A stretch of 64,000 nucleotides of DNA from Microbacterium esteraromaticum (GTDB taxonomy: Bacteria > Actinomycetota > Actinomycetes > Actinomycetales > Microbacteriaceae): the NCBI RefSeq assembly GCF_016907315.1, contig NZ_JAFBBS010000001.1, positions 1,612,001 through 1,676,000 on the forward strand. The letters are read 5' to 3'. The position numbers and the translations under genes were made by a program. Positions 1-64,000 of this stretch are shown in pieces. The number at the start of each line of letters is the position of its first letter. The stretch's first letter is position 1. Below the pieces are notes generated by a model. That model was not told the origin of the DNA. It saw only the letters and a program-made list of their open reading frames with translations, and made no database searches.

Positions 1-684
1 GACAGCGCGCAGCTCGACGAGGAACTGCACGAGGCTGCGACGTGTGGGGCTGCCCGGCTCGTGGGTGACGTGCTCGCAGGTCTCGACGAACCGCTCGGTC
101 AGCAGCGCCTGCTGATCGCGCCGAAGACTGAAGAGCCAGCCGAGGAGATTGGCGATCACGAAGCCGCCGAGCAGGCGCGCGACGAGGATGCCGCCGTCCC
201 ACCCGAACGCGGCATGCGTGGTGAGGATGACGATCGGGTTGACGATCGGAGCCGCGATGAGGAACGTCATGGCCTCGGCCGGCGCCAGACCACGCATCAT
301 CAGACCCCGGGCGAACGGCACGTTGCCGCACTCGCAGACCGGGATGAACATGCCCAGCAGCGACAGCACACCGCGCCTGGCCCACGCATTGCGGGGCAGC
401 CAGCGCTGCACGGCATCCGAGGGCAGCCACACCTGCACGACGATCGACAGCACCACACCCAGGATCACCCAGGGCAGCGCCTCGATCAGCACGCTCAGCG
501 CGAGGGTCAGGCCGTCCTGCGCACGGTCGGGCAGGGCCTTCGGGAAGAGCGCCGGGGCCAGCAGGTCGATGAGCACGAGCACGGCGACGATTCCGGCGCC
601 GATCGCGATCGCCGCTCCCGTCGGCAGCCGTCGCTGCGGCGGCCGGTGCGCGTGCGGCACCGACGCAGGCGCGGTCAGCGTCAC
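1..684 (-). CDS. Predicted permease, DUF318/YraQ-like family (3' end outside window)
   Basis: This multi-spanning membrane protein belongs by appearance to the DUF318 (SO_0444/YraQ-like) permease family, whose members are often linked to metal or metalloid export; the substrate here is unknown. The GTG start overlaps the stop of the upstream zur gene by 4 bp (GTGA), so the two are translationally coupled. The 228 codons present encode a short basic N-terminus, a hydrophobic segment near residues 20-45, further helices, and the family-typical CECGNVPFARGL stretch near residue 120, followed by AAPIVNPIV. The reading frame is open to the window edge, so the C-terminus is missing. Position after znuABC and zur suggests a role in metal homeostasis. 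That is inference from context only. Confidence 0.8.
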   Translation of the reverse strand, partial: MTLTAPASVPHAHRPPQRRLPTGAAIAIGAGIVAVLVLIDLLAPALFPKALPDRAQDGLTLALSVLIEALPWVILGVVLSIVVQVWLPSDAVQRWLPRNAWARRGVLSLLGMFIPVCECGNVPFARGLMMRGLAPAEAMTFLIAAPIVNPIVILTTHAAFGWDGGILVARLLGGFVIANLLGWLFSLRRDQQALLTERFVETCEHVTHEPGSPTRRSLVQFLVELRAV

Positions 685-1097
685 TGCGCGGCCCCGGTCA
701 CGGCATCCTGCCGGTTGGCGCACGAGGCGCAGAGGCCGAAGATGTCGACGACGTGCTCGGCGTCGCGGAAGCCGTGCAGGGATGCCGTGCGCTGAGCCCA
801 CTGCTCGACATCCTTCGCCTCGATCTCGACGGTCAGCCCGCACGACCGGCAGATGAGGTGGTGGTGGTGTCCCTCGGTGGAGCACGCGCGGTAGAGCGCC
901 TCGCCCTCAGGGCTCTGCAGCGAGTCGGCCTCACCCGAGGCGGCGAGCCCGGCCAGAGCGCGGTACACCGTGGCGAGACCGATCCCGGTGTTCGCCTGAC
1001 GCAGGTCGGCGTGCAGGGACTGGGCGCTCACGAAGCCGCGCGCGTCGGCGAGCGCATCGCGCACGCGTTCGCGCTGCCAGGTGTTCCGCTGAGCCAT
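681..1097 (-). CDS. zur: Fur-family zinc uptake regulator (Zur)
   Basis: This 138-residue Fur-family regulator has an N-terminal winged helix (about residues 1-80, with a recognition region around GIGLATVYRAL) and a C-terminal metal-binding domain. The HHHHLICRSCG segment (about residues 77-87) and a second CxxC pair (CASC near the C-terminus) match the structural zinc site and the regulatory histidines of the family. Linkage to znuABC points to Zur rather than to a ferric or peroxide regulator. Known family behaviour is repression of zinc uptake genes when zinc is bound. It lies 77 bp downstream of znuB, behind a strong hairpin, and overlaps the following permease gene. A Zur-box-like palindrome upstream of znuA is the likely target. 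Confidence 0.9.
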   Translation of the reverse strand: MAQRNTWQRERVRDALADARGFVSAQSLHADLRQANTGIGLATVYRALAGLAASGEADSLQSPEGEALYRACSTEGHHHHLICRSCGLTVEIEAKDVEQWAQRTASLHGFRDAEHVVDIFGLCASCANRQDAVTGAAQ

Positions 1098-1130
1098 GAT
1101 CCGAGTCTAGGCCGGGTGCCTGAGCGGGCG

Positions 1131-1159
1131 GTCAGGACGCCGGTCACCGGCGTCCTGAC
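1131..1159. terminator. Perfect hairpin between znuB and zur
   Basis: Two perfect 13-base arms (GTCAGGACGCCGG and its complement) flank a 3-base loop. The hairpin lies in the 77-bp gap between the end of znuB and the start of zur. There is no clear U-tract on the minus strand, so it may attenuate rather than fully terminate znu transcription. Confidence 0.55.
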
Positions 1160-1174
1160 GAGCGGCACAGACCG

Positions 1175-2035
1175 TCACGCGGCCAGCCGGCGCACACGCC
1201 CACGCATCCGCTGCGCGACCCAGCAGCTCGCGTAGATGAGGAACGAGATCGTGGTGATGTACGGGCTCACCGGCAGGCTTCCCGCGAGCGCCAGCAGGAT
1301 GCCGCCAACGGCAGACACGAAGCCGAACAGGGCCGCGAGCAGCGGCACGGCGACCGGTCCTGCGGACAGACGCATCGCGGCGGCGGCGGGGGTCACGAGC
1401 AGGGCCATCACGAGCAGTGCGCCGATGATGTGCACGCTGACCGCCACGATCAGGCCGAGCAGCACCATGAACGCGAGGCTCACGACCCGGGTCGGCACGC
1501 CCCTCGCGGCAGCGGATTCGGGGTCGAGCGAGTCGAAGCGAAGGGGGTGCCACATCACGAGCATCCCGATCAGCACCACCACGCAGATGCCGATCAGCCA
1601 GCTGAGATCAGGGCTCGACACCGACACGATCTGGCCGGTGAGCAGGCCGAACCGGTTGGCCGTCCTGCCCTCGACCAGCGACAGGAACAGGATGCCGAGG
1701 CCGAGGCCGAACGGCATCAGCACGCCCACGATGGAGTTGCGGTCGCGGGCTTTCGCGCCGAGCACGCCGATGAGGATCGCGGCGACCAGCGCGCCGCCGA
1801 GCGAGCCGGCCACCACGCTGCCGCCGAAGAGCAGCGCAGCAGCGGCGCCCGCGAACGACAGCTCGCTGACACCGTGCACCGCGAAGGCGAGGTCGCGCTG
1901 CATGACGAAGACCCCGATCAGACCGCCGACGATGCCGAGCGCGGCGCCGGCGATGATCGAGTTCGACAGCAGGGCGAGCAGCTCGCCGTAGTCCTGGAAC
2001 GAGAAGACGTCTCCCCAGTCGAGCAGCGGCCTCAT
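1175..2035 (-). CDS. znuB: Zinc/manganese-type ABC transporter permease (ZnuB family)
   Basis: This 286-residue integral membrane protein of the ABC-3 family (ZnuB/TroC) forms the channel of a zinc importer. It has about eight hydrophobic segments. The stretch MQRDLAFAVHGVSELSFAGA near residues 45-65 matches the family region where a conserved SHAFLPG-like motif normally sits. Its start overlaps the stop of znuC by 4 bp, giving tight coupling with the ATPase. The substrate is assigned from the neighbouring histidine-rich binding protein and Zur regulator; manganese is the main alternative. Confidence 0.9.
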   Translation of the reverse strand: MRPLLDWGDVFSFQDYGELLALLSNSIIAGAALGIVGGLIGVFVMQRDLAFAVHGVSELSFAGAAAALLFGGSVVAGSLGGALVAAILIGVLGAKARDRNSIVGVLMPFGLGLGILFLSLVEGRTANRFGLLTGQIVSVSSPDLSWLIGICVVVLIGMLVMWHPLRFDSLDPESAAARGVPTRVVSLAFMVLLGLIVAVSVHIIGALLVMALLVTPAAAAMRLSAGPVAVPLLAALFGFVSAVGGILLALAGSLPVSPYITTISFLIYASCWVAQRMRGRVRRLAA

Positions 2036-2880
2036 GCGTGGGCCCCCGGGTGGCTCTCGTCTGCGGAGTGCTCGTGCGCGTGGGTGCCCTCGGCATCCGG
2101 TGCGCCGACGACCACCAGCCGGTCGCCGGCCCGCAGCACGAACACCGCGGTGCCGTACAGCTCGGTGAGCACGCGGCTCTGCAGCACCTCATCGGGGGTG
2201 CCGAGTACGAAGCGCCCGCCGGCGATGTACAGGATGCGATCGACGAGACCGAGGATCGGATTGACGTCATGGGTGACGAACAGCACGCCTGCACCCTGTT
2301 TGCGCTGCCGGTCGATGATGCCGGTTATGGCGCGCTGGTTCGCCAGGTCGAGACCCGAGAGGGGCTCGTCGCAGAGCAGCAGCGCCGGGTCGTCGGCGAG
2401 CGCCTGACCGACCCGCAGCCGCTGCTGCTCGCCGCCCGAGAGCAGCCCGACGGGACGCTCGGCATAGTGCGCAGCGCCGACGCCCTCGAGCAGCGCATCG
2501 ACGCGCTCACGATCGCCGCGGCGCGGGAGAGGAAAGCCGAAGCGCGTGCCGTTCACGCCGAGAGCGACGAGGTCGCGCGCGCGCATGCTCGTGTCCGGCG
2601 CGAGCGGACGCTGCTGCGGCACATAGCCGATCCGGCGGTCGCCTCGCTGGGCGGTGCGGCCGTCGACCCGGATGCTGCCGGCCGAGAGCGGCTGCAGACC
2701 CAGGATGCTGCGCAGCAGCGTGGTCTTGCCGGAGCCGGACGGCCCGAGCACGGCCAGGAACTCGCCCGGGGCGACGTCGAGGTCGAGCCCCGACCACAGC
2801 TCGCGGTCGCCTCGCTGCAGCGCGGCCCCGCGGATCTCGAGGATCGATGCGCGTTCGGGCGCGTGATGAGCGCGGCTCAT
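2032..2880 (-). CDS. znuC: Zinc ABC transporter ATP-binding protein (ZnuC family)
   Basis: This 282-residue ATPase drives zinc import. It shows Walker A (GPSGSGKTT, about residue 50), the ABC signature LSGGEQQR, Walker B LLLCDEPLSGLD and the switch histidine in FVTHD. The C-terminus is histidine-rich (GTHAHEHSADESHPGAHA), which could buffer metal. An in-frame start 45 bp further upstream exists, but the ATG at 2880 overlaps the znuA stop as ATGA and is preferred. It lies between the binding protein and the permease, and all three are translationally coupled. Confidence 0.93.
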   Translation of the reverse strand: MSRAHHAPERASILEIRGAALQRGDRELWSGLDLDVAPGEFLAVLGPSGSGKTTLLRSILGLQPLSAGSIRVDGRTAQRGDRRIGYVPQQRPLAPDTSMRARDLVALGVNGTRFGFPLPRRGDRERVDALLEGVGAAHYAERPVGLLSGGEQQRLRVGQALADDPALLLCDEPLSGLDLANQRAITGIIDRQRKQGAGVLFVTHDVNPILGLVDRILYIAGGRFVLGTPDEVLQSRVLTELYGTAVFVLRAGDRLVVVGAPDAEGTHAHEHSADESHPGAHA

Positions 2881-3872
2881 CCGCCGAGAGCGGCGGCGAG
2901 GTCGGAGATCGCGGTGCGCATCCACTCAGCGTACGACTGGTCGGCCTCGAGCAGCTCATGGAAGGTGATCACCGGGATGTCGGCGGCCTTCGCCGCATCC
3001 TCGATGCGGCTCGTCTCGCCCCCGCCGGTCTGCGCGTTGGCGAGCACCGCCTGCACCTTGCCGTCTTCGACGAGCGAGAGCGACTCGAGCAGAGTCGCGG
3101 GTGCGACCTCGTTGCCCTCTTCGACAGCCGAGGCGAAGCCGTCGGGTGCGACATCGTCGAGGCCGGCAGCCGCGGCGAGCGCGCCGGGCAGCGGCTCGGT
3201 GATGAACACGGGCGTGCCCTCGAGCTTCTCGTGCAGGGCGTGCAGCTCGCCCTCGATGCCTTCGAGGTCGGCGGCGAGCTTCTCGGCGGCGGCCTCGTAC
3301 TCGGACTTTCCTGCGGGATCGATCTCGGTGAGATCCGCAGCGATCTGCTCCGCGACGTGCGACATGGTGTGCACGTCGAACCAGACGTGCTCGTTGAAGC
3401 CCTCGATGTGCGAGTGGCCCTCGTGCCCCGCCTCCTCCTCGGCGTGCTCGTCTGCGTGCTCGCTTCCTTCGGCGTGCTCGTCTGCGTGCTCGTCGTGGTC
3501 TTCGACGACGGCGTCCGGGTAGTCGTGCGAGAACTCCGCGGCCGTGATCACCACGGCATCCGATCCGTCGATCAGCTCCTGCATGAAGGCGTCGTAGCCG
3601 CCGCCGTTCTCGATGACGAGGTCGGCCTTCTGCACCGCGAGGCGATCGCGCGCCGTGGCCTCATACCCGTGCGGGTCCTTCTCGGCCGAGTCGATGAGGC
3701 TGGTGACCTCGACGCGGTCGCCGCCGATCTGCGAAGCGAGCTGGCCGTAGACGTTGGTCGATGCCACCACCTGGAGAGCTCCGTCATCACCTGTGTCGGC
3801 CGTGGCTGAGCATCCCGTCAGGGCGAGAGCGGAGACGGCGGCGATGGCGAGGACGGAGAGGCGCTTCTGCAT
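2877..3872 (-). CDS. znuA: Zinc ABC transporter substrate-binding lipoprotein (ZnuA family)
   Basis: This 331-residue cluster A-I binding protein captures zinc outside the membrane. It has a lipoprotein signal ending in LALTGC, so the mature protein begins at Cys21 or close to it. A long acidic and histidine-rich loop (about residues 128-160, with many HADEH-type repeats) is typical of zinc-specific members and is followed by the HVWFD metal-site motif. It is the first gene of the znuA-znuC-znuB unit and overlaps znuC by 4 bp. A Zur-box-like palindrome lies about 20 bp upstream of the start. Confidence 0.93.
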   Translation of the reverse strand: MQKRLSVLAIAAVSALALTGCSATADTGDDGALQVVASTNVYGQLASQIGGDRVEVTSLIDSAEKDPHGYEATARDRLAVQKADLVIENGGGYDAFMQELIDGSDAVVITAAEFSHDYPDAVVEDHDEHADEHAEGSEHADEHAEEEAGHEGHSHIEGFNEHVWFDVHTMSHVAEQIAADLTEIDPAGKSEYEAAAEKLAADLEGIEGELHALHEKLEGTPVFITEPLPGALAAAAGLDDVAPDGFASAVEEGNEVAPATLLESLSLVEDGKVQAVLANAQTGGGETSRIEDAAKAADIPVITFHELLEADQSYAEWMRTAISDLAAALGG

Positions 3873-3892
3873 GCGTCCACTCTAAGCGTTAA

Positions 3893-3907
3893 TGATAACC
3901 ATTCTCA
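3893..3907. promoter_or_regulatory. Candidate Zur box
   Basis: The imperfect 15-bp palindrome TGATAACCATTCTCA lies 21 bp before the znuA start. It resembles actinobacterial Zur operators (TGAAAATnATTTTCA-like): five of seven positions per arm are symmetric. Because it sits in the 143-bp gap between znuA and the divergent LmbE gene, it could in principle affect both promoters. Confidence 0.6.
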
Positions 3908-3923
3908 ACTCGGCGGATGAGGC

Positions 3924-3974
3924 GACTTATTTTCCGCTGTGTCGCACTTAGATTCTTGCTGCCAGAATCTAAGT
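3924..3974. promoter_or_regulatory. Candidate ROK operator 1: half-site plus long palindrome
   Basis: A half-site GACTTATTTTCCG (3924-3936) is followed 21 bp later by a perfect inverted repeat: ACTTAGATTCT (3946-3956), a 7-base loop, and its exact complement (3964-3974). The whole lies 41-92 bp upstream of the LmbE start. The same pattern recurs upstream of the secreted LmbE gene at 12.5 kb. The A/T-rich ACTTA-N2-TTCT arms stand out from the GC-rich background and resemble NagC/ROK-type operators. The likely ligand protein is the ROK regulator encoded at 4912. Confidence 0.65.
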
Positions 3975-4015
3975 CATCCGGCACAGAAGCCGGGGCACGA
4001 TCAGAGGAGACCGAC

Positions 4016-4912
4016 ATGGCGAGCGCATCGCACTTCCTTCTCACTCACGCGCATCCCGACGACGAGAGCTGCGCGACGGGAGGCACGATCGCCCGCCTCG
4101 TCGCAGAAGGACACGGCGTCACAGTCGTCACATCCACGCGGGGCGAGCAGGGGCGGATCGCCGTGCCCGAGCTGCAGCATCTGCATGCCGACCACGACGA
4201 TGCGCTCGGCCCCGAGCGGGCACGTGAGCTGTCCGCCGCGATAGCCGCCCTCGGGGTGAGGGATCACCGCTACCTCGGCGGAGAAGGCCGCTACCGCGAC
4301 TCCGGGCGGCTGGGCATCGACGCCAACGACCGGCCCGACGCGTTCTGGCAGGCCGACCTCGACGAGGCCGGACGGCTGATGGCCGCGATCATCCGCGAGA
4401 CCCGACCGCAGGTCGTGATCACCTACGACCCGAACGGCGGGTACGGGCACCCCGACCACATTCAGACGCACCGCGTCACCATGCGCGGCCTCGAACTCGC
4501 GGCCGATCCGGCCGCCCCGCTCGACGCGGAGGCGTGGGACGTGCCCCTCGTCTACTGGACAGCCGTGCCGCGCGATCTGATCGTCGAAGAGCTCACCGAG
4601 CTCGCCACGCGCGCCGATCAGCTCGGGCTCTGGGTGGACCCCGACCCCGCCGCCTACCCCGACGGGGTACACGACGACGGAGCGATCGACGTCGAGTTCG
4701 ACGTCTCGCAGCACCTCGCCGCGAAGACCGCCGCCCTCGCGTGCCACCGCACACAGCTCACGGTGCGCGAGCCGTACTGGATCCTCGCCTCGGGTCGGGG
4801 GATGCGCATCCAGGACCGCGAATGGTTCATCCGGGTCAAGGGAGGGCACCGCACCGGACCGCAGTACGAGACCAGCCTGCTGCCCCGCGCTGAGCAGGAC
4901 GGGATCCGCTGA
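4016..4912 (+). CDS. MshB-like LmbE/PIG-L family zinc deacetylase
   Basis: This 298-residue cytosolic LmbE-fold hydrolase has the zinc motif AHPDDES near residue 11 and the second metal motif TYDPNGGYGHPDH near residue 145. Both segments and the total length closely resemble MshB, the GlcNAc-inositol deacetylase of mycothiol synthesis (about 300 residues). The start is set by ATG 4016 with AGAGGAG about 7 bases upstream. The stop overlaps the following ROK regulator (TGATG). Being first gene of a ROK/ABC-transporter operon suggests a catabolic deacetylase for an imported N-acetylated amino sugar or conjugate. The genuine mycothiol MshB is the main alternative, and sequence alone does not separate them. 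Confidence 0.75.
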   Translation: MASASHFLLTHAHPDDESCATGGTIARLVAEGHGVTVVTSTRGEQGRIAVPELQHLHADHDDALGPERARELSAAIAALGVRDHRYLGGEGRYRDSGRLGIDANDRPDAFWQADLDEAGRLMAAIIRETRPQVVITYDPNGGYGHPDHIQTHRVTMRGLELAADPAAPLDAEAWDVPLVYWTAVPRDLIVEELTELATRADQLGLWVDPDPAAYPDGVHDDGAIDVEFDVSQHLAAKTAALACHRTQLTVREPYWILASGRGMRIQDREWFIRVKGGHRTGPQYETSLLPRAEQDGIR

Positions 4913-6030
4913 TGTCCCGTCCCACCCTCGCCCTCGCCGATCGACGCACGCAGCGAGCGCGCGTCGTCGGAGCCCTGCACGAGCAGCGCAAGAGCCGCTC
5001 CGACCTGGTCGAGCAGTTCGGAGTGAGCTCGTCTCTGATCACCCGTCTCGTGCGCGGCCTGATCGACGACGGCATCCTGCGCGAGGTCGGCGCGCAGGCT
5101 CAGGCCATCGGGCGACCGCCCGTGCGGCTCGAGGTGGTGAGGGATCACGGTGCGCTGCTCGCCGTCTCCTGCACCTCTGATGGTCTGCGAGCCCGGTGCG
5201 TGAACCTGCACGGGGGCATCATCAGCGAGACGCGCGCCGACCCCGTCGACGGGGTGGTGAGCCCCGATTCGATCATCGAGACCATCGCCGCGCTCGTCGA
5301 GCGCACCCCGCGCGTGCTGGGCATCGGGGTCGCCGTGCCCGGCGTGGTCGATGCCGACACGGGCGATGTGAGCGCCGCACCCGATCTCGGCTGGACCGCC
5401 GAGGTGCCCCTGCGCTCTCTGCTGCGCGAAAGGTTCGGCGTCGTCGTCACGATCGACAACGACGTGAATCTCATGATGGCGTCGGAACGCCGCAGCCTCG
5501 GCGTCAGGGCAGGCCGCAATGCCGTCTACCTGTACCTCGGCGCCCGTGGCATCGGCGCAGGAATCGTGGCAGGCGGGCGCCTCATCGAGGGCGACCACGG
5601 CGCTGCAGGCGAGATCGGCCTGTCGCCGCTCAGCACCAACGACCGCACCGATTTCGAGGACACCACCTCGACCCGTGCGATCGCCGCGCGTCTCGAGGCC
5701 GCCGGCCACGAGGTCGCCGATCCCGCCATCGAGCGGCTCCTCGTCCTCGCCGACGGCGGCGACGATGCGGCTCGGCGCATCAGGGCCGATGTCATCGCCG
5801 CCTTCTCGCACGCTATCGCCGTGATCACGGCCCTGCTCGATCCGCACGTGATCCTGCTCGGCGGGCATGCGCGAGCGTTCCGCGACGTCGAGCACCGCGA
5901 GATGCTCGACCCGCTTCGCGGTGAGCTGCCGTTCCTCCCCGAGGTGCGCTCCGCGCAGCCGAATCCGGACGCCGTTCTGGACTCCGCCCTCAACCGCTGC
6001 TGGCAGCAGCTCCTGGCGGGAGGTCTGTGA
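4912..6030 (+). CDS. ROK-family transcriptional regulator
   Basis: This 372-residue protein has an N-terminal winged helix-turn-helix (about residues 15-65, around DLVEQFGVSSSLITRLVRG) and a sugar-kinase-like ROK domain (about 80-370). ROK landmarks visible are GVAVPGVVDADTG, IDNDVN and GDHGAAGEIG. The zinc-binding CxCGxxGC motif common in ROK repressors is absent: the segment after GEIG has no cysteines. Its ATG overlaps the upstream deacetylase stop. It probably represses this operon and the secreted LmbE gene at 12656 through the repeated operator, with induction by a sugar or sugar phosphate. The effector is not predictable. Confidence 0.85.
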   Translation: MSRPTLALADRRTQRARVVGALHEQRKSRSDLVEQFGVSSSLITRLVRGLIDDGILREVGAQAQAIGRPPVRLEVVRDHGALLAVSCTSDGLRARCVNLHGGIISETRADPVDGVVSPDSIIETIAALVERTPRVLGIGVAVPGVVDADTGDVSAAPDLGWTAEVPLRSLLRERFGVVVTIDNDVNLMMASERRSLGVRAGRNAVYLYLGARGIGAGIVAGGRLIEGDHGAAGEIGLSPLSTNDRTDFEDTTSTRAIAARLEAAGHEVADPAIERLLVLADGGDDAARRIRADVIAAFSHAIAVITALLDPHVILLGGHARAFRDVEHREMLDPLRGELPFLPEVRSAQPNPDAVLDSALNRCWQQLLAGGL

Positions 6031-6103
6031 GCAGCATCCCATCCATCCGATCCCTTACCCACCACCCCGCGGCACCCGCCGCACGACTTCGACGAGGAAG
6101 AAA

Positions 6104-7204
6104 ATGAAGGCATACACCACCCGTCGCCGCCTCCTGGGGCTCGCGACCTTCGCCACGGCCGGCGCACTGGTCCTGAGCGGCTGCGCAGGCGACGTCGAGC
6201 CCACTGCGAGCGAGAAGCCCTCGCAGAGCGACTCCGAGCTCAAGCCCAGCGAGAGCCTCACCATCTACACCGGACGCGACAAGGACGAGGTCGCCTGGGT
6301 CGTGTCCGAGTTCGAGAAGGAGCATCCCGAGTACGCAGGCAAGGTGACCACGGTCATCGCCGGTGCTCAGGAGAACCTCGACCGCATGCGCGCAGAGGCC
6401 GGAAACCCGCAGGCGGGCTTCCTCTGGGGCGGCACGCAGCAGCAGTTCGAGCAGGCCGCAGACGAAGGCCTGCTGGCAGCGTACGAGCCGAAGAACGGCG
6501 ACGCCGTCGACGACAAGTACAAGGACGCCGACGACCGCTGGATCGCAGAGATGCTGCTGCCCGAGGTCATCATCTACAACTCCGATCTGCTCGACGAGAA
6601 GTCGGCGCCTCAGGACTGGGCCGATCTCGCCGACCCTGAGTGGAAGGACAAGATCGTCATCCGCGACGTCATGCCCTCGGGCACCATGCGCACGATCTAC
6701 GCGTCGATGGTCTACTCGGCGTTCGAGAAGGACGGCAAGCCGGATGCCGGCTACGACCTGCTGAAGAAGATCGACGCCAACACCGTCTCGTACGCGGCGA
6801 CGCCGGACGACATGTACACCCAGCTCGACCAGGGCACCGGTCAGGTCACGGTCTGGAACATGCAGGATGCCCTCATCCAGCCGCTCAAGAACAACCGTCC
6901 GTGGGACTACATCATGCCGAAGTCGGGTGCCCCCGTGCTCGTCGACGGGGTGGCCGTGATCAAGAACGAGAAGCAGCAGGCCGCAGGCCAGGCGTTCATG
7001 GACTTCCTGATGGAGCCCAAGATGCAGGCCAAGCTCGCCGCCGACTACTACCAGATCCCGGCGATGGAGATCCCCGAGGCCGACCAGCCCGACTGGATGA
7101 AGGACTTCGAGCTCAACGAGATGAAGATCGACTGGGCCGTGTTCGCCGAGAACCAGGACCAGTGGATGACGTACTGGGCCGACAACATCAAGGACAAGGG
7201 CTGA
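6104..7204 (+). CDS. ABC transporter substrate-binding lipoprotein, AfuA/PhnS-like
   Basis: This 366-residue extracellular binding lipoprotein has a twin-arginine-like basic N-terminus (TTRRRLLGL), a hydrophobic core and a lipobox ending LVLSGC. The mature part begins LTIYTGRDKDEV and has the overall features of family 1/6 solute-binding proteins for ferric ion, hexose phosphate (AfuA) or 2-aminoethylphosphonate (PhnS). A ferric-type double tyrosine is not evident; the C-terminal region shows DYYQIP. It is followed by its ATPase and a fused permease. The ROK genes and deacetylase around it suggest an organic, probably amino-sugar-derived, ligand rather than iron. GAGGAAG lies 5-12 bases upstream of the ATG. 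Confidence 0.8.
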   Translation: MKAYTTRRRLLGLATFATAGALVLSGCAGDVEPTASEKPSQSDSELKPSESLTIYTGRDKDEVAWVVSEFEKEHPEYAGKVTTVIAGAQENLDRMRAEAGNPQAGFLWGGTQQQFEQAADEGLLAAYEPKNGDAVDDKYKDADDRWIAEMLLPEVIIYNSDLLDEKSAPQDWADLADPEWKDKIVIRDVMPSGTMRTIYASMVYSAFEKDGKPDAGYDLLKKIDANTVSYAATPDDMYTQLDQGTGQVTVWNMQDALIQPLKNNRPWDYIMPKSGAPVLVDGVAVIKNEKQQAAGQAFMDFLMEPKMQAKLAADYYQIPAMEIPEADQPDWMKDFELNEMKIDWAVFAENQDQWMTYWADNIKDKG

Positions 7205-7212
7205 TCTGACAC

Positions 7213-8301
7213 ATGGTCTCGGTCACACTGCACCAGCTGCGCAAGTCGTTCGCCCGATCGGGGACCGTCGTCGACGGCATCGACCTGACGATCGCCGACG
7301 GGGAGTTCTTCACCCTGCTCGGCCCGTCGGGGTGCGGCAAGTCGACGACGCTGCGGATGATCGCCGGGTTCGAGGAACCCGACAGCGGCACGATCCACTT
7401 CGACGACCGCGACGTGACGTATGCGCCGGCGAACAAGCGCGACGTGGGTCTGGTCTTCCAGAACTATGCGCTGTTCCCGCACATGTCGGTCACCCGCAAC
7501 GTCGGATTCGGACTCGACGTGCGCAAGGTGCAGAAGGCCGAGGCCGAGCGTCGCATCCGCGACGTCCTCGCACAGGTGGGGCTCGCCGCACAGGCGGGCG
7601 CCCGCGTCGACGAGCTCTCGGGCGGGCAGCAGCAGCGTGTCGCGCTCGCCCGAGCGCTCGTCTTCCGCCCCCAGCTGCTTCTGCTGGACGAGCCGATGTC
7701 GAACCTCGACGCGAAGCTGCGCCTCGAGATGCGCGGCGCTCTGCGCGACCTGCACGCCGAGACCGGCATCACCTCGGTCTACGTCACGCATGACCAGGCC
7801 GAGGCGCTGGCCATGTCGACGCGGATCGCCGTCATGAACACCGCGATGGTGCACCAGGTCGGCACACCCGACGAGGTGTACAGCCGGCCCCGCACGGCCT
7901 TCGTCGCCGGCTTCCTGGGACGCAACAACCTGCTCGATGCCGTCGTGCGCCGCGTCGACGGCCGAAGAGCGGCGCTCGAGCTGGCCGACGGCAGCACCCT
8001 CGAGGTGCTCGTCGAGAACGCGGCGCCCGGAGTCGCGTTCGAGGTCGGCTCCGCAGTCGTCGCGACCGTGCGCGCCGAGAGCGTGCGCCCTGCAGCATCC
8101 GACGAGACGCACAACGTCGTCTCGGGAACCGTCGCCGACGTCGACTTCGTCGGCTACTCCCTCTCGTGCGAGCTCGACACGCCCATCGGCCGCATCAAGG
8201 TCGACCTCACCGGCACCCACGCGCGCCCGCAGCGAGGCGATGCCCTGCGCGTCGTGCTGCCCGCCGAGTCGGCGTACTGCGTTCCGGCGGAGCAGCGATG
8301 A
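7213..8301 (+). CDS. ABC transporter ATP-binding protein, PotA/FbpC type
   Basis: This 362-residue ATPase has Walker A GPSGCGKST, the Q-loop NYALFPHM, signature LSGGQQQR, Walker B LLLLDEPMSNLD and the switch histidine in YVTHDQAEA. A C-terminal TOBE-type domain (about residues 240-360) is present, as in the spermidine/iron/AEP importers. It starts 8 bp after the binding-protein gene and its stop overlaps the permease start (ATGA). It energises the importer encoded by the two flanking genes. Confidence 0.92.
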   Translation: MVSVTLHQLRKSFARSGTVVDGIDLTIADGEFFTLLGPSGCGKSTTLRMIAGFEEPDSGTIHFDDRDVTYAPANKRDVGLVFQNYALFPHMSVTRNVGFGLDVRKVQKAEAERRIRDVLAQVGLAAQAGARVDELSGGQQQRVALARALVFRPQLLLLDEPMSNLDAKLRLEMRGALRDLHAETGITSVYVTHDQAEALAMSTRIAVMNTAMVHQVGTPDEVYSRPRTAFVAGFLGRNNLLDAVVRRVDGRRAALELADGSTLEVLVENAAPGVAFEVGSAVVATVRAESVRPAASDETHNVVSGTVADVDFVGYSLSCELDTPIGRIKVDLTGTHARPQRGDALRVVLPAESAYCVPAEQR

Positions 8302-10040
8302 CCACTCTCACGAATGCGCAGCGGGTGACCGGCCCGTCGAAGCGCCCGCCGTGGATCCGCCGCCGCTGGTCGACCGTGCTCACGCTCGCTCTGCTGCTGA
8401 TCGTGCTGCTCGGATACGTGATCGGTCCCATGATCGCCACGGCACGACGCAGCGTCTCGCAGGACAAGGCGGCGGTGCTCGGCTTCTCCTTCAAAGCGTG
8501 GAGCGACTTCTTCGCGAACCCCACCCAGACGTCGGCGATCGGCGGATCGATCGTGCTGTCGCTGCTCTCGGTGCTCTGCGCCGGCGTGCTCGGCACACTC
8601 GTCGCCATCCTGCTCACCCGCTGGGACTTCCCCGGCCGGCGCATCTGCCAGGTGCTCGCGCTGCTGCCGATCGCGCTTCCGCCCCTCATGGGCGTGTGGT
8701 CCTTCAAGCTGCTGTTCGGCGTCGGCGGTCGCATCCCGTTCGCGATGGAGGCCTGGTTCGGCCTCGACCAGCAGGCGTTCTGGCTGCAGGGCCTGGGCGG
8801 AGTGCTCATCGTGCACGCCATGACGATGTATCCCTACTTCTTCCTCACCGTCTCAGCGGCGCTCACCAACTCCGACGCCTCCCTCGAGGAGGCAGCCGCA
8901 TCGATGGGCGCCGGCAAGGCGCGCATCTGGATGCGGGTCATCCTGCCGATGCTCACCCCTGCGCTCGTCGCGGGCTCGCTCATCACGTTCATGTCTGCGA
9001 TGTCGTCCTATACGGCGCCCCTGCTGTTCCAGTACACCGACGTGATGACGCAGCAGATCGTGATCGCCAAGACCAACGGCGACATGCGCCTGGCGTCGAT
9101 CATCTCGACGGCGCTCGCGATCATCTCGATCGTGTTCCTGGCCATCATCCGGTCGTACGAGCAGCGCAAGGTGTACCGCACCCAGTCCAAGGGCGGCGGA
9201 CGCAAGCGCTCAACGGTCACCTCGACTCCGGTGAAGGTGCTGCTGCTCGTCATCGCCGTGCCGACCACCCTGTTCCTCGTGCTGCCGATCGTGATGATCG
9301 CGGTGCTCTCGTTCACCGCGAAGGGCGGATGGCTGCGCAGCGTGCTGCCCAGCGGCTACACACTGGAGTGGTGGGCTCAGCTGTTCAGCGGCGCGGAGTT
9401 CTGGAGGCCGGTCACCAACTCGCTGCTGATGAGCGTGATCGCCGTGGGCGGAGCGATGATCCTGGGCGCCGGAGCGGCCTACGTCATGAGCCGTCTGCAG
9501 TTCCGCGGCAAGCTCGCCCTCGACATCGCCATCATGCTGCCCTGGGCTCTGCCTGGCACGGTCGTCGCGATCAACCTGATCACCGCCTTCTCGAGCCCGT
9601 CGCCGTTCGCCTTCGGGCAGGTTCTCGTGGGCACGTTCGCGATCCTGCCCCTGGCCTACTTCGTGCGATTCAACCCGCTCATCTTCCGCTCGACGTTCGC
9701 ATCGTTCTCGCAGCTGGATCCGAACCTCGAAGACGCCGCACGCAGCCTCGGCGCCACGTGGTGGTACGCATTCAGGCGCGTCGTGCTGCCGCTGATCTCC
9801 CGCGGAATCATGGCCGGCGCTCTGCTCGCGTTCGTCGACGGCGTCGGCGAGTTCGTCGCCAGCATCCTCATCTACACGCCGGCATGGGTGCCTCTGTCGA
9901 TCGCCATCAACAACGAGAACTACCAGGGCAACATCGGCACCGGATCGGTGTACGGCATGATCCAGGTCCTGCTCGTGCTCGGCGTGCTGATCGTCACGCG
10001 CCGGATGGAGGCCAGAGAAGCCACCGCCACCGCGCTCTGA
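8298..10040 (+). CDS. Fused double ABC permease, FbpB/SfuB-like
   Basis: This 580-residue protein contains two BPD-type permease domains in one chain, the arrangement seen in FbpB/SfuB and AfuB proteins. Each half has about six membrane helices and an EAA-type loop: EEAAASMGAGKARIWMRVIL near residues 195-215 and EDAARSLGATWWYAFRRVVL near residues 478-497. A basic linker (about 295-315) joins the halves. The start is ATG 8298, overlapping the ATPase stop. With the two upstream genes it makes a complete importer. Confidence 0.92.
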   Translation: MTTLTNAQRVTGPSKRPPWIRRRWSTVLTLALLLIVLLGYVIGPMIATARRSVSQDKAAVLGFSFKAWSDFFANPTQTSAIGGSIVLSLLSVLCAGVLGTLVAILLTRWDFPGRRICQVLALLPIALPPLMGVWSFKLLFGVGGRIPFAMEAWFGLDQQAFWLQGLGGVLIVHAMTMYPYFFLTVSAALTNSDASLEEAAASMGAGKARIWMRVILPMLTPALVAGSLITFMSAMSSYTAPLLFQYTDVMTQQIVIAKTNGDMRLASIISTALAIISIVFLAIIRSYEQRKVYRTQSKGGGRKRSTVTSTPVKVLLLVIAVPTTLFLVLPIVMIAVLSFTAKGGWLRSVLPSGYTLEWWAQLFSGAEFWRPVTNSLLMSVIAVGGAMILGAGAAYVMSRLQFRGKLALDIAIMLPWALPGTVVAINLITAFSSPSPFAFGQVLVGTFAILPLAYFVRFNPLIFRSTFASFSQLDPNLEDAARSLGATWWYAFRRVVLPLISRGIMAGALLAFVDGVGEFVASILIYTPAWVPLSIAINNENYQGNIGTGSVYGMIQVLLVLGVLIVTRRMEAREATATAL

Positions 10041-10093
10041 TCGCCTCCGCCACGACCCCGCATTCCGCCACACCACTGAAAGAAGAAGAAGCA

Positions 10094-11599
10094 ATGAACC
10101 GTGACGAGATCATCCAGCGCGATGGAGAGACGTTCCCGGGCGAGAGCTACACCACTGCTGTGCTGCGACCCGCGTACGACCAGGCGAAGCGGATGCTGCT
10201 GCCGTCGATGATCCAGATCCACCGCGCGCACCTGGTCATGCTGCACAGCGCCGGCATCCTGAACGACGAGGACGCCGCGGTGATCGCGCGCTCGATCGAC
10301 GGACTCGATCTGGAGGCGCTCGCGGCCAGCGAGTACGACGGGCGGTTCGAAGACCTCTTCTTCACGGTCGAGCACGAGATGATGCGCATCGGCGGCGAGG
10401 TCACAGGGAGCCTGCACACCGCACGCAGCCGCAACGACATGGGCATGACCCTGTACCGCATGGTCATGCGACGCCAGCTGCTGCAGGTGCTCGACGCGGC
10501 CGGTGAGCTCTACGAGACGCTGGTGCGCCTGGGGGCGGAGCACGCGTCGACCCTGTCGCTCGAGCACACCCACACCCAGCCCGCTCAGCCCTCGATCCTG
10601 GGGCACCGCTTCCTCGCGATCGCCGATGTGCTGGGGCGCGACATCCGCCGCGTCCAGCAGGCCTACGAGAGCCTGGACTATTCCCCCATGGGCGGGGCGG
10701 CGCTGACCGGCACCGGCTTCGCGATCGATCGCGACCACATGGCGCGCCTGCTGGGCTTCCGAGGCCTGGTCGAGAACTCGTACGACGCCGTCGCCGCGAC
10801 CGACTACATCGCCCACTCCGCCGTCGCACTGCAGCTGATGGCGATCGACACGGGGCGCAGCTGCGTCGACTTCCTCACGTGGTGCACGGCCGAATTCGGG
10901 CTGTACCGGGTGGCCGCCCCCTACGTGCAGATCTCGTCGATCATGCCCCAGAAGCGCAATCCCGTCTCGATCGAGCATTCCCGGTCGCTGCTCTCCGCGG
11001 CGTCGGCCAGCGCGGCGACCGTGCTGACCATGATGCACAACACGCCGTTCGGCGACATCGTCGACACCGAGGACGACCTGCAGCCCTACGCGTGGCGCGC
11101 GGTCGAGACCCTCACCGACGTACTGCACCTGCTCAGCGGAGTGCTGGGCACCATTCAGGTGAACACCGACATCATGCGCGAGCGCGCCCTCGCCTCGTTC
11201 GCGAACGCGACGGAGCTGGCCGACACACTGGTCCGCGACGGCGGGCTGACATTCACGCAGGCGCACACCGTGGTCTCGCGGATCGTGCGCGAGGCGGACG
11301 CCGCCGGCGTGGTCGACGTGCGCACCATCGACCCGCAGCGCGTGCACGAGGTCGTCACGGAAGTCGCAGGAAGGGACGTGTCGCTCACGCCCGAGGATCT
11401 CGCACGAGCACTGGACGCCGACAACTTCGTGGCCGTTCGCACCTCCACGGGCGGCGCCGCCCCGAGCGAGGTGGCCAGGATGGCGGAAGCACGGCAGAAG
11501 ACTGCTGAGGAGTTCCGGCAGTGGCGGGTCGACGTCCGCGCTCACCTCGACGGGGTGGCCGACGAGCTGGTCGCGGCCACCGCCGCTCTCAGCGCGTGA
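10094..11599 (+). CDS. Argininosuccinate lyase-superfamily lyase (ArgH/EDDS-lyase-like)
   Basis: This 501-residue member of the fumarase/aspartase superfamily cleaves a C-N (or C-O) bond, usually releasing fumarate. Visible signatures are TARSRNDMG (the ASL substrate loop, about residue 115), HTHTQPAQPS with the catalytic-type histidine (about 158), and the flexible loop SSIMPQKRNP with its serine (about 285). It is not beside other arginine genes. It lies between an ABC importer and a ROK kinase, so biosynthetic argininosuccinate lyase is unlikely. A catabolic lyase for an N-substituted aspartate-type conjugate, as in EDDS lyase, is a reasonable inference. The ATG at 10094 follows an AGAAGAAGAAG purine run. 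Confidence 0.75.
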   Translation: MNRDEIIQRDGETFPGESYTTAVLRPAYDQAKRMLLPSMIQIHRAHLVMLHSAGILNDEDAAVIARSIDGLDLEALAASEYDGRFEDLFFTVEHEMMRIGGEVTGSLHTARSRNDMGMTLYRMVMRRQLLQVLDAAGELYETLVRLGAEHASTLSLEHTHTQPAQPSILGHRFLAIADVLGRDIRRVQQAYESLDYSPMGGAALTGTGFAIDRDHMARLLGFRGLVENSYDAVAATDYIAHSAVALQLMAIDTGRSCVDFLTWCTAEFGLYRVAAPYVQISSIMPQKRNPVSIEHSRSLLSAASASAATVLTMMHNTPFGDIVDTEDDLQPYAWRAVETLTDVLHLLSGVLGTIQVNTDIMRERALASFANATELADTLVRDGGLTFTQAHTVVSRIVREADAAGVVDVRTIDPQRVHEVVTEVAGRDVSLTPEDLARALDADNFVAVRTSTGGAAPSEVARMAEARQKTAEEFRQWRVDVRAHLDGVADELVAATAALSA

Positions 11600-11619
11600 C
11601 ATCGGCGGAGGGTGCGCGC

Positions 11620-12495
11620 ATGAACGTCCTCGGCATCGACTTCGGCGGCACGAAGGTCGCGCTGCGGGTCGAAGGCGAAGGAGGACGTGCGGAGGAGGAC
11701 CGCCTGCGGATCGGCCAGGGGGAGCCGGCAGACGCTGTCCTCCACCGCACGTTCGAGGCCTCGAGGCGCCTCGTCGGTCAGGTAGGCGGCGTCGCCTCGG
11801 TGGGCGTGTCGACGCCGGGCATCGTGTTCGAGGATCGAGTCGACCTCGCGCCCAATGTGGCCGGATGGTCGGAGCTCGACCTCGGCGCGCGCCTGCGCGT
11901 CGAGTTCGGATCGGTGGAGGTCGCCATCGAGAACGACGTCAAGGCGGCTGCCCTCGCAGAGTGCCGCGAGGGCGCGCTGCGCGGATCGCCCGTGGGTCTG
12001 TACGTGAACCTCGGCACGGGCATCGCGATCGCGCCCGTGGTGGACGGGCAGCCGCTGCGCGGTGCGCACGGCGCAGCGGGAGAGGTTGGTTACGGGATCG
12101 TGGGAGCCGTGCAGCACTGGGATGCCTCGACGCCGACGCTCGAGGAGTACGCCGGAGGCAGCGGTCTTGAGCGGCGCATCGCAGCAGCCGGTGATGTCGC
12201 TGCCCATGACGTCGCGCAGCTGGTCGCGGACGCGCGTTCGTCGGCGACGGCGGCGACGATGTGGCGGGAGGCGGTCGACGAGATCGCGCGCCACCTGATC
12301 ACCGCGGCCCTGACTGTCGATCCGTCGCGGATCGCGATCGGCGGCGGGATGACGCGGGCGGGAAGTGCGCTTCTCGATCCCCTCTCAGCGCGCCTCGCGG
12401 CGGCACTGCCCTACGCCCCTGAGATCGTGCTGTCGCAGTTCGACGCCGACGCCTCCCTGAGAGGCGCCGTGCTGCTGGCGCGCGGTCGGGCCTGA
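11620..12495 (+). CDS. ROK-family sugar kinase
   Basis: This 291-residue ROK protein lacks a DNA-binding domain, so it is probably a kinase of glucose, N-acetylglucosamine, N-acetylmannosamine or a related sugar. It shows the N-terminal phosphate motif DFGGTK, GVSTPGIV, the IENDVK segment with the catalytic-type aspartate, and NLGTGIA. The usual CxCGxxGC zinc site is missing: the GAHGAAGEVGYG segment is followed by cysteine-free sequence. It closes the transporter/lyase operon, 20 bp after the lyase stop, with a GGAGGG-type ribosome site. A role phosphorylating the sugar liberated by the deacetylase and lyase is inferred. Confidence 0.8.
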   Translation: MNVLGIDFGGTKVALRVEGEGGRAEEDRLRIGQGEPADAVLHRTFEASRRLVGQVGGVASVGVSTPGIVFEDRVDLAPNVAGWSELDLGARLRVEFGSVEVAIENDVKAAALAECREGALRGSPVGLYVNLGTGIAIAPVVDGQPLRGAHGAAGEVGYGIVGAVQHWDASTPTLEEYAGGSGLERRIAAAGDVAAHDVAQLVADARSSATAATMWREAVDEIARHLITAALTVDPSRIAIGGGMTRAGSALLDPLSARLAAALPYAPEIVLSQFDADASLRGAVLLARGRA

Positions 12496-12503
12496 CCGAG
12501 CGT

Positions 12504-12584
12504 GCACTTATTTTCCGGCGTTGACGACCAGCGGGCAGGCGAGTGGAATGGGTGCAGCACTTATTTCTGGACAGAAATAAAGTG
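12504..12584. promoter_or_regulatory. Candidate ROK operator 2: half-site plus long palindrome
   Basis: The half-site GCACTTATTTTCCG (12504-12517) nearly duplicates the one at 3924. It is followed by CACTTATTTCTG (12558-12569), a 2-base spacer, and CAGAAATAAAGTG (12572-12584), an inverted repeat that is perfect except for one inserted A. Half-site to palindrome spacing is 53 bp, against 21 bp in operator 1. It lies 72-152 bp upstream of the secreted LmbE gene, placing that gene in the same predicted ROK regulon. Confidence 0.65.
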
Positions 12585-12655
12585 ACTCCTCTCCTTCTCA
12601 TCGACGGCTCGGAGCGCGACATCGGCGTGCGCCCGGGCGAAAGGCTGGTCCAACG

Positions 12656-15451
12656 ATGGACGATCGTCATACCCTCTCCGACTACACGCTGACCCGCAGG
12701 GGCCTGTTCCGTGCCGGCGGTGCGCTCGGCATCGCCGCTGCCGTCACCGGCGCGCACATCAGCGGCCTCACGCCCGCCGAGCAGGCGCTCGCAAGCGCCC
12801 CGCGCGAGTCCACGAAGCTGAACGTGCTCTTCATCGGCGCCCACCCCGATGACGAGGCCGGCAATCTCGGCGTGTTCGGACAGTGGAACGAGTACGAGGG
12901 CATGAAGGCCGGAGTCATCACCGTGACCCGCGGCGAGGGCGGCGGGAACGCCGTCGGTCTCGAAGAAGGTCCGCCGCTCGGCATGCTGCGCGAGGCCGAG
13001 GAGCGCAAGGCGGTCGGCTACGCAGGCATCGAGAACATCTTCAACCTCGACGGGCTCGACTTCTACTACACCGCCAGCGCACCGCTCTCGTACCAGGTCT
13101 GGGACGGCGGCGCGGTGCTCAACCGGATCGTGCGCGTCGTGCGGGCGACGAGGCCCGACGTCATCGTCACGATGAACCCCTCCGCTGTCGAGGGCAACCA
13201 CGGCAACCATCAGCAGGCGGCGATGTTCGCCGTCGAGGCCTATCTCGCGGCCGGCGACCCTGATCGGTACCCCGAGCACTTCGACGAGGGATTCGAGCCC
13301 TGGCAGCCGCGCCGCATCCTCCGCTCCGGAGCGAACGGCTCGGGAGCGACGGGCGAGGGCGGCGTCGCCGCCGGATACGCCCCGACCGTGGCATCCGATG
13401 TCGTCTTCGGATGCTGGAACGGAACCCCCAGCGCCCGCCACGGCAAGCGCTGGTCGGAGATGCTCGACCTCGCACGCTGGGCCTACGTGACCCAGGGATG
13501 GGCGGAGTTCGCCGCCGGCCCCACTGACCCGGCGAAGATCTCCAACTCCTGGTTCACGGTCATCCACTCCCGTTCTCCCCTCACCGACCCTCGCTCCGGC
13601 GGCGACGCGGCGCTGCGAGGAGCCGCTCTGCCGATCGACGGGGGCCTGCCGCTCGGCACTCTGGTCGATGTCCGCCCCGCCCGCTTCGAAGTCGTCGCAG
13701 GCGAGAAGAGCACGGTGCAGGTGATCATCACCGCTCCGCCATCGTCCCGACTCGCTGCCGGACGGCTGACCCTGACCGTGCCCGACGGCTGGTCGACCAG
13801 CGGCGCCGTCGACGTGCCGGCACTGAATCGCGGACGTTCGCACACCGCGACGTTCCAGGTCACCGCCGGATCGGACGATGCACCAGGAACGCAGGTGCGG
13901 GTCGACGCGACTCTGGCGGCAGGAGGGGCCAGTGGCACGACGTTCGCGCAGCTGCGCGTCGCCGGGGCAGTCGAGGCGACCATCCGCCCCCTCGACGAGA
14001 TCCAGGAGTTCCGCTCGTGGACAGCCGGACTGGGGATGAAGCACCTCGACGTCCTCGTGCCCGAACTCTTCGCGATCGGGCAGGGACGCACGCGCACCCT
14101 CGAGATCGTCGTCGAGAACTTCTCGTCGCAGACCCGATCCGGCTCGGTGTCGCTGACACTGCCGACGGGCTTCACCGCGTCGCCAGCGCAGAAGTCGTAC
14201 GCGGGACTGGCGGCGGGCAAGACCGCGACGATCACCTTCGAGGTGACGAACACCGACACGTCGATTCCCACCGCGAACCGTGCACCCAACAAGGGCAGCT
14301 GGCCTGTGACCGTCTCGGCGACGAGCGAGGCCGGCGCGGCCGAGCGCGCCGTCACCATGAACCTGGTGCCGACCTACGCCGTGCAGCGCTCCTCCACCGC
14401 TCCGGTGGTCGACGGCATCCGCCGGGATGGCGAGTACCCCGGTGAGCCGATCCCCGTCGACACCATCTGGGACGGCTCGCCCATGGGCGGCACGACCCCG
14501 TCGATCAGCGCGCAGACCTGGATCACCCACGACGATGCGAACTTCTACCTGTTCCTGTCGGTCGTCGACGACGTGCGCGGCACGATCCTGCCCGGAAGCG
14601 ACAACAAGAGGCAGCGGCGCACGGACTCGGTGGAGATCTACATCGACCCGCGCGGCGTCGCAGGCAACACCGCGCAGACGTTCATCGCAGGCATCATGCC
14701 CTCGATGGACTCCATGACGGGCGCCCCTGGCGTCGGCCGCGACCGCGACAACTGGCAGGGTGAAGCGGCGATCACCGCACCGGGCATGCAGGTCGAGGTC
14801 CGGATGGCAGCGACCGAAGCCGAGTACGCCGGCTATGACATGGAGGTGAAGATCCCGTTCGCCGTCCTCCCCGACAACCTCGACCCCGAGCACGTGGGGT
14901 TCAACGTCGTCATCAACGATTCCGACACGCAGAACAAGGCTGCGCAGCGGCGCGTCGGCTGGTCGACGTTCCCCGGGATGCGAGCCGATCCGTGGCGCTG
15001 GGGGATCATCACCCTCGACGGCATCGCCGATGCGGGCAGCCGGCCGAAAGAGCCGACGCTGCCCGACACCGCCGCCCGTTCGGTGTCTTCGCCGCAGTCG
15101 ATCCTGCAGTCCGCGAGCGACAACGTCCCCCTCGGCGGGTTCCCCCCGACCAGCCACGAGCTCAAGGTGCTGAGATCGTCGATCTCGGCCGGGGTCGTCA
15201 CGGTCGCGCTGCAGACCCCGCGGGCCGGTACCGTGCGCGTCTATCTCTGGGACGGATCGCAGGTGATCGGCAGCGCCGAGAAGCAGGTGTCGTCGGGACG
15301 CACCGAACTGCGCTTCGGAGCACGCACGGCTGCCACGGGGAACGGCAGCAGTCTCGAGGGCACGAAGGCCTCCCCCGTGCTCGCCGTGTCCTTCGAGTCG
15401 AAGGGCGGCGTCTACGCCGCCAAGGCTCCGCTGGGCGGCCGCTCCGTCTGA
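12656..15451 (+). CDS. Secreted multidomain LmbE/PIG-L protein with beta-sandwich and CBM9-like domains
   Basis: This 931-residue protein has a Tat signal (TRRGLFRAGG, then a hydrophobic segment ending around residue 47). Residues about 55-290 form an LmbE-type hydrolase with AHPDDEAGNLG and the second motif EGNHGNHQQA, which replaces the usual GHPDH. Residues about 330-540 look like beta-sandwich repeats (NPCBM-associated/NEW3-like). Residues about 565-790 resemble a CBM9/DOMON carbohydrate-binding module (VDGIRRDGEY, TDSVEIYID, WSTFPGMRADPWRWG). No wall anchor is visible, so it is probably free or loosely attached outside the cell. A role in deacetylating an extracellular glycan that feeds the importer upstream is inferred from the shared operator. 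Confidence 0.8.
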   Translation: MDDRHTLSDYTLTRRGLFRAGGALGIAAAVTGAHISGLTPAEQALASAPRESTKLNVLFIGAHPDDEAGNLGVFGQWNEYEGMKAGVITVTRGEGGGNAVGLEEGPPLGMLREAEERKAVGYAGIENIFNLDGLDFYYTASAPLSYQVWDGGAVLNRIVRVVRATRPDVIVTMNPSAVEGNHGNHQQAAMFAVEAYLAAGDPDRYPEHFDEGFEPWQPRRILRSGANGSGATGEGGVAAGYAPTVASDVVFGCWNGTPSARHGKRWSEMLDLARWAYVTQGWAEFAAGPTDPAKISNSWFTVIHSRSPLTDPRSGGDAALRGAALPIDGGLPLGTLVDVRPARFEVVAGEKSTVQVIITAPPSSRLAAGRLTLTVPDGWSTSGAVDVPALNRGRSHTATFQVTAGSDDAPGTQVRVDATLAAGGASGTTFAQLRVAGAVEATIRPLDEIQEFRSWTAGLGMKHLDVLVPELFAIGQGRTRTLEIVVENFSSQTRSGSVSLTLPTGFTASPAQKSYAGLAAGKTATITFEVTNTDTSIPTANRAPNKGSWPVTVSATSEAGAAERAVTMNLVPTYAVQRSSTAPVVDGIRRDGEYPGEPIPVDTIWDGSPMGGTTPSISAQTWITHDDANFYLFLSVVDDVRGTILPGSDNKRQRRTDSVEIYIDPRGVAGNTAQTFIAGIMPSMDSMTGAPGVGRDRDNWQGEAAITAPGMQVEVRMAATEAEYAGYDMEVKIPFAVLPDNLDPEHVGFNVVINDSDTQNKAAQRRVGWSTFPGMRADPWRWGIITLDGIADAGSRPKEPTLPDTAARSVSSPQSILQSASDNVPLGGFPPTSHELKVLRSSISAGVVTVALQTPRAGTVRVYLWDGSQVIGSAEKQVSSGRTELRFGARTAATGNGSSLEGTKASPVLAVSFESKGGVYAAKAPLGGRSV

Positions 15452-15497
15452 CCGCGCCCGGCCTGACCGAGCCCGGCTGCACGGCCCCGGCTGCACG

Positions 15498-15543
15498 GAT
15501 CAGAAACGCACCTCCGACGACGTTCGGAGGTGCGTTTCTGATC
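15498..15543. terminator. Bidirectional terminator
   Basis: Perfect 20-base arms (GATCAGAAACGCACCTCCGA and its complement, 15524-15543) surround a 6-base loop, between two converging genes. The arm ends contain AGAAA/TTTCT, giving a short U-rich tail in both directions. This is a classical bidirectional terminator. Confidence 0.9.
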
Positions 15544-15552
15544 TTCAGCGGG

Positions 15553-17220
15553 TCAGGCCCTGAGCCAGGCGGTCGCCTCGCCCGGCAGGGCGCCGCCGTG
15601 CAGCGGCCGGGTGGTCAGCACCACAGCATCCGCGTCGGCGCCGAGGGCGAACGGCTCGGTGCCGAAGTTCGTCACCACCTGCCAGCCGTTGGGCCGGGCG
15701 AAGCGCAGCACGTCGACGCGATCGGTCTCGAGCCACTCGAGCTTCTCATCGGTCTGCAGATCGCGGCGCAGCCTCAGCGCCTCACGGTAGAGCGAGAGGG
15801 TGGATGCCGGATCGGCCGCCTCGACATCGACCGCATACTGCGCGAACCAGGAGGGCTGCGGCAGGTGAGCGCCGTTCGACCCGAATCCGAACGACGAGCC
15901 CTCGGCCGTCCAGGGCAGGGGCACGCGGCATCCGTCGCGGCCGAGACCGTCGAACTCGCCGCCGCGGAAGAAGGCCGGGTCCTGACGCTGCTCGGGCGTG
16001 ATCGCGGCAACCTCGTGCAGTCCCAGCTCCTCGCCCTGGTACAGGTAGGTGCTGCCAGGCAGGCCGAGGAGCATCATGGTGGCCGCCTCCGCGCGACGGC
16101 GTCCCTGATCTCGGTCCAGCTGCTCCTCCGGCCCGCCGGCGCGCACCCACTCGACCCCCTGCTTGACCGGGCGGCCGTTGAGGGGCGGCAGCCCGTAGCG
16201 GGTCGCGTGCCGGGTGACGTCGTGGTTCGAGAGCACCCATGTCGTCGATGAACCGCTCAGCGTCGCCTGCGCGAGGTTGTCTGCGACGATGCGACGGAAC
16301 TCCGCCGCATCGAAGTCGGCGACCAGCAGGTCGAAGTTGAACGCCTGCCCGAGGCCCTTCGCCGACGCGTACTTCGCTCGGCGCTCGGGCGTGGACACCC
16401 ACGCCTCTGCGACCGCGGTGCGCGGCGGGTCGTACGAGTCGAACACCGTGCGCCACTCGGCGTAGATCTCGTGCACGTCGTCGCGGTCGATCAGCGGGTG
16501 CGTGCCGTCCTGCGGCAGCAGCGCGAGCTCGGCGCTGCTGGGCAGCGGCTCGCTGAGATCCTTCGTGAGCATGTGCGCCACGTCGATGCGGAAGCCGTCG
16601 ACGCCACGGTCCGACCAGAAGCGCAGGGTGGTGAGGAAGTCCTCGCGCACCTCGGGGTTGCCCCAGTTCAGGTCGGGCTGCTCGGTGGCGAAGTTGTGGA
16701 AGTACCACTGGCCGTCTTCGACCCGCTCCCACGCGGGGCCGCCGAATACGGAGACCCAGTCGGTCGGCGGCTCGGCCCCGTCGGGGCCCTTGCCCTCGCG
16801 GAAGATGTACCGGTCACGAGCCGCCGACCCCCGCCCGGCGGCGAGCGCCTCCCGGAACCACTCGTGCCGGTTCGAGGTGTGGTTCGGCACGATGTCGATG
16901 ATCACCTTCATGCCGCGCTCGTGCAGGGCAGCGACCATCGAGTCGAACTCGTCGAGGGTGCCGAGGCGCGGGTCGACGTCGCGGTAGTCGTCGACGTCGT
17001 AGCCGCCGTCGGCGAGCGCCGACGGGTAGAACGGGCTCAGCCAGACGGCGTCGATGCCCAGCTCGGCCAGGTAGTCGACTCGGGATAGGATGCCCCGCAC
17101 GTCGCCGATCCCGTCGCCGGTGGCGTCCGCGAAGCTGCGGGGATAGATCTGATAGACGGCGGCCTGGCGCCACCAGGCTGCGTCATCGGCGGGCTTGTCG
17201 AGGGAGTGGACGTCGCTCAT
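15553..17220 (-). CDS. GH13 alpha-glucosidase / oligo-1,6-glucosidase
   Basis: This 555-residue cytosolic GH13 enzyme hydrolyses alpha-glucosidic bonds in maltose, isomaltose or sucrose-type oligosaccharides. The TIM-barrel motifs are visible: DIVPNHTS (region I), GFRIDVAH with the nucleophile aspartate (II), VAEAW with the acid/base glutamate (III) and LSNHDVTRH (IV). A small C-terminal beta domain follows. There is no signal peptide, which fits action on imported oligosaccharides. ATG 17220 is chosen over the GTG 9 bases upstream, which has no better ribosome site. No transporter or regulator is adjacent. Confidence 0.9.
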   Translation of the reverse strand: MSDVHSLDKPADDAAWWRQAAVYQIYPRSFADATGDGIGDVRGILSRVDYLAELGIDAVWLSPFYPSALADGGYDVDDYRDVDPRLGTLDEFDSMVAALHERGMKVIIDIVPNHTSNRHEWFREALAAGRGSAARDRYIFREGKGPDGAEPPTDWVSVFGGPAWERVEDGQWYFHNFATEQPDLNWGNPEVREDFLTTLRFWSDRGVDGFRIDVAHMLTKDLSEPLPSSAELALLPQDGTHPLIDRDDVHEIYAEWRTVFDSYDPPRTAVAEAWVSTPERRAKYASAKGLGQAFNFDLLVADFDAAEFRRIVADNLAQATLSGSSTTWVLSNHDVTRHATRYGLPPLNGRPVKQGVEWVRAGGPEEQLDRDQGRRRAEAATMMLLGLPGSTYLYQGEELGLHEVAAITPEQRQDPAFFRGGEFDGLGRDGCRVPLPWTAEGSSFGFGSNGAHLPQPSWFAQYAVDVEAADPASTLSLYREALRLRRDLQTDEKLEWLETDRVDVLRFARPNGWQVVTNFGTEPFALGADADAVVLTTRPLHGGALPGEATAWLRA

Positions 17221-17250
17221 CCTCACCACGGTACGTGAGTCACGCGGAGT

Positions 17251-17347
17251 CGAGAGGTCAGGAAGGCACGGGAAGGCGGGGCTTCCCGTGTCGAGAGGTC
17301 AGGAAGGCACGGGAAGGCGGGGCTTCCGGTGCCTTCGTGACCTCTCG
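17251..17347. repeat. Palindromic repeat family 1, copy 1 (partial unit plus full unit)
   Basis: A full 56-bp hairpin (17292-17347) pairs CGAGAGGTCA with TGACCTCTCG, AAGGCAC with GTGCCTT, and GGAAG with CTTCC around a GCGGGG loop. A truncated direct copy of its left arm and centre (17251-17287) lies just before it. Related hairpins occur at 17741, 51594 and 51783. Confidence 0.8.
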
Positions 17348-17446
17348 GGGGCGCGGGCGGGGGCGCGGGCGGGCGGGCGGGGGCGGGCGGGGGGCGGGCG
17401 GGGGCGCGCGGCGGCGCGGGCGGGGGCGGGGGCGCGGGCCGCGGGC
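17346..17446. repeat. 101-bp tract containing only G and C
   Basis: Immediately after the palindrome there are 101 bases without a single A or T, strongly G-rich on the plus strand, built from (GGGC)n and GGGGG runs. The many G-runs give high G-quadruplex potential. It lies upstream of the small membrane protein gene at 17504. Such tracts are prone to sequencing error and slippage. Confidence 0.85.
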
Positions 17447-17503
17447 TACGCTGTCGTGCAGGGCCTGGATCTCAGATCCGGCGAAGGACGGAACGAGGAC
17501 CAC

Positions 17504-17716
17504 ATGCAGGCACTGATGATCGGCAGCTGGGCTCTTCAGATCCTCGCGTTCGCCGGAGTCCTGTACGCCATCATCCGGTTCGCGATCGTGCATGCGCTGC
17601 GCCAGGCACGGCACGAGGCGCGAATCGAGCAGCACGTGCCGAAGGCGGCGACCTGGCTCAAGGGCGAGGAGCACCGCCTGCTCGACGTGTCGAATTCATC
17701 GCACGAGAACGTCTGA
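17504..17716 (+). CDS. Small single-pass membrane protein, unknown function
   Basis: This 70-residue protein is not recognised. It has one membrane helix (about residues 5-28, IGSWALQILAFAGVLYAIIRFA) followed by a basic, amphipathic cytosolic tail rich in Arg, His and Glu. The ATG is preceded by a GAACGAGGAC purine run. A 13-bp palindrome, GGATCTCAGATCC (17467-17479), lies 25-37 bp upstream and could be an operator. The gene sits alone, bracketed by two palindromic repeats of the same family. Confidence 0.6.
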   Translation: MQALMIGSWALQILAFAGVLYAIIRFAIVHALRQARHEARIEQHVPKAATWLKGEEHRLLDVSNSSHENV

Positions 17717-17740
17717 CTCGCCCTCGGCGCTGCAGCATCC

Positions 17741-17800
17741 GCCGAAAGTTCACAAAAGCACCGGAAGGCGACGCCTCCCGTGCTTTTCTGACCTCTCGGC
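17741..17800. repeat. Palindromic repeat family 1, copy 2 (probable bidirectional terminator)
   Basis: This is a 60-bp hairpin whose outer 21-base arms match at 18 positions (GCCGA...AAAAGCAC against GTGCTTTT...TCGGC) with inner complementary AGGCG/GCCT. It lies exactly between two converging genes and has AAAA/TTTT in the arms, so it probably also terminates transcription. Confidence 0.8.
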
Positions 17801-17803
17801 AGG

Positions 17804-18388
17804 TCAGTGCAGCGCGGCGTCGGCAGCCGTCGTGCGCCAGGCGTGGAACGGCACGGTCAACCCGGCGCGAGTAGGTGCGCAGATCAGCGGACCGGCTTCG
17901 GCGTGCGCCTCGGGCGGAAACGGCACCACCCGCACCAGGCGCAGTTCGCCGCCGTCGACGGATGCCCGGATCGTGAGCGCATCGCCCGACCTGCTGACCC
18001 GCACGAGCACGCGGCGACCCAGCCACTCGGGAACAGGGGCGACCGACCAGTCGGATCTGCCGTCGGTGACCACCGCACCGAGCTGAGGCTGCCCGTCGGC
18101 GTACTCCACCCCCGCTTTGACCCAGTGCTCGTCATCGATGCGCACGAAGACCCCGGCCTGATCGAACTGCTGCGAGAACGCGGCGGCGAACTCGACCTCG
18201 ACCGCGGTGTCCTGCGGGAAGGGAGCGAGCAGCGCGTGCTCGCTGTCATGCACGAAGCCGTAGGAGGTGAGGCGCCAGGCATCGCTGCCCTCTGCGGCGG
18301 TCACGACGAGGTCGTCCCCGTGCTCGACTGCAGCGACGGGCGGATGCGTCCAGCGTCCGTCGCGCCAGGCGATCCTGTCGTCGTTCAT
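17804..18388 (-). CDS. DUF1349 domain-containing protein
   Basis: This 194-residue protein resembles the DUF1349 family of concanavalin-like beta-sandwich proteins. Typical features are VVTAAEGSDAWR, the F-QFDQAGVFVRIDDEHWVKAGVE region and a C-terminal GPLICAPTRAGLTVPFHAW. There is no signal peptide or membrane segment. Family members are thought to bind carbohydrates or related ligands, but no activity is established. It is transcribed toward the 17741 hairpin and starts 28 bp downstream of the bkdC stop, so read-through from bkd is possible. Confidence 0.8.
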   Translation of the reverse strand: MNDDRIAWRDGRWTHPPVAAVEHGDDLVVTAAEGSDAWRLTSYGFVHDSEHALLAPFPQDTAVEVEFAAAFSQQFDQAGVFVRIDDEHWVKAGVEYADGQPQLGAVVTDGRSDWSVAPVPEWLGRRVLVRVSRSGDALTIRASVDGGELRLVRVVPFPPEAHAEAGPLICAPTRAGLTVPFHAWRTTAADAALH

Positions 18389-18416
18389 CCGATTCCCTTC
18401 CGTTCACCCGCAGGCG

Positions 18417-19730
18417 TCAGTCGACGAGCAGGGCGGGCTCCTCGAGGATCGAGGCGACGTCGGCGATGAAGCGGCTCATGCCGTCACCGTCGATGACGCG
18501 GTGGTCGAACGAGCCCGACACCGTCGTGACCCAGCGGGGACGCACCTCGCCGTCGACGACCCACGGCTTCTGGGCGATCGTGCCCATGGCGACGATGCCG
18601 GCCTCGCCGGGGTTGATGATCGGGGTGCCTGCGTCCATGCCGAAGACGCCGATGTTCGTGATCGTGATGGTGCCGCCCTGCTGATCCGCGGGGGTCGTCT
18701 TTCCCTCGCGGGCCGTGAGGGTCAGGCGGTTCAGCGACCGCGCGAGGTCCTTCATGCTGAGGTCCTGGGCGTCCTTGATGTTCGGCACCAGCAGCCCGCG
18801 CGGGGTCGCGGCGGCGATGCCGAGGTTCACGTAGTGACGCACCACGATCTCGGCGCCCGCGTCGGTGTCGACCCATGCGGCGTTGACCATCGGAGTGCGA
18901 CGGGCAGCCCAGATCACGGCACGCGCCATGATCAGCAGCGGCGAGACGCGGATGTCGGCGTAATCGGGCGACGCCTTGAGCCGCTTGACGAGCTCCATCG
19001 TGCGGGTCGCATCGATCTCCTTCCACACGGTCACGTGCGGGGCCGAGTACGCGCTCTGCACCATTGCCGACGAGGTGGCCTTGCGGACGCCCTTGACCGG
19101 GATCGACTCGGATCGACCGTCGTCGACCTTCGGCGCTACCGTCAGCTTCTCCTCACGCACAGCCCCCCACTCAGGAGTCTGGATGTTGCGGAAGACGCTC
19201 GCCTGCTCCGCGTGCTTCACGACGTCGTCACGGGTGACCTCGCCGTCGGCACCGGTCGGAGTGACCTCGGTGAGCTCGACGTTCAAGTCACGGGCGAGCT
19301 TGCGGATCGGCGGCTTCGCGATCACGCCCACCGACGAGCGCACAGGGCGCTCGGCCGGCTTGCGGCGGCGTGAGGTCGCCCCTCCCCCGGTGCCGTAGCC
19401 GACGAGCACCGAGCCGCCGCCCTCGTCGGTCGCGGGTGGTGCCGCGGGATCAGTCGGGTTCACCGCGATACCGGCATCCGCCGCGTCCGCCTGGGCCACG
19501 AAGGTGATGATCGGCGAGCCGACCTCCACCGTGACCCCTTCGGCGACGAGCAGCTCGCCGACCACCCCGGCGTGCGGGGAGGGCAGCTCGACGAGCGACT
19601 TCGCAGTCTCGATCTCGCAGATGACATCGTTGATCGCCACGGTGTCGCCGGGGGCGACCTTCCACGCGACGAGTTCGGCTTCGGTGAGGCCCTCGCCGAC
19701 GTCGGGAAGGGTGAAGGTCTGAGTGGTCAT
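18417..19730 (-). CDS. bkdC: Dihydrolipoamide acyltransferase, E2 of branched-chain 2-oxo acid dehydrogenase
   Basis: This 437-residue E2 core subunit transfers the acyl group from E1 to CoA. The N-terminal lipoyl domain (about residues 1-80) has the lipoylated lysine in [10 protein letters not shown] peripheral subunit-binding domain lies at about 135-175 ([15 protein letters not shown]), and the catalytic domain ends near [12 protein letters not shown] with the active-site His. The start at 19730 has AAAGGA about 7 bases upstream. It is the last gene of bkdA-bkdB-bkdC, separated from bkdB by 119 bp holding an inverted repeat. No E3 (lpd) gene is seen. Confidence 0.93.
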
Positions 19731-19755
19731 TGCGAGTCCTTTCGGCCGGAGCGGC

Positions 19756-19841
19756 GTTCGCAACTCAGGAAGGAGGTGCCGGGACGACCGCTCTGGTGCA
19801 CAGTGCGAGCAGATCGCGCGGATTCTTCCTGAATTGCGAAC
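19756..19841. repeat. Palindromic repeat family 2, copy 1
   Basis: The 17-base arms GTTCGCAACTCAGGAAG (19756-19772) and its complement with one mismatch (19825-19841) flank 52 bp. The element fills most of the bkdB-bkdC gap. Its ends share the CAACTCAGG core with the element at 39558. It could modulate E2 expression relative to E1. Confidence 0.65.
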
Positions 19842-19849
19842 ATGAAGGG

Positions 19850-20830
19850 TCAGTAGGCGAGGGAGCGGTCGACGGCTTCGAGGATGCGGTCGGCATCCGG
19901 CAGGTACGTGCCCTCGAGTTTGGCGGGCGGGAACGGGGTGTCGAAGCCCGAGACCCGCAGCACCGGCGCCTCGAGTGCGTAGAACGCGCGCTCCATGACG
20001 GTCGCGGCGATCTCGCTGCCGACGCTGGTGTGCCCAGGGGCCTCCTGCGCGTAGACCATGCGCCCGGTGGAGCGCACCGAGTCGAGGATCGGACCGTAGT
20101 CGACGGGTGAGAGCGAGCGCACGTCGACGACCTCGCAGCTCGTTCCCTCGGCCTCGGCGAGCGCGGCGGCCTGCAGCAGGGTCGTGACCATCGCGCCGTG
20201 GCCGACGAGGGTCACATCGGTGCCGCGACGGACGATGCGCGAGGCGTGCAGCGGCAGGGCGGATGCCTCGAGCTCGACCTCGCCCTTCTGCCAGTAGCGG
20301 CTCTTCGGCTCGAGGAAGATGACGGGATCGTTCGAGCGGATCGCCTCCTGGATCATCCAGTACGCGTCATTCGGGGTCGACGGCGAGACGACCCGCAGGC
20401 CCGGCGTGTGCGTGAAGTACGCCTCGGGGCTCTCCTGGTGGTGCTCGACGGCTCCGATGTGCCCGCCGTAGGGGATGCGGATGACGACCGGCATCGACAG
20501 CGCGCCCTCGTGCCGGTTCGTCAGCTTCGCGAGCTGCGAGGTGATCTGGTCGAACGCGGGGAAGACGAATCCGTCGAACTGGATCTCGATGACCGGACGG
20601 AACCCGGCCATCGCGAGTCCGATCGCGGTGCCGACGATGCCGGATTCGGCGAGCGGGGTGTCGAGCACGCGGCGGTCGCCGAAGTCGCGCTGCAGGTGCT
20701 CTGTGATGCGGAACACGCCGCCGAGGCGGCCGATGTCCTCGCCCATCAGCAGCACGCGCGGGTCGTCTTCCATCGCCTTGCGGAGTCCGGCGTTCAGGGC
20801 CCTCGACATGGGCATCGTCTCGATGGTCAT
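19850..20830 (-). CDS. bkdB: 2-oxo acid dehydrogenase E1 beta subunit
   Basis: This 326-residue E1 beta subunit of the thiamine-diphosphate-dependent 2-oxo acid dehydrogenase has a transketolase-type pyrimidine-binding domain (about 1-180; [11 protein letters not shown] with the conserved glutamate, [18 protein letters not shown] region) and a C-terminal domain ([12 protein letters not shown]). The ATG overlaps the stop of the alpha subunit by one base (TGATG). Branched-chain specificity is inferred from the split alpha/beta form and the E2; acetoin- or pyruvate-type complexes are alternatives. Confidence 0.92.
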
Positions 20831-21957
20831 CAGCGCGCTCCTCCCTCGAACGAGGCCTCGTAGTCGTTGAGCCACGTCTTCTGCTCGGCCATCAGCGGAT
20901 GGGGATCGCTGTACACGTGGTCGAAGATCAGCGAGCGCTCCGGCGAGGTGAGGGTGATGGCGCGGCTGCGCAGGTCTTCTGCGGCGTCGGCCGCCTCGGC
21001 ATCCGTCTCCTGGAAGAGGGATGCCGGGGCACCGCGTCCTTCGAGGAAGGCCCGCATGCGGGCGATCGGGTCGCGCTGCGCCCAGCGCTGCTCCTCGTCG
21101 GAACCGCGGTACTTGGTCGGGTCGTCGCTGGTCGTGTGGGCGCCCATCCGGTAGGTGACCGCTTCGACCGCCCGCGGGCCGAGTCCGCTGCGCGCCTCGT
21201 CGAGCAGGGTGCGCGAGACGGCGTAGCTGGCGAGCACGTCGTTGCCGTCGACTCGCACCGAGGGGATGCCGTACCCGGCGCCACGACTCACGAGAGGCAC
21301 CTTCGACTGGGTCTCGACGGGCACCGAGATCGCCCAGTGGTTGTTCTGCAGGAAGAACAGCACGGGGGCGTCGTAGCTCGCGGCGAAGACCATCGCCTCG
21401 TGCACGTCTCCCTGGCTGGAGGCTCCGTCGCCGTAGTAGACGACGACGGCCTCGTCGCGCTCGGGGTCACCGGTGCCTGTGCGGCCGTCGAAGGCGAGGC
21501 CCATCGCGTAGCCGGCGGCGTGCAGGGTCTGCGAACCGAGCACGAGCGTGTAGATGCGGGTGTTGCCGTTCTGCGGATCGGTCGGGTTCCAGCCGCCGTG
21601 CGAGGTGCCGCGCATGACCTTGAGGATGTCGACCGGGTCGACGCCCCGGATGCGGGTGACGGCGTGCTCGCGGTATGACGGGAACAACGTGTCGTGGGCG
21701 CGGGCGGCGCGGGCGGATCCGACCTGCGCCGCTTCCTGGCCGCGGCTCGGCGGCCACAGGGCGAGCTGGCCCTGGCGCTGCAGGTTGGTGGCCTGGGTGT
21801 CGATCGCGCGGATGACGACCATGTCTCGGTAGAACTGCTCGAGTTCGGCGTCGGTCAGCGCGTCGATGAGGGGCAGATAGCGCTCGGCGTCAGCCGATGG
21901 TGCGTAGCTGCCGTCGTCGGCGAGGACGCGAACGAGAGGGGCTTCGATCGGGGTCAC
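20830..21957 (-). CDS. bkdA: 2-oxo acid dehydrogenase E1 alpha subunit
   Basis: This 375-residue E1 alpha subunit oxidatively decarboxylates branched-chain 2-oxo acids using thiamine diphosphate. The cofactor motif runs from GDGASSQGDVHEAM to LQNNHWAIS (about residues 185-225), and the phosphorylation-loop-like region YRMGAHTTSDDP is present. Several in-frame GTG codons (21993, 21975, 21966, 21957) could start it. GTG 21957 gives the usual length but overlaps a perfect 14-bp palindrome, so the true start is uncertain. It heads the bkdA-bkdB-bkdC operon. Confidence 0.9.
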   Translation of the reverse strand: MTPIEAPLVRVLADDGSYAPSADAERYLPLIDALTDAELEQFYRDMVVIRAIDTQATNLQRQGQLALWPPSRGQEAAQVGSARAARAHDTLFPSYREHAVTRIRGVDPVDILKVMRGTSHGGWNPTDPQNGNTRIYTLVLGSQTLHAAGYAMGLAFDGRTGTGDPERDEAVVVYYGDGASSQGDVHEAMVFAASYDAPVLFFLQNNHWAISVPVETQSKVPLVSRGAGYGIPSVRVDGNDVLASYAVSRTLLDEARSGLGPRAVEAVTYRMGAHTTSDDPTKYRGSDEEQRWAQRDPIARMRAFLEGRGAPASLFQETDAEAADAAEDLRSRAITLTSPERSLIFDHVYSDPHPLMAEQKTWLNDYEASFEGGAR

Positions 21958-21964
21958 GTGACCC
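21951..21964. promoter_or_regulatory. Perfect palindrome at the bkdA start
   Basis: GGGTCACGTGACCC is a perfect 14-bp palindrome covering the proposed GTG start of bkdA. A further half-site, GGTCACG, occurs 36 bp upstream (21988-21994). It may be an operator for a regulator of branched-chain amino acid catabolism, but no candidate regulator is encoded nearby. Confidence 0.4.
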
Positions 21965-22053
21965 ACGCTACCCACGCCGGCATGCCAGGTCACGCATACC
22001 TAGGGGACCCTACTAAGTGCCCGGAACCTGGACTTTTCGCGTCAGGGGCGAGG

Positions 22054-23121
22054 TCAGAGCAGTGACTTCGCGACGGCGAGCACCCGTTCGATCGACTGCT
22101 CCTCGCCCACAGAGATGCGGATGCCGTCGCCGGGGAACGGGCGGACGATGAGGTCGGCGGCGTCGAACGCGGCTGCTGCCTCGGAGGTGTGCTCCTTGGT
22201 GCGCAGCCAGACGAAGTTGCCCTGAGCGTCTGGCACCTTCCAGCCGAGTTCGCGCAAGCGTGCGGCCAGGCGGTCGCGACGCTCGACGATCACGGCCACG
22301 CGCTCGAGCAGTTCGCTCTCGGCGTCGAGGCTGGCGATCGCGGCGCGTTCGGCTGCCGAGGTCACCGACAGCGGGATGGCGGTCGTGCGAGCGGCGTCGA
22401 GCACACGCGGATCGCCGATGGCGTAGCCGACGCGCAGCCCGGCGAGCCCGTAGGCCTTCGAGAACGTGCGCAGCACGACGACGTTCGGGTGCTTCTCGAA
22501 CACACGCTCGGCGAGGCCGTCGACGGCGTCGGGGGCGGTGACGAACTCGGCGTACGCCTCGTCGAGCACGATCAGCACGTCCTGCGGCACCTTCTCGACG
22601 AACGCCGCGAACTCGGCGCTCGTGATGATGGGGCCGGTGGGGTTGTTCGGCGTGCAGACGATGATCACGCGGGTGCGGTCGGTGATGGCATCCGCCATCG
22701 CGTCGAGGTCGTGACGCGCGCCGGATGCCAGCGGGACCTGCACGGCGGTCGCCCCGGCGACCAGCGGGAGGCTCGGGTACGCCTCGAACGAGCGCCATGC
22801 GAAGACGACCTCGTCGCCGATCGACGAGGTCGCAAGCACGAGCTGATGCAGGATCGCGACGCTGCCGGATGCGACGTGAACGGCGTCGGCGGAGACACCG
22901 TACTTCTCGCCCAGCCGGGCGCGGAGCGCGGCGGCGGAGGCATCCGGGTAGCGGTTGACCGGAGTGGTGTGCTGCAGCGCCTCGACGACCGAGGGAAGCG
23001 GGTCGAACGGGTTCTCGTTGCTCGAGAGCTTGAACGCGTCGGGCCCTGCCTGCTTGCCCTGTCGGTACGGCGGCAGGGCGGCGATCTCGGGGCGGATGCG
23101 GGGCAGGATCGGCTCAGTCAC
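22054..23121 (-). CDS. hisC: Histidinol-phosphate / aromatic aminotransferase
   Basis: This 355-residue class I/II PLP aminotransferase of the HisC/Pat group has the [11 protein letters not shown] motif near the N-terminus, NNPTGP (about 175), DEAYAEF (about 200) and the PLP lysine in [15 protein letters not shown] (about 225). HisC makes histidinol phosphate, and Pat paralogues make phenylalanine. Since no other his gene is adjacent, Pat is a serious alternative. The start is GTG 23121. Its end lies about 100 bp upstream of bkdA on the same strand. Confidence 0.88.
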
Positions 23122-23233
23122 GGCATCAGTCTATGAGCCGCACCCACCTGACCCTCCTGGGGCCATCCTCGAGACGGGAATCCGCGACGCACGCCTCGTC
23201 GCGGGACCGTCTGTCACGTGGCAGGATCAGCAG

Positions 23234-23635
23234 ATGCGATTCCTCATCCGTGTCGTCATCAACGCCTTCGCCATCTGGGTCGTCACGCTCATCCCGCTGC
23301 TCGGGATCGGCATCCGCCCCTTCGAACCGGGCGGCGACCTGCAGATCGCCCTGACCTTCCTCGCGGTCGGAGCGGTGTTCGCACTGGTGAACTCCATCAT
23401 CGGCACGGCGATCAGGATCGTCGCCTTCCCGCTGTACATCCTGACGCTCGGGTTGATCTCGTTCATCGTGAACGGGCTGCTGCTGTGGATCACCGCGTGG
23501 ATCACCAGTGCCTTCAGCTGGGGTCTGACCGTCGACTCGTTCTGGTGGGGTGTCGTCGCCGCCTTCCTCATCTCGATCATCAACGCGATCTTCGGCGCCG
23601 TGCTGCGGCCGCAGGAGAAGAAGAAGCGCCGCTGA
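23234..23635 (+). CDS. Phage holin family (PF04020-like) membrane protein
   Basis: This 133-residue protein has four membrane helices (about residues 5-25, 35-60, 65-90 and 95-122) and a basic tail (PQEKKKRR). It belongs by pattern to the small mycobacterial-type 'phage holin family' (PF04020), a name that does not imply a phage origin. NSIIGTAIRIVAFPLYILT is typical of the family. It is divergent from hisC and converges with the hydrolase gene at 23655, with only 19 bp between stops. Function is unknown. Confidence 0.8.
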   Translation: MRFLIRVVINAFAIWVVTLIPLLGIGIRPFEPGGDLQIALTFLAVGAVFALVNSIIGTAIRIVAFPLYILTLGLISFIVNGLLLWITAWITSAFSWGLTVDSFWWGVVAAFLISIINAIFGAVLRPQEKKKRR

Positions 23636-23654
23636 CGCGGACGGGGTGGCCGCC

Positions 23655-24959
23655 TCACGGCCTGCTCGCCCGGTACTCGGTGCGCTCGACCGAGACGACG
23701 TCGGCCGCCTCGGTCTCGAGACCCGCTCGCAATGCCACGACGCGGGCGTCGCCCGACTCGTCGGCAAGTTCGAGGGTCTGGTCATAGGCGTCGCGGAAGT
23801 GGGAGTGCACCGACGTGGCCTCTCCATGCGTGGCGTACTCGCGCGAGATGGTGATGCTCTCCGCGGATCCTGTGGCGCCGGCCGGCCCGCCTCCGCTGAG
23901 GCCGGCTCCGACCGGATCGTCGGTGTGGAACGCGCGGATCAGCGTCTGCTCTTCGTCGAGAACGGGCACCGTCGGACTGCCGACGATCATCACTCGCGAG
24001 GTCTCGTAGACGCCGCTCATGGCGACCGCTCCGGCGATGGCCGCGCCCTGCGAGTATCCGACCACGTCGACGCGCGCTCCCGGCTCGGCGCCCGCGAGCC
24101 TGAGCGCCTCGACGGTCGCGGCGTATGCCGCGCTCTGCTCCCCCGCCGCGTACAGATCCCAGTTCGACCCCATGTCCCACGGATCGTCGCCCGCGAAACC
24201 GAGGCTGCGCGTGCCGTCGATGTAGGCCACGTACGAGACCGAGCCGTCGCCGTGGGTGCGTTTCTCGACGGCGACCTGCGCCTCACCGCCGGGCAGGCGC
24301 TGCACCAGCTGCGTCAGCGTCGTCGCCGATCCGCCGACGCTCGACCGCGACACCTGCGCCACCGCGACAGGCGGGGCCCCGCCCGTGACCCGCTTTCCCG
24401 GGAGGGCCGAGCCGGCCGCGTCGGTCGCATCGCCCAGCATCCGGGTGAGCACGCGCATGGGTACGAGAGCCGCCAGCCTCATCGCGCCCAGCGCGAAGGC
24501 GTCGAGCCACTGATCGAGCATGCCCTCCTGCGACCGCTTCTCCCACGCCGCCTCGATCGAGACCGCCATCGCGTCGAGCTCGGGATATGACGCGACGAGC
24601 TCGTCGATGCGCCCCTGCAGCCGACCAGCCTCGACGGGGTGCTCGATCGACAGCATCTCCTGTCGCGAGCGCAGGTCGGCGAGCTCGAAGGCATCCGCCA
24701 TGATGCCCGTGCCCCTGGCATCCGACGCGAGCTCGTCTGCGTGGTCGACGAGCGCCTGCCCGCAGGCCCACAGGGCCGGAAGGTCGGGCCGAGCAGGCGC
24801 GCCCCAGGTCGACGCCAGCGTCTGATGAGCACGCCGCACGCTCTCGCCCGCGTCGGCGAGACGCGCGGCCACAGCCGACATGCGGTCGGCCACCGCGCGC
24901 ATCTGCTCGGGGTCGACCGAGATCGCCCCGCCGCTCGTGATCTCGAGCTCGCCGCTCAT
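23655..24959 (-). CDS. Alpha/beta-hydrolase with N-terminal WXG-like helical domain
   Basis: This 434-residue protein has an N-terminal helical region (about 1-110) of the WXG100/ESX type (SVDPEQMRAVADRMSAVAARL, then TLASTWGAP). The C-terminal hydrolase domain (about 240-430) has the nucleophile elbow VVGYSQGAA with serine in GxSxG, a later aspartate in FHTDDPVG, and a histidine in SVHSHF. There is no N-terminal signal. The combination suggests a type VII-like exported or surface esterase, but no ESX machinery is in the window. It overlaps the small upstream gene by 4 bp (ATGA). Confidence 0.7.
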   Translation of the reverse strand: MSGELEITSGGAISVDPEQMRAVADRMSAVAARLADAGESVRRAHQTLASTWGAPARPDLPALWACGQALVDHADELASDARGTGIMADAFELADLRSRQEMLSIEHPVEAGRLQGRIDELVASYPELDAMAVSIEAAWEKRSQEGMLDQWLDAFALGAMRLAALVPMRVLTRMLGDATDAAGSALPGKRVTGGAPPVAVAQVSRSSVGGSATTLTQLVQRLPGGEAQVAVEKRTHGDGSVSYVAYIDGTRSLGFAGDDPWDMGSNWDLYAAGEQSAAYAATVEALRLAGAEPGARVDVVGYSQGAAIAGAVAMSGVYETSRVMIVGSPTVPVLDEEQTLIRAFHTDDPVGAGLSGGGPAGATGSAESITISREYATHGEATSVHSHFRDAYDQTLELADESGDARVVALRAGLETEAADVVSVERTEYRASRP

Positions 24960-25216
24960 GAGATCCCTGCCATGCATGCGCTGCGCTGCGATTCGACGGC
25001 GGCGCAGTGCTCGGTCAGCGCCGCGACTCGCTCGAGTAGCGAGGCGCGCAGGACCTCCACGGCATGCGACCTCCACTGCGAGTCGGCGACCAGCCGCCAC
25101 AGCTCGATCCGCACCTGGGTGATGGTGTCGATCGCGTCGTCGAGATGACGCACGCCGCCGAGCAGTGCGGCGACCTCTTCGGCCGTCGGCGATGCGGTGT
25201 GAAGGGTGGTGAGCAT
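24956..25216 (-). CDS. Small helical protein paired with the WXG-like hydrolase
   Basis: This 86-residue, mostly helical protein is not recognised. It contains ELWRLVADSQWRSHAVEVLR and one HCAAVESQRSACM segment near the end. Size and helical content resemble WXG100-type partners, and WRLVADSQW vaguely recalls a WxG turn. It is coupled by a 4-bp overlap to the hydrolase, so the two may form a heterodimeric exported pair or a chaperone/effector pair. An alternative start exists 27 bases upstream (25243). Confidence 0.55.
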   Translation of the reverse strand: MLTTLHTASPTAEEVAALLGGVRHLDDAIDTITQVRIELWRLVADSQWRSHAVEVLRASLLERVAALTEHCAAVESQRSACMAGIS

Positions 25217-25329
25217 GCATCCAGGGTGCGGGCGACCGGGCATCCGTCCTCGCCCCGTTCCCGCACGATGTGCACAACTCGACGCATGACGCGATTGGGG
25301 ACGGAAGTGGATGCGGGCAGAATGGTGAG

Positions 25330-25842
25330 ATGACCGACCCGGATCCCTTCCGCGTCATCTTCGTCTGCACGGGCAACATCTGCCGCTCTCCGATGGCCGA
25401 AGTGGTGCTGCGTGCGCTCTCAGAACAGCGTGGGCTCGGCCGGCGCGTGGTCTCGAGAAGCGCCGGAACCGGCGACTGGCACGTCGGCGAGCGCGCCGAC
25501 GAGCGCACCCTCGACGCGCTGAACCGGCGCGGCCTCGACGGATCGCAGCATCGCGCCAAGCAGTTCAGCGCGGCATCGTTCGCCGAGAACGACCTGATCA
25601 TCGCACTCGATCGCACGCACGAGCGCATCCTGCGCGCCTGGGCCCGCACGGAAGACGACGAGGGCAAGGTCATCCTGCTGCGCGCCTACGACCCGAGTGC
25701 GTCGAGCATGGACGTGCCCGATCCCTACTACGCAGGGCCTGCGATGTTCGATTCGGTGCTCGGTATGATTGAGACCGCCACCCGCGGCCTCTTCGCGCAG
25801 CTCGAACCGGCTGTGCGGGCATCCCATCGCCGTCCCGCGTGA
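25330..25842 (+). CDS. Low-molecular-weight protein tyrosine phosphatase
   Basis: This 170-residue enzyme of the arsenate reductase/LMW-PTP fold has the phosphate loop CTGNICRSPMAE (C-x5-R-S, about residues 12-19) and the general-acid aspartate in DVPDPYYAG (about 130). In actinobacteria such phosphatases dephosphorylate tyrosine kinases or exported targets. ATG 25330 follows GGTGAG. It ends 28 bp before purB and may be cotranscribed with it. Confidence 0.9.
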   Translation: MTDPDPFRVIFVCTGNICRSPMAEVVLRALSEQRGLGRRVVSRSAGTGDWHVGERADERTLDALNRRGLDGSQHRAKQFSAASFAENDLIIALDRTHERILRAWARTEDDEGKVILLRAYDPSASSMDVPDPYYAGPAMFDSVLGMIETATRGLFAQLEPAVRASHRRPA

Positions 25843-25857
25843 CGCGGGACCCTGAGC

Positions 25858-25863
25858 AGGAGG
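25858..25863 (+). promoter_or_regulatory. Shine-Dalgarno site that fixes a CTG start for purB
   Basis: A perfect AGGAGG lies 7 bases before CTG 25871. No ATG, GTG or TTG exists in frame between the stop at 25853 and position 26153, so this site decides the start codon. Confidence 0.8.
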
Positions 25864-25870
25864 ACCTGCC

Positions 25871-27253
25871 CTGACTTCTCTGCCCTCGCTTCCGACCCAG
25901 CCGCTCAGCCCCCTCGACGGCCGCTACCAGGCCGCCGTCTCGGGCCTCGCCGACTACCTCTCGGAGGCAGGGCTCAACCGCGCCCGCGTCGAGGTCGAGG
26001 TCGAGTGGCTGATCGCCCTCACCGATCGGTCGCTGTTCGGGACGTCGCCGCTGGCGGATGCCGACAAAGAGCGTCTGCGTGCGCTGTACCGCGAGTTCGG
26101 TCAGGCCGAGATCGACTGGCTGGCCGAGAAGGAAGCGGTCACGCAGCACGATGTGAAGGCCATCGAGTACCTGGTTCGCGACCGGCTTCAGACCTTGGGG
26201 CTGGATGCCATCGCCGAACTCACGCACTTCGCGTGCACCAGCGAAGACATCAACTCGGCCTCGTACGCCCTCACGGTGAAGCGCGCCGTCGAAGAAGTGT
26301 GGCTGCCTGCCCTCGACCTCGTGATCGCCACGCTGCGCGAGCTCGCCGTCGAGCACGCCGACGCGGCGATGCTGTCGCGCACCCACGGCCAGCCGGCGAC
26401 GCCGTCGACCATGGGCAAGGAGCTCGCCGTCTTCGCGTGGCGCCTCGAGCGCGTGCGAGGGCAGATCGCCGCATCCGACTACCTGGCGAAGTTCTCGGGC
26501 GCGACCGGCACCTGGTCGGCGCACCTGTCGGCCGACCCCGACGCCGACTGGTCGACGATCGCCCGCGAGTACATCGAGGGCATGGGCCTCGGCTTCAACA
26601 TCCTCACTACGCAGATCGAGTCGCACGACTGGCAGGTCGAGCTGTACGACCGCGTGCGTCACGCCGGCGGCATCCTGCACAACCTCGCCACCGACATCTG
26701 GACGTACATCTCGCTGGGCTACTTCGCACAGATCCCCGTCGCGGGTGCGACCGGCTCGTCGACGATGCCGCACAAGATCAATCCGATCCGGTTCGAGAAC
26801 GCCGAGGCGAACCTCGAGCTCTCGGGTGCGCTGCTGAACTCGCTGTCGCAGACGCTCGTGACCTCGCGCCTGCAGCGCGACCTGACCGACTCGACCACGC
26901 AGCGCAACATCGGCGTCGCGTTCGGTCACTCGCTGCTCGCCCTCGACAACCTGCGCCGTGGCCTGGGCGCCATCTCGCTGCGCCGTGACGTTCTGCTCGA
27001 CGACCTCGATCAGAACTGGGAGGTGCTGGCCGAGGCTATCCAGACCGTGATCCGGGCCGAGGTGGTCGCGGGCCGCTCATCGATCAGCGACCCCTACGCG
27101 CTGCTGAAGGAGCTCACCCGCGGACACCGCGTGGGCGCGACGGAGCTGGCCGAGTTCGTCGAGAAGCTCGAGATCGGGGATGCCGCGAAGCAGCGTCTTC
27201 TGGCTCTGACCCCCGCCACGTACACCGGCATCGCCGAGCGCCTCGCGCGCTGA
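25871..27253 (+). CDS. purB: Adenylosuccinate lyase, apparent CTG start
   Basis: This 460-residue enzyme releases fumarate from adenylosuccinate and SAICAR in purine synthesis. The conserved N-terminal LSPLDGRY motif lies at about residues 12-19, HFACTSEDIN at about 118, the catalytic-type SRTHGQPATPS at about 165, and the signature GATGSSTMPHKINP at about 292. These conserved N-terminal residues all lie upstream of the first conventional start (GTG 26153), which would cut off about 94 residues. The CTG at 25871, 7 bases after AGGAGG, is therefore the best start. Confidence 0.93.
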   Translation: MTSLPSLPTQPLSPLDGRYQAAVSGLADYLSEAGLNRARVEVEVEWLIALTDRSLFGTSPLADADKERLRALYREFGQAEIDWLAEKEAVTQHDVKAIEYLVRDRLQTLGLDAIAELTHFACTSEDINSASYALTVKRAVEEVWLPALDLVIATLRELAVEHADAAMLSRTHGQPATPSTMGKELAVFAWRLERVRGQIAASDYLAKFSGATGTWSAHLSADPDADWSTIAREYIEGMGLGFNILTTQIESHDWQVELYDRVRHAGGILHNLATDIWTYISLGYFAQIPVAGATGSSTMPHKINPIRFENAEANLELSGALLNSLSQTLVTSRLQRDLTDSTTQRNIGVAFGHSLLALDNLRRGLGAISLRRDVLLDDLDQNWEVLAEAIQTVIRAEVVAGRSSISDPYALLKELTRGHRVGATELAEFVEKLEIGDAAKQRLLALTPATYTGIAERLAR

Positions 27254-27385
27254 TCCGGCGGGCTCGGCGAGAACCCCTCTTCGCGTCGAGTGCAGTGACC
27301 TCGGCGCCGCAGGTATGCCCGCGGGCTGGATCAGCGGCCCGAAGTGGCGGATGCTTGAGGGCACACGTCTGAGAGGAGCACCGTC

Positions 27386-28471
27386 ATGAGACGGATGGTC
27401 GCACCCGCCCTGCTGGTCGGCGCTCTCCTGCTCTCCGGGTGCTCGGGCCCTGGCAACCCCACGCCCGCGATGACCCCGCCTCCCGCCATGGCGCACGCCG
27501 AGGCGGTCACGCTCGCGAGCGGGCTGAAGGCGCCGTGGTCGGTGGTGCGGCTCGACGGCGGCGGCGCGCTGATCTCGCAGCGCGACGGCGGCGAGGTGCT
27601 CGAGCTGACAGCATCCGGCGACCTGCGCGAAGCGGGCGTCGTGCCCGGCGTCGTCTCCGGGGGCGAATCGGGGCTGCACGGCCTCGCGGTGCTCGACGAC
27701 GACGACGCACGCTGGCTGTATGCGTACCACGGCGCCGAGGAAGACAACCGGGTGGTGCGGATGCCCCTGACCGGCGACCCCGGGTCCCTGGCCCTTGACG
27801 TCGCTGCGCTCGAGGTCGTGGTCGAGGCCATCCCGCGCGCATCGAACCACGACGGCGGCCGCATCGCCTTCGGCCCCGACGGCATGCTGTACATCGCCAC
27901 GGGCGACGCCGGCCAGCGCGACCGCGCGCGCGACCGGGACTTCCTCGGCGGGAAGATCCTGCGGGTGGCGGCGACCGGAGAGCCCGCGCCCGGCAATCCG
28001 TTCGGCACCGCCGTCTACAGCCTCGGTCACCGCAACGTGCAGGGTCTCGCGTGGACCGCCGACGGCACGCTGTGGGCGAGCGAGTTCGGGCAGAACACGT
28101 GGGACGAGCTGAACCGCATCGAGGCGGGTGGCGACTTCGGCTGGCCGGATCACGAAGGGTTCGCGCGGGTCGACGATGCGATCGACCCTGTCGCGGTGTG
28201 GGCGCCCGATGAGTCCAGCCCCAGCGGCATCGCCGTGGTCGACGACGTCGTGCTCGTGGCCGGCTTGCGGGGAGAGCTACTCTGGGTCTACGACACGAAG
28301 ACGCCGAGCGTCGAGCCGTGGGCGCTGCACACCGGCGAGTTCGGCCGGCTGCGCGACGTCGTCCCCGGCCCCGACGACACGTTCTGGGTGCTGACGAACA
28401 ACACCGACGGACGCGGATCACCCGGCGCCGACGATGACCGGCTGCTGCAGCTCACGCTGCCGGAGGGCTAG
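27386..28471 (+). CDS. PQQ-type soluble sugar dehydrogenase lipoprotein
   Basis: This 361-residue lipoprotein (lipobox LLLSGC at about residue 19) has the six-bladed propeller of the GSDH/aldose sugar dehydrogenase family. Family landmarks are LKAPWSVV, GLHGLAVL, NHDGGRIAFGPDGMLYIATGD, LGHRNVQGLAW and ASEFGQNTWDELN. It would oxidise aldoses outside the membrane using PQQ. No PQQ synthesis genes are in the window. The ATG has GAGAGGAG upstream. It converges with the next gene with a 12-bp gap. Confidence 0.85.
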   Translation: MRRMVAPALLVGALLLSGCSGPGNPTPAMTPPPAMAHAEAVTLASGLKAPWSVVRLDGGGALISQRDGGEVLELTASGDLREAGVVPGVVSGGESGLHGLAVLDDDDARWLYAYHGAEEDNRVVRMPLTGDPGSLALDVAALEVVVEAIPRASNHDGGRIAFGPDGMLYIATGDAGQRDRARDRDFLGGKILRVAATGEPAPGNPFGTAVYSLGHRNVQGLAWTADGTLWASEFGQNTWDELNRIEAGGDFGWPDHEGFARVDDAIDPVAVWAPDESSPSGIAVVDDVVLVAGLRGELLWVYDTKTPSVEPWALHTGEFGRLRDVVPGPDDTFWVLTNNTDGRGSPGADDDRLLQLTLPEG

Positions 28472-28483
28472 AGCGCAGGGGCG

Positions 28484-28885
28484 TCAGGATGCGGGCGCGC
28501 GGCTGTCGCCGGCATCCCGGCCGTCACCGGCGTCGCGACCGTCGGCGTTCGACGGGCCCGGCTTCGACGTCGACGGGGGCTCGTCCTGGTCGAACAGCAC
28601 CGGCCGGTCGATGGTCTTGGTGACATCGGCGGGATCGACCGCGAGCATGAGCATCGCGAGGCCCAGCAGCGTGACGATGAACGAGGCGCCTCCGATGACC
28701 AGACCGAGACCGAGCGGGGTCAGGCCCTCGTAGGTGCCCTTCGCGATCGAGAGGTTGACGCGCTGGGTGAAGGCGCCGGTCGAGACGAGCGTCACGACGG
28801 TGGCGAAGATGCCGGCGGCGAGCGCGATGCCCACGAGGTGCAGCGGGCGCAGGATCTCTTTGCGCGTCGGCTTGTGGTCGGTCAT
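28484..28885 (-). CDS. Small membrane protein, unknown function
   Basis: This 133-residue protein has a short cytosolic start, two membrane helices (about residues 17-38 and 60-83) and an acidic, Asp/Gly/Pro-rich disordered tail that includes a repeated DGRDAGD sequence. It overlaps the stop of the upstream HdeD-like membrane protein by 4 bp, so the two probably work together. No family is recognised. Confidence 0.65.
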   Translation of the reverse strand: MTDHKPTRKEILRPLHLVGIALAAGIFATVVTLVSTGAFTQRVNLSIAKGTYEGLTPLGLGLVIGGASFIVTLLGLAMLMLAVDPADVTKTIDRPVLFDQDEPPSTSKPGPSNADGRDAGDGRDAGDSRAPAS

Positions 28886-29553
28886 GCCTCTCCTCCGTGG
28901 TCGGCCAGGCGGTCGGCCCCAGCAGTCGTCTCGCCGTTCGCCTCAGCGCTCTTCGTCGCTGGCGCGAAGCCCGCGATTCCGAGGAACACCGCCACGATGG
29001 CCGCATAGCCGCCGAACAGTCCGACACCGATGATGATGCCGGTGAGCGAGAAGGCCTGTCCCTCGACCGCGTAGTTCTGCACGAACCCGACGGGGATCAC
29101 CAGCAGCAGCAGCGCGAGCAGCAGGCCCAGCGCGCCGATGGTGATCGCGTCGCGCGAACCCTCCTGGCCGCGGGTGCGGATGCCCCAGATCAGCTCGACG
29201 AGACCGGTGAGGGCCGCCCAGGTGATCACGAGCACGAAGAACAGCGCGTCGGTGCGCCAGGCGGGGATGCTCGCGGCCATGCCGAGCACGAGGGTGATGG
29301 CGCCCATGAGCACCGCGGGCCAGCGCTGGCCCGCCCGGTGCACGATGACCGCGCCCGCGATCAGCACGAGCGAGGTGACGATCGCGAACCCGCCGAACAC
29401 CGACAGGCCGACGGCCGCGGAGTGGTCGGGCGAGAACGTGATCATGAGTGCGGCGACGGCCGCCATGAGAGCGCGCGCCAGCTGCACAGAGCGCGTGGTG
29501 AAGGGTCGCCCCGTTGACGGGCGCGCGGTGCGCGAGGCGGAAGCGGCGGGCAT
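28882..29553 (-). CDS. HdeD/DUF308-like membrane protein
   Basis: This 223-residue protein has about six membrane helices. Internal features such as GGFAIVTSLVLIAGAV, WAALTGLVELIWGIRTRG and a final GIAGF segment resemble the DUF308 (HdeD) family, linked in enterobacteria to acid stress. The N-terminal 20 residues are Ser/Thr/Arg-rich and the C-terminus is acidic. It is the first gene of a two-gene unit with the following small membrane protein and diverges from padR. Confidence 0.65.
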   Translation of the reverse strand: MPAASASRTARPSTGRPFTTRSVQLARALMAAVAALMITFSPDHSAAVGLSVFGGFAIVTSLVLIAGAVIVHRAGQRWPAVLMGAITLVLGMAASIPAWRTDALFFVLVITWAALTGLVELIWGIRTRGQEGSRDAITIGALGLLLALLLLVIPVGFVQNYAVEGQAFSLTGIIIGVGLFGGYAAIVAVFLGIAGFAPATKSAEANGETTAGADRLADHGGEA

Positions 29554-29629
29554 GACAGTCCTCAGATAGGTGACCCGTCCAGTCTACCCGCGCCGCCTCT
29601 GCGAAGCCCCGGCCCTGGTGCCCTAACCT

Positions 29630-29652
29630 TATATTGCAATACTTGCATTGCA
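29630..29652. promoter_or_regulatory. TTGCA-rich promoter/operator of padR
   Basis: The AT-rich stretch contains the perfect palindrome ATTGCAAT (29633-29640) followed by TTGCATTGCA. Three TTGCA half-sites lie 16-40 bp upstream of the padR ATG. Autoregulation by the PadR protein is a reasonable inference; no binding site is proven. Confidence 0.45.
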
Positions 29653-29668
29653 TGATTACTCTGATGCC

Positions 29669-30007
29669 ATGACCGAGAGCATCGAGCGCATCGCCACAAA
29701 CCTGCGCAAAGGGGTGCTCGAGCTCTGCGTGCTCGGGCTGCTCGCCGCGGGCGAGCGCTACGGCCTCGATCTGGCATCCGACCTGCAGGGCCGCGGCCTG
29801 ATCGCCGGCGAGGGCAGCCTGTACCCGCTGCTGGCCCGCATGCGCGACGGCGGTGTCGTCGACACCCGCACCGAAGCGGTCGGCGGCGGCCGGCCGCGCA
29901 GGTACTACACGATCACTGCCGCCGGGCGCGAGCAGCTGATGACGTTCATCGAGGTCTGGCGCGCGATCGGCGTCGAGGTCGACACCATCATCGAGGGGGC
30001 AGCATGA
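29669..30007 (+). CDS. PadR-family transcriptional regulator
   Basis: This 112-residue winged-helix protein has the PadR pattern LRKGVLELCVLGLLAAGERYG, EGSLYPLLARMRDGG and GGGRPRRYYTITAAG, then a short C-terminal dimerisation helix. It overlaps the next gene by 4 bp. That gene carries a HAAS domain, a frequent PadR partner. ATG 29669 is preferred to TTG 29648, which lies inside the likely operator. Confidence 0.9.
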   Translation: MTESIERIATNLRKGVLELCVLGLLAAGERYGLDLASDLQGRGLIAGEGSLYPLLARMRDGGVVDTRTEAVGGGRPRRYYTITAAGREQLMTFIEVWRAIGVEVDTIIEGAA

Positions 30008-30993
30008 ACACCGAAGACACGTACCTGCGATCCGTGGAGCGGATGCTGCACACCATCGCCCCCACCCACCGCACCGCGGTGCTCGACGACCTGCGCGGTC
30101 ACTTTGCCGATGCCGCAGACGCCGGCCGGGCGGTCGATGAGACGATCAGGGGCCTCGGCTCGCCGCAAGAGATCGCGGATCGTGCCATCGAGGAGTTCGG
30201 CGCAGATGCCCCGGCCGTCGACGCCCGCGCGGAGCGCGCGTGGCGCGTTCTGCAGGGCACGGCCCTCGGGGTCTCCATCGTGATCGGCGCGGTGGCGGCG
30301 TTCATCATGCCGACGCAGGAACTGGTGACGACCTCCGTTGATCCCGATGGCCTGGTGACGATGACTCCCACCGCGACCATCGCCGAGACGATGGGGGTGG
30401 GTGCGGCTCTTCTCGCCCTGATTCCCGCACTGCTCACCGCGATCCCGCTTGTCGTCCCTCGGACCGCACGAGCGGTGAGCGCACTGCTCTGCGACGCAGC
30501 GCTGACCTGTGCGGCCGTGGTCAGCTGGTTCGTCCCCGGGGACATCTTCATGCCCGCAGCGATGCTGGCGTGGTCCGGGCTGATCGTGTGGCGATACCTG
30601 TCGTCTGGTCGCGGTTTCAACTGGATCTGGCGACTCGTCGGCGCCGTGCTCACGATGATGCCAATCGTCGGATTCCTTCTCATCCTGGGCCTCTCCCTGC
30701 CCTTCGGCGCGATGCCTCGTCGCTACGCCGACTACAGCGACGTCGACGGGGGCGGCCCCAGCGTCGGCATCGAGGGAGGCGGATGGGTGCTCGGGGTCGT
30801 GGTCGCCGTACTTGCGGTGTTCTTGATCATCGGTCACCGATGGACTGGCTGGGCACTGGCAGCCATCGGCGCCGCGACGTTGGTTTCAGCGCTCATCTCG
30901 GGCTCGCTGCTCATCACGATGATCACCTGGATCGGTGCCTTGTGGCTCACGATCGGCCTGTCCCACGCCATCGCGACTCCCCGCCGCCGCTGA
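30004..30993 (+). CDS. HAAS-domain multi-pass membrane protein
   Basis: This 329-residue protein has an N-terminal HAAS-like helical domain (about residues 1-75: YLRSVERMLHTIAPTHRTAVL, then IRGLGSPQEIADRAIEEFG) and about eight membrane helices. HAAS proteins are usually coupled to PadR regulators and sense or control membrane processes. A Gly/Asp-rich loop (YSDVDGGGPSVGIEGGG) sits near residues 242-259. Function beyond this is unknown. Confidence 0.75.
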   Translation: MNTEDTYLRSVERMLHTIAPTHRTAVLDDLRGHFADAADAGRAVDETIRGLGSPQEIADRAIEEFGADAPAVDARAERAWRVLQGTALGVSIVIGAVAAFIMPTQELVTTSVDPDGLVTMTPTATIAETMGVGAALLALIPALLTAIPLVVPRTARAVSALLCDAALTCAAVVSWFVPGDIFMPAAMLAWSGLIVWRYLSSGRGFNWIWRLVGAVLTMMPIVGFLLILGLSLPFGAMPRRYADYSDVDGGGPSVGIEGGGWVLGVVVAVLAVFLIIGHRWTGWALAAIGAATLVSALISGSLLITMITWIGALWLTIGLSHAIATPRRR

Positions 30994-31096
30994 CGCCCGT
31001 CCACGAGTCGGCGCGATCTCCGGCATCCGGACCGGCATCTGTCCATCGCGCCGTCATCCGTTCCGCACAGCCTCTGCGAAGACGCGAGAATCTACT

Positions 31097-31993
31097 GTGC
31101 CCTCTCGTGTTCGCTGGATGCGCCTGCGCCCGCAGGAGCTCGCCCTCATCGCCATCACCGCCGTCTGGGGCAGCACGTTCCTGCTCGTGCACTGGGCGAT
31201 GCAGCACTCCGGCCCGTGGTTCTTCGTCGGCCTGCGGTTCCTCGTGGCCGGCGCGATCAGCATCCTGATCTTCCGCCGGTCGCTGCGGGGCATGACCTGG
31301 GCCGACATCGGAGCCGGCTCCGCGATCGGGGCGATGATCTACGGCGGCTACGGTTTGCAGACTCTCGGGCTGCAGACCATCGACTCGAGCACGTCGGCAT
31401 TCCTCACCGCGCTGTATGTGCCGATGGTACCGTTCGCGCAGTGGCTGTTCTTCCGCAGGCGCCCGCCCGCGCTGGCCTTTCTCGGCGCCGGGCTGGCGTT
31501 CGCCGGCCTGCTGCTCATCGCGGGTCCTGCCGCGCTCACCTTCTCGCTGGGCGTCGGCGAGACCGCGACGCTGATCAGCACGCTGCCGATCGTGGGCGAG
31601 ATCATCCTGATCAGCCTGTTCGCGAACCGCATCGACCTCGGCCGCATCACCGTCGTGCAGCTGGTCACCGCCGGCCTGCTGGGCTTCGCGACGATGCCGT
31701 TCACGGGCGAGACTGTGCCCGCCTTCTCGTGGGTGTGGGTCGTGGCCGGCGTCGGGCTGGGAGCGGCGAGCTGCCTGATCCAGCTGACGATGAATTGGGC
31801 CCAGAAGTCGGTCTCGCCGACCCGGGCGACGATCATCTACGCCGGCGAGCCGGTGTGGGCCGCGGCCATCGGACGCATCGCGGGTGAGCGTCTTCCGGCC
31901 GCGGCCCTGCTGGGCGGGATGCTGGTGGTGCTGGGCATCATCGCCAGCGAGCTGCGGATCGTCAGGCGCTCGCGAGCGCGCGCCGGTGACTGA
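31097..31993 (+). CDS. DMT-superfamily transporter (EamA family)
   Basis: This 298-residue protein has ten predicted helices arranged as two EamA repeats (ITAVWGSTFLLVHWAM near the start, and the second half ending LLGGMLVVLGIIASEL). EamA proteins export amino acids, metabolites or drugs; the substrate is unknown. The GTG at 31097 or the ATG at 31118 could start it, and neither has a good ribosome site, so a leaderless start at 31097 is possible. Its 3' end overlaps the converging heptad-repeat gene by 32 bp. Confidence 0.82.
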   Translation: MPSRVRWMRLRPQELALIAITAVWGSTFLLVHWAMQHSGPWFFVGLRFLVAGAISILIFRRSLRGMTWADIGAGSAIGAMIYGGYGLQTLGLQTIDSSTSAFLTALYVPMVPFAQWLFFRRRPPALAFLGAGLAFAGLLLIAGPAALTFSLGVGETATLISTLPIVGEIILISLFANRIDLGRITVVQLVTAGLLGFATMPFTGETVPAFSWVWVVAGVGLGAASCLIQLTMNWAQKSVSPTRATIIYAGEPVWAAAIGRIAGERLPAAALLGGMLVVLGIIASELRIVRRSRARAGD

Positions 31994-34052
31994 TGCGGTG
32001 TCCGGCCCAGAAGCCGATCGCGATCAGACCGGCGAGGCCCAGACCCAGCATCCAGGGCAGCATCGACGGCGCCGCCTTCGCGGTCGCCGACGCGAGTTGA
32101 ACCGAGCCGGCGGCCAGCTTGCCGTTACCGTCGCTGAGCTTGGTCGCGCCGCCCGACAGCTCGCCGCCGCCGGCGGCGAGCTTCGCCGTTCCCTCGTCGA
32201 CGGCGGTCGCGCCGTCTGAGAGCGCGCCGATTCCGGTGCTGAGGTCGGATGCCCCGGTGCTGAGCTTCGACGTGCCCGCAGCGAGCTCGCCGGCGCCCGT
32301 CTCGAGCTTGGTCGCGCCCGCGCTGAGCGTCTGCGCGCCGGTGCTGAGGCGCCCGGCGCCCGACGAGAGCTCCATGAGCCCCGCCGTCAGATCGGCGGCG
32401 CCAGCGGCGAGCTTGGCGGTTCCGTCGCGCAGGTCGCCCGATCCGGATGCCAGGGTGCTGAGGCCCCCGGAGAGGGTGGCCGCACCGGCCGAGAGGCGCG
32501 AGTTGCCGGCCTGGAGATCAGCCGCGCCCGTGGCCAGGTCGCCTGCACCGGCAGACAGCGCCGTGGCGCCGTCGGAGAGAGCCATCGAGCCCTTGTGCAC
32601 CTCGGTGGCGCCGGCTGCCAGCGTGCCCGCGCCGGCCGACAGGTCGCCGGCGCCCGTCGAGACAGCGCCCGCACCCGCCGACAGCGTTCCGGCGCCCGCG
32701 GACAGGCTGCCCGCGCCGGTGGACACACTGTCTGCACCCGCCGACACCTTCGCGACACCCGCGGCCAGAGCCTCGGCTCCTGCGGAGAGATCTGCCGCCC
32801 CGACCTTCAGCCCGCCCGTTCCCGGCCAGCCCAGCTTCGCATCGCCCTGTACGAGGGTGGTCGCGCCGCTCGCGACAGCGTGCGCGCCGGCGGATGCGGC
32901 CACCAGGCCCTCGGCGAGCGACGATGCAGCCGCGGTCGGCGCCGCCATGCCCTGAACCTGCTGCTTCAGAGCGATCGACACCTGCACGAGGTTCGCCAGC
33001 TCGGTGTTGGAGGGGTCGGCTGCAGCGAGCTTCGCCAGGTCGTCGGCGAGCTTCTGCGCCGTGGCGGGTGCCGCCGTGGCGAGGCCGGTGAGCTGAGTCT
33101 TGGTCGCCGGGTCGGCCAGCATGCGCACCTGGTCGGTGACGCCGCCCGAGAGCTTCGCGTCGAGGTCGGCAGCGCCGGCGAGCAGCTTCGACGAGATGTC
33201 GTGAGCGGCGGCGACACCGGCCGAGAGGCCGGTCGCGCCTGCCGAGATCCTGGCAGCACCCGCACTGGCCTCGCCCGCTCCCGTCGCGAGCGCCGACGCA
33301 CCGGACGAGAGCGAGGTGGCACCCGTCGCGAGGTCGGATGCACCGGTCGCGAGTGTCGATGCACCGGACGAGAGCGACGTCGCGCCCGACGAGAGCTTCA
33401 CGGCCCCTCCAGCCACCTGCCGTGAGCCGTCCTCCAGGGCTCCGGCACCGCCGGCGACCTTCCGGGCCCCGTCTGCAAGGGCAGCGGCACCGCCCGAGAC
33501 GAGCTTCGAACCCGCCGCTGCGGCCTGCGCACCCACGGCGAGCTGGTCGGCGCCGCCGGATGCCCTGGCCGCGCCGTCGGCGAGCTTGCGGGCTCCCGCG
33601 CTGGCCGATCCTGCGCCTCCGGTCACCTTGAGCGAGCCGGCGTACGCCTTGGAGGCCCCGCCGTCGAGCTTCGACGCGCCGTCGGCGGCTGTCGACGCGC
33701 CGGCACTGAGCGTGGTCGCTCCCTCAGCGAGCTTCAGTGCGCCCGCGGCCGCGCTCGTTGCGCCGTCGCTGAGCCTGCTCGCGCCGTCGCGGGCAGCCGT
33801 CGCGCCTTCGGCGAGAGCCGATGTGCCGTCGGCGAGTTCGCCCGCGCCGTCGGCGAGCGTCGTCGCACCGGAGGCGAGCTGCGTCGAGCCGTCGTGCGCG
33901 GCCGACGATCCATCGGCGAGCTCGGCGGCACCGGCGGCGATGCGCCCGGTCGTCGCGAAATAGAGGAACACCATCGCGGCCAGCAGGATGCTGAGCACGA
34001 CGACGAAGATGCGCATGCCGATTCCGTGCGCGTGAGGGGTACCACTCGTCAT
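31962..34052 (-). CDS. Giant heptad-repeat membrane protein (YhgE/Pip-like repeats)
   Basis: This 696-residue protein has one membrane helix near the N-terminus (MRIFVVVLSILLAAMVFLYF) and one near the C-terminus (MLPWMLGLGLAGLIAIGFWAG). In between, about 600 residues consist of dozens of seven-residue units of the form L-x-x-G-A-x-x (LSAGATTLADGAGELADG and similar). A non-repeat helical insert lies at about residues 310-390. The units recall the heptads of YhgE/Pip phage-infection proteins, but the usual Pip membrane domain is absent. The layout predicts a long extracytoplasmic rod tethered at both ends. GGAG lies upstream of ATG 34052. Function is unknown. Confidence 0.75.
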   Translation of the reverse strand: MTSGTPHAHGIGMRIFVVVLSILLAAMVFLYFATTGRIAAGAAELADGSSAAHDGSTQLASGATTLADGAGELADGTSALAEGATAARDGASRLSDGATSAAAGALKLAEGATTLSAGASTAADGASKLDGGASKAYAGSLKVTGGAGSASAGARKLADGAARASGGADQLAVGAQAAAAGSKLVSGGAAALADGARKVAGGAGALEDGSRQVAGGAVKLSSGATSLSSGASTLATGASDLATGATSLSSGASALATGAGEASAGAARISAGATGLSAGVAAAHDISSKLLAGAADLDAKLSGGVTDQVRMLADPATKTQLTGLATAAPATAQKLADDLAKLAAADPSNTELANLVQVSIALKQQVQGMAAPTAAASSLAEGLVAASAGAHAVASGATTLVQGDAKLGWPGTGGLKVGAADLSAGAEALAAGVAKVSAGADSVSTGAGSLSAGAGTLSAGAGAVSTGAGDLSAGAGTLAAGATEVHKGSMALSDGATALSAGAGDLATGAADLQAGNSRLSAGAATLSGGLSTLASGSGDLRDGTAKLAAGAADLTAGLMELSSGAGRLSTGAQTLSAGATKLETGAGELAAGTSKLSTGASDLSTGIGALSDGATAVDEGTAKLAAGGGELSGGATKLSDGNGKLAAGSVQLASATAKAAPSMLPWMLGLGLAGLIAIGFWAGHRISHRRALASA

Positions 34053-34173
34053 TGAGCACTCCAGGGTCGGGGGGCGTCGTCGCCCGGAGCGAGCGTAGGG
34101 ACGAACCGCCACGGCGGGTGGTACTTGGGCCGCCGAAACCAAGTTCCGGATCCCATGACACTCGGTTTCTGTA

Positions 34174-34195
34174 CGTTGTCAACAAAATCGTTGTC
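34174..34195. promoter_or_regulatory. Direct repeats in a divergent promoter region
   Basis: CGTTGTC occurs twice, 15 bp apart (34174-34180 and 34189-34195), around an AT-rich AACAAAAT. This is the least GC-rich part of the 194-bp gap between the heptad-repeat gene and the acyl-CoA synthetase gene. It could be a regulator site or promoter element; no regulator gene is adjacent. Confidence 0.35.
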
Positions 34196-34246
34196 GGCGC
34201 GGCTGAGTGAAGATGGAGGGGTCCGAATCGAGCAAGGGAGCCTTCG

Positions 34247-35974
34247 ATGACCCGCGCCGCCACCGCAGCGACCACCGCCATCCGCGAGATGCGCGACTTC
34301 CTCTTCGCGAACGGAGCCGACTACGACCGAGCCGTCGCCGGGTTCTCGTGGCCACAGGTCGACTCGTTCAACTTCGCCCTCGAGTGGTTCGACGTCGTCG
34401 CCGCCGAGATGCCCGACCGCCCCGCCGTGCAGATCGTGTCGGCCGATCTGACGGTGCGCACCTGGACGTACGGCGAACTCTCGGCCCGATCGGACCAGGT
34501 CGCCTGCTGGCTCCGCGACCTCGGCATCCGGCGGGGCGACCACCTGATCGTGATGCTGAACAACACGATCGAGCTGTGGGAGATCATGCTCGCGATCACC
34601 AAGATCGGTGCCATCGCGATTCCCACATCCACCCTGCTCTCGGCATCCGACCTCGCGTATCGGATCGCCCACGGCCGCGCGCGCGGCGTGGTCGCGCTGG
34701 GCGGGCTGGCCGGGCGGGTGGCGGATGCCTCGGACTCGGCCACCACGGATCTCGTGCGCATCGCCGTCGGCGAGGCGCCCGCCGAGTGGCACGACTTCGC
34801 CGCCTCGCACCACGCGAGCACGGCATTCGAGCCCGATGGTCCCACCCCGGCATCCGACACCGCCCTGCTCTACTTCACCAGCGGCACCACCAGCCGGCCC
34901 AAGCTCGTGCAGCACACCCACGTCTCGTACCCGGTGGGGCACCTGTCGACCATGTGGTGGCTGGGTGTGCGGCCGGACGACGTGCACCTGAACATCTCGT
35001 CGCCCGGCTGGGCGAAGCACGCCTGGTCGAGCTTCTACTCGCCGTTCCTCGCGGAGGCGACGGTCTTCGTCTACAACTACGAGCGCTTCGACGCGAACAC
35101 GCTCATGCAGGTGATGGACACCCACCGCGTGTCGACCTTCTGCGCGCCCCCGACGGTGTGGCGGATGCTGATCCAGGCCGACCTGAACCGGCTGAGCCAC
35201 CCGCCGCGCGAGCTCGTGGGCGCAGGTGAGCCGCTGAACCCCGAAGTCATCAGCCGGGTCCGCGACGCCTGGGGCTCGACCATCCGCGACGGCTTCGGGC
35301 AGACCGAGATGACGGCCTGCATCGGCAACTCCCCCGGCCAGGTGGTCAAGGACGGCTCCATGGGCCGGCCGCTGCCCGGCTATCCCGTCGTGCTGCTCGA
35401 CCCGGTCACCGGGCTGCCGGCCGATCGCGAAGGGGAGATCGCGCTCGACCTCGCCGAGCAGCCGCTGGGTCTGATGGCCGGGTACTACGAGGATCCGGAG
35501 AAGACCGCCGAGTCACGCGCCGGCGGCTATCACCACACCGGCGACATCGCGGTGCGCGACGACGACGGCTACCTCACCTACATCGGCCGCGCCGACGATG
35601 TCTTCAAGGCGTCGGACTACAAGATCTCGCCGTTCGAGCTCGAGTCCGTACTGCTCGAGCACGATCTCGTCATCGAGGCCGCTGTGGTGCCCAGCCCCGA
35701 CGAGACGCGGCTCGCCGTGCCGAAGGCGTACGTCTGCCTGCACGGCGATGCCGGCATGGGGGCCGACGCCGAGCGCGACGCCGCGGCGCAGATCTTCGCA
35801 TTCGCGCGCGAGCGCCTGTCATCGCACCTCTGGGTGCGCATCATCGAGTTCGTGCCCGAGTTGCCGAAGACCATCTCGGGCAAGATCCGCCGGGTCGAGC
35901 TGCGTGCGCGCGAGGCCGAGCGCGTGGCATCCGGAGATGTGGCTGGGCAGCAGTTCGACCGCGACCACCGGTAG
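34247..35974 (+). CDS. AMP-dependent acyl-CoA synthetase
   Basis: This 575-residue adenylate-forming enzyme activates a carboxylic acid with ATP and CoA. Core motifs are the P-loop YFTSGTTSRPK (about 210), DGFGQTEM (about 348), YHHTGD (about 427), the hinge IGRADDVFK and the C-terminal lysine in LPKTISGKIRR (about 545). Length and motifs suit an acetyl- or medium-chain acyl-CoA synthetase, and the substrate is not predictable. The ATG follows GCAAGGGAG. It converges with the gene at 35999. Confidence 0.9.
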   Translation: MTRAATAATTAIREMRDFLFANGADYDRAVAGFSWPQVDSFNFALEWFDVVAAEMPDRPAVQIVSADLTVRTWTYGELSARSDQVACWLRDLGIRRGDHLIVMLNNTIELWEIMLAITKIGAIAIPTSTLLSASDLAYRIAHGRARGVVALGGLAGRVADASDSATTDLVRIAVGEAPAEWHDFAASHHASTAFEPDGPTPASDTALLYFTSGTTSRPKLVQHTHVSYPVGHLSTMWWLGVRPDDVHLNISSPGWAKHAWSSFYSPFLAEATVFVYNYERFDANTLMQVMDTHRVSTFCAPPTVWRMLIQADLNRLSHPPRELVGAGEPLNPEVISRVRDAWGSTIRDGFGQTEMTACIGNSPGQVVKDGSMGRPLPGYPVVLLDPVTGLPADREGEIALDLAEQPLGLMAGYYEDPEKTAESRAGGYHHTGDIAVRDDDGYLTYIGRADDVFKASDYKISPFELESVLLEHDLVIEAAVVPSPDETRLAVPKAYVCLHGDAGMGADAERDAAAQIFAFARERLSSHLWVRIIEFVPELPKTISGKIRRVELRAREAERVASGDVAGQQFDRDHR

Positions 35975-35998
35975 CGACCGTTCGGCCCGCGCTGGGGG

Positions 35999-36445
35999 TC
36001 AGGAGGCGACGCGGACGGTCTCGGTGATCGCCCGTGCGGGGATGCTGCGCGCCGGGGTGCGAGGCGCGCCGGCGCGCGGCGACGCCTCTGCCGCCGGCGT
36101 CGCGGGCTCCTGCACCGCTGCGTGCACCTGGGTCTCCGCCGGAACAGTGGTGCGGGTCAGAGTGACGCCGCGGAACAGCCTCCGGAGCACAGCGCCGACG
36201 ACGAACGCCGCGACGAGAGCACCCACGGCGATGAGGAACGGCGTCCAGAGCATGGCGAACGATGCGCACAGGCTGAGCAGCGCGCCCACGATCCATACGC
36301 CGGCACCGCCGCCCGCGAGACCCGCCGAGCCCCGCGCGAGCGCGAAGGTCGTGATGAGCGCGCACACGACGGCCATCACCGCTCCGGCGATGCCGATCGG
36401 CACCAGGAACGACGCCAGTGTGTTGGTCACTGCGAGAGTGGACAT
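35999..36445 (-). CDS. Small membrane protein, unknown function
   Basis: This 148-residue protein has three membrane helices in residues about 10-95 (FLVPIGIAGAVMAVVCALITT and AFVVGAVL among them), followed by a disordered, Ala/Pro/Arg-rich tail. Start choice is uncertain: in-frame ATGs exist further upstream, but ATG 36445 begins directly before the first helix. No family is recognised. Confidence 0.55.
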   Translation of the reverse strand: MSTLAVTNTLASFLVPIGIAGAVMAVVCALITTFALARGSAGLAGGGAGVWIVGALLSLCASFAMLWTPFLIAVGALVAAFVVGAVLRRLFRGVTLTRTTVPAETQVHAAVQEPATPAAEASPRAGAPRTPARSIPARAITETVRVAS

Positions 36446-36607
36446 TCTCGACCCCCCGGTCATCCGCACACCGCCCCCCGGCGTGCTTCTGGGATCAAGG
36501 TTACGCGGGGAGATCCCATCCATGCGTCAGCCGAGGGAACGATTCGGCATCATCCTGAGGGATGACGCGTGAACGGCGCATGACGAGGTGCGCGCTGCCC
36601 TGCGAGG

Positions 36608-38098
36608 TCAGCGCGGGCGCCGCGGGAGGCGCGGCAGACGAAGGGCGCTGAGGCGCGGAGCGACCACGGGCACCGGGGCCGTGAACACCGCATCCACCAT
36701 CCTCGACCCCTCAGCGGGGCCGATGACGGCGATCGGCGTGGTCAGGGTCGTCTCGACCGGCTCCACGGGCATGCGGGCGAAGCCGCGGTGCGCCGCGACG
36801 TAGGCCGGCACGAGGATCGCGACCGCGCCGATCCACGCGAGCGGATTGCTCATCGCGACCCCCGCGAAGTCGAACATCGCGCCGAGCACGATCGCTGCGA
36901 CGACGCGGGCGATCAGCTCGATCACCCCGGTCACCGTCGGCACGAGCACCCTGCCGACTCCCTGCAGCACACCGCGCAGCACGAACAGCACTCCGAGCAC
37001 CCAGTACGTCACCCCGTTGATGATCAGCATCTGGTGCGCGAGATCGACCACGTCATCCGAGCCGTCGCCGACGAACAGCCGCACGACCGCCTGACCGAAG
37101 GCGATCATGATCACACCCAGCACGGCCGAGGTGATGACGGCCATCCACAGCGCCTGGATCGTGCCGCGGCGGATGCGGTCGGGGCGGCGGGCACCGAGGT
37201 TCTGCGCCGCGTACATCGATGCGGCCAGGCCCAGTGACGCGAGGAAGGCCACGGCGAGACTGTCGACGCGCGACGCCGCGGTGTAGGCGGCCACGGCCTC
37301 GGCGCCCAGCATGTTCAGCGCGACCTGCACGACGAGCGCGCCGATCGCGATGATCGACGCCTGGAAGCCCATCGGCAGACCCAGCCGCAGGTGCTCGGCG
37401 ACCTCGGCGCGGCTGATCCTCCAATCGGCGCGGTGCACGTGCAGCACAGGCAGCCGGCGCCACAGGTAGCCCAGGCACAGCAGCACGGAGATGGCCTGCG
37501 CGATGACCGTCGCCCAGGCCGCGCCGGCCACGCCCCAGCCGAGCGGGCCCACCATCAGGATCACGAGGCCCACGTTGAGTCCGCACGAGATCACGAGGAA
37601 CACCAGAGGGGTCGTGGAGTCGCCGATCGAGCGGATGATCGCCGCGAGGTAGTTGAAGAACATGATCGTGCTGCCGCCGATGAAGGTCACCTGCGTGAAG
37701 ACGGTGGCCTCGGCGAGCAGCTCCGGAGGGGTCTGCAGCAGCTCGAGGCACGGCTGCGCGATGAGCGGGCCCAGCACTGTGAGGATCACGCTGGTGGCGG
37801 CCGTCAGCAGGGTGCCGGTGGCGACCGAGCGGCTCACGCCACGGGCATCCCCCGCGCCGAACGCCTGGGCGGTCGGGATCGCGAACCCGCTCGCGAGACC
37901 CCACGCGAAGCCGATGATGAGGAAGATGAGGCTGCCGGTCGCGCCGACCGCGGCGAGCGAGTCGACGCCGAGCCAGCGACCCACGACGATCGTGTCGACG
38001 AACTGGTACAGCTGCTGCACGACGTTGCCGATGAGCAGGGGCACGGAGAACAGCAGGATGACGCGCCAGGGGCGGCCCGTGATGAGGGTGGTGGCCAT
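36608..38098 (-). CDS. MATE-family efflux transporter
   Basis: This 496-residue protein has twelve helices in two MatE repeats. The first helix pair carries VPLLIGNVVQQLYQFVDTIVVG, and the repeat recurs near residue 240 (LGLPMGFQASIIAIGALVVQ). MATE proteins exchange drugs or metabolites for sodium or protons. A Pro/Arg-rich tail follows the last helix. ATG 38098 is chosen because it directly precedes the conserved start; longer reading-frame starts upstream would add a low-complexity leader. Confidence 0.9.
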   Translation of the reverse strand: MATTLITGRPWRVILLFSVPLLIGNVVQQLYQFVDTIVVGRWLGVDSLAAVGATGSLIFLIIGFAWGLASGFAIPTAQAFGAGDARGVSRSVATGTLLTAATSVILTVLGPLIAQPCLELLQTPPELLAEATVFTQVTFIGGSTIMFFNYLAAIIRSIGDSTTPLVFLVISCGLNVGLVILMVGPLGWGVAGAAWATVIAQAISVLLCLGYLWRRLPVLHVHRADWRISRAEVAEHLRLGLPMGFQASIIAIGALVVQVALNMLGAEAVAAYTAASRVDSLAVAFLASLGLAASMYAAQNLGARRPDRIRRGTIQALWMAVITSAVLGVIMIAFGQAVVRLFVGDGSDDVVDLAHQMLIINGVTYWVLGVLFVLRGVLQGVGRVLVPTVTGVIELIARVVAAIVLGAMFDFAGVAMSNPLAWIGAVAILVPAYVAAHRGFARMPVEPVETTLTTPIAVIGPAEGSRMVDAVFTAPVPVVAPRLSALRLPRLPRRPR

Positions 38099-38295
38099 GA
38101 TGATCCGGAGAGAGGCTGAGGGGGCTGAGCCGAGAGTGCCGGCAAAAAGACGGCGGCACCGTGGATCGTCACGGCGCCGCTCTGCACAGTCTATCGAAAC
38201 GATTCGACGAGGTCGAGGACGAGCCACGTATTTCTTTCGCGCCCCCAGCGCCAGGGGCTTGCCCGCAGTCGGCGTCGTCGGATAGTCCGGATGCC

Positions 38296-39264
38296 ATGAC
38301 CCGACTGCGTCGAAGCGATCCGCACTCCCCCGGCATCCGGCGCGTGCGGCACGGGCGCGGGTACCGTTTCCTCGGCGCCGACGGCGCCCCCATCGACGAT
38401 CCGGAGCTGCTCGAGCGCCTGCGGGCCCTCGTCGTGCCGCCCGCGTGGAACGACGTGTGGATGTGCCCCTACGCGAACGGGCACATCCTCGCGACGGGGA
38501 TCGACGCCGCCGGGCGCCGCCAGTACATCTACCACCCCGCATGGCATGAGCGGATGGCGCGCGAGAAGTTCGACCGCATGCTGCAGCTCGCCGAGGTGCT
38601 CCCCGCCGCCAGGGGAGGCGTGACTCGCGACCTGCGCACCGACGGGTTCGGCCGGCCGCGGCTGCTCGCCGGGGCATTCCGGATGCTCGACTCGGCCCTG
38701 CTGCGCGTCGGATCCGAGCAGTACGCCAAGGCCCACGGCAGCATCGGCCTGGTCACTCTGCGCGGTTCGCACGCCCGCGTGCGCGGCGGCCGGTTCGTCG
38801 AGCTGCGCTTTCCCGGCAAGAGCGGACAGCCGTGGGAATCGGAGGTCGACGACGCCGACCTCGCCGTGCTCATCACGGGACTCAAGCGCCGGGGCGGACG
38901 CTCGCTGCTGCTGAGCTGGCAGGACGACGCAGGGGCGGACTGGCATCCGCTTCGCGCCGCCGACATCAACGACGACGTGCGGATGCGCACCGGCGGCGAC
39001 TTCACCGCCAAGGACTTCCGCACGCTGCACGGCACCATCTCCGCCGCCGTCGCCCTCGCCGAGATCGGTCTCAAGCCGTCGGCCACGGCGCGCTCGCGCG
39101 CCGCATCGCAGGCAGTTCGCGTCGCGGCATCCGCTCTGGGCAACACCCCCACCGTCGCCCGCGCGAGCTACATCGACCCCCGCGTCTTCGACCTGTACGA
39201 CGAGGGTGTCGTCGTCGACCCGTCGCGGCGCGTCGAAGGCCAGCTGATCGAGCTGTTCGGCTGA
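38296..39264 (+). CDS. DNA topoisomerase IB
   Basis: This 322-residue poxvirus-like type IB topoisomerase relaxes supercoils through a 3'-phosphotyrosine. The N-terminal DNA-binding domain spans about residues 1-90 (RVRHGRGYRFLGADG, VPPAWNDVWMCPYANGHI). The catalytic domain includes the DVRMRTGGDFTAKDFRTLHGT segment with catalytic arginine and lysine, and the active-site tyrosine in NTPTVARASYIDPRVFD (about residue 296). ATG 38296 lacks a strong ribosome site. The gene stands alone. Confidence 0.9.
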   Translation: MTRLRRSDPHSPGIRRVRHGRGYRFLGADGAPIDDPELLERLRALVVPPAWNDVWMCPYANGHILATGIDAAGRRQYIYHPAWHERMAREKFDRMLQLAEVLPAARGGVTRDLRTDGFGRPRLLAGAFRMLDSALLRVGSEQYAKAHGSIGLVTLRGSHARVRGGRFVELRFPGKSGQPWESEVDDADLAVLITGLKRRGGRSLLLSWQDDAGADWHPLRAADINDDVRMRTGGDFTAKDFRTLHGTISAAVALAEIGLKPSATARSRAASQAVRVAASALGNTPTVARASYIDPRVFDLYDEGVVVDPSRRVEGQLIELFG

Positions 39265-39332
39265 CCCTGTCAACCCGGTCGGCGAACCGCATGCCCTGGT
39301 CTAGCGTCGCCTGACACGACGAAGGAGGAGCG

Positions 39333-39563
39333 ATGCGCGACGACACGTCAGCCGAAGAGCTCGGCACGGAGGAGAACACCGCGGGCGACGGCCGCGACGA
39401 GGGGCTGCAGACGACCGAGACCAGCGGCCGGTCGGGCGGCGGCGACCACCCGAGCCAGGCCGAGGGCGAGGATCCGAACGACCCGCCTCAGCGGCCCGAC
39501 CCCGACACCGACGGCCACCCGTCGCAGGCGGAGGGCGAGGGCACGGATTCCTCGCGGTCATAA
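39333..39563 (+). CDS. Small acidic disordered protein
   Basis: This 76-residue, highly charged protein is rich in Asp, Glu, Gly, Ser and Thr, with no hydrophobic core. It contains an internal duplication, DHPSQAEGE and GHPSQAEGE. A very good ribosome site (AAGGAGGAG) precedes the ATG, which supports translation. No function can be assigned. Its stop lies inside the palindromic element at 39558. Confidence 0.6.
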   Translation: MRDDTSAEELGTEENTAGDGRDEGLQTTETSGRSGGGDHPSQAEGEDPNDPPQRPDPDTDGHPSQAEGEGTDSSRS

Positions 39564-39639
39564 CTCAGGCGATCCGCTGCGGAACCGGGTCCGCGGGCGC
39601 CGAATCGGCGGCCTCCGGCCCGGTTCTCCTGAGTTGTGA
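39558..39639. repeat. Palindromic repeat family 2, copy 2
   Basis: The outer arms TCATAACTCAGG (39558-39569) and CCTGAGTTGTGA (39628-39639) pair with one mismatch. Inside, ACCGGG pairs with CCCGGT, and CGCCG with CGGCG. It overlaps the stop of the preceding small gene and may terminate its transcript. The ends share CAACTCAGG with the element at 19756. Confidence 0.6.
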
Positions 39640-39688
39640 GCGCAACACCTCCGCGCTCGGCTCGTCGAGACAGGAGGAAGATGGTGGG

Positions 39689-40486
39689 GTGGTCGACATC
39701 CTCTCCGCTCTCACCAAGATGCCCGAGCCCCAGTACATCGAGGTCGGCGACGGCGTCGGCCTCGCGACGTACTCGTGGGGCGATCCGGACGGACCGACGG
39801 TCGTGCTCGTGCACGGATTCGCGTCGAGCACGGCTGACACCTGGGTGCACACCGGATGGGTGCGGATGCTCGAGCGCGAGGGCTTCCTCATCATCGGCAT
39901 CGACCAGCGGGGCCACGGGGCCAGCCAGAAGCCGCACGACGCCGCCGGCTACACGGTGCGCAACCTCGCGCGCGACGTCGAGGCGGTGCTCGACACGTTC
40001 CTCGTCGACGAGGCGCTGTACGCCGGATACTCGCTAGGGGCCAGGGTCGGCTGGCAGGTCGCGCTCGACCTCGCCGACCGCGTGCCGCGGGCGGTGCTCG
40101 GCGGCGTACCGGACGGCATCCCGCTCGACCGGCTCGACACCGATCAGGTGCGCCGGTACGCCGACGACGGCACACCCGTCACCGACCCGGTCACGCAGAA
40201 CTACATCGCGCTGGCCGAGCGGGTGCCGGGGAACGACCTGTACGCGCTGCTGGCCCTCGCGGAGGGCATGCGCGACTCACGATCGATCGACCCAGATCCT
40301 GCCCACGCCCCGCAGCAGCCCGTGCTGTTCGCGACCGGCTCGCAGGACGCCGTGCTCGACGGCTCGCGCAGGCTCGCCGACGCCGCGGCCCAGGCGTCGT
40401 TCTTCGAGATCCCCGGGCGCCACCACTTCAACGCACCAGGAGCGAAGGCGTTCCGGATGGCGGCACTGGAGTTCCTGAAGGGCTGA
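39689..40486 (+). CDS. Alpha/beta-hydrolase
   Basis: This 265-residue alpha/beta-hydrolase shows the oxyanion region VLVHGFASS (about 40), DQRGHGAS (about 73), the nucleophile elbow AGYSLGA (serine at about 112), a late aspartate in SQDAVLDG and the catalytic histidine in PGRHHFNAPG (about 248). It is probably an esterase or C-C hydrolase of unknown substrate. GTG 39689 follows AGGAGG. A nearer ATG (39719) would drop ten residues. Confidence 0.85.
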   Translation: MVDILSALTKMPEPQYIEVGDGVGLATYSWGDPDGPTVVLVHGFASSTADTWVHTGWVRMLEREGFLIIGIDQRGHGASQKPHDAAGYTVRNLARDVEAVLDTFLVDEALYAGYSLGARVGWQVALDLADRVPRAVLGGVPDGIPLDRLDTDQVRRYADDGTPVTDPVTQNYIALAERVPGNDLYALLALAEGMRDSRSIDPDPAHAPQQPVLFATGSQDAVLDGSRRLADAAAQASFFEIPGRHHFNAPGAKAFRMAALEFLKG

Positions 40487-40521
40487 CCCGTTTCCCGCGG
40501 CTCGCACCGCGCGTCTAACGT

Positions 40522-41436
40522 GTGAAGGTGACCTTCGACGGCCCGCTCTCGGCATCCGCGTACGAGCTGCTCGGCGTGGCGGCGAGCGCCGACGACGACG
40601 AGCTGCGCCGAGCGTACCGGTTGCGACTGCGGCAGACGCACCCCGACACCGGCGGCGACGCCGGGCTGTTCATCCGCGTGCAGCGGGCGTGGGAGCTGAT
40701 CGGCACGCCGGAGGCGCGTGCTCGATACGACCGCGCGAGCGGATCGTGGGCTGCGCCATCGGCATCCGGTCGCCGCTCGGGCACCCGGCCGGGAACCCGG
40801 TCGTACGGCACAGCCGGTGCGTGGCACCGGCTGCGGTACCTGCAGCTGCTGACCGATCACCTGGATCGCCCCGTGAGCGCACGCGAGGCTGTCGACCCCG
40901 CCGTCGTGCGAGCGGCGCCGTGGCAGGCGAGGCGGATGCTGGCCGAGGCCCTCTCCGAGGAGGCGACCGCCTCGACGATCGACGACCTCGGCATCGGGTT
41001 CACCGCCTGGCACGACCTGGTGGCGGGAGCTGATGCCGCGCAGAAGCTGTCGCACGCGGTGCTGGGCCCTGCCGGGCTGTACGGCCTCGCATCGGAGGAC
41101 TTCGGCGACGCCGTCCGCTTCCGCCAGGGCGAGGTGATCGGCGCGACCGTCGGCGGCGAGACGCCGATCGCCGATCTGCTGTCGCGGGTGCGTGCGATCT
41201 CGCGCGCCGCCCGGGTGCGGTTCGCCGGCGCGATCCTGATACTTCCCGACGAGCAGCTCGACGAGGCTGTGACGGTGCTCGGATCGGTGCGCGGCGTGCT
41301 CGTCGCGGTCGTTCGGCGCAGCGCGCTGCGCACGGTGCTGCGCGGCGGCATCCCCGGCGCCAGACCCCTCGGCGCAGTCGAGGCGTTCGATGTGCGCACC
41401 CGCCTTCCGCAGGCTGCGCGCGTGCTGGTGCCGTGA
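40522..41436 (+). CDS. J-domain protein
   Basis: This 304-residue protein has an N-terminal J domain (about residues 10-70: SAYELLGVAASADDDELRRA, then the HPD tripeptide in RQTHPDTGG). The remaining 220 residues are unlike classical DnaJ: there is no Gly/Phe region or zinc finger, and the C-terminal domain is predicted to be globular. It could direct a DnaK-type chaperone to a specific client. The start is GTG 40522 or GTG 40528. Confidence 0.75.
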   Translation: MKVTFDGPLSASAYELLGVAASADDDELRRAYRLRLRQTHPDTGGDAGLFIRVQRAWELIGTPEARARYDRASGSWAAPSASGRRSGTRPGTRSYGTAGAWHRLRYLQLLTDHLDRPVSAREAVDPAVVRAAPWQARRMLAEALSEEATASTIDDLGIGFTAWHDLVAGADAAQKLSHAVLGPAGLYGLASEDFGDAVRFRQGEVIGATVGGETPIADLLSRVRAISRAARVRFAGAILILPDEQLDEAVTVLGSVRGVLVAVVRRSALRTVLRGGIPGARPLGAVEAFDVRTRLPQAARVLVP

Positions 41437-41486
41437 CGACGCTGTGCCGCTGGTGAGGTGTCGGATGCCCGTGCTTTGATGTGCGC

Positions 41487-42260
41487 ATGACCACCGCGAC
41501 CTCTGCAGACGGCACCTCCATCGCATTCCACACGCGAGGCGACGGGCCCACCGTCGTCATCGTGAACGGCGCCCTGTCGACGGCCGCCGACGCCGCGCCC
41601 CTGGCCGATGCCCTCGTCGAGGCCGGCTTCCGCGCTGTCACGTGGGACCGGCGGGCGCGGGGCGGAAGCGGCGACCGAGACGGTTCGGGTCCGGATGACG
41701 AAGTCGCCGACCTTGCCGCGGTGATCGCCGCCGCCGGCGGGGCGGATGCTGTGCTCGGGCACTCCTCCGGTGCGGTGCTGGCGCTGTACGCCGCATCGCA
41801 GGGTGTGCCGACGGGGGCGCTGTTCCTCTCAGAGCCGCCTATCGATTTCGATGGCTCGGGGTACGGCCCCGAGCTCGCCGACCGCCTGCAGGCTCTCGTC
41901 GACGGCGGCCGGCCGAGCGACGCCGTCGCGACCTTCCAGCTCGATGCCATCGGACTGCCGAGCGAGATGGTCGACGCGGGCCGGACGAACGGGATGCTGG
42001 ATGCGCTCGCTCCCCTCGGGCAGTCGACGGTGTACGACGTGCGCCTCACATCGCGCGTGCGGCAGCCGGACGCGGAGCTGCTCGCCGTCGAGGGGCCGGT
42101 CACGGTGCTGCGCGGTGCGCAGACCTTCCCCTTCCTGATCGGGTCGTCGGATCGGCTGGCCGCCGAGATCGCCGGCGCCGAACGGGTGATCGTGCCCGAG
42201 TCGGTCATGCACCGCCCCGACCCGGCGGCGACGGCGCGGGTGGTCGCCGAGCGGATCTGA
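41487..42260 (+). CDS. Alpha/beta-hydrolase
   Basis: This 257-residue alpha/beta-hydrolase has VIVNGALST (oxyanion region, about 28), WDRRARGGSGD (about 53), the nucleophile elbow LGHSSGA (about 92) and a histidine in ESVMHRPDP near the end. It resembles small esterases/lipases annotated around antibiotic or regulator genes; no substrate is evident. ATG 41487 is preferred. The next gene starts 25 bp after its stop. Confidence 0.82.
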   Translation: MTTATSADGTSIAFHTRGDGPTVVIVNGALSTAADAAPLADALVEAGFRAVTWDRRARGGSGDRDGSGPDDEVADLAAVIAAAGGADAVLGHSSGAVLALYAASQGVPTGALFLSEPPIDFDGSGYGPELADRLQALVDGGRPSDAVATFQLDAIGLPSEMVDAGRTNGMLDALAPLGQSTVYDVRLTSRVRQPDAELLAVEGPVTVLRGAQTFPFLIGSSDRLAAEIAGAERVIVPESVMHRPDPAATARVVAERI

Positions 42261-42285
42261 CCGCATCGCGGGTTACGGTGAGAGC

Positions 42286-42942
42286 GTGGATGCCACCGAC
42301 CCGCTGCCCGATCACCCCGCCCCCGACGCGCCGCAGGGCAAGCTCGTGCTGCTGCGTCATGGCGAGACGGAGTGGTCGCGCACAGGCAGGCACACCGGAC
42401 TCACCGACATCCCGCTGACCGAGCACGGCGAGGATCTCGCGCGCGCCGCGGGTGAGCTGGTGAAGGGGTACGACTTCGGCCTCGTTCTGAGCTCGCCGCT
42501 GCAGCGCGCAAGGCGCACGGCCGAGCTGGCAGGGCTCGACGCCGGCATCGACCCGCTGCTCGTCGAGTGGGACTACGGCGGGTACGAGGGTCGGACGACC
42601 AAAGAGATCCGTGAAGAGCTCGGCTACAACTGGACGACCTTCGCCCACGGCGTGATCCGCGGCGAGACCCCCGGCGAGACGGTCGAAGAGGTCGCAGCCC
42701 GAGCATCGCGCGTGCTCACCAGGGTGCTGCCGGCCATGGCATCCGGAGATGTCGCTCTCGTCGCGCACGGCCACTACCTGCGCATCCTCACCGCCGTGTT
42801 CCTGCGGCAGGCGCCGCGATTCGCGGCGTCGATCTCACTCGACGCCGGGTCGGTGTCGGTACTCGGGTTCGCACGGGAGCAGCCCGCGATCCTCGCGTGG
42901 AACCACGGGCCGCAGCTGCCGATGAAGCCCGCGGAGTCGTGA
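42286..42942 (+). CDS. Histidine phosphatase family protein
   Basis: This 218-residue phosphoglycerate-mutase-like phosphatase has the phosphohistidine motif LLRHGETEWS (about residue 24) and the second catalytic histidine in LVAHGHYLRI (about 163). The motifs SSPLQRARRTAEL and ELGYNWTTFAHG fit acid phosphatases of this clan. The substrate is unknown. The GTG start lies close to a possible promoter and may be leaderless. Confidence 0.87.
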   Translation: MDATDPLPDHPAPDAPQGKLVLLRHGETEWSRTGRHTGLTDIPLTEHGEDLARAAGELVKGYDFGLVLSSPLQRARRTAELAGLDAGIDPLLVEWDYGGYEGRTTKEIREELGYNWTTFAHGVIRGETPGETVEEVAARASRVLTRVLPAMASGDVALVAHGHYLRILTAVFLRQAPRFAASISLDAGSVSVLGFAREQPAILAWNHGPQLPMKPAES

Positions 42943-43009
42943 CGCCACCCCCTGCCTGAGTTCCCGAGGCGCTGATACTGTTCGGGCATCACCGACCCGA
43001 AGGATCACC

Positions 43010-43909
43010 ATGAGCGACCTCACTCCCCCTCCTCCGCCTGAGCCCGCTCGTGTTCCCTCCGGATCACCGGATCCGGCGGTACCGCCGATGCAGCCGCCGG
43101 CAGCTAACCCGTCTGCACCTGTCGCGCCTCCGGTCTATGCGCCGCCCCCGGCACCGCCGAGCGCTCCGCTCTACGGCGAGCCCACCTACCCGCAGCCGTC
43201 GGTGCCCGTCTACGGAGACCCCGGGTACCCGCAGATCCCGACGCCGGCGTACGGTGCGCCTCCGCAGGCCCCCGGGCAGTATGCGTACGCCGCCGCGCCG
43301 CAGCCGATCGGCCTGCGCCCTCTGCGCGGCATCGGCACGGCGACGCGCTGGCTGATCGCGGCGACCGCCATCGCGACCCTGATCACGATGGCCGTCGAGC
43401 TGTGGGGCATCTCGCTGCTCGACTCGTTCGCCTCGGGAGCCGTCGGGCCAGGGGCCCTGCAGGCCTACGATTCCGCGTCGCTGGCACTGGCGGGTCTCAC
43501 CGGTCTCATCACGATCGCGGCGGGCGTCTGCTGGCTGATCTGGCAGCACCGTGCGGCGTCGTCGGTGCCGCCGGCGTCGTTGCGCCGTTCACCCGGCTGG
43601 CACGTGGGGTCGTGGTTCATTCCGGTGGTGGCCTGGTGGTTCCCGTTCCAGAACATGAAGGACATCGTGCGCGGATCTCACGCCGCGGTCAGCGGCGGGA
43701 TGCTCGGCGGATGGTGGGCCCTGTGGATCGCGACGGGCGTGGCCTCGGCCGTGTCGGCGCGGATGACGACGGCGGCCGACTCCGTGCCGTCGTTGACCGC
43801 GGCGATCGGGGTGTCGGTCGTGGGCGACGTCCTGTGGATCGCGGCCGCGGCATTCGCCTGGATGGTCGTCTCGCGCATCACGAAGACGATCGACCCCGGA
43901 TTCCGGTGA
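43010..43909 (+). CDS. DUF4328 domain membrane protein
   Basis: This 299-residue protein begins with about 95 residues of disordered Pro/Tyr/Ala-rich sequence, followed by four membrane helices typical of DUF4328 (WLIAATAIATLI, WHVGSWFIPVVAWWFPFQNM, LGGWWALWIA and a final helix). Function is unknown. AAGGATC precedes the ATG. Confidence 0.82.
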   Translation: MSDLTPPPPPEPARVPSGSPDPAVPPMQPPAANPSAPVAPPVYAPPPAPPSAPLYGEPTYPQPSVPVYGDPGYPQIPTPAYGAPPQAPGQYAYAAAPQPIGLRPLRGIGTATRWLIAATAIATLITMAVELWGISLLDSFASGAVGPGALQAYDSASLALAGLTGLITIAAGVCWLIWQHRAASSVPPASLRRSPGWHVGSWFIPVVAWWFPFQNMKDIVRGSHAAVSGGMLGGWWALWIATGVASAVSARMTTAADSVPSLTAAIGVSVVGDVLWIAAAAFAWMVVSRITKTIDPGFR

Positions 43910-44010
43910 CGGTCACCGTCTGCCTGGGCGACCACGGCGCACTGTGCAGCATTCGCGCCACGCGGTCAACCACCCCGCCGGGCGGTGTGAGCGCCGCTTA
44001 GGCTCGCCGC

Positions 44011-45198
44011 ATGGCCCTGTTCCGACGAGACCGCCCGCAACACGTCCTGATCGAATCTCCGACCGTCGACCCCCGTGCGACCCGCCCGCCGTGGAGCCTC
44101 TGGGCCGACGGCTTCGGGCGGCTCGGCATCCGCTCGATCCAGATCATCGTCATCGTGGCGGTCGCCGCGGCGATCGTCTTCGTCATCCAGTACCTCACCC
44201 TGGTGACCATCCCGCTCGCGATCGCACTGATCCTCGCGTGCGCTTTCGCACCTGCCATGAACTGGCTGCGCCGGCGACGCGTGCCGGATCTGCCGGCGAC
44301 GATCATCACCCTCTTCGCCATCGTCGCCGTGCTCAGCGGCCTGAGCTGGCTGATCGTCTGGGCCGTTCGGAATCAGTGGGACGACCTGTACGAGCAGGCT
44401 CAGCAGGGCATCCAGCACCTGATCGAATGGACCGAGACGCTGCCGTTCCAGCTCTTCACCCCCGAGCAGCTCGAGGAGTGGACGGCGACGCTGACCGACT
44501 TCGTCACCAGCGCCCAGTTCGGGTCGGGCGCGCTGGCCGGCGTGGGGGCCGTCGCGAGCTTCGTGACCGGCTTCGTGCTGCTGGTCACCATCCTCTTCTT
44601 CTTCCTGAAGGACGGCCCGCAGATGTGGGAGTTCCTGCTGCGTCCGTTCCGCGGCGAGCACGAGCGCCGCGCCCGCCGGATCGGCCACAAAACGGTCGGG
44701 GTGCTGGGGTCGTATGTGCGCGGCACGGCGACAGTGGCGCTGGTCGATGCCGTCGGCATCCTGATCGGCCTGCTCATCCTTCAGGTGCCCCTGGCCATCC
44801 CGCTCGCGGTGCTCGTCTTCCTGCTGGCGTTCATCCCGATCGTGGGTGCGACGCTCGCCGGAGTGCTCGCGGCTCTCGTCGCCCTGGTCGCGAACGGCTG
44901 GATCAACGCGCTCCTGGTCGTCGGCGTCGTCGTGCTCGTGAACCAGCTCGAGGGCAACCTGCTGCAGCCCTTCCTGATGGGCCGGACGATGAAGCTGCAC
45001 GCGTTCGTGATCCTGGTGGCCCTCGCTGTCGGCACGGCCCTCAGCGGCCTCATCGGAGCCGTGCTCGCGGTGCCCGTCACGGCCGCCGTGTGGGGCATCG
45101 TCCAGGTGTGGGACGGCGACGATCTGCCGGTGAGCTGGGCGCGAAGGAAGCGCCGCGAACCCGACCCGTCGAAGAGCACAGCCGTCGAGGTGGCCTGA
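44011..45198 (+). CDS. AI-2E family transporter
   Basis: This 395-residue protein of the UPF0118/AI-2E family (PF01594) has paired N-terminal helices, a long extracytoplasmic amphipathic stretch (about 120-190) and a C-terminal set of helices with LAFIPIVGATLAG and LEGNLLQPFLMGRTMKLHAF, the family signature. Members are reported to export quorum signals or exchange sodium and protons. Substrate is unknown. It converges on dnaB. Confidence 0.88.
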   Translation: MALFRRDRPQHVLIESPTVDPRATRPPWSLWADGFGRLGIRSIQIIVIVAVAAAIVFVIQYLTLVTIPLAIALILACAFAPAMNWLRRRRVPDLPATIITLFAIVAVLSGLSWLIVWAVRNQWDDLYEQAQQGIQHLIEWTETLPFQLFTPEQLEEWTATLTDFVTSAQFGSGALAGVGAVASFVTGFVLLVTILFFFLKDGPQMWEFLLRPFRGEHERRARRIGHKTVGVLGSYVRGTATVALVDAVGILIGLLILQVPLAIPLAVLVFLLAFIPIVGATLAGVLAALVALVANGWINALLVVGVVVLVNQLEGNLLQPFLMGRTMKLHAFVILVALAVGTALSGLIGAVLAVPVTAAVWGIVQVWDGDDLPVSWARRKRREPDPSKSTAVEVA

Positions 45199-45242
45199 GT
45201 GGTCCTTCGGCCTCGGGGCCTCACGGGAATCGCACCCGGCTT

Positions 45243-45269
45243 CTCCCGCCCGGCTCGATCCGGCGGGAG
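45243..45269. terminator. Hairpin between converging genes
   Basis: CTCCCGCCCGG (45243-45253) pairs with CCGGCGGGAG (45260-45269) except for one bulged C. It lies in the 79-bp gap between the AI-2E transporter gene and dnaB. There is no strong U-tract. Confidence 0.6.
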
Positions 45270-45277
45270 GAGCTCGC

Positions 45278-46669
45278 TCAGTTGAAGTCGCCGCCTCCGC
45301 CGCCGAAGTCGCCAGGCGCCATGTCCTTGAACCGCGAGTAGTGGCCCTGGAAGGCGACGGTGATCGTCGCGGTGGGACCGTTTCGGTGCTTGGCGACGAT
45401 CAGATCGGCCTCGCCCGGGCGGATGTCCTTGTCGTATGCGGCCTCACGATGCAGCAGGATCACCATGTCGGCATCCTGCTCGATCGAGCCCGACTCACGC
45501 AGGTCGCTGATCGCCGGCTTCTTGTCTGAGCGCTGCTCGGCACCACGGTTCAGCTGCGACAGCGCGATCACGGGCACCTGCAGCTCTTTCGCGAGCAGCT
45601 TGAGGGCGCGCGAGAACTCCGAGACCTCCTGCTGACGCGACTCGACGCGCTTGCCGCTCGTCATCAGCTGCAGGTAGTCGATCACCACGAGCCTCAGGCC
45701 GGCGCGCTGCTTCAGCCGTCGGCACTTGGCGCGGATCTCGACGAGCGTCATGTTCGGGCTGTCGTCGATGTAGAGCGGAGCATCGTTGATGCGACCACGG
45801 GTCGCGGCGACGGTGGTCCAGTCGCGAGGGTCGAGGGTTCCCTTGCGCATGTTCTGCAGGGGGATCGCGCCCTCGGCGCTGAGCAGACGCATGGCGATCT
45901 CGCTCTTGCCCATCTCGAGCGAGAAGAAGATCGACGGCTCGTTGTGGCCGATCGACGCGGCGCGGGCGAAGTCGAGCGCGAGCGTGGACTTACCCATTGC
46001 CGGTCGTGCGGCGACGACGATCATCTGACCGCCGTGCAGGCCGTTGGTCAGTTCATCGAGCTCGCGGAAGCCGGTCGGGATGCCGGTCATCGTGCCGTCT
46101 CGGCCGTTGGCCGCCTCGATCTCTTCGACGGCGGCGTCGACGGCGACGGTGAGCGGCACGTAGTCTTCGGCGGTCTCTGAACCGGTGACCGAGTAGATCT
46201 CGGCCTGCGCGTTGTTGACGATGTCGGCCGCGTCGCCTTCGCCCGCGTAGCCGAGCTGGACGATGCGCGTGCCGGCGTCGACCAGGCGACGCAGGATCGC
46301 GCGCTCGGAGACGATGCCCGCGTAGTAGCCGGCGTTCGCCGCTGTCGGCACGATCGAGGTGAGCGTGTGCAGGTAGTCGGCACCGCCCGCGCGACCCAGC
46401 TCACCTGTCTTGATGAGCTCGTCGGTGACGGCGACGACGTCGGTCGGCTCACCGTGCGAGTACAGCGAGAGGATCGCCTCGAAGATGAGCTCATGCTTCG
46501 GCACGTAGAAGTCGGCGCCCTTGAGCGTCTCGATCACATCGGCGACGGCGTCTTTCGAGAGGAGCATGCCACCCAGGGCGCTCTGCTCTGCGAGAAGGTC
46601 GTGCGGAGGGGTCCGCTCAGGGGGGCGCGTTCCGCCCAGACGCTCGTCTGAGATATCTGCGATCGACAC
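45278..46669 (-). CDS. dnaB: Replicative DNA helicase
   Basis: This 463-residue hexameric helicase unwinds DNA ahead of the replication fork. The N-terminal domain (about 20-125; PPHDLLAEQSALGGMLL) is followed by the RecA-like core with Walker A ARPAMGKST (about 232), Walker B LVVIDYLQLM (about 340), LSQLNRGAEQR and the final HRNGPTATI. No intein interrupts it. GTG 46669 has GGAGGAG 6 bases upstream, and the apparent longer frame is discarded. It is separated from rplI by 5.3 kb holding three secreted-protein genes. Confidence 0.95.
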   Translation of the reverse strand: MSIADISDERLGGTRPPERTPPHDLLAEQSALGGMLLSKDAVADVIETLKGADFYVPKHELIFEAILSLYSHGEPTDVVAVTDELIKTGELGRAGGADYLHTLTSIVPTAANAGYYAGIVSERAILRRLVDAGTRIVQLGYAGEGDAADIVNNAQAEIYSVTGSETAEDYVPLTVAVDAAVEEIEAANGRDGTMTGIPTGFRELDELTNGLHGGQMIVVAARPAMGKSTLALDFARAASIGHNEPSIFFSLEMGKSEIAMRLLSAEGAIPLQNMRKGTLDPRDWTTVAATRGRINDAPLYIDDSPNMTLVEIRAKCRRLKQRAGLRLVVIDYLQLMTSGKRVESRQQEVSEFSRALKLLAKELQVPVIALSQLNRGAEQRSDKKPAISDLRESGSIEQDADMVILLHREAAYDKDIRPGEADLIVAKHRNGPTATITVAFQGHYSRFKDMAPGDFGGGGGDFN

Positions 46670-46797
46670 CGTGCTCCTCCCCGGCCGGCGCGACTCGCCG
46701 CCCGTCACCGACCCCTGCGACCGGCTGGGTGATCGGCTGCAGGCACAAGCAGAGCACCCACCACCGACATCCGGTCTCCCCAAAGCTAGAAGCCGAG

Positions 46798-46961
46798 TTA
46801 TCCCCATGCAACCGGGCCTGTGGATAACTCTGTGGAGAGGATGCGGAGAACTCTGGTGTGTCTGTGCAGAACGACTGTGGACAACCCGGTGGAGAGTTTC
46901 ACTTCCCACATCTTTTTTAGCGCTTGATCGGGTTTTCTCTTGTTCCCCACCCTGTGGATGA
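46798..46961. other. Cluster of DnaA boxes
   Basis: Within 164 bp of non-coding DNA there are a perfect box TGTGGATAA (46819-46827, complement TTATCCACA), the actinobacterial form TGTGGACAA (46876-46884, complement TTGTCCACA), and near-matches TTATCCCCA (46798-46806), TGTGGAGAG (46831-46839) and TGTGGATGA (46953-46961). An AT-rich stretch (46907-46948, with CATCTTTTTT and GGTTTTCTCTTG) lies between boxes. It could be an origin-like element or a DnaA-regulated dnaB promoter. Confidence 0.7.
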
Positions 46962-47167
46962 GATTCCGCTTCAACGTGAGATTTAAGGTTTGCTCAGGCC
47001 GCGAGCCGATGTGAAGAACCTGGGGAAAGTCAAGTGCGAATACGTCCCGGGCGCGGCGGCCTTCACGCACCCGCTCCGTCATGTGGACTTCTCGCCACGG
47101 CCGCGGTAGATTCTCCCGGTCGAGCTACGTCCGCCCGCCTAGGGACGACTCACCGGGGAGATGTTCC

Positions 47168-48190
47168 GTGCGATTCGCATCTGCAGATCGCCGCAGCCTG
47201 TGGCTGTGGTGTGGTCTCGGCGTCTTCGCATGGCTGATGCTCGCGTCGATCCTCGGGGCTTCGCAGGCGTCGGCCGCTGAGCGACCGGATGCCGCCCCCG
47301 GTGCCTCCGCGTCTGCTGCTGCGCAGCAGCGGGCGAGTCACAGCGACGAGGGCAGGGCGACACCGGCCGAACGCCCGGCGCGGACGGCCGGCCCCGCCGC
47401 CGCCACCAAGCAGGTGACGCCGCGCGCCGAGAAGGCCGCCGCGCCGATGCAGAAGACACCAGCGCCCGTCAAGAAGGCCACAGCCTCGATCGAGAGGGCA
47501 GCAGCGCCCGTCAAGAAGGCCACAGCCTCGATCGAGAAGGCAGCAGCGCCCGTCAAGAAGGCGACCGCGTCGATCGAGAAGGCAGCAGCGCCCGTCAAGA
47601 AGGCGACCGCGTCTGCGAAGAACACGGCTGCCGCGAGCAGCGCGCTCGGTTCCGCCCTGGCCGCCGTGTCTGACAACGCTCGAGGCGACGACAAGGCGAT
47701 GCAGAGCAGCCACGCGCTCGCGATGCAGAAGAGCGACGTCGGCGTCTCTCCCGCCTCCCCTCAGGCAGCAGCGGCCGGCGCACGTCAGGGCCAGGAAGAA
47801 GACGCAGCGCACACCTCGCGCGGTCACGCGGAGGCCCGCGCGGTCACCGGCCATGCCGAGCGAGCGGTCACCGTCGGCACCCACCACAGCTCGAAGCCGT
47901 TTAAGGCCCCCCACACATCCGCCGCTGCCCCGGCGACCGCATCGACCGCCGCTCCCGTGATCGCCGCCGAGTCGGCGCCTGTCGAGGGCCCGGTGCCCGG
48001 CCCGGCATCGAGCACAGCAGCCTCGAGCGGATGCGCCGCCGCATCCGGAGCATCCTCGATCCTGTCCCTGGCTGGAGAGGTCACGGGTCTCGCATCCCGC
48101 CACGGCCTCATCCGTCTCAACTCCTTCGCCAATGCGGCAGACCGGCCACTCGCCGGGCCCGCCGCGGCCACCGACTGTCGCCCTGACTGA
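47168..48190 (+). CDS. Secreted Ala/Lys-rich repeat protein
   Basis: This 340-residue protein begins with an arginine-containing signal peptide (RSLWLWCGLGVFAWLMLASI, cleavage after ASQASA). It has four 14-residue tandem repeats of APVKKATASIEKAA, like histone-tail or wall-binding Lys/Ala segments, then a disordered His/Ala/Pro-rich region. The C-terminal part is hydrophobic in patches (SILSLAGEVTGL) and carries two cysteines (GCAAASG and the final TDC). No sortase motif is seen. GTG 47168 follows CGGGGAGATG. It is the first of three consecutive secreted proteins. Confidence 0.65.
   Translation: MRFASADRRSLWLWCGLGVFAWLMLASILGASQASAAERPDAAPGASASAAAQQRASHSDEGRATPAERPARTAGPAAATKQVTPRAEKAAAPMQKTPAPVKKATASIERAAAPVKKATASIEKAAAPVKKATASIEKAAAPVKKATASAKNTAAASSALGSALAAVSDNARGDDKAMQSSHALAMQKSDVGVSPASPQAAAAGARQGQEEDAAHTSRGHAEARAVTGHAERAVTVGTHHSSKPFKAPHTSAAAPATASTAAPVIAAESAPVEGPVPGPASSTAASSGCAAASGASSILSLAGEVTGLASRHGLIRLNSFANAADRPLAGPAAATDCRPD
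47462..47629 (+). repeat. Four 42-bp tandem repeats
   Basis: Units starting at 47462, 47504, 47546 and 47588 encode APVKKATASIE(R/K)AA. Units 1-2 share AAGGCCACAGCC and units 3-4 share AAGGCGACCGCG, suggesting successive duplications. The fourth unit ends divergently (SAKNTAA). Confidence 0.85.
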
Positions 48191-48237
48191 TTCTCGAGTC
48201 GCACCACCACCCGCTCGACACTCACTCAGGAGCTCTC

Positions 48238-48294
48238 ATGCGCGCAACCGCGCACCGCGCCCATTCCGGCGCCGGCCGCAGCATCCCGGCCTGA
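48238..48294 (+). CDS. 18-codon mini reading frame with strong ribosome site
   Basis: ATG 48238 follows CAGGAGCTCTC, almost the same leader (CAGGAGTTCTCTC) as the chaplin-like gene at 49734. It encodes only MRATAHRAHSGAGRSIPA before TGA. It could be a regulatory upstream peptide or the remnant 5' end of a lost paralogue. Translation is unproven. Confidence 0.3.
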   Translation: MRATAHRAHSGAGRSIPA

Positions 48295-48467
48295 CGACTC
48301 CCGTCGGCAGAGCGCCCGCCTTCGGGGGAGGGCCTGGCGCCGCCGACGGCGCGGCGTCGATCTGCAGGTGATTCTCCCCAGTCTCACCTGCATTCGACGC
48401 CCCTGGGCGATCATGGACCCCCTCTCCATGACCGCCCTCATGGCGGATCGGCTTTCCTGCCTCCGCC

Positions 48468-48508
48468 GCGGCGGGTGTCTCGCTCCCACTTCGCGAGACA
48501 CCCGCCGC
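48468..48508. terminator. Strong perfect hairpin in the 48.2-48.6 kb gap
   Basis: The 16-base arms GCGGCGGGTGTCTCGC (48468-48483) and its exact complement (48493-48508) flank a 9-base loop and are followed by CTCTTCTCCTCTC. It lies 110 bp before the next secreted-protein gene and probably terminates transcription from the first one. The rest of the 428-bp gap shows nothing recognisable apart from the mini reading frame. Confidence 0.6.
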
Positions 48509-48618
48509 ACCTCTTCTCCTCTCCGGATCTCGGCCCTCACAGGGGGTGGACTCCGTCGGCGACGTGCGGTAACGTCTCGCGAACAAGCCGAAGTATCGGA
48601 TGTACGGGGACGACAGTC

Positions 48619-49650
48619 ATGGGCGACGAGACGACCGGGCGCCGCATTCCTGCGGTGTACCTCTGGGGTGCTCTCGTCGTGCTCGCCTGGGTCGCGCTGA
48701 CAGCCCTCGTCGGCGGCGGCGGAGCCAAGGCGGATGAGTCGTCCGACACCCCGCTCTCGGGGCTGACGTCGCTCGTCGGCGACACGGTGGACGACGTCGT
48801 CGCTCCTGTCGCCAAGACCACGACGAAGACGGTCGACCAGGTCGCCGCCCCCGTCACTCAGAGCGTCCAGAAGGTCGTGTCGAAGACGACCTCGACGGTG
48901 GCCGCCGCCCCGGTGGTCGGCAAGCCCGTCGCCGAGACGGTCGCGAAGACCGCTGACACCGTCACCACGGTCACCAAGACGGTCGAGAAGGTCGCTTCGT
49001 CAGCGCCCGTCAGCGCGATCGTGACCCCCGTGACGGATGCTGTGCGCGACGTTCCTGTCGTCGGCGACGTGCTCGAAGACCTCGGCGCAACCGATCTGGT
49101 CGATGAGACCGCGGGCGCCGTGGATGAGGTTCTCGAGACCGTTCCTCCGGTCGTCGGCAGTGCAGTCGATCCCGTCGTCGACGGGCTGCAGCCGAGTATC
49201 CCGGATGACGAGGAGCCGCAGCTCCCGGGTGTGGATGTGCCCGGCGTGAACGTGCCCGGTGTCGACCAGCCGAGCGTCGATGCGCCGACCGTCGTGGTCG
49301 ACCTGCCTGCTGCTGACGTCTCTGCGCCGTCGTCCGACCGGCAGGCGACAAGCATGGACGGGATGCGGGCGAATGCGGCATCCAGCGTCATCCCTCCGGC
49401 CGGCGACGCCATGACCGCAGATGCGACGCGCAGCGCGCCGATCGATCCCAGCGGTGGTCTGCCCACTTCTGCTCCCGGCGCCGTGACCTCGACGACATCC
49501 GCCGGCAACGGCGGGCCGGCTCCCGGCGCGAGCTCTGACACTCCTTCCACCGCGCGGGGCATCGGTGCAATGTCAACGCGCACGGGCATCCCTGCGGATG
49601 CCGCACTGCCGCCGTCTCCGGCGGGCAGCACCGACGTCTCTCCTGACTGA
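48619..49650 (+). CDS. Secreted amphipathic repeat protein
   Basis: This 343-residue protein has an N-terminal export helix (VYLWGALVVLAWVALTALV, ending near GGAKA). About 130 residues of Val/Thr/Pro/Lys repeats follow (VAAPVTQSVQKVVSKTT and VAETVAKTADTVTTVT), predicted to be amphipathic. Next comes a segment of short PGV-type repeats (GVDVPGVNVPGVDQP), and a disordered Ser/Thr/Ala-rich tail. There is no sortase motif or C-terminal helix, so it is probably released or bound to a partner. It is the middle gene of the secreted-protein trio. No family is recognised. Confidence 0.6.
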   Translation: MGDETTGRRIPAVYLWGALVVLAWVALTALVGGGGAKADESSDTPLSGLTSLVGDTVDDVVAPVAKTTTKTVDQVAAPVTQSVQKVVSKTTSTVAAAPVVGKPVAETVAKTADTVTTVTKTVEKVASSAPVSAIVTPVTDAVRDVPVVGDVLEDLGATDLVDETAGAVDEVLETVPPVVGSAVDPVVDGLQPSIPDDEEPQLPGVDVPGVNVPGVDQPSVDAPTVVVDLPAADVSAPSSDRQATSMDGMRANAASSVIPPAGDAMTADATRSAPIDPSGGLPTSAPGAVTSTTSAGNGGPAPGASSDTPSTARGIGAMSTRTGIPADAALPPSPAGSTDVSPD

Positions 49651-49733
49651 CGAGAGGGCGGCCGATCCTCGGATCGGCAAGCCCGGCCGCACGACCGTGC
49701 GGTCTCACACTCGTACAGATCAGGAGTTCTCTC

Positions 49734-51458
49734 ATGAACAAGCAAGTCAAGTACGCCCTGTGGGGCGTGCTGCTGGCCGGCGGCGTCTCGCTGCTCGGCG
49801 CGTCGGCCGCGAACGCGGCCGAGACCAACGGAGACGATGGTCTCCTCTCGGGCACCCAGATCGTCGCTCCGGTCACGGCACCGGTGAACGTCATCGGCAA
49901 TGCCGTGTCGGTGCTCGGCACCAGCGAGGCCGAATCAGGCGCGGATGCTGCACCTGCGGCCCCCGCACCCGCTCCCGCTCCCGCGCCTGCCGCGGAGACG
50001 AGCGGGAACGATGGCATCGGCTCTGGCACCCAAGCCGTGGTCGAGGTCGACGCACCGGTGACGGTGTCGGGCAATGCGGTGAGCGTGCTCGGCGAGTCGT
50101 CTGCCGAGTCGGCTCCGGCCGCAGCGCCGGCACCTGCTCCGGCGCCTGCTCCCACCGCGACCACCTCGGGTTCCGACGGCCTGCTGTCAGGCACGCAGGG
50201 TGTCGTGTCGGTGAACGTGCCGATCACGGTCACTGACAACGCGGTCTCGGTGCTCGGCGAGTCGGCTGCATCCAGCGGCACCACCGGCACCACGACCCAG
50301 CCGGGCACGGGCGGGGCCGACGCCACCACCGACGGCACCGACAGCGCCCTCGGAGGCACCCAGGTGCTCGCACCCATCACCGCACCGGTCACCGTCGGGG
50401 GCAACGCCATCTCCGTCCTCGGAGAATCCGCCGTCACCGGCGGCACCACCGGCACCACGACCCAGCCCGGCTCGGGCGGGGCCGACGCCACCACCGGCGG
50501 CACCGACAGCGCCCTCGGAGGCACCCAGGTGCTCGCACCCATCACCGCACCCGTGAACGTCGGGGGCAACGCCATCTCCGTCCTCGGAGAATCCGCCGTC
50601 ACCGGCGGCACCACCGGCACCACGACCCAGCCCGGCACGGGCGGGGCCGACGCCACCACCGACGGCACCGACAGCACCCTCGGAGGCACCCAGGTGCTCG
50701 CACCCATCACCGCACCGGTCAACGTCGGAGGCAACGCCATCTCCGTCCTCGGAGAATCCGCCGTCACCGGCGACACCACCGGCACCACCGGCACCACCGC
50801 ACCCACGGGCGCAGCCGGCACCGACGCCACCACCGGCGGCACCGACAGCGCCCTCGGAGGCACCCAGGTGCTCGCACCCATCACCGCACCGGTCAACGTC
50901 GGGGGCAATGCCATCTCCGTCCTCGGAGAATCCGCCGTCACCGGCGGCACCACCGGCACCACGACCCAGCCCGGCTCGGGCGGGGCCGTGACCGACGGTG
51001 GAGGCTCGCTACTCGGTGGCACGCAGATCCTCCTGCCGATCACTGCACCGATCACCATCGGCGGCAACGCCATCTCGGTGATCGGCGAGAGCACGGTGGA
51101 CGTGCCTGGCACCACTCCGGGCACCGACCCGGGAACGGACCCCGGAACGGACCCCGGTACTGACCCGGGCACTGACCCCGGCACCGACCCGGGCACCGAC
51201 CCCGGCACCGACCCGGGCACCGACCCCGGCACCGACCCCGGAACGGACCCGGGCACCGACCCCGGCACTGACCCTGGTACGGACCCCGGCACTGAGGGCA
51301 TGAACTCGCCGCGTCACTCAGCCGTGGCCGCGCCCATGGCTGGTGCGCCGGCCCTGGCGATGACCGGCGGCGGCGACATGGCTCCTGCGCTGGCTCTGCT
51401 GGCCGGTCTCATGCTGCTGATCGGAGGATCTCTGATCCGTCGCGCTCGCGCGGCCTGA
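49734..51458 (+). CDS. Chaplin-like repeat protein with TDPG stalk and LAMTG wall anchor
   Basis: This 574-residue protein has a signal peptide cleaved near SAANAAE. Eight repeats follow, of the form GTQVLAPITAPVNVGGNAIS plus VLGES, which match the core of Streptomyces chaplins (PVNVCGNSVSVIG-like) but lack cysteines. Pro/Ala or Thr/Gly linkers separate them, and repeats 4-7 are nearly identical. A stalk of about fifteen TDPG units follows, then LAMTG (residues 541-545; LAxTG is the sortase E motif), a hydrophobic helix and RRARAA. Long chaplins in Streptomyces are anchored by sortase E. A wall-bound functional amyloid is inferred. CAGGAGTTC precedes the ATG. Confidence 0.78.
   Translation: MNKQVKYALWGVLLAGGVSLLGASAANAAETNGDDGLLSGTQIVAPVTAPVNVIGNAVSVLGTSEAESGADAAPAAPAPAPAPAPAAETSGNDGIGSGTQAVVEVDAPVTVSGNAVSVLGESSAESAPAAAPAPAPAPAPTATTSGSDGLLSGTQGVVSVNVPITVTDNAVSVLGESAASSGTTGTTTQPGTGGADATTDGTDSALGGTQVLAPITAPVTVGGNAISVLGESAVTGGTTGTTTQPGSGGADATTGGTDSALGGTQVLAPITAPVNVGGNAISVLGESAVTGGTTGTTTQPGTGGADATTDGTDSTLGGTQVLAPITAPVNVGGNAISVLGESAVTGDTTGTTGTTAPTGAAGTDATTGGTDSALGGTQVLAPITAPVNVGGNAISVLGESAVTGGTTGTTTQPGSGGAVTDGGGSLLGGTQILLPITAPITIGGNAISVIGESTVDVPGTTPGTDPGTDPGTDPGTDPGTDPGTDPGTDPGTDPGTDPGTDPGTDPGTDPGTDPGTDPGTEGMNSPRHSAVAAPMAGAPALAMTGGGDMAPALALLAGLMLLIGGSLIRRARAA
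50355..50940 (+). repeat. Four near-identical 165/174-bp tandem repeats in the chaplin-like gene
   Basis: Starts of the GGCACCCAGGTGCTCGCACC segment lie at 50355, 50520, 50685 and 50859, spacings of 165, 165 and 174 bp. Each codes for one chaplin-like unit plus its Thr/Gly linker. The high identity implies recent duplication or gene conversion. Confidence 0.85.
51115..51297 (+). repeat. Short tandem repeat encoding the TDPG stalk
   Basis: About fifteen 12-bp units (ACNGACCCNGGN type) code for TDPGTDPG. Synonymous variants (GGCACCGACCCG, GGAACGGACCCC, GGTACTGACCCG) are mixed, so the tract has diverged while the peptide is kept. Copy number is likely to vary between strains. Confidence 0.8.
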
Positions 51459-51593
51459 TGCACGGCCCTTGCGGCGGATGCGGCAATTGACATCGCATCC
51501 GCCGCATCGGCATGCCCACCCGCATCCCGCGCACACCACCACATCCGGAAGCACGTTCCCGCCTCTAAACACCCCCGCACGCGCCCGCGCCCG

Positions 51594-51653
51594 GGCGAGA
51601 AGTCAAAAGGGCACCGGAAACGGGCTCCAGCGGTGCTTTTCTGACCTCTCGCC
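51594..51653. repeat. Palindromic repeat family 1, copy 3
   Basis: This is a 60-bp hairpin with 23-base arms matching at 19 positions (GGCGAGAAGTCA... against ...TGACCTCTCGCC; GCACCG against CGGTGC) around GAAACGGGCTCCAG. The TTTT run in its right arm could also terminate transcription from the chaplin-like gene. Confidence 0.8.
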
Positions 51654-51782
51654 GACCTCCGGCAGGCCGGGCGACGGCACCAGGCCGATGGTCGCAAGGG
51701 CGGACCGACGGCCGCACCCGCCTCCCCAACCCGCGCACACCCCCGCAACCCGCGCACACCTCCGCACGCGCCGCACGCCCCG

Positions 51783-51840
51783 CCGAGAGGTCGAGAAGGC
51801 ACCGGAAACGGGCTCCGGCGGTGCTTTATTGACTTCTCGG
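51783..51840. repeat. Palindromic repeat family 1, copy 4
   Basis: This is a 58-bp hairpin with 22-base arms matching at 18 positions (CCGAGAGGTCGAGAAGGCACCG against CGGTGCTTTATTGACTTCTC plus GG). The centre GAAACGGGCTCCGG is nearly identical to copy 3. The 129 bp between copies 3 and 4 are Pro/Arg-type low-complexity, non-coding sequence. Confidence 0.8.
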
Positions 51841-51902
51841 TAGATGAACGGGACGGGAGGCGAGTCGGGACGGCAGACCGAGCCGAACGCCGGGCATGCA
51901 GA

Positions 51903-51934
51903 AGGCCCCCGGCATCCGGAGATGTCGGGGGCCT
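51903..51934 (-). terminator. Terminator of the rpsF-ssb-rpsR-rplI operon
   Basis: AGGCCCCCGGCATC (51903-51916) pairs with GATGTCGGGGGCCT (51921-51934) with one mismatch, 16 bp downstream of the rplI stop. It gives a stable GC-rich hairpin with a CGGA tetraloop. Confidence 0.85.
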
Positions 51935-51949
51935 GCTGGTGAAGCGGGA

Positions 51950-52402
51950 TTACTTCGCTGCGATGACCTGAAGGGTGATCACGGCGGTGACGTCGTCGTG
52001 CAGACGAACCGTCGCCTCGTGCTCGCCCGTCGTCTTGATCGGAGCGGTGAAGTGCACCTTGCGCTTGTCGATCGAACCGAGACCCTCGGCGGCGACAGCG
52101 TCGGCCACGTCGGCGGTCTTGACCGAGCCGAAGAGACGACCCTCGGCGCCGGCCTTGACGGTCAGGCGCACCTTGGTGCCCTCGAGCTTGTTCTTGAGTG
52201 CGGTCGCCTCGTCGAGGTCGTGGATCTGGCGGGCCTTGCGGGCTGCCTGAATCGACTCGACCTGCTTCTGGCCACCACGGGTCCACGCCACTGCGAAGCC
52301 CTTGGGGACGAGGTAGTTGCGGGCGTACCCGTTCTTGACCTCGATGACGTCACCGGCGCTACCCAGCCCGGCGACCTCGTTCGTGAGAATCAGCTTTGCC
52401 AT
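51950..52402 (-). CDS. rplI: Ribosomal protein L9
   Basis: This 150-residue bL9 binds 23S rRNA at the base of the L1 stalk. The N-terminal domain starts [18 protein letters not shown] and includes [17 protein letters not shown] long helix follows, then a C-terminal domain ([16 protein letters not shown]). It is the last gene of the rpsF-ssb-rpsR-rplI operon, 11 bp after rpsR. Confidence 0.97.
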
Positions 52403-52413
52403 GTCGGTACCCC

Positions 52414-52668
52414 TCAGCGGCCAGCGCCAGCGTAGGGCAGGAGAGCCATCTCGCGAGCGTTCTTGATCGCCTTGGCGATCAGACGCTGCTCCTGCACCGA
52501 GACACCGGTGATACGACGGGCGCGGATCTTGCCGCGCTCCGAGATGAACTTGCGAAGCGTTGCGACGTCCTTGTAGTCAATGACGCCAACGCGGATGGAC
52601 TTCGCGGGAGCGGTGGGCTTGCCACCCTTCCGCGGCTTGCGGCGGTCGCCGCTCGACTTTCCAGCCAT
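52414..52668 (-). CDS. rpsR: Ribosomal protein S18, cysteine-free form
   Basis: This 84-residue bS18 partners S6 in the 30S platform. The core [20 protein letters not shown] and [20 protein letters not shown] is intact. The N-terminal zinc cysteines found in C+ S18 forms are absent; the protein has no cysteine at all. As the copy in the main rpsF operon this appears to be the standard S18 of the lineage rather than a zinc-starvation paralogue. Confidence 0.97.
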
Positions 52669-52714
52669 GTTTCTTCCTTAAGAGATGAGATCGGATGCCG
52701 GTGGCATCCGGAAT

Positions 52715-53209
52715 TCAGAACGGGGTGTCGTCGCCGAAGCTGCCCGGAGCACTCCAGGCGTCAGCGCTCGAGGAGCCGGGCGTCGACCACGGCTCGTCCG
52801 AGACCTGCTGCTGCTGCTGCGGACGTGACTGCCCACCGCCGTTGGATGCGGCCCGCGTGACCTGTGCCGTCGCGTAACGAAGCGACGGACCGATCTCGTC
52901 AACCTCCAGCTCGATGGCCGTGCGGTTGTTGCCTTCGCGGTCCTGGTAGGAGCGCTGACGCAGACGGCCCTGCGCGATGACGCGCATGCCCTTCGTCAGT
53001 GAACCTGCCACGTGCTCGGCGAACTCGCGCCACACCGACGCGCGGAGGAACAGCGCTTCGCCGTCCTTCCACTCGTTGGCCTGACGGTCGAACGTGCGCG
53101 GGGTCGAGGCGATGGTGAAGTTCGCCACCGGCAGGCCGTTCTGCGTGTAGCGCAGCTCGGGGTCTGCGGTGAGGTTTCCCACCACGGTGATGACGGTTTC
53201 GCCGGCCAT
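52715..53209 (-). CDS. ssb: Single-stranded DNA-binding protein
   Basis: This 164-residue SSB has an N-terminal OB fold (about 1-110: [37 protein letters not shown]). A Gln/Gly/Ser-rich linker follows, then the acidic tip GDDTPF, which docks replication and repair partners. It lies 5 bp after rpsF and 46 bp before rpsR. Confidence 0.96.
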
Positions 53210-53214
53210 GAGCC

Positions 53215-53580
53215 TTAGGCCTTCGCGACCTTGGGCTTGCGAGCGGCCTTGTCGGCAGCGCGCTTGGCCTCGGCGGCGACCATGGCCTGTGCCTCTTCGG
53301 CACGCAGGACCTTGGTGCGGAACACGAGCTCGCTCAGACCGAGCTGACGGTCGAGCTCCTGCGTGGCCTCGCTGGTGGCGGTGAAGTTGACGACGGCGTA
53401 GATGCCCTCGTTCTTCTTGTTGATCTCGTAGGCGAAACGTCGCTTGCCCCAGATGTCGACCTTGTCAATCGAGCCACCATCGTTGGTGATGACCTTCAGG
53501 AACTTGTCGAGGTTGGGGGCAACCTGGCGCTCGTCCAGCTCGGGGGTCAGAATGACCATGAGCTCGTACTGGTGCGTCAC
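53215..53580 (-). CDS. rpsF: Ribosomal protein S6
   Basis: This 121-residue bS6 begins [18 protein letters not shown], with [20 protein letters not shown] in the middle and a Lys/Ala-rich tail. It is the first gene of its operon. The 120-bp leader upstream contains a hairpin that could be part of S6:S18 autoregulation. GGAGG lies 7-12 bases before the start. Confidence 0.97.
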
Positions 53581-53700
53581 TTACCCACCTCCTTCGGACT
53601 AGAACGGCTCCCGGGACTTTCCCGGAAGCAGGAGGGTGTGTAGCACGTCATCTGTCGCGGCTTCCCGAATGGATTCCGGCGGGCAGACAACCACAACAGT
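53581..53700 (-). promoter_or_regulatory. rpsF leader with hairpin
   Basis: The 120-bp gap upstream of rpsF contains, on the minus strand, the hairpin CCGGGA-AAG-TCCCGG shortly before the AAGGAGG ribosome site. Another imperfect stem (GGAATCC/GGGAAGCC region) lies further upstream. Many bacteria carry an S6:S18-binding RNA structure here. A match to that consensus cannot be confirmed by eye. Confidence 0.4.
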
Positions 53701-55032
53701 CTACCGGATGGAAGCGGATGCCGCCGACCGCCGCCGGACGGGCTCTGCGAGCGGGCTCGGGGCGAGCGTGAAGTCGGCTGCCAGGGCATCCGGGATCGCG
53801 GCCTGCCGGCGGCGGCGCTTGAGCGCCGTCAGGGCCGCGATCACCGGCGTCATGAGCATCCCGGCGATCCGCCCCGACAGCGTGCGGTCGGCGTCCCCGA
53901 GCACGGTGCGTCGGTGCCACGCGGCGTGGAGCGGGCCGCCGCGGGGCGCCGGCACCGTGCGGGCGGGCAGTGCGCCGCGACGTCGCTGCGCGACGAGCCG
54001 GCGCACCTCGTCCCACCATCGCGAGTCACGCGAGTCGTGGAAGTAGTTGGTCGCCGCCCACCGGGCATCCGGATGCCGGAATCGCCGCGCCACGACATCG
54101 TCAGCCGATCCGAGCAGGCCGCTGTGCTCGAAGACGTGGTTGAGCAGATCGGGCCGGACGCCGAACTCGTCGAGCGCGATGACCGGCACCCCGGCCGCCA
54201 TGGCCTCGATCGCCGCGGTCGAGCTGACCGTGACGAGCCCCTCGGCGGAGGCCAGCGCCTCGGCCATCGGAGCGAACGAGAAGACGAGGTTGTCTGGCGC
54301 GTTCTCGAGGAGGTCGGTATAGCCGTCGCGCTCCTGGTGCGCCTCGACCTCGCCTGGCCGCGAGCGCAGCTTGACGACCACGCGGCGCGAAGGATCGGCG
54401 ACTGCGGCGAGACGCAGGATCTCGGCGATGCGCCTGCGCTCCTCACGGTCGGCCGGCACGAGCGCCTGGGCGGCGAAGACGAGGTCGGTGCCTGTGCCGG
54501 CAGTGCGCACCGATGTGGCGAAGGGCAGCGTCGCGAGCGCGACGGGAACCGTCACCCCCAGAGCACGGCCGAGGCGTGAATACGCGGTGACCTCGCGGTG
54601 CGAGTGCACCACCATCAGGTCGCAGTGCCGCCGGTACTCGAGTGCACCGCGCAGGGCCGGGATCGACATGCCCGGCACACCGCTGACCACGACGGGCCGG
54701 CGGGCGAGCCGGTCGATCTCGCGGCCGAGCAGGCGCACGAACGGCGCGCGCCCGGCGAGCACGACGACGTCGGGGGCATCCTTCGCGAGCCATCCGGCGA
54801 TGTCACCGAACGCGATGCGCGTGACCGACCCGGGGTGCTGCGCGAACCGGGTGCCGGCGACCGCGGCATCCCGCTGGGCGTCGCTCACGACCAGGGGCGT
54901 GTGCACCAGCAGCAGGTGCTGGCTGATGTCGTCGACCTGGTCGAGAAGATGCGCCGCCCACTTGACGAAGGAGTCGGCGTCGCCGATCGCGACGACCTTC
55001 AGCCGGGGCGACCGGCTGCCGGGAAAGGTCAT
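53701..55032 (-). CDS. Putative glycosyltransferase (DUF6716-like) of nonulosonate cluster
   Basis: This 443-residue cytosolic protein has the look of a GT-B/UDP-GlcNAc-epimerase-like fold: LKVVAIGDADSFVKWAAHLL at the start and a C-terminal nucleotide-sugar half with VTVSSTAAIEAMAAGVPVIA (about 290-310). I think it belongs to the DUF6716 putative glycosyltransferases that accompany NeuB in actinobacteria; this is from memory, not a search. It overlaps neuB by 4 bp (ATGA). Transfer or polymerisation of a sialic-type sugar is inferred. Confidence 0.65.
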   Translation of the reverse strand: MTFPGSRSPRLKVVAIGDADSFVKWAAHLLDQVDDISQHLLLVHTPLVVSDAQRDAAVAGTRFAQHPGSVTRIAFGDIAGWLAKDAPDVVVLAGRAPFVRLLGREIDRLARRPVVVSGVPGMSIPALRGALEYRRHCDLMVVHSHREVTAYSRLGRALGVTVPVALATLPFATSVRTAGTGTDLVFAAQALVPADREERRRIAEILRLAAVADPSRRVVVKLRSRPGEVEAHQERDGYTDLLENAPDNLVFSFAPMAEALASAEGLVTVSSTAAIEAMAAGVPVIALDEFGVRPDLLNHVFEHSGLLGSADDVVARRFRHPDARWAATNYFHDSRDSRWWDEVRRLVAQRRRGALPARTVPAPRGGPLHAAWHRRTVLGDADRTLSGRIAGMLMTPVIAALTALKRRRRQAAIPDALAADFTLAPSPLAEPVRRRSAASASIR

Positions 55033-55901
55033 GCGCCGACGCGGCGCAGCTTCGCCATGGGCGCGAGCTCGCCGGGGTAGACGCGCTTGACGCCGTCGCC
55101 GAGCGCCTCTTCGATGACGCGGATGTCGCGCACCAGCCGCTCGAGTCCAGCGGGTTCGAGCGATGCCGCATGGTCGGATCCCCACATCGCGCGGTCGAGC
55201 GTGATGTGGCGTTCGACGGCCACAGCGCCCAGTGCGACCGCGGCGAGCGAGATCTGCAGGCCCCGTTCGTGGCCCGAGTAGCCGACGGGCACGCCGGCGT
55301 AGCGGTCTCGCAGGGTGCCGATCATCTTCAGGTTCGCCTCGCCGGACTCCATCGGGTACGTCGAGGTGGCGTGCATGAGGATCGTTCGGTCGGTGCCGAG
55401 GGTCTCGAGCGCCTGGTCGATCTGCTCGATGGTCGACATGCCGGTGGAGAGGATGACGGGCTTGCCGGTCTCTCGCAGCGTCTGCAGCAACTCGGTGTCG
55501 GTGAGGCTGGCGGATGCCACCTTGTGCGCGACCACGCCCAGGCCTTCGAGGAATTCGACGCTCGGCACGTCCCACGGCGAGGCGAACCAGTCGAGCCCTG
55601 CCATGGTGGCGTGGTCGCCGATCTCGATGTACTGCTCGCGGTCGAACTCGACGCGGCGCCGGTAGTCGAGGTAGCTCATGGTGCCCCAGGGCGTCTCGCG
55701 CGGCACGTCGCGCATGTGCTCGGGGGTGGCGATCTCGGGCGTGCGCTTCTGGAACTTCACAGCGTCGGCGCCGGCGGCACGGGCCACGTCGATGAGCTGC
55801 TTGGCGATCTCGACGTCGCCGTTGTGGTTGAGGCCGATCTCGGCGATGACGTACGTGGGTCGGCCCCCGCCGATCACGCGGTCTGCGATGCTGACGGTCA
55901 T
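55029..55901 (-). CDS. neuB: N-acetylneuraminate synthase-like protein without SAF domain
   Basis: This 290-residue NeuB-family TIM barrel condenses phosphoenolpyruvate with a 6-carbon amino sugar to make a nonulosonic acid. Motifs include VIAEIGLNHNGD, DAVKFQKRTPE, ASPWDVPSVEFLE, ILSTGMST and HITLDRAMWGSDHAASLEP. Usual NeuB enzymes have about 345 residues with a C-terminal SAF (antifreeze-like) domain closing the dimer partner's active site. This one ends right after the barrel, so either that domain is supplied otherwise or it is a distinct subgroup. It overlaps the downstream transferase. Confidence 0.88.
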   Translation of the reverse strand: MTVSIADRVIGGGRPTYVIAEIGLNHNGDVEIAKQLIDVARAAGADAVKFQKRTPEIATPEHMRDVPRETPWGTMSYLDYRRRVEFDREQYIEIGDHATMAGLDWFASPWDVPSVEFLEGLGVVAHKVASASLTDTELLQTLRETGKPVILSTGMSTIEQIDQALETLGTDRTILMHATSTYPMESGEANLKMIGTLRDRYAGVPVGYSGHERGLQISLAAVALGAVAVERHITLDRAMWGSDHAASLEPAGLERLVRDIRVIEEALGDGVKRVYPGELAPMAKLRRVGA

Positions 55902-56045
55902 GAGGACCTCCGTTTCCGGTCGTGTCCTCTGTGTCTACGTGCGCGAGGTGAACCTGCAGGGTCGCGCGGGTGACCGTCTGCCTACGCCCGTGCGACGAAC
56001 CGGGGCTCGCCGAGCGCGCGGCTCAGGCACCAGCCGGTCAGCCCG

Positions 56046-57209
56046 TCAGCGGGAGGCGAGCATCCGCTCGATGACCTCGCGCACCGCGCCCTCGCCGCCG
56101 CGCCGGGTGAGCACGATGCGCGCGGCGGCCTTCACGGCAGGGTGCGCATCGGCCACCGCGATCGGCCAGCCGACGACACCGAAGGCTCCGAGGTCGTTCA
56201 CGTCGTTGCCGACGTAGGCGATGTCGGCGAGCGCGACGTCGTTCTCGGAGGCCCAGCGGGTGAGCGCCGCAGCCTTGTTGTCGATGCCGTGCAGAACCGG
56301 CAGCTGCAGCTTCTCGGCCCTGCGCGCGACGACCGGGTTCAGCTCGGTGGAGAGGATCAGCATCGGGATGCCCGCTCGCCGCAGCAGTGAGACGCCCATG
56401 CCGTCTTCGCGGCTCACCCGCACGGACTCGCGACCGTCGGTGTCGACGGTCGCCGTGTCGTCGGTGTGCACTCCGTCGAAGTCGGTCACGAGCACGGATG
56501 CCGGGATCGGGGCATCCGCCGATGCGCCGAGCGCGGCGAGCGCGCCGGCGACGGCGAGCTGGTGCTCGTCGTCGATCTCGATGGCCGACGCCTCGGGCAC
56601 CTCGACGATGCCGATGCGTCCGAAGAACCTGTGGCCTGCCGTGCGGAAGCCGTCGGCGGTGAAGGCGTAGAAGGCGCCGGTCTCGAGATAGTGCGGCTCG
56701 CGGTCCTGCCGGCGGGGGCGGTGCGTGGAGTCGTGGTTGATGGCGGCGGCGTGCTGATCGGCATCCCGTCGCCAGAGGAATCCGTAGGTCTCGAAGGCCG
56801 AGAAGACGCTGTCGAACCGGTCGGCGGCGATGTGCGCGACCGCCTCGGCGATGCCCTCGCGGGGGATGAACGGCGAGGTGGCCTGCACGAACACCACGGT
56901 GCCGACGTCCAGGCCGTCTGCGGCGAGAACGTCGAGCGTGTGCAGCAGCGCGCTCTCGGAGGTGGCGGTGTCGCCCGACAGCTCGGCGGGGCGGGCGACC
57001 ACCCGCGCACCGGCGGCCTCGGCGATGCGGGTGATCTCGGCGTCGTCGGTGCTGACGACCACGAGGTCGACCCCGTCCGCTGCCGTGCAGGAGCGCACGG
57101 CACGCTCGATCAGCGGCATGCCTCCCACGCGGCGCAGGTTCTTGCCTGGCACGCCCTTCGATCCACCTCGTGCGGGGATGATCGCGACGGTGAGCGCGTT
57201 CTCGGTCAT
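56046..57209 (-). CDS. neuA: CMP-nonulosonate cytidylyltransferase fused to HAD phosphatase
   Basis: This 387-residue bifunctional protein has an N-terminal NeuA-like cytidylyltransferase (about 1-225; IIPARGGSKGVPGKNL, then QATSPF). The C-terminal HAD phosphatase of the KdsC type (about 238-387) starts DFDGVHTDD and includes LSTELNPVVARRAEKL and YVGNDVNDLGAF. The first half activates a nonulosonic acid with CTP; the second could dephosphorylate the 9-phosphate precursor. Its stop overlaps the start region of the upstream transferase by 4 bp. A 144-bp gap to neuB shows nothing recognisable. Confidence 0.88.
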   Translation of the reverse strand: MTENALTVAIIPARGGSKGVPGKNLRRVGGMPLIERAVRSCTAADGVDLVVVSTDDAEITRIAEAAGARVVARPAELSGDTATSESALLHTLDVLAADGLDVGTVVFVQATSPFIPREGIAEAVAHIAADRFDSVFSAFETYGFLWRRDADQHAAAINHDSTHRPRRQDREPHYLETGAFYAFTADGFRTAGHRFFGRIGIVEVPEASAIEIDDEHQLAVAGALAALGASADAPIPASVLVTDFDGVHTDDTATVDTDGRESVRVSREDGMGVSLLRRAGIPMLILSTELNPVVARRAEKLQLPVLHGIDNKAAALTRWASENDVALADIAYVGNDVNDLGAFGVVGWPIAVADAHPAVKAAARIVLTRRGGEGAVREVIERMLASR

Positions 57210-58564
57210 CGGCCGGTCGCCGCCTTCCAGACTCTGCGTGCACGGCGCTTCGCGCCGGCTGCGGTGAGCCGCAGCTCTTCCCAGCGTCCCACTCCCCCGG
57301 CCGATCCGCCCGCACGCTGCGGCAGTGTCGGCGCCGGCGCACCCGGCAGATCCAGCCTCCGCAGCCGCGACGCGGGCACGAGGCGCTCGCGCTCATCGGG
57401 GGTCAGGCGTTCGAGCACGGGGACGGCCCTGGCGCGAAGATGGGTCACGATCTCGGGCTGCATCGCGTAGCCGACCGCGTCGACGAGCCCCTGAAGATCG
57501 ACGGGGTCGACACGCCTCTCGAGTCCGTCGACGATGACCGCAGGCACCCGGTTGCTGTTCTCGAAGGGCGCCAGTCGCGCGAGCACGGTGCCGGTTCCGA
57601 CGGCATGAGCCGGGATGCCGAAGACCTCCCGCACCGTCGGCAGCGCGGTCGAGAAGCCGGCGATCACGGCCATGGCCCCGAGGCGGTGCGCGACGAACTC
57701 GGCCGGCTGGTCGCCGGCGTATGTGGCGAAATCGAGCCCGAGAGCGGATGCCCGTCTCGCCAGTGCCTCAGACAGCGCCGGCGGAGCGGACGGGTGCGGT
57801 TTGAACACGATGCGCCGCGCCCCGGCATCCGCCGCCCTCTCCACCATCCGCACCTGCAGGGCGGTCTCCTCCTCGGCGCTGACCAGTCCGAGCGCGGAGA
57901 GGTACTGTCCGAGCACGAGCGCCGTGGCAGTCGCGGGGTCGACGAGGGCATCGAGCAGGGCATCCGGCTGCGCCTCGCCCGCCTCGCGCAGCACCCGGCC
58001 GAACTCGGCGACCGCGACCGGCACCCGAGCCGCCCCCGTCTCGGCGAAGACGAGCGGGGCGACGCCGGGCACGACATCGGGATACACGACGCGGGAGACG
58101 CGCTCGGTGAGCTGCCGGGGCAGCTGGTCACGGATCGGCGAGTAGGTCATGAGCCCGTCGCCGATCACGCCCAGCTCGGCCTGCGAGAACAGCGCCATCA
58201 GGGTGCGCGCCGGGGCGACCTGCGGCGACTGCACGAAGAGCTCGAGCCGCGCGTCGCCGAGGTTCCACGCCCGCCGGAAGAGCCGCTCGAGCATCGGCAG
58301 ATCCTGTTCGTCGGGCTGCCAGGTGGTCGGATGCAGCGGGTCGAGCACCGGGTTCAGCGGCTCGATGCGCTCGAATCGCGCTCGCAGGGGCGTCAGCCGT
58401 GGCACCTCCTCGAGATCGTGCGCGGTCTCAGGAACCTTCGCCGTGTTCATCGGAATGAGGATGCGCTCGTGCGCTTCTCCCAGCAGACCCGCGTCGATCG
58501 CCGCCGCGGCCGTCATCAATCCATATGTGCTGTGCAGGGCGAACAGCTGGATCGTGCGGGTCAT
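57206..58564 (-). CDS. Polysialyltransferase-family protein
   Basis: This 452-residue protein resembles the bacterial alpha-2,8-polysialyltransferase family (PF07388-like): TIQLFALHSTYGLMTAAAAI at the start, GDGLMTYSPIRDQLP, VFKPHPSAPP (about 270) and GFSTALPTVREVFG (about 320), which correspond to the CMP-binding region. It probably adds or polymerises a sialic-type residue on a surface glycan. It is coupled by 4-bp overlaps to the genes on both sides. Confidence 0.78.
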   Translation of the reverse strand: MTRTIQLFALHSTYGLMTAAAAIDAGLLGEAHERILIPMNTAKVPETAHDLEEVPRLTPLRARFERIEPLNPVLDPLHPTTWQPDEQDLPMLERLFRRAWNLGDARLELFVQSPQVAPARTLMALFSQAELGVIGDGLMTYSPIRDQLPRQLTERVSRVVYPDVVPGVAPLVFAETGAARVPVAVAEFGRVLREAGEAQPDALLDALVDPATATALVLGQYLSALGLVSAEEETALQVRMVERAADAGARRIVFKPHPSAPPALSEALARRASALGLDFATYAGDQPAEFVAHRLGAMAVIAGFSTALPTVREVFGIPAHAVGTGTVLARLAPFENSNRVPAVIVDGLERRVDPVDLQGLVDAVGYAMQPEIVTHLRARAVPVLERLTPDERERLVPASRLRRLDLPGAPAPTLPQRAGGSAGGVGRWEELRLTAAGAKRRARRVWKAATGR

Positions 58565-59538
58565 GCGTGCGACGCCTCTCGCAGCACACGCGCGAGCACC
58601 CGGCGGCGCGGGCCGCCGATCCGTTCGATCGCCGCGCGCGCCTGGTCGCGGGGCAGGCGCGCCAGCAGGCTCAGGATGCCCGCCCGCATCTCCCTGCGCA
58701 CCGCAGGCTGCATGCGACGAGCGCGTACGAGGTGGTGCGAGCTCAGCGCCAGCACGCTGAAGACCGCCTTGGGCAGCATCCGCTCCGCCTCGCGATCGGC
58801 TTCGACGAGATCGAGCACCTCCCCGAGCGCTCGGCAGAAGTGCAGCTGACGCCGGTCGAGGGTCTTCGACAGCGAGTCCGACAGGCCGCGCCGGTACAGC
58901 AGGTGCGGGGCGTCGACGACAGCGAAGGATCGGGCCTGCAGATGCAGGCGCCAGATCCACGGGCGGTCCTCGGCCGTGAACAGTCCGTCGCTGAATCCGG
59001 CGAGGCCGCGGTCGAGCATCCGGCGGTGCAGCAGGCCCGCCCAGGCGAACGGATAGTCGACCATCGTGCGGTCATCCGTCGGCAGGATGGCCTCCCGCGG
59101 ATCGGTGACGACGCCCCGGTGCGTGAAAGGGGCGCGCACCAGCCGCCGCTCGAGCCCCTTGACCGTGACGTGGTCGGTGCGCACGAGGTCGCAGCCGAGC
59201 TCATGCAGGGTCCGGTGCAGCACCGGGAGCCGGCCCGGCTGCATCCAGTCGTCGCCGTCGAGAAAGCAGAAGGCGTCGCCCTCGACGTGCGCGAGGCCCT
59301 GGTTGCGCGCGGTCGCGAGCCCGCGCGGCGACTCGTTGCGGATCACCTCGGCGTGCGCGAAGCGCTCCGCGTAGCGCCGCATGACCGCGCCCGTCTCATC
59401 GCTCGACCCGTCGTCGATCGCGACGAGCTTGAGCGAGTGGTCGTCGACGAACTGCCGGGTGAGGGTCTCGAGCGTCGTGGCGATGAACTCGCCGGCGTCC
59501 TTCGCGGGCACGATCACGGTCATCGAAGGCGCGGGCAC
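58561..59538 (-). CDS. Family 2 glycosyltransferase
   Basis: This 325-residue GT-A protein has MTVIVPAKDAGEFI, the nucleotide-binding VAIDDGSSDETG and the metal-binding FLDGDDWMQPGRL, then a helical C-terminal region rich in Arg. It probably starts or extends the glycan of the nonulosonate cluster. GTG 59538 or ATG 59523 could be the start; neither has a clear ribosome site. It is the first gene of the five-gene cluster. Confidence 0.85.
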   Translation of the reverse strand: MPAPSMTVIVPAKDAGEFIATTLETLTRQFVDDHSLKLVAIDDGSSDETGAVMRRYAERFAHAEVIRNESPRGLATARNQGLAHVEGDAFCFLDGDDWMQPGRLPVLHRTLHELGCDLVRTDHVTVKGLERRLVRAPFTHRGVVTDPREAILPTDDRTMVDYPFAWAGLLHRRMLDRGLAGFSDGLFTAEDRPWIWRLHLQARSFAVVDAPHLLYRRGLSDSLSKTLDRRQLHFCRALGEVLDLVEADREAERMLPKAVFSVLALSSHHLVRARRMQPAVRREMRAGILSLLARLPRDQARAAIERIGGPRRRVLARVLREASHA

Positions 59539-59602
59539 CGGGTCATCGTGCCGGGTGATGCTTACGCGCCCGCGTCCGGCGGATGAACAGCGGGTGACGT
59601 CG

Positions 59603-60442
59603 TCAGCGCTGGACGGCGGGGATGTCTGCCCAGATCGCCCGCTCGGCAGCCGACGGCGCAGACGGGATGCGACCAGCGCCGTCGGGCTCGGGTATCGCGG
59701 CCAGCAGCGCCTGCGTGTACGGGTGCTGCGGGTCGGCCCAGAGCTGCGCGGTCGGCCCCGACTCGAGCACCCGCCCGCCGAACATCACGAACGTGCGGTC
59801 GGCGATGCGCTGCACGACGGCGAGGTCGTGCGAGATGAACAGCATCCCCGCGCCCGCCTCCTTCACGAGATCGCGCATGAGGGCGGCCACACTGGTCTGC
59901 GTCGACGCGTCGAGTGCCGAGATCGGCTCGTCGGCGACGAGCAGCTGAGGGCGGGCGGCGAGCGCCCGCGCGATCGCGATGCGCTGCTTCTGGCCGCCAG
60001 AGAACTGGTGCGGGAACTTCGAGACGGATGCCGTGGGCAGGCCCACCTTCTCGAGCCACTCCTCGACCTTCGAGCCCTCGGCGCCGCGCGCGCGGGCGGT
60101 GGCGATGCCGTCGGCGATCTGCTCGCCGATGCGGCGACGCGGGTTGAGCGAGGTCGACGGGTCCTGGAAGACCATCTGGATGCCGGTGAGGTGCTTCGGG
60201 CGGCGGCGCACGCGCAGCGGGGTGACCTCGCCGTCGAGGAAGCGGGCGGTGCCGCCGGCGAGCTTCTCGATGCCGACCGCAGCGCGGGCGAGGCTGGACT
60301 TGCCACTGCCCGATTCGCCGACGAGGGCGACGGTCTCACCGGCGTGGACCTGGAGCGACACGTCGTTCACAGCGACCACGGGCGGGTTGCCCGGGTAGCG
60401 GACGACGATGCCCTGAGCGTCGAGGACGGTCTCATGCGTCAT
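59603..60442 (-). CDS. Peptide ABC transporter ATP-binding protein (DppF/OppF type)
   Basis: This 279-residue ATPase has Walker [10 protein letters not shown], the Q-loop FQDPSTSLNPRR typical of oligopeptide/nickel importers, signature FSGGQKQR and Walker B LLVADEPISALD. A C-terminal zone (HPYTQALLAAIPEPD) matches the oligopeptide-type extension. It is the last gene of the peptide importer operon. Confidence 0.92.
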   Translation of the reverse strand: MTHETVLDAQGIVVRYPGNPPVVAVNDVSLQVHAGETVALVGESGSGKSSLARAAVGIEKLAGGTARFLDGEVTPLRVRRRPKHLTGIQMVFQDPSTSLNPRRRIGEQIADGIATARARGAEGSKVEEWLEKVGLPTASVSKFPHQFSGGQKQRIAIARALAARPQLLVADEPISALDASTQTSVAALMRDLVKEAGAGMLFISHDLAVVQRIADRTFVMFGGRVLESGPTAQLWADPQHPYTQALLAAIPEPDGAGRIPSAPSAAERAIWADIPAVQR

Positions 60443-61226
60443 GGTCGTCGCCTCCTTCGATGCGCGAACCGGGCAGAGCGGCGAGCAGCTGCCTCGTGTA
60501 CTCGTGCTGCGGGTCGCGGAACAGCGTCGCGCGGTCGGCGTGCTCGACGACCCTGCCGTCCTTCATGACGGTGACGACATCCGCGATCGCGCTCATCACG
60601 CCGAGGTCGTGCGTCACCAGCAGGACGGCGATCTGACGTTCGTCGGCCAGCTCCCGCAGCAGGGTGAGGATGCCGGCCTGCACGGTCACGTCGAGTGCCG
60701 TCGTCGGCTCGTCGGCGAGCAGCACCTCCGGGTCGCAGGCGAGGGCACAGGCGATCGCGATGCGCTGCCGCTGGCCGCCCGAGAACTGGTGCGGGTAGCG
60801 GCGCAGTGCCTCTTCGGGGTTCGGCACCTGCACGCGCTCGAGCAGCTCGACGGCGCGACGGCGGGCGGCCGCCCCGCGCAGCCCGAGGTGCACGCGCATG
60901 TGGTCGGTGAGCTGGCGTCCGACGGGGATCTGCGGGTGCAGCGACGCCGACGGGTCCTGGAAGACCATCGCGATGCGCTTGCCGCGGATGCGGTTCAGCG
61001 CACGCCTGCCGAGTCCGAGCAGCTCGGTGTCGCCGAGCCGGATCGAACCGCCGGTGCGCGCATGCCGCGGCAGCAGACCGAGGACCGACATCGCGGTCAG
61101 GGTCTTGCCGGATCCGGATTCGCCCGCGAGGCCGTGGATGCGCCCCGCGTCGAGCCGCACCGAGAGGCCTTTGACGAGGGGGCGGCCGATGTCGACCGTG
61201 AGGTCGCGGATGTCGAGGATGCTCAT
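60432..61226 (-). CDS. Peptide ABC transporter ATP-binding protein (DppD/OppD type)
   Basis: This 264-residue ATPase has Walker [25 protein letters not shown], signature FSGGQRQR, Walker [13 protein letters not shown] and switch LLVTHDLGV. The C-terminal [15 protein letters not shown] fits the oligopeptide family. It is somewhat short for an OppD. ATG 61226 overlaps the permease stop by 4 bp. Confidence 0.92.
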
Positions 61227-62128
61227 GCGCCGCCTCCGCTCGATGCGACGAGTTCGGTCTGCTTCTCGTGCGTCACCTCGGCCGTGGGGTCGAGGATGTC
61301 GCGCAGGGCATCGCCGAGGAAGTTGAAGGCGAGCACGACCGTGAGGATCGCGAGACCGGGGAACACGCCGAGCCACCATGCGTCGAAGTTCTGCATCGCA
61401 GCGGAGATCATCGAACCCCATTCGGGTGTCGGCGGCTGCGCGCCCAGGCCGAGGAACGACAGGCCCGACAGCAGCAGGATCGCCGCGCCGATGTCGAGCG
61501 TCGCGAGCACCAGCAGAGGACCCGCCACGTTGGGAAGGATATCGACCAGCAGCGTGCGCGCGGGCGAGTGACCCAGCAGGCGGCCGGCGATCACGTAGTT
61601 CTGGTTGCGCAGCGACAGCACGATGCTGCGGGTCACGCGCGAGTACTGCGGCCACGAGACGACGACGGCCGCGATCACGGCGTTGAACAGGGAGGGGCCG
61701 AGCGATGCGGCGACGACCATCGCGAGGATGACGGTCGGGAACGCCATGAACAGGTCGGTGATGCGCATCAGCGTCTCGTCGACCCAGCCGCCGAAGTAGC
61801 CGGCGAGCGCGCCGATCACCGCGCCGATGACGAGGGCCGCGACGACGAGGGTGAGGGCCAGCGGGATGGTGACGGTCGCGCCGGTCATGAGTCGCGAGAA
61901 GATGTCGCGGCCGTTGCCGTCAGTGCCGAGCAGGGTGTCGATCCCCGGCGCCTGCAGGCGCGGCAGCGCCTGGGCATTCGGCTCGAACGGCACCCACCAC
62001 TGCGCGGTGAACGCGACGATGATCCAGGCGGCGGCGATGACGGTGCCGATGATGCCGAGCGGGGTGCGCCAGGCGCGGGGCCAGCGCAGCTTGAGCCGCC
62101 CCGGCATGCGGGGTTCGCGAGGGCTCAT
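61223..62128 (-). CDS. Peptide ABC transporter permease (DppC/OppC type)
   Basis: This 301-residue permease has an N-terminal helix (LGIIGTVIAAAWIIVAFTA), the DppC landmark LLGTDGNGRDIFSRLM, an EAA-type loop (AGRLLGHSPARTLLVDILPN) and GLSFLGLGAQPPTPEWG. Six helices are expected. It overlaps the DppB-type gene by 4 bp. Confidence 0.94.
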   Translation of the reverse strand: MSPREPRMPGRLKLRWPRAWRTPLGIIGTVIAAAWIIVAFTAQWWVPFEPNAQALPRLQAPGIDTLLGTDGNGRDIFSRLMTGATVTIPLALTLVVAALVIGAVIGALAGYFGGWVDETLMRITDLFMAFPTVILAMVVAASLGPSLFNAVIAAVVVSWPQYSRVTRSIVLSLRNQNYVIAGRLLGHSPARTLLVDILPNVAGPLLVLATLDIGAAILLLSGLSFLGLGAQPPTPEWGSMISAAMQNFDAWWLGVFPGLAILTVVLAFNFLGDALRDILDPTAEVTHEKQTELVASSGGGA

Positions 62129-63189
62129 GCGATCCTCACTCTCGGGTCGAGTACGCCGTACAGCAGGTCGACGACGAAGTTGATGACCAGGTAGATGACG
62201 CCGACGATGAGGCCGACGCCCATGATCCCCGGCAGGTCGAGGTTGGCCGCCGAGTTGTACGCGTACGTGCCGAGACCCGGCCAGGCGAACACCGACTCGA
62301 CGAGCACGGTGCCCGAGAGCAGTGAGCCGAATGCGACGCCGACCACGGTCAGCACCGGCAGTGCGGCTCCGCGGAGGACGTAGTCGAGGATCACCCGCAT
62401 GGCAGGCAGCCCCTTCGCTCGTGCCGCCCGCACGTAGTCGCTGGCGAGCACCTCGAGCACCGAGGTGCGGATGAACCGCGTCAGCAGGCCGATGGTGACC
62501 AGCGACAGCACGATCACCGGCAGCGCCAGGTGCGCCATCGCGTCGGCCCAGCCCACCCCATCGCCGTTCAGCAGGTAGTCGATCGTGTACAGGCCTGTCA
62601 CCCGCGGCGGCGGGATGATCGACGGCGAGACGCGGCCGGAGCCAGGGGCGATGCGCAGGTTGAGGAAGAACACGTAGAAGCTCACGAGCGCGAGCCAGAA
62701 GGTCGGAACGCTGAGCCCGATCAGCGTGACCACCCGCACGATCTGGTCGGTGACCAGGCCGCGCCGGTAGGCAGCCAGGGTACCCAGCACGAGGCTGACC
62801 GCGAGGCTGAGGATGATCGCGCACAGGGCGATCTCGATGGTGGCCGGCACGGCCGTGGCGAGATCTGCGGTCACCGGCTGCCCGGTGACCAGCGAGGTGC
62901 CGAGGTCGCCGCGCAGCAGCTTGCCCATGTAGATGAAGTACTGCACGAAGAGGGGCTGGTCGAGGCCCTGTGCCTTGATGAAGGCCTCGCGCGTCTCGGG
63001 GTTCTGAGACGCCCCCTCACCCAGTGCCGCGGAGACGGGGTCTCCGGGCACCAGGTTGGTGAGGAGGAACGTCACGACCGTGACGCCGATCAGCAGCAGC
63101 ACCGAGGTGCCGGCCCTGCGCAGCAGGTACCCCGCCAGGGGCGACTTCTTGCGCTGCGCCTGTGTCTGCACAGCCACTGTCGTCATCAC
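62125..63189 (-). CDS. Peptide ABC transporter permease (DppB/OppB type)
   Basis: This 354-residue permease has the N-terminal RRAGTSVLLLIGVTVVTFLLTNLVPGDP-like family start, LGTSLVTGQPV, the EAA-type loop RAARAKGLPAMRVILDYVLR and the final helix pair ending LYGVLDPRVRIA. Six helices are expected. It lies 11 bp downstream of the binding protein gene. Confidence 0.94.
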   Translation of the reverse strand: MMTTVAVQTQAQRKKSPLAGYLLRRAGTSVLLLIGVTVVTFLLTNLVPGDPVSAALGEGASQNPETREAFIKAQGLDQPLFVQYFIYMGKLLRGDLGTSLVTGQPVTADLATAVPATIEIALCAIILSLAVSLVLGTLAAYRRGLVTDQIVRVVTLIGLSVPTFWLALVSFYVFFLNLRIAPGSGRVSPSIIPPPRVTGLYTIDYLLNGDGVGWADAMAHLALPVIVLSLVTIGLLTRFIRTSVLEVLASDYVRAARAKGLPAMRVILDYVLRGAALPVLTVVGVAFGSLLSGTVLVESVFAWPGLGTYAYNSAANLDLPGIMGVGLIVGVIYLVINFVVDLLYGVLDPRVRIA

Positions 63190-63200
63190 GGTCGGTCCGT

Positions 63201-64000
63201 TCAGCCGGCGGGCGTGATCTCGGCGATGTCCATCTCCCAGACGGAGTTGTAGACGGCGCCGTCGACCTTGTCAGAGGTGGCGATGTTGCGGCCGGGGACG
63301 ATCAGCGGCACGAAGGGGCCGCTCTGCTGCATCGCCTCCGCGAACTTCGTGAATGCGGCGGTGCGCTCGTCGGGGTCGGTCGCGCTGGCGGCATCCGCGG
63401 CGATCTCGGCGATCTCGGGGTTGGCCGACTGCTCCCAGCCCGAGCGGAGGCCGACCTTCAGGCCGGGGCCGAAGGGCAGGAAGTTCGCGGAGTCCGCGTA
63501 GTCGGGACCCCAGAACCAGAGGCCGAAGCCCTCGGTGCCGTTCACGTAGGCGTCGAGCTCAGTCGCGAACGGAGCCGGGGCGAGCTCGACGGCGACGCCT
63601 GCGTCCTTCAGCTGCGCCTGGATGCGCTCGGCGAGCGGGGTGAACTCCACGCCGCCGACCGGGTAGTCGTTCGGGAACTGCAGCTTGAGGGTCTGACCGG
63701 TGTAGCCGGCCTCGTCGAAGGCGGCCTTGGCCTTGTCGAGGTCCTGCGTGACGCCCTCGTCGAGTGCGCCCTCGAACCCGGGCGGGATCACGCCGGTGGC
63801 CTGCTCGGCACCGGCGCCGGCGAGCTCGAGCAGAGCCGGGTAGTCGAGCGCGTACCGGATGCCCTCGGCGAGCTTCACGTTGGCCAGGTCGCCGGCGACG
63901 CCGGTCGACTGGTTCAGCAGCAGGAAGATGGTCTGGCCGGACGGGACCGAGTCGACCTCGAGGCCGTCGCCCAGGCCGCTGACCTGGTCGCCGTTGAGGT
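63201..64000 (-). CDS. Peptide ABC transporter substrate-binding protein (5' end outside window)
   Basis: Only the C-terminal 266 codons of this family 5 extracellular binding protein are present; the frame is open at the window end. Visible family features are LANVKLAEGIRYALDY, GVIPPGFEGALDE, LKLQFPNDYPVGGVEFTPLA and the GLWFWGPDYADSANFLPFGP segment typical of oligopeptide-binding proteins. The signal peptide lies outside the window. It heads the dpp/opp operon. Confidence 0.9.
   Translation of the reverse strand, partial: LNGDQVSGLGDGLEVDSVPSGQTIFLLLNQSTGVAGDLANVKLAEGIRYALDYPALLELAGAGAEQATGVIPPGFEGALDEGVTQDLDKAKAAFDEAGYTGQTLKLQFPNDYPVGGVEFTPLAERIQAQLKDAGVAVELAPAPFATELDAYVNGTEGFGLWFWGPDYADSANFLPFGPGLKVGLRSGWEQSANPEIAEIAADAASATDPDERTAAFTKFAEAMQQSGPFVPLIVPGRNIATSDKVDGAVYNSVWEMDIAEITPAG

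Follow-up and report, generated by a model that had tools for sequence, protein, structure and literature searches.

The window, a 64,000-nt stretch of Microbacterium esteraromaticum (NZ_JAFBBS010000001.1; a 3.24-Mb genome in one contig), carries a gene for a chaplin-like surface protein of 574 aa, an upstream gene for a second protein with a signal segment (hereafter the partner) and, at the junction of the two, a predicted RNA structure (Table 1). An antisense open frame of 637 codons (49388-51301, minus strand) also runs through the repeat array; it is explained by high GC and the repeats and gives no sign of being a gene. NCBIfam matches of three ORFs to TagH, SMC and TraN fell far under the cut-offs and were discarded.

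Table 1 Coordinates of the features at the chaplin-like locus, in positions of the window.
Feature	Position	Strand	Basis
ORF A, secreted-type, ends ATDCRPD-stop	47081..48190	+	Sequence; TCAGGAG covered by a short predicted stem and followed by an 18-codon ORF (48238)
Partner gene: N-terminal signal segment, amphipathic-helix middle (predicted), C-terminal motif ending ...STDVSPD-stop	48619..49650	+	Profile search, alignment
Codons for the conserved C-terminus of the partner, ADAALPPSPAGSTDVSPD region	49600..49647	+	Relative entropy, 39 partners
Predicted three-way-junction RNA element, spanning the last partner codons through the chaplin ATG	49633..49736	+	Fold, covariance model
Outer stem, 5' arm, CTCCTGACTGACGAG, containing the partner stop codon (49648-49650)	49640..49654	+	Minimum-free-energy and centroid structures
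First inner hairpin	49656..49684	+	Same fold
Second inner hairpin	49685..49704	+	Same fold
Outer stem, 3' arm; chaplin Shine-Dalgarno TCAGGAG at 49720-49726	49710..49726	+	Fold, arm-swap test
Chaplin-like surface protein, eight-repeat, LAMTG-anchored	49734..51458	+	574-aa ORF, PF03777, motif reading
Predicted signal peptide, residues 1-28, MNKQVKYALWG...AANA	49734..49817	+	Cleavage site placed by eye
Eight chaplin-like repeat cores and linkers, residues 40-451	49851..51086	+	Pfam, TRF, sequence
TDPG stalk, 14 units, residues 464-519	51123..51290	+	Sequence
LAMTG sorting motif, then hydrophobic segment and RR (RRARAA)	51354..51368	+	Sequence

The protein matched the chaplin family PF03777 (ChpA-C) at 95.7 bits (cut-off 21, E = 1.5e-27), as did all 38 aligned relatives at E ≤ 0.001. 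A Pfam scan in which E ≤ 1 was allowed delimited eight stretches, a single one of which passes alone at E ≤ 0.001; in the whole-genome search, three pass at this threshold (best 34.1 bits). The repeat cores start at residues 40, 98, 153, 208, 263, 318, 376 and 429. They hold GN once in seven of the eight repeats and DN in repeat 3, as against the three GN expected per chaplin domain (SGN, CGN and FGN in canonical domains from the Streptomyces-like genus considered below), and the whole protein has no cysteine, as against two per domain. Aligned by eye to the canonical domains, GVLSGNVVQVPVHVPVNVCGNTVNVIGLLNPAFGNTCVN matches GLLSGTQIVAPVTAPVNVIGNAVSVLG...; the strand-turn-strand core is kept and the C-terminal GN-Cys part is gone. 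The original prediction of eight cysteine-free chaplin-type repeats, a TDPG stalk and LAMTG followed by a hydrophobic segment and RR thus stands, and its suggestion that repeats 4-7 were duplicated recently agrees with a DNA identity of 96-98% among these four, against 55-70% to repeats 1, 2, 3 and 8; TRF identified a 165-bp unit, repeated 4.3 times. From its sequence, we read the repeat as a reduced form of the chaplin module, with a single GN or DN and neither a third GN nor Cys, and because the third GN and both cysteines are missing, the protein is assigned to a divergent chaplin branch as a cell-wall-anchored, multi-repeat member. Matches to PDB entries (E up to 10), mainly circumsporozoite proteins, arose from the low-complexity stalk and were rejected.

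A whole-genome search with PF04203 returned a single sortase, which is of class E by NF033747 (223 bits, cut-off 160), so that both the chaplin HMM similarity and the class E sortase on which the original prediction had staked itself are present. This sortase aligns over its catalytic domain to SrtE1 of S. coelicolor (5cuw) and has a Tyr at the VGHY/IGMY position, which probably corresponds to the published substrate-specificity Tyr. The chaplin-like protein carries the features of a class E substrate, namely an export signal (judged by eye), LAxTG, a hydrophobic segment and a basic tail, and this enzyme would be expected to anchor it. Since class E sortases are near-general in our sample of the family (182 of 199 genomes at E ≤ 0.001, 175 of them above the cut-off), the sortase alone is weak evidence.

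The protein had been presented as an oddity for a non-filamentous lineage, a view that does not hold: PF03777 was found in 115 of 198 genomes of the genus and in 66 of 299 genomes of the family, where it reached 25 of 85 genera. We fetched 20 loci of the genus and 20 of the family from PF03777 places, five named loci, 17 apparent exceptions and two more. Among the 54 chaplin loci tallied, repeat number ranged from 2 to 11, the lowest counts including broken reading frames, and LAxTG was present in 49, which bears out the expected variation in repeat number between species. The tally leaves out L082 (short contig), L083 (the same locus as L062) and L097, where the repeat profile exceeded the E-value limit and where both the partner and the chaplin-like gene are present; partner loci with other cargo (L088-L092, L102, L103, L143 and L155) were not counted as chaplin loci. 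The nearest named relatives of the window protein come from Microbacterium (four loci) and Glaciihabitans (one locus). Overall, the multi-repeat chaplin-like architecture is a lineage trait, widespread in Microbacterium and its family. A search with one chaplin-like alignment matched 130 of 199 family genomes and was rejected as a chaplin count, many of its matches covering the stalk and anchor only. In L052 (8038-10330) and L094, the chaplin array is split over two reading frames, which could reflect a fault in the assembly, decay of the gene or phase variation in the repeats.

In an even sample of the phylum (396 genomes), PF03777 matched 15 genomes: 11 of one genus, three of the window's family and one (G575) of another family of the same order. 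The genus, with genomes of 6-10 Mb, is presumably Streptomyces. Per domain or repeat, this phylum-wide search gave 43-105 bits in the Streptomyces-like genus and 22-34 bits in the window's family.

The PF03777 match, LAMTG, the class E sortase and the spread in repeat number would all suit a wall-displayed functional amyloid whose length is set by the number of repeats and whose expression is ordinary. The predicted structure of the protein is of low confidence overall (mean pLDDT 46.1) and includes strand segments at pLDDT 67-81 in several repeats. Furthermore, one study reports that cysteine-free ChpE and reduced chaplins of Streptomyces still make fibrils (PMC3079736), and loss of cysteine therefore does not exclude an amyloid. 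However, neither the third GN nor the C-terminal part of the domain is present in the repeats, whereas a review ties rodlets to the near-C-terminal region of short chaplins, and such an account offers no explanation for the partner gene or the RNA. As a reading of the locus, we consider it improbable.

The partner profile has only one match in the genome, the gene directly upstream of the chaplin-like gene (E = 6.3e-72), whose start codon was chosen by its signal segment and RBS. In an alignment of 39 members, partners are about 290-415 aa long, with a middle rich in Val, Thr, Ala and Pro. The hydrophobic moment of this middle peaks at 95-100 degrees, as expected of an alpha-helix (1.27 versus about 0.4 at beta angles, in a scan without a shuffled control), and the structure model is helical at 47-126 with a mean pLDDT of 41.6. 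Given the low pLDDT of both this model and that of the chaplin-like protein, no claim on fold is based on them. The window's partner matched no Pfam or NCBIfam family, and NCBIfam gave no match for any of the 39 partners; Perilipin (one of 39, E = 4e-4) and DUF6987 (one of 39) were hit too rarely to name the family. Conservation is concentrated at the C-terminus, which reads DDxLPxSPxxxTDxSPD: relative entropy across the 39 partners is 2.25 over the last 17 residues versus 0.98 over residues -18 to -60. Pro-Asp-stop ends 57 of 57 partner copies, and one further copy, L150 in G222, ends Pro-Gly, so that the description of this ending as invariant was dropped. The RNA element is present at the Pro-Gly copy (G222:C1:2385066-2385169).

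The partner lies upstream of the chaplin-like gene in 54 of the 54 tallied loci, a count that is partly circular because a CCNGAY-stop pattern was sought, with the printed peptides carrying the longer motif. Nine chaplin genomes had shown no partner match in the first search, a result that proved wrong: all nine had a partner on inspection, recovered independently of the CCNGAY-stop pattern by the partner profile (eight) or by the RNA model and reading frame (one). The flank rplI-rpsR-ssb-rpsF accompanies 24 of 24 Microbacterium loci, with dnaB in 22 of them; the loci fetched from other genera showed none of these flanks, yet there too the chaplin's neighbour is the partner. The two genes are also adjacent in G575 (L142), outside the window's family. 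In the phylum sample, none of the 11 Streptomyces-like genomes had a partner match, and the weak matches outside the family, G575 excepted, look like low complexity. We show that the chaplin-like gene occupies the second position in a conserved unit of two genes. Further upstream in the window, ORF A is unmatched by the partner profile at E ≤ 1 and is probably a decayed extra copy of the partner unit.

The chaplin Shine-Dalgarno lies eight bases ahead of the ATG and falls within a strongly folded junction (-58.2 kcal/mol, z = -6.2, with none of 200 shuffles equally stable). In 20 loci picked from the 54 for spread, z ranged from -3.4 to -6.2, again with 0 of 200 shuffles equally stable in every case. 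When the 54 loci were folded as single sequences, most adopted this overall arrangement; variants occurred, among others, in a bulged group (L063) and in L058. Plain MAFFT alignments of the junctions were too poor to read covariation from and, since alignment-based covariation counts depend on the alignment, an arm-swap test that needs none was used. In 44 of the 54 sequences, each under 80% identity, the duplex of a locus's own two arms averaged -25.65 kcal/mol versus -19.26 kcal/mol for arms taken from another locus; none of 20,000 permutations reached the observed mean, the best being -21.72 kcal/mol. This effect is one on the mean only, the own duplex beating all swaps in one of 44 loci and 95% of them in 12 of 44. 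The ssb-rpsR junction, used as a control in 23 loci, exhibited no effect (15,247 of 20,000 permutations reached the observed value), whereas the chaplin junction of 22 of these loci did (0 of 20,000).

In a 31-locus alignment that was model-fitted to the structure, 85.2% of cells were paired and 29 of 34 pairs changed on both sides, with none of 500 shuffles as high. The Shine-Dalgarno helix contributes less proof (two-sided changes occur in two of its five pairs and in neither of the two pairs of the next helix), little variation being expected of a conserved Shine-Dalgarno. A covariance model built on the 31 loci (R2) recovered the junction element from 50 of 62 loci, among them 19 that had not gone into the model; the other 12 were missed. 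The model had one match only in the window's genome (100.3 bits), and in 100 family genomes it marked 20 places, 18 of which start at a partner stop; the two elsewhere look like chance. The RNA tests did not include L103. Rfam held no match above its gathering score for the junction, three sub-threshold matches having E-values of 2.5-9.3. Taken together, these results support a junction RNA conserved as a structure, modelled as a covarying three-way junction over the chaplin Shine-Dalgarno. The original prediction, which our analysis supports in part, had missed the reduced module, the two-gene unit and this RNA.

With its two inner hairpins, the three-way junction has a more complex layout than a simple hairpin, and one might thus regard the RNA as an element of mRNA stability or as one responsive to a ligand, temperature or a protein, independent of ribosomes. 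We think this unlikely, because in the loci folded the 5' arm lies within the partner's coding end and stop codon, and therefore under the translating ribosome; the hairpin loops also look variable, and no Rfam family covers the element.

Instead, the most probable reading in our judgement is that of translational coupling, in which the ribosome that translates the partner opens the RNA over the chaplin start within the conserved two-gene unit. The gene pairing, the RNA fold, its covariation and the position of the Shine-Dalgarno in the stem support it. The outer stem is predicted to pair the partner's Ser-Pro-Asp-stop codons with the chaplin Shine-Dalgarno, which would keep the start site closed. 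In the cell, a ribosome at the partner stop would cover the 5' arm, upon which the stem would open, the Shine-Dalgarno would be freed and the chaplin could be translated. When the 5' arm was masked, as a crude stand-in for the ribosome, the mean predicted unpaired probability of the Shine-Dalgarno rose from 0.215 to 0.489, with an increase in 52 of 54 loci; in L068 and L097, masking lowered it. As such, the sticky chaplin would be made mainly from messages on which the partner has just been translated. The partner might act together with the chaplin as a surfactant, a chaperone or a component of the coat, and the chaplin might render the surface hydrophobic or adhesive. The purpose of this arrangement could be that an interface-active, sticky protein is made only along with its amphipathic partner.

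A variant of this scheme borrows from SecM: the partner's last ~17 residues might stall the ribosome at the stop codon, perhaps until export of the chain or in response to the state of the surface, and so keep the RNA open while the chaplin is made. The partner would then monitor secretion or the surface, whether in addition to or in place of a role in the coat. An export signal, a variable middle, a conserved C-terminus before the stop and a hidden Shine-Dalgarno together reproduce the layout of secM-secA as described in the literature. At Pro -13, codon positions 1 and 2 are conserved (1.87 bits each) and position 3 is not (0.44), which indicates a constraint on the protein upstream of the stem; residues -17 to -5 as a whole are conserved in a manner that the RNA arm does not explain, and Asp is kept in the three of 54 loci in which its codon is wholly unpaired. 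With the ribosome at the stop codon, this conserved end would sit in the ribosome tunnel, and one study describes peptides ending NSP-stop and NAP-stop that stall with the stop codon in the A-site (PMC10987492). According to the same source, arrest-peptide screens covered only the regions upstream of sec and yidC genes, so a chaplin-linked case would have gone unsampled. Nevertheless, the Ser/Thr-Pro-Asp codons double as the anti-Shine-Dalgarno arm, and their conservation therefore needs no peptide function. The partner, with 292-414 aa in one alignment, is also longer than the 80-200 aa of published screens, its helical middle looks like a product, and the Pro-Gly copy departs from the motif. 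Stalling of this kind is, in our estimate, appreciably less likely than not to occur, and plain coupling by the partner's ribosome is the reading we retain.

The partner and RNA are not confined to chaplins. In six partner loci without chaplin repeats (L088, L089, L090, L091, L143 and L155), what follows is a gene for a different secreted repeat protein, whose signal peptide is of the type seen in the chaplin-like proteins. Anchors are LAYTG in L088, LATTG in L090 and L143, and LPQTG in L089; in L091 and L155, the cargo frame runs off the fetched DNA. The RNA element of L089 is a weak R2 match. In genome G307, a second partner copy with the RNA element (L103, 2849-4185, minus strand) precedes a sigma-70-type (ECF-like) gene with sigma-70 regions 2 and 4 (57.6 and 50.1 bits). 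Here, we show that the partner-RNA module precedes other cargo and not chaplins alone. Combined with stalling, this would make the module a SecM-like device for the surface coat, in which a pause at DDxLPxSPxxxTDxSPD unlocks translation of exchangeable cargo through the conserved junction RNA. We regard this device as a tentative idea, slightly more doubtful than stalling itself. Equally tentative is the view, within it, that the cargo is mostly a multi-chaplin wall protein, at times another anchored repeat protein and once a sigma factor.

Chaplins are taught as the coats of aerial hyphae. Multi-repeat forms are nonetheless common in rods that have no aerial hyphae. A review names Arthrobacter chlorophenolicus as a non-sporulating case and suggests attachment as an older role (PMC4255298). 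The protein itself represents a variant within a known family. No description of the partner family or of the RNA element turned up in the literature searched, and open-access literature contained no report of multi-repeat chaplins in Microbacteriaceae, of the partner or of the RNA, most subscription papers lying outside that search. Partner and RNA predict which protein the chaplin works with and that both are produced jointly. If the coupling holds, simple mutants of the stem or of the stop codon should break the link between partner and chaplin. If the C-terminal motif stalls ribosomes, control by arrest peptides would reach beyond the secretion machinery and include surface proteins, and a SecM-like device would constitute a regulatory module that serves construction of the outer surface, apart from development of the Streptomyces type.

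Among known systems, the long chaplins ChpA-C of Streptomyces resemble the window protein in kind: they are secreted, carry PF03777 repeats with the hydrophobic strand-turn core ...PVxVxGNxxSVxG and an LAxTG-type anchor, and have a class E sortase in the genome. In contrast, they have two full domains where the window protein has about eight reduced repeats and a long TDPG stalk, and the partner that, with the RNA, lies upstream in the window is absent from all 11 sampled genomes of the Streptomyces-like genus. ChpE and the C-terminal domain of ChpB share the absence of cysteine, but each is a single domain or one of two with a fuller GN pattern, whereas the window has an array. CwpA and CwpB of Actinoplanes missouriensis are likewise hydrophobic surface proteins that depend on a class E sortase; the authors conclude that these have no chaplin domains, whereas the window protein has PF03777 repeats. 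On the regulatory side, the operons of secM-secA, mifM, vemP, apcA and apdA also pair an exported upstream protein with a conserved C-terminus, both of which the partner has, and secM in particular has an RNA stem over the downstream Shine-Dalgarno, which prediction, covariation and the arm-swap test indicate here. In the arrest operons, the exported protein is encoded upstream of a sec or yidC gene, whereas in the window a surface protein is downstream (the chaplin-like gene, with other cargo elsewhere) and the motif ends S/T-P-D-stop.
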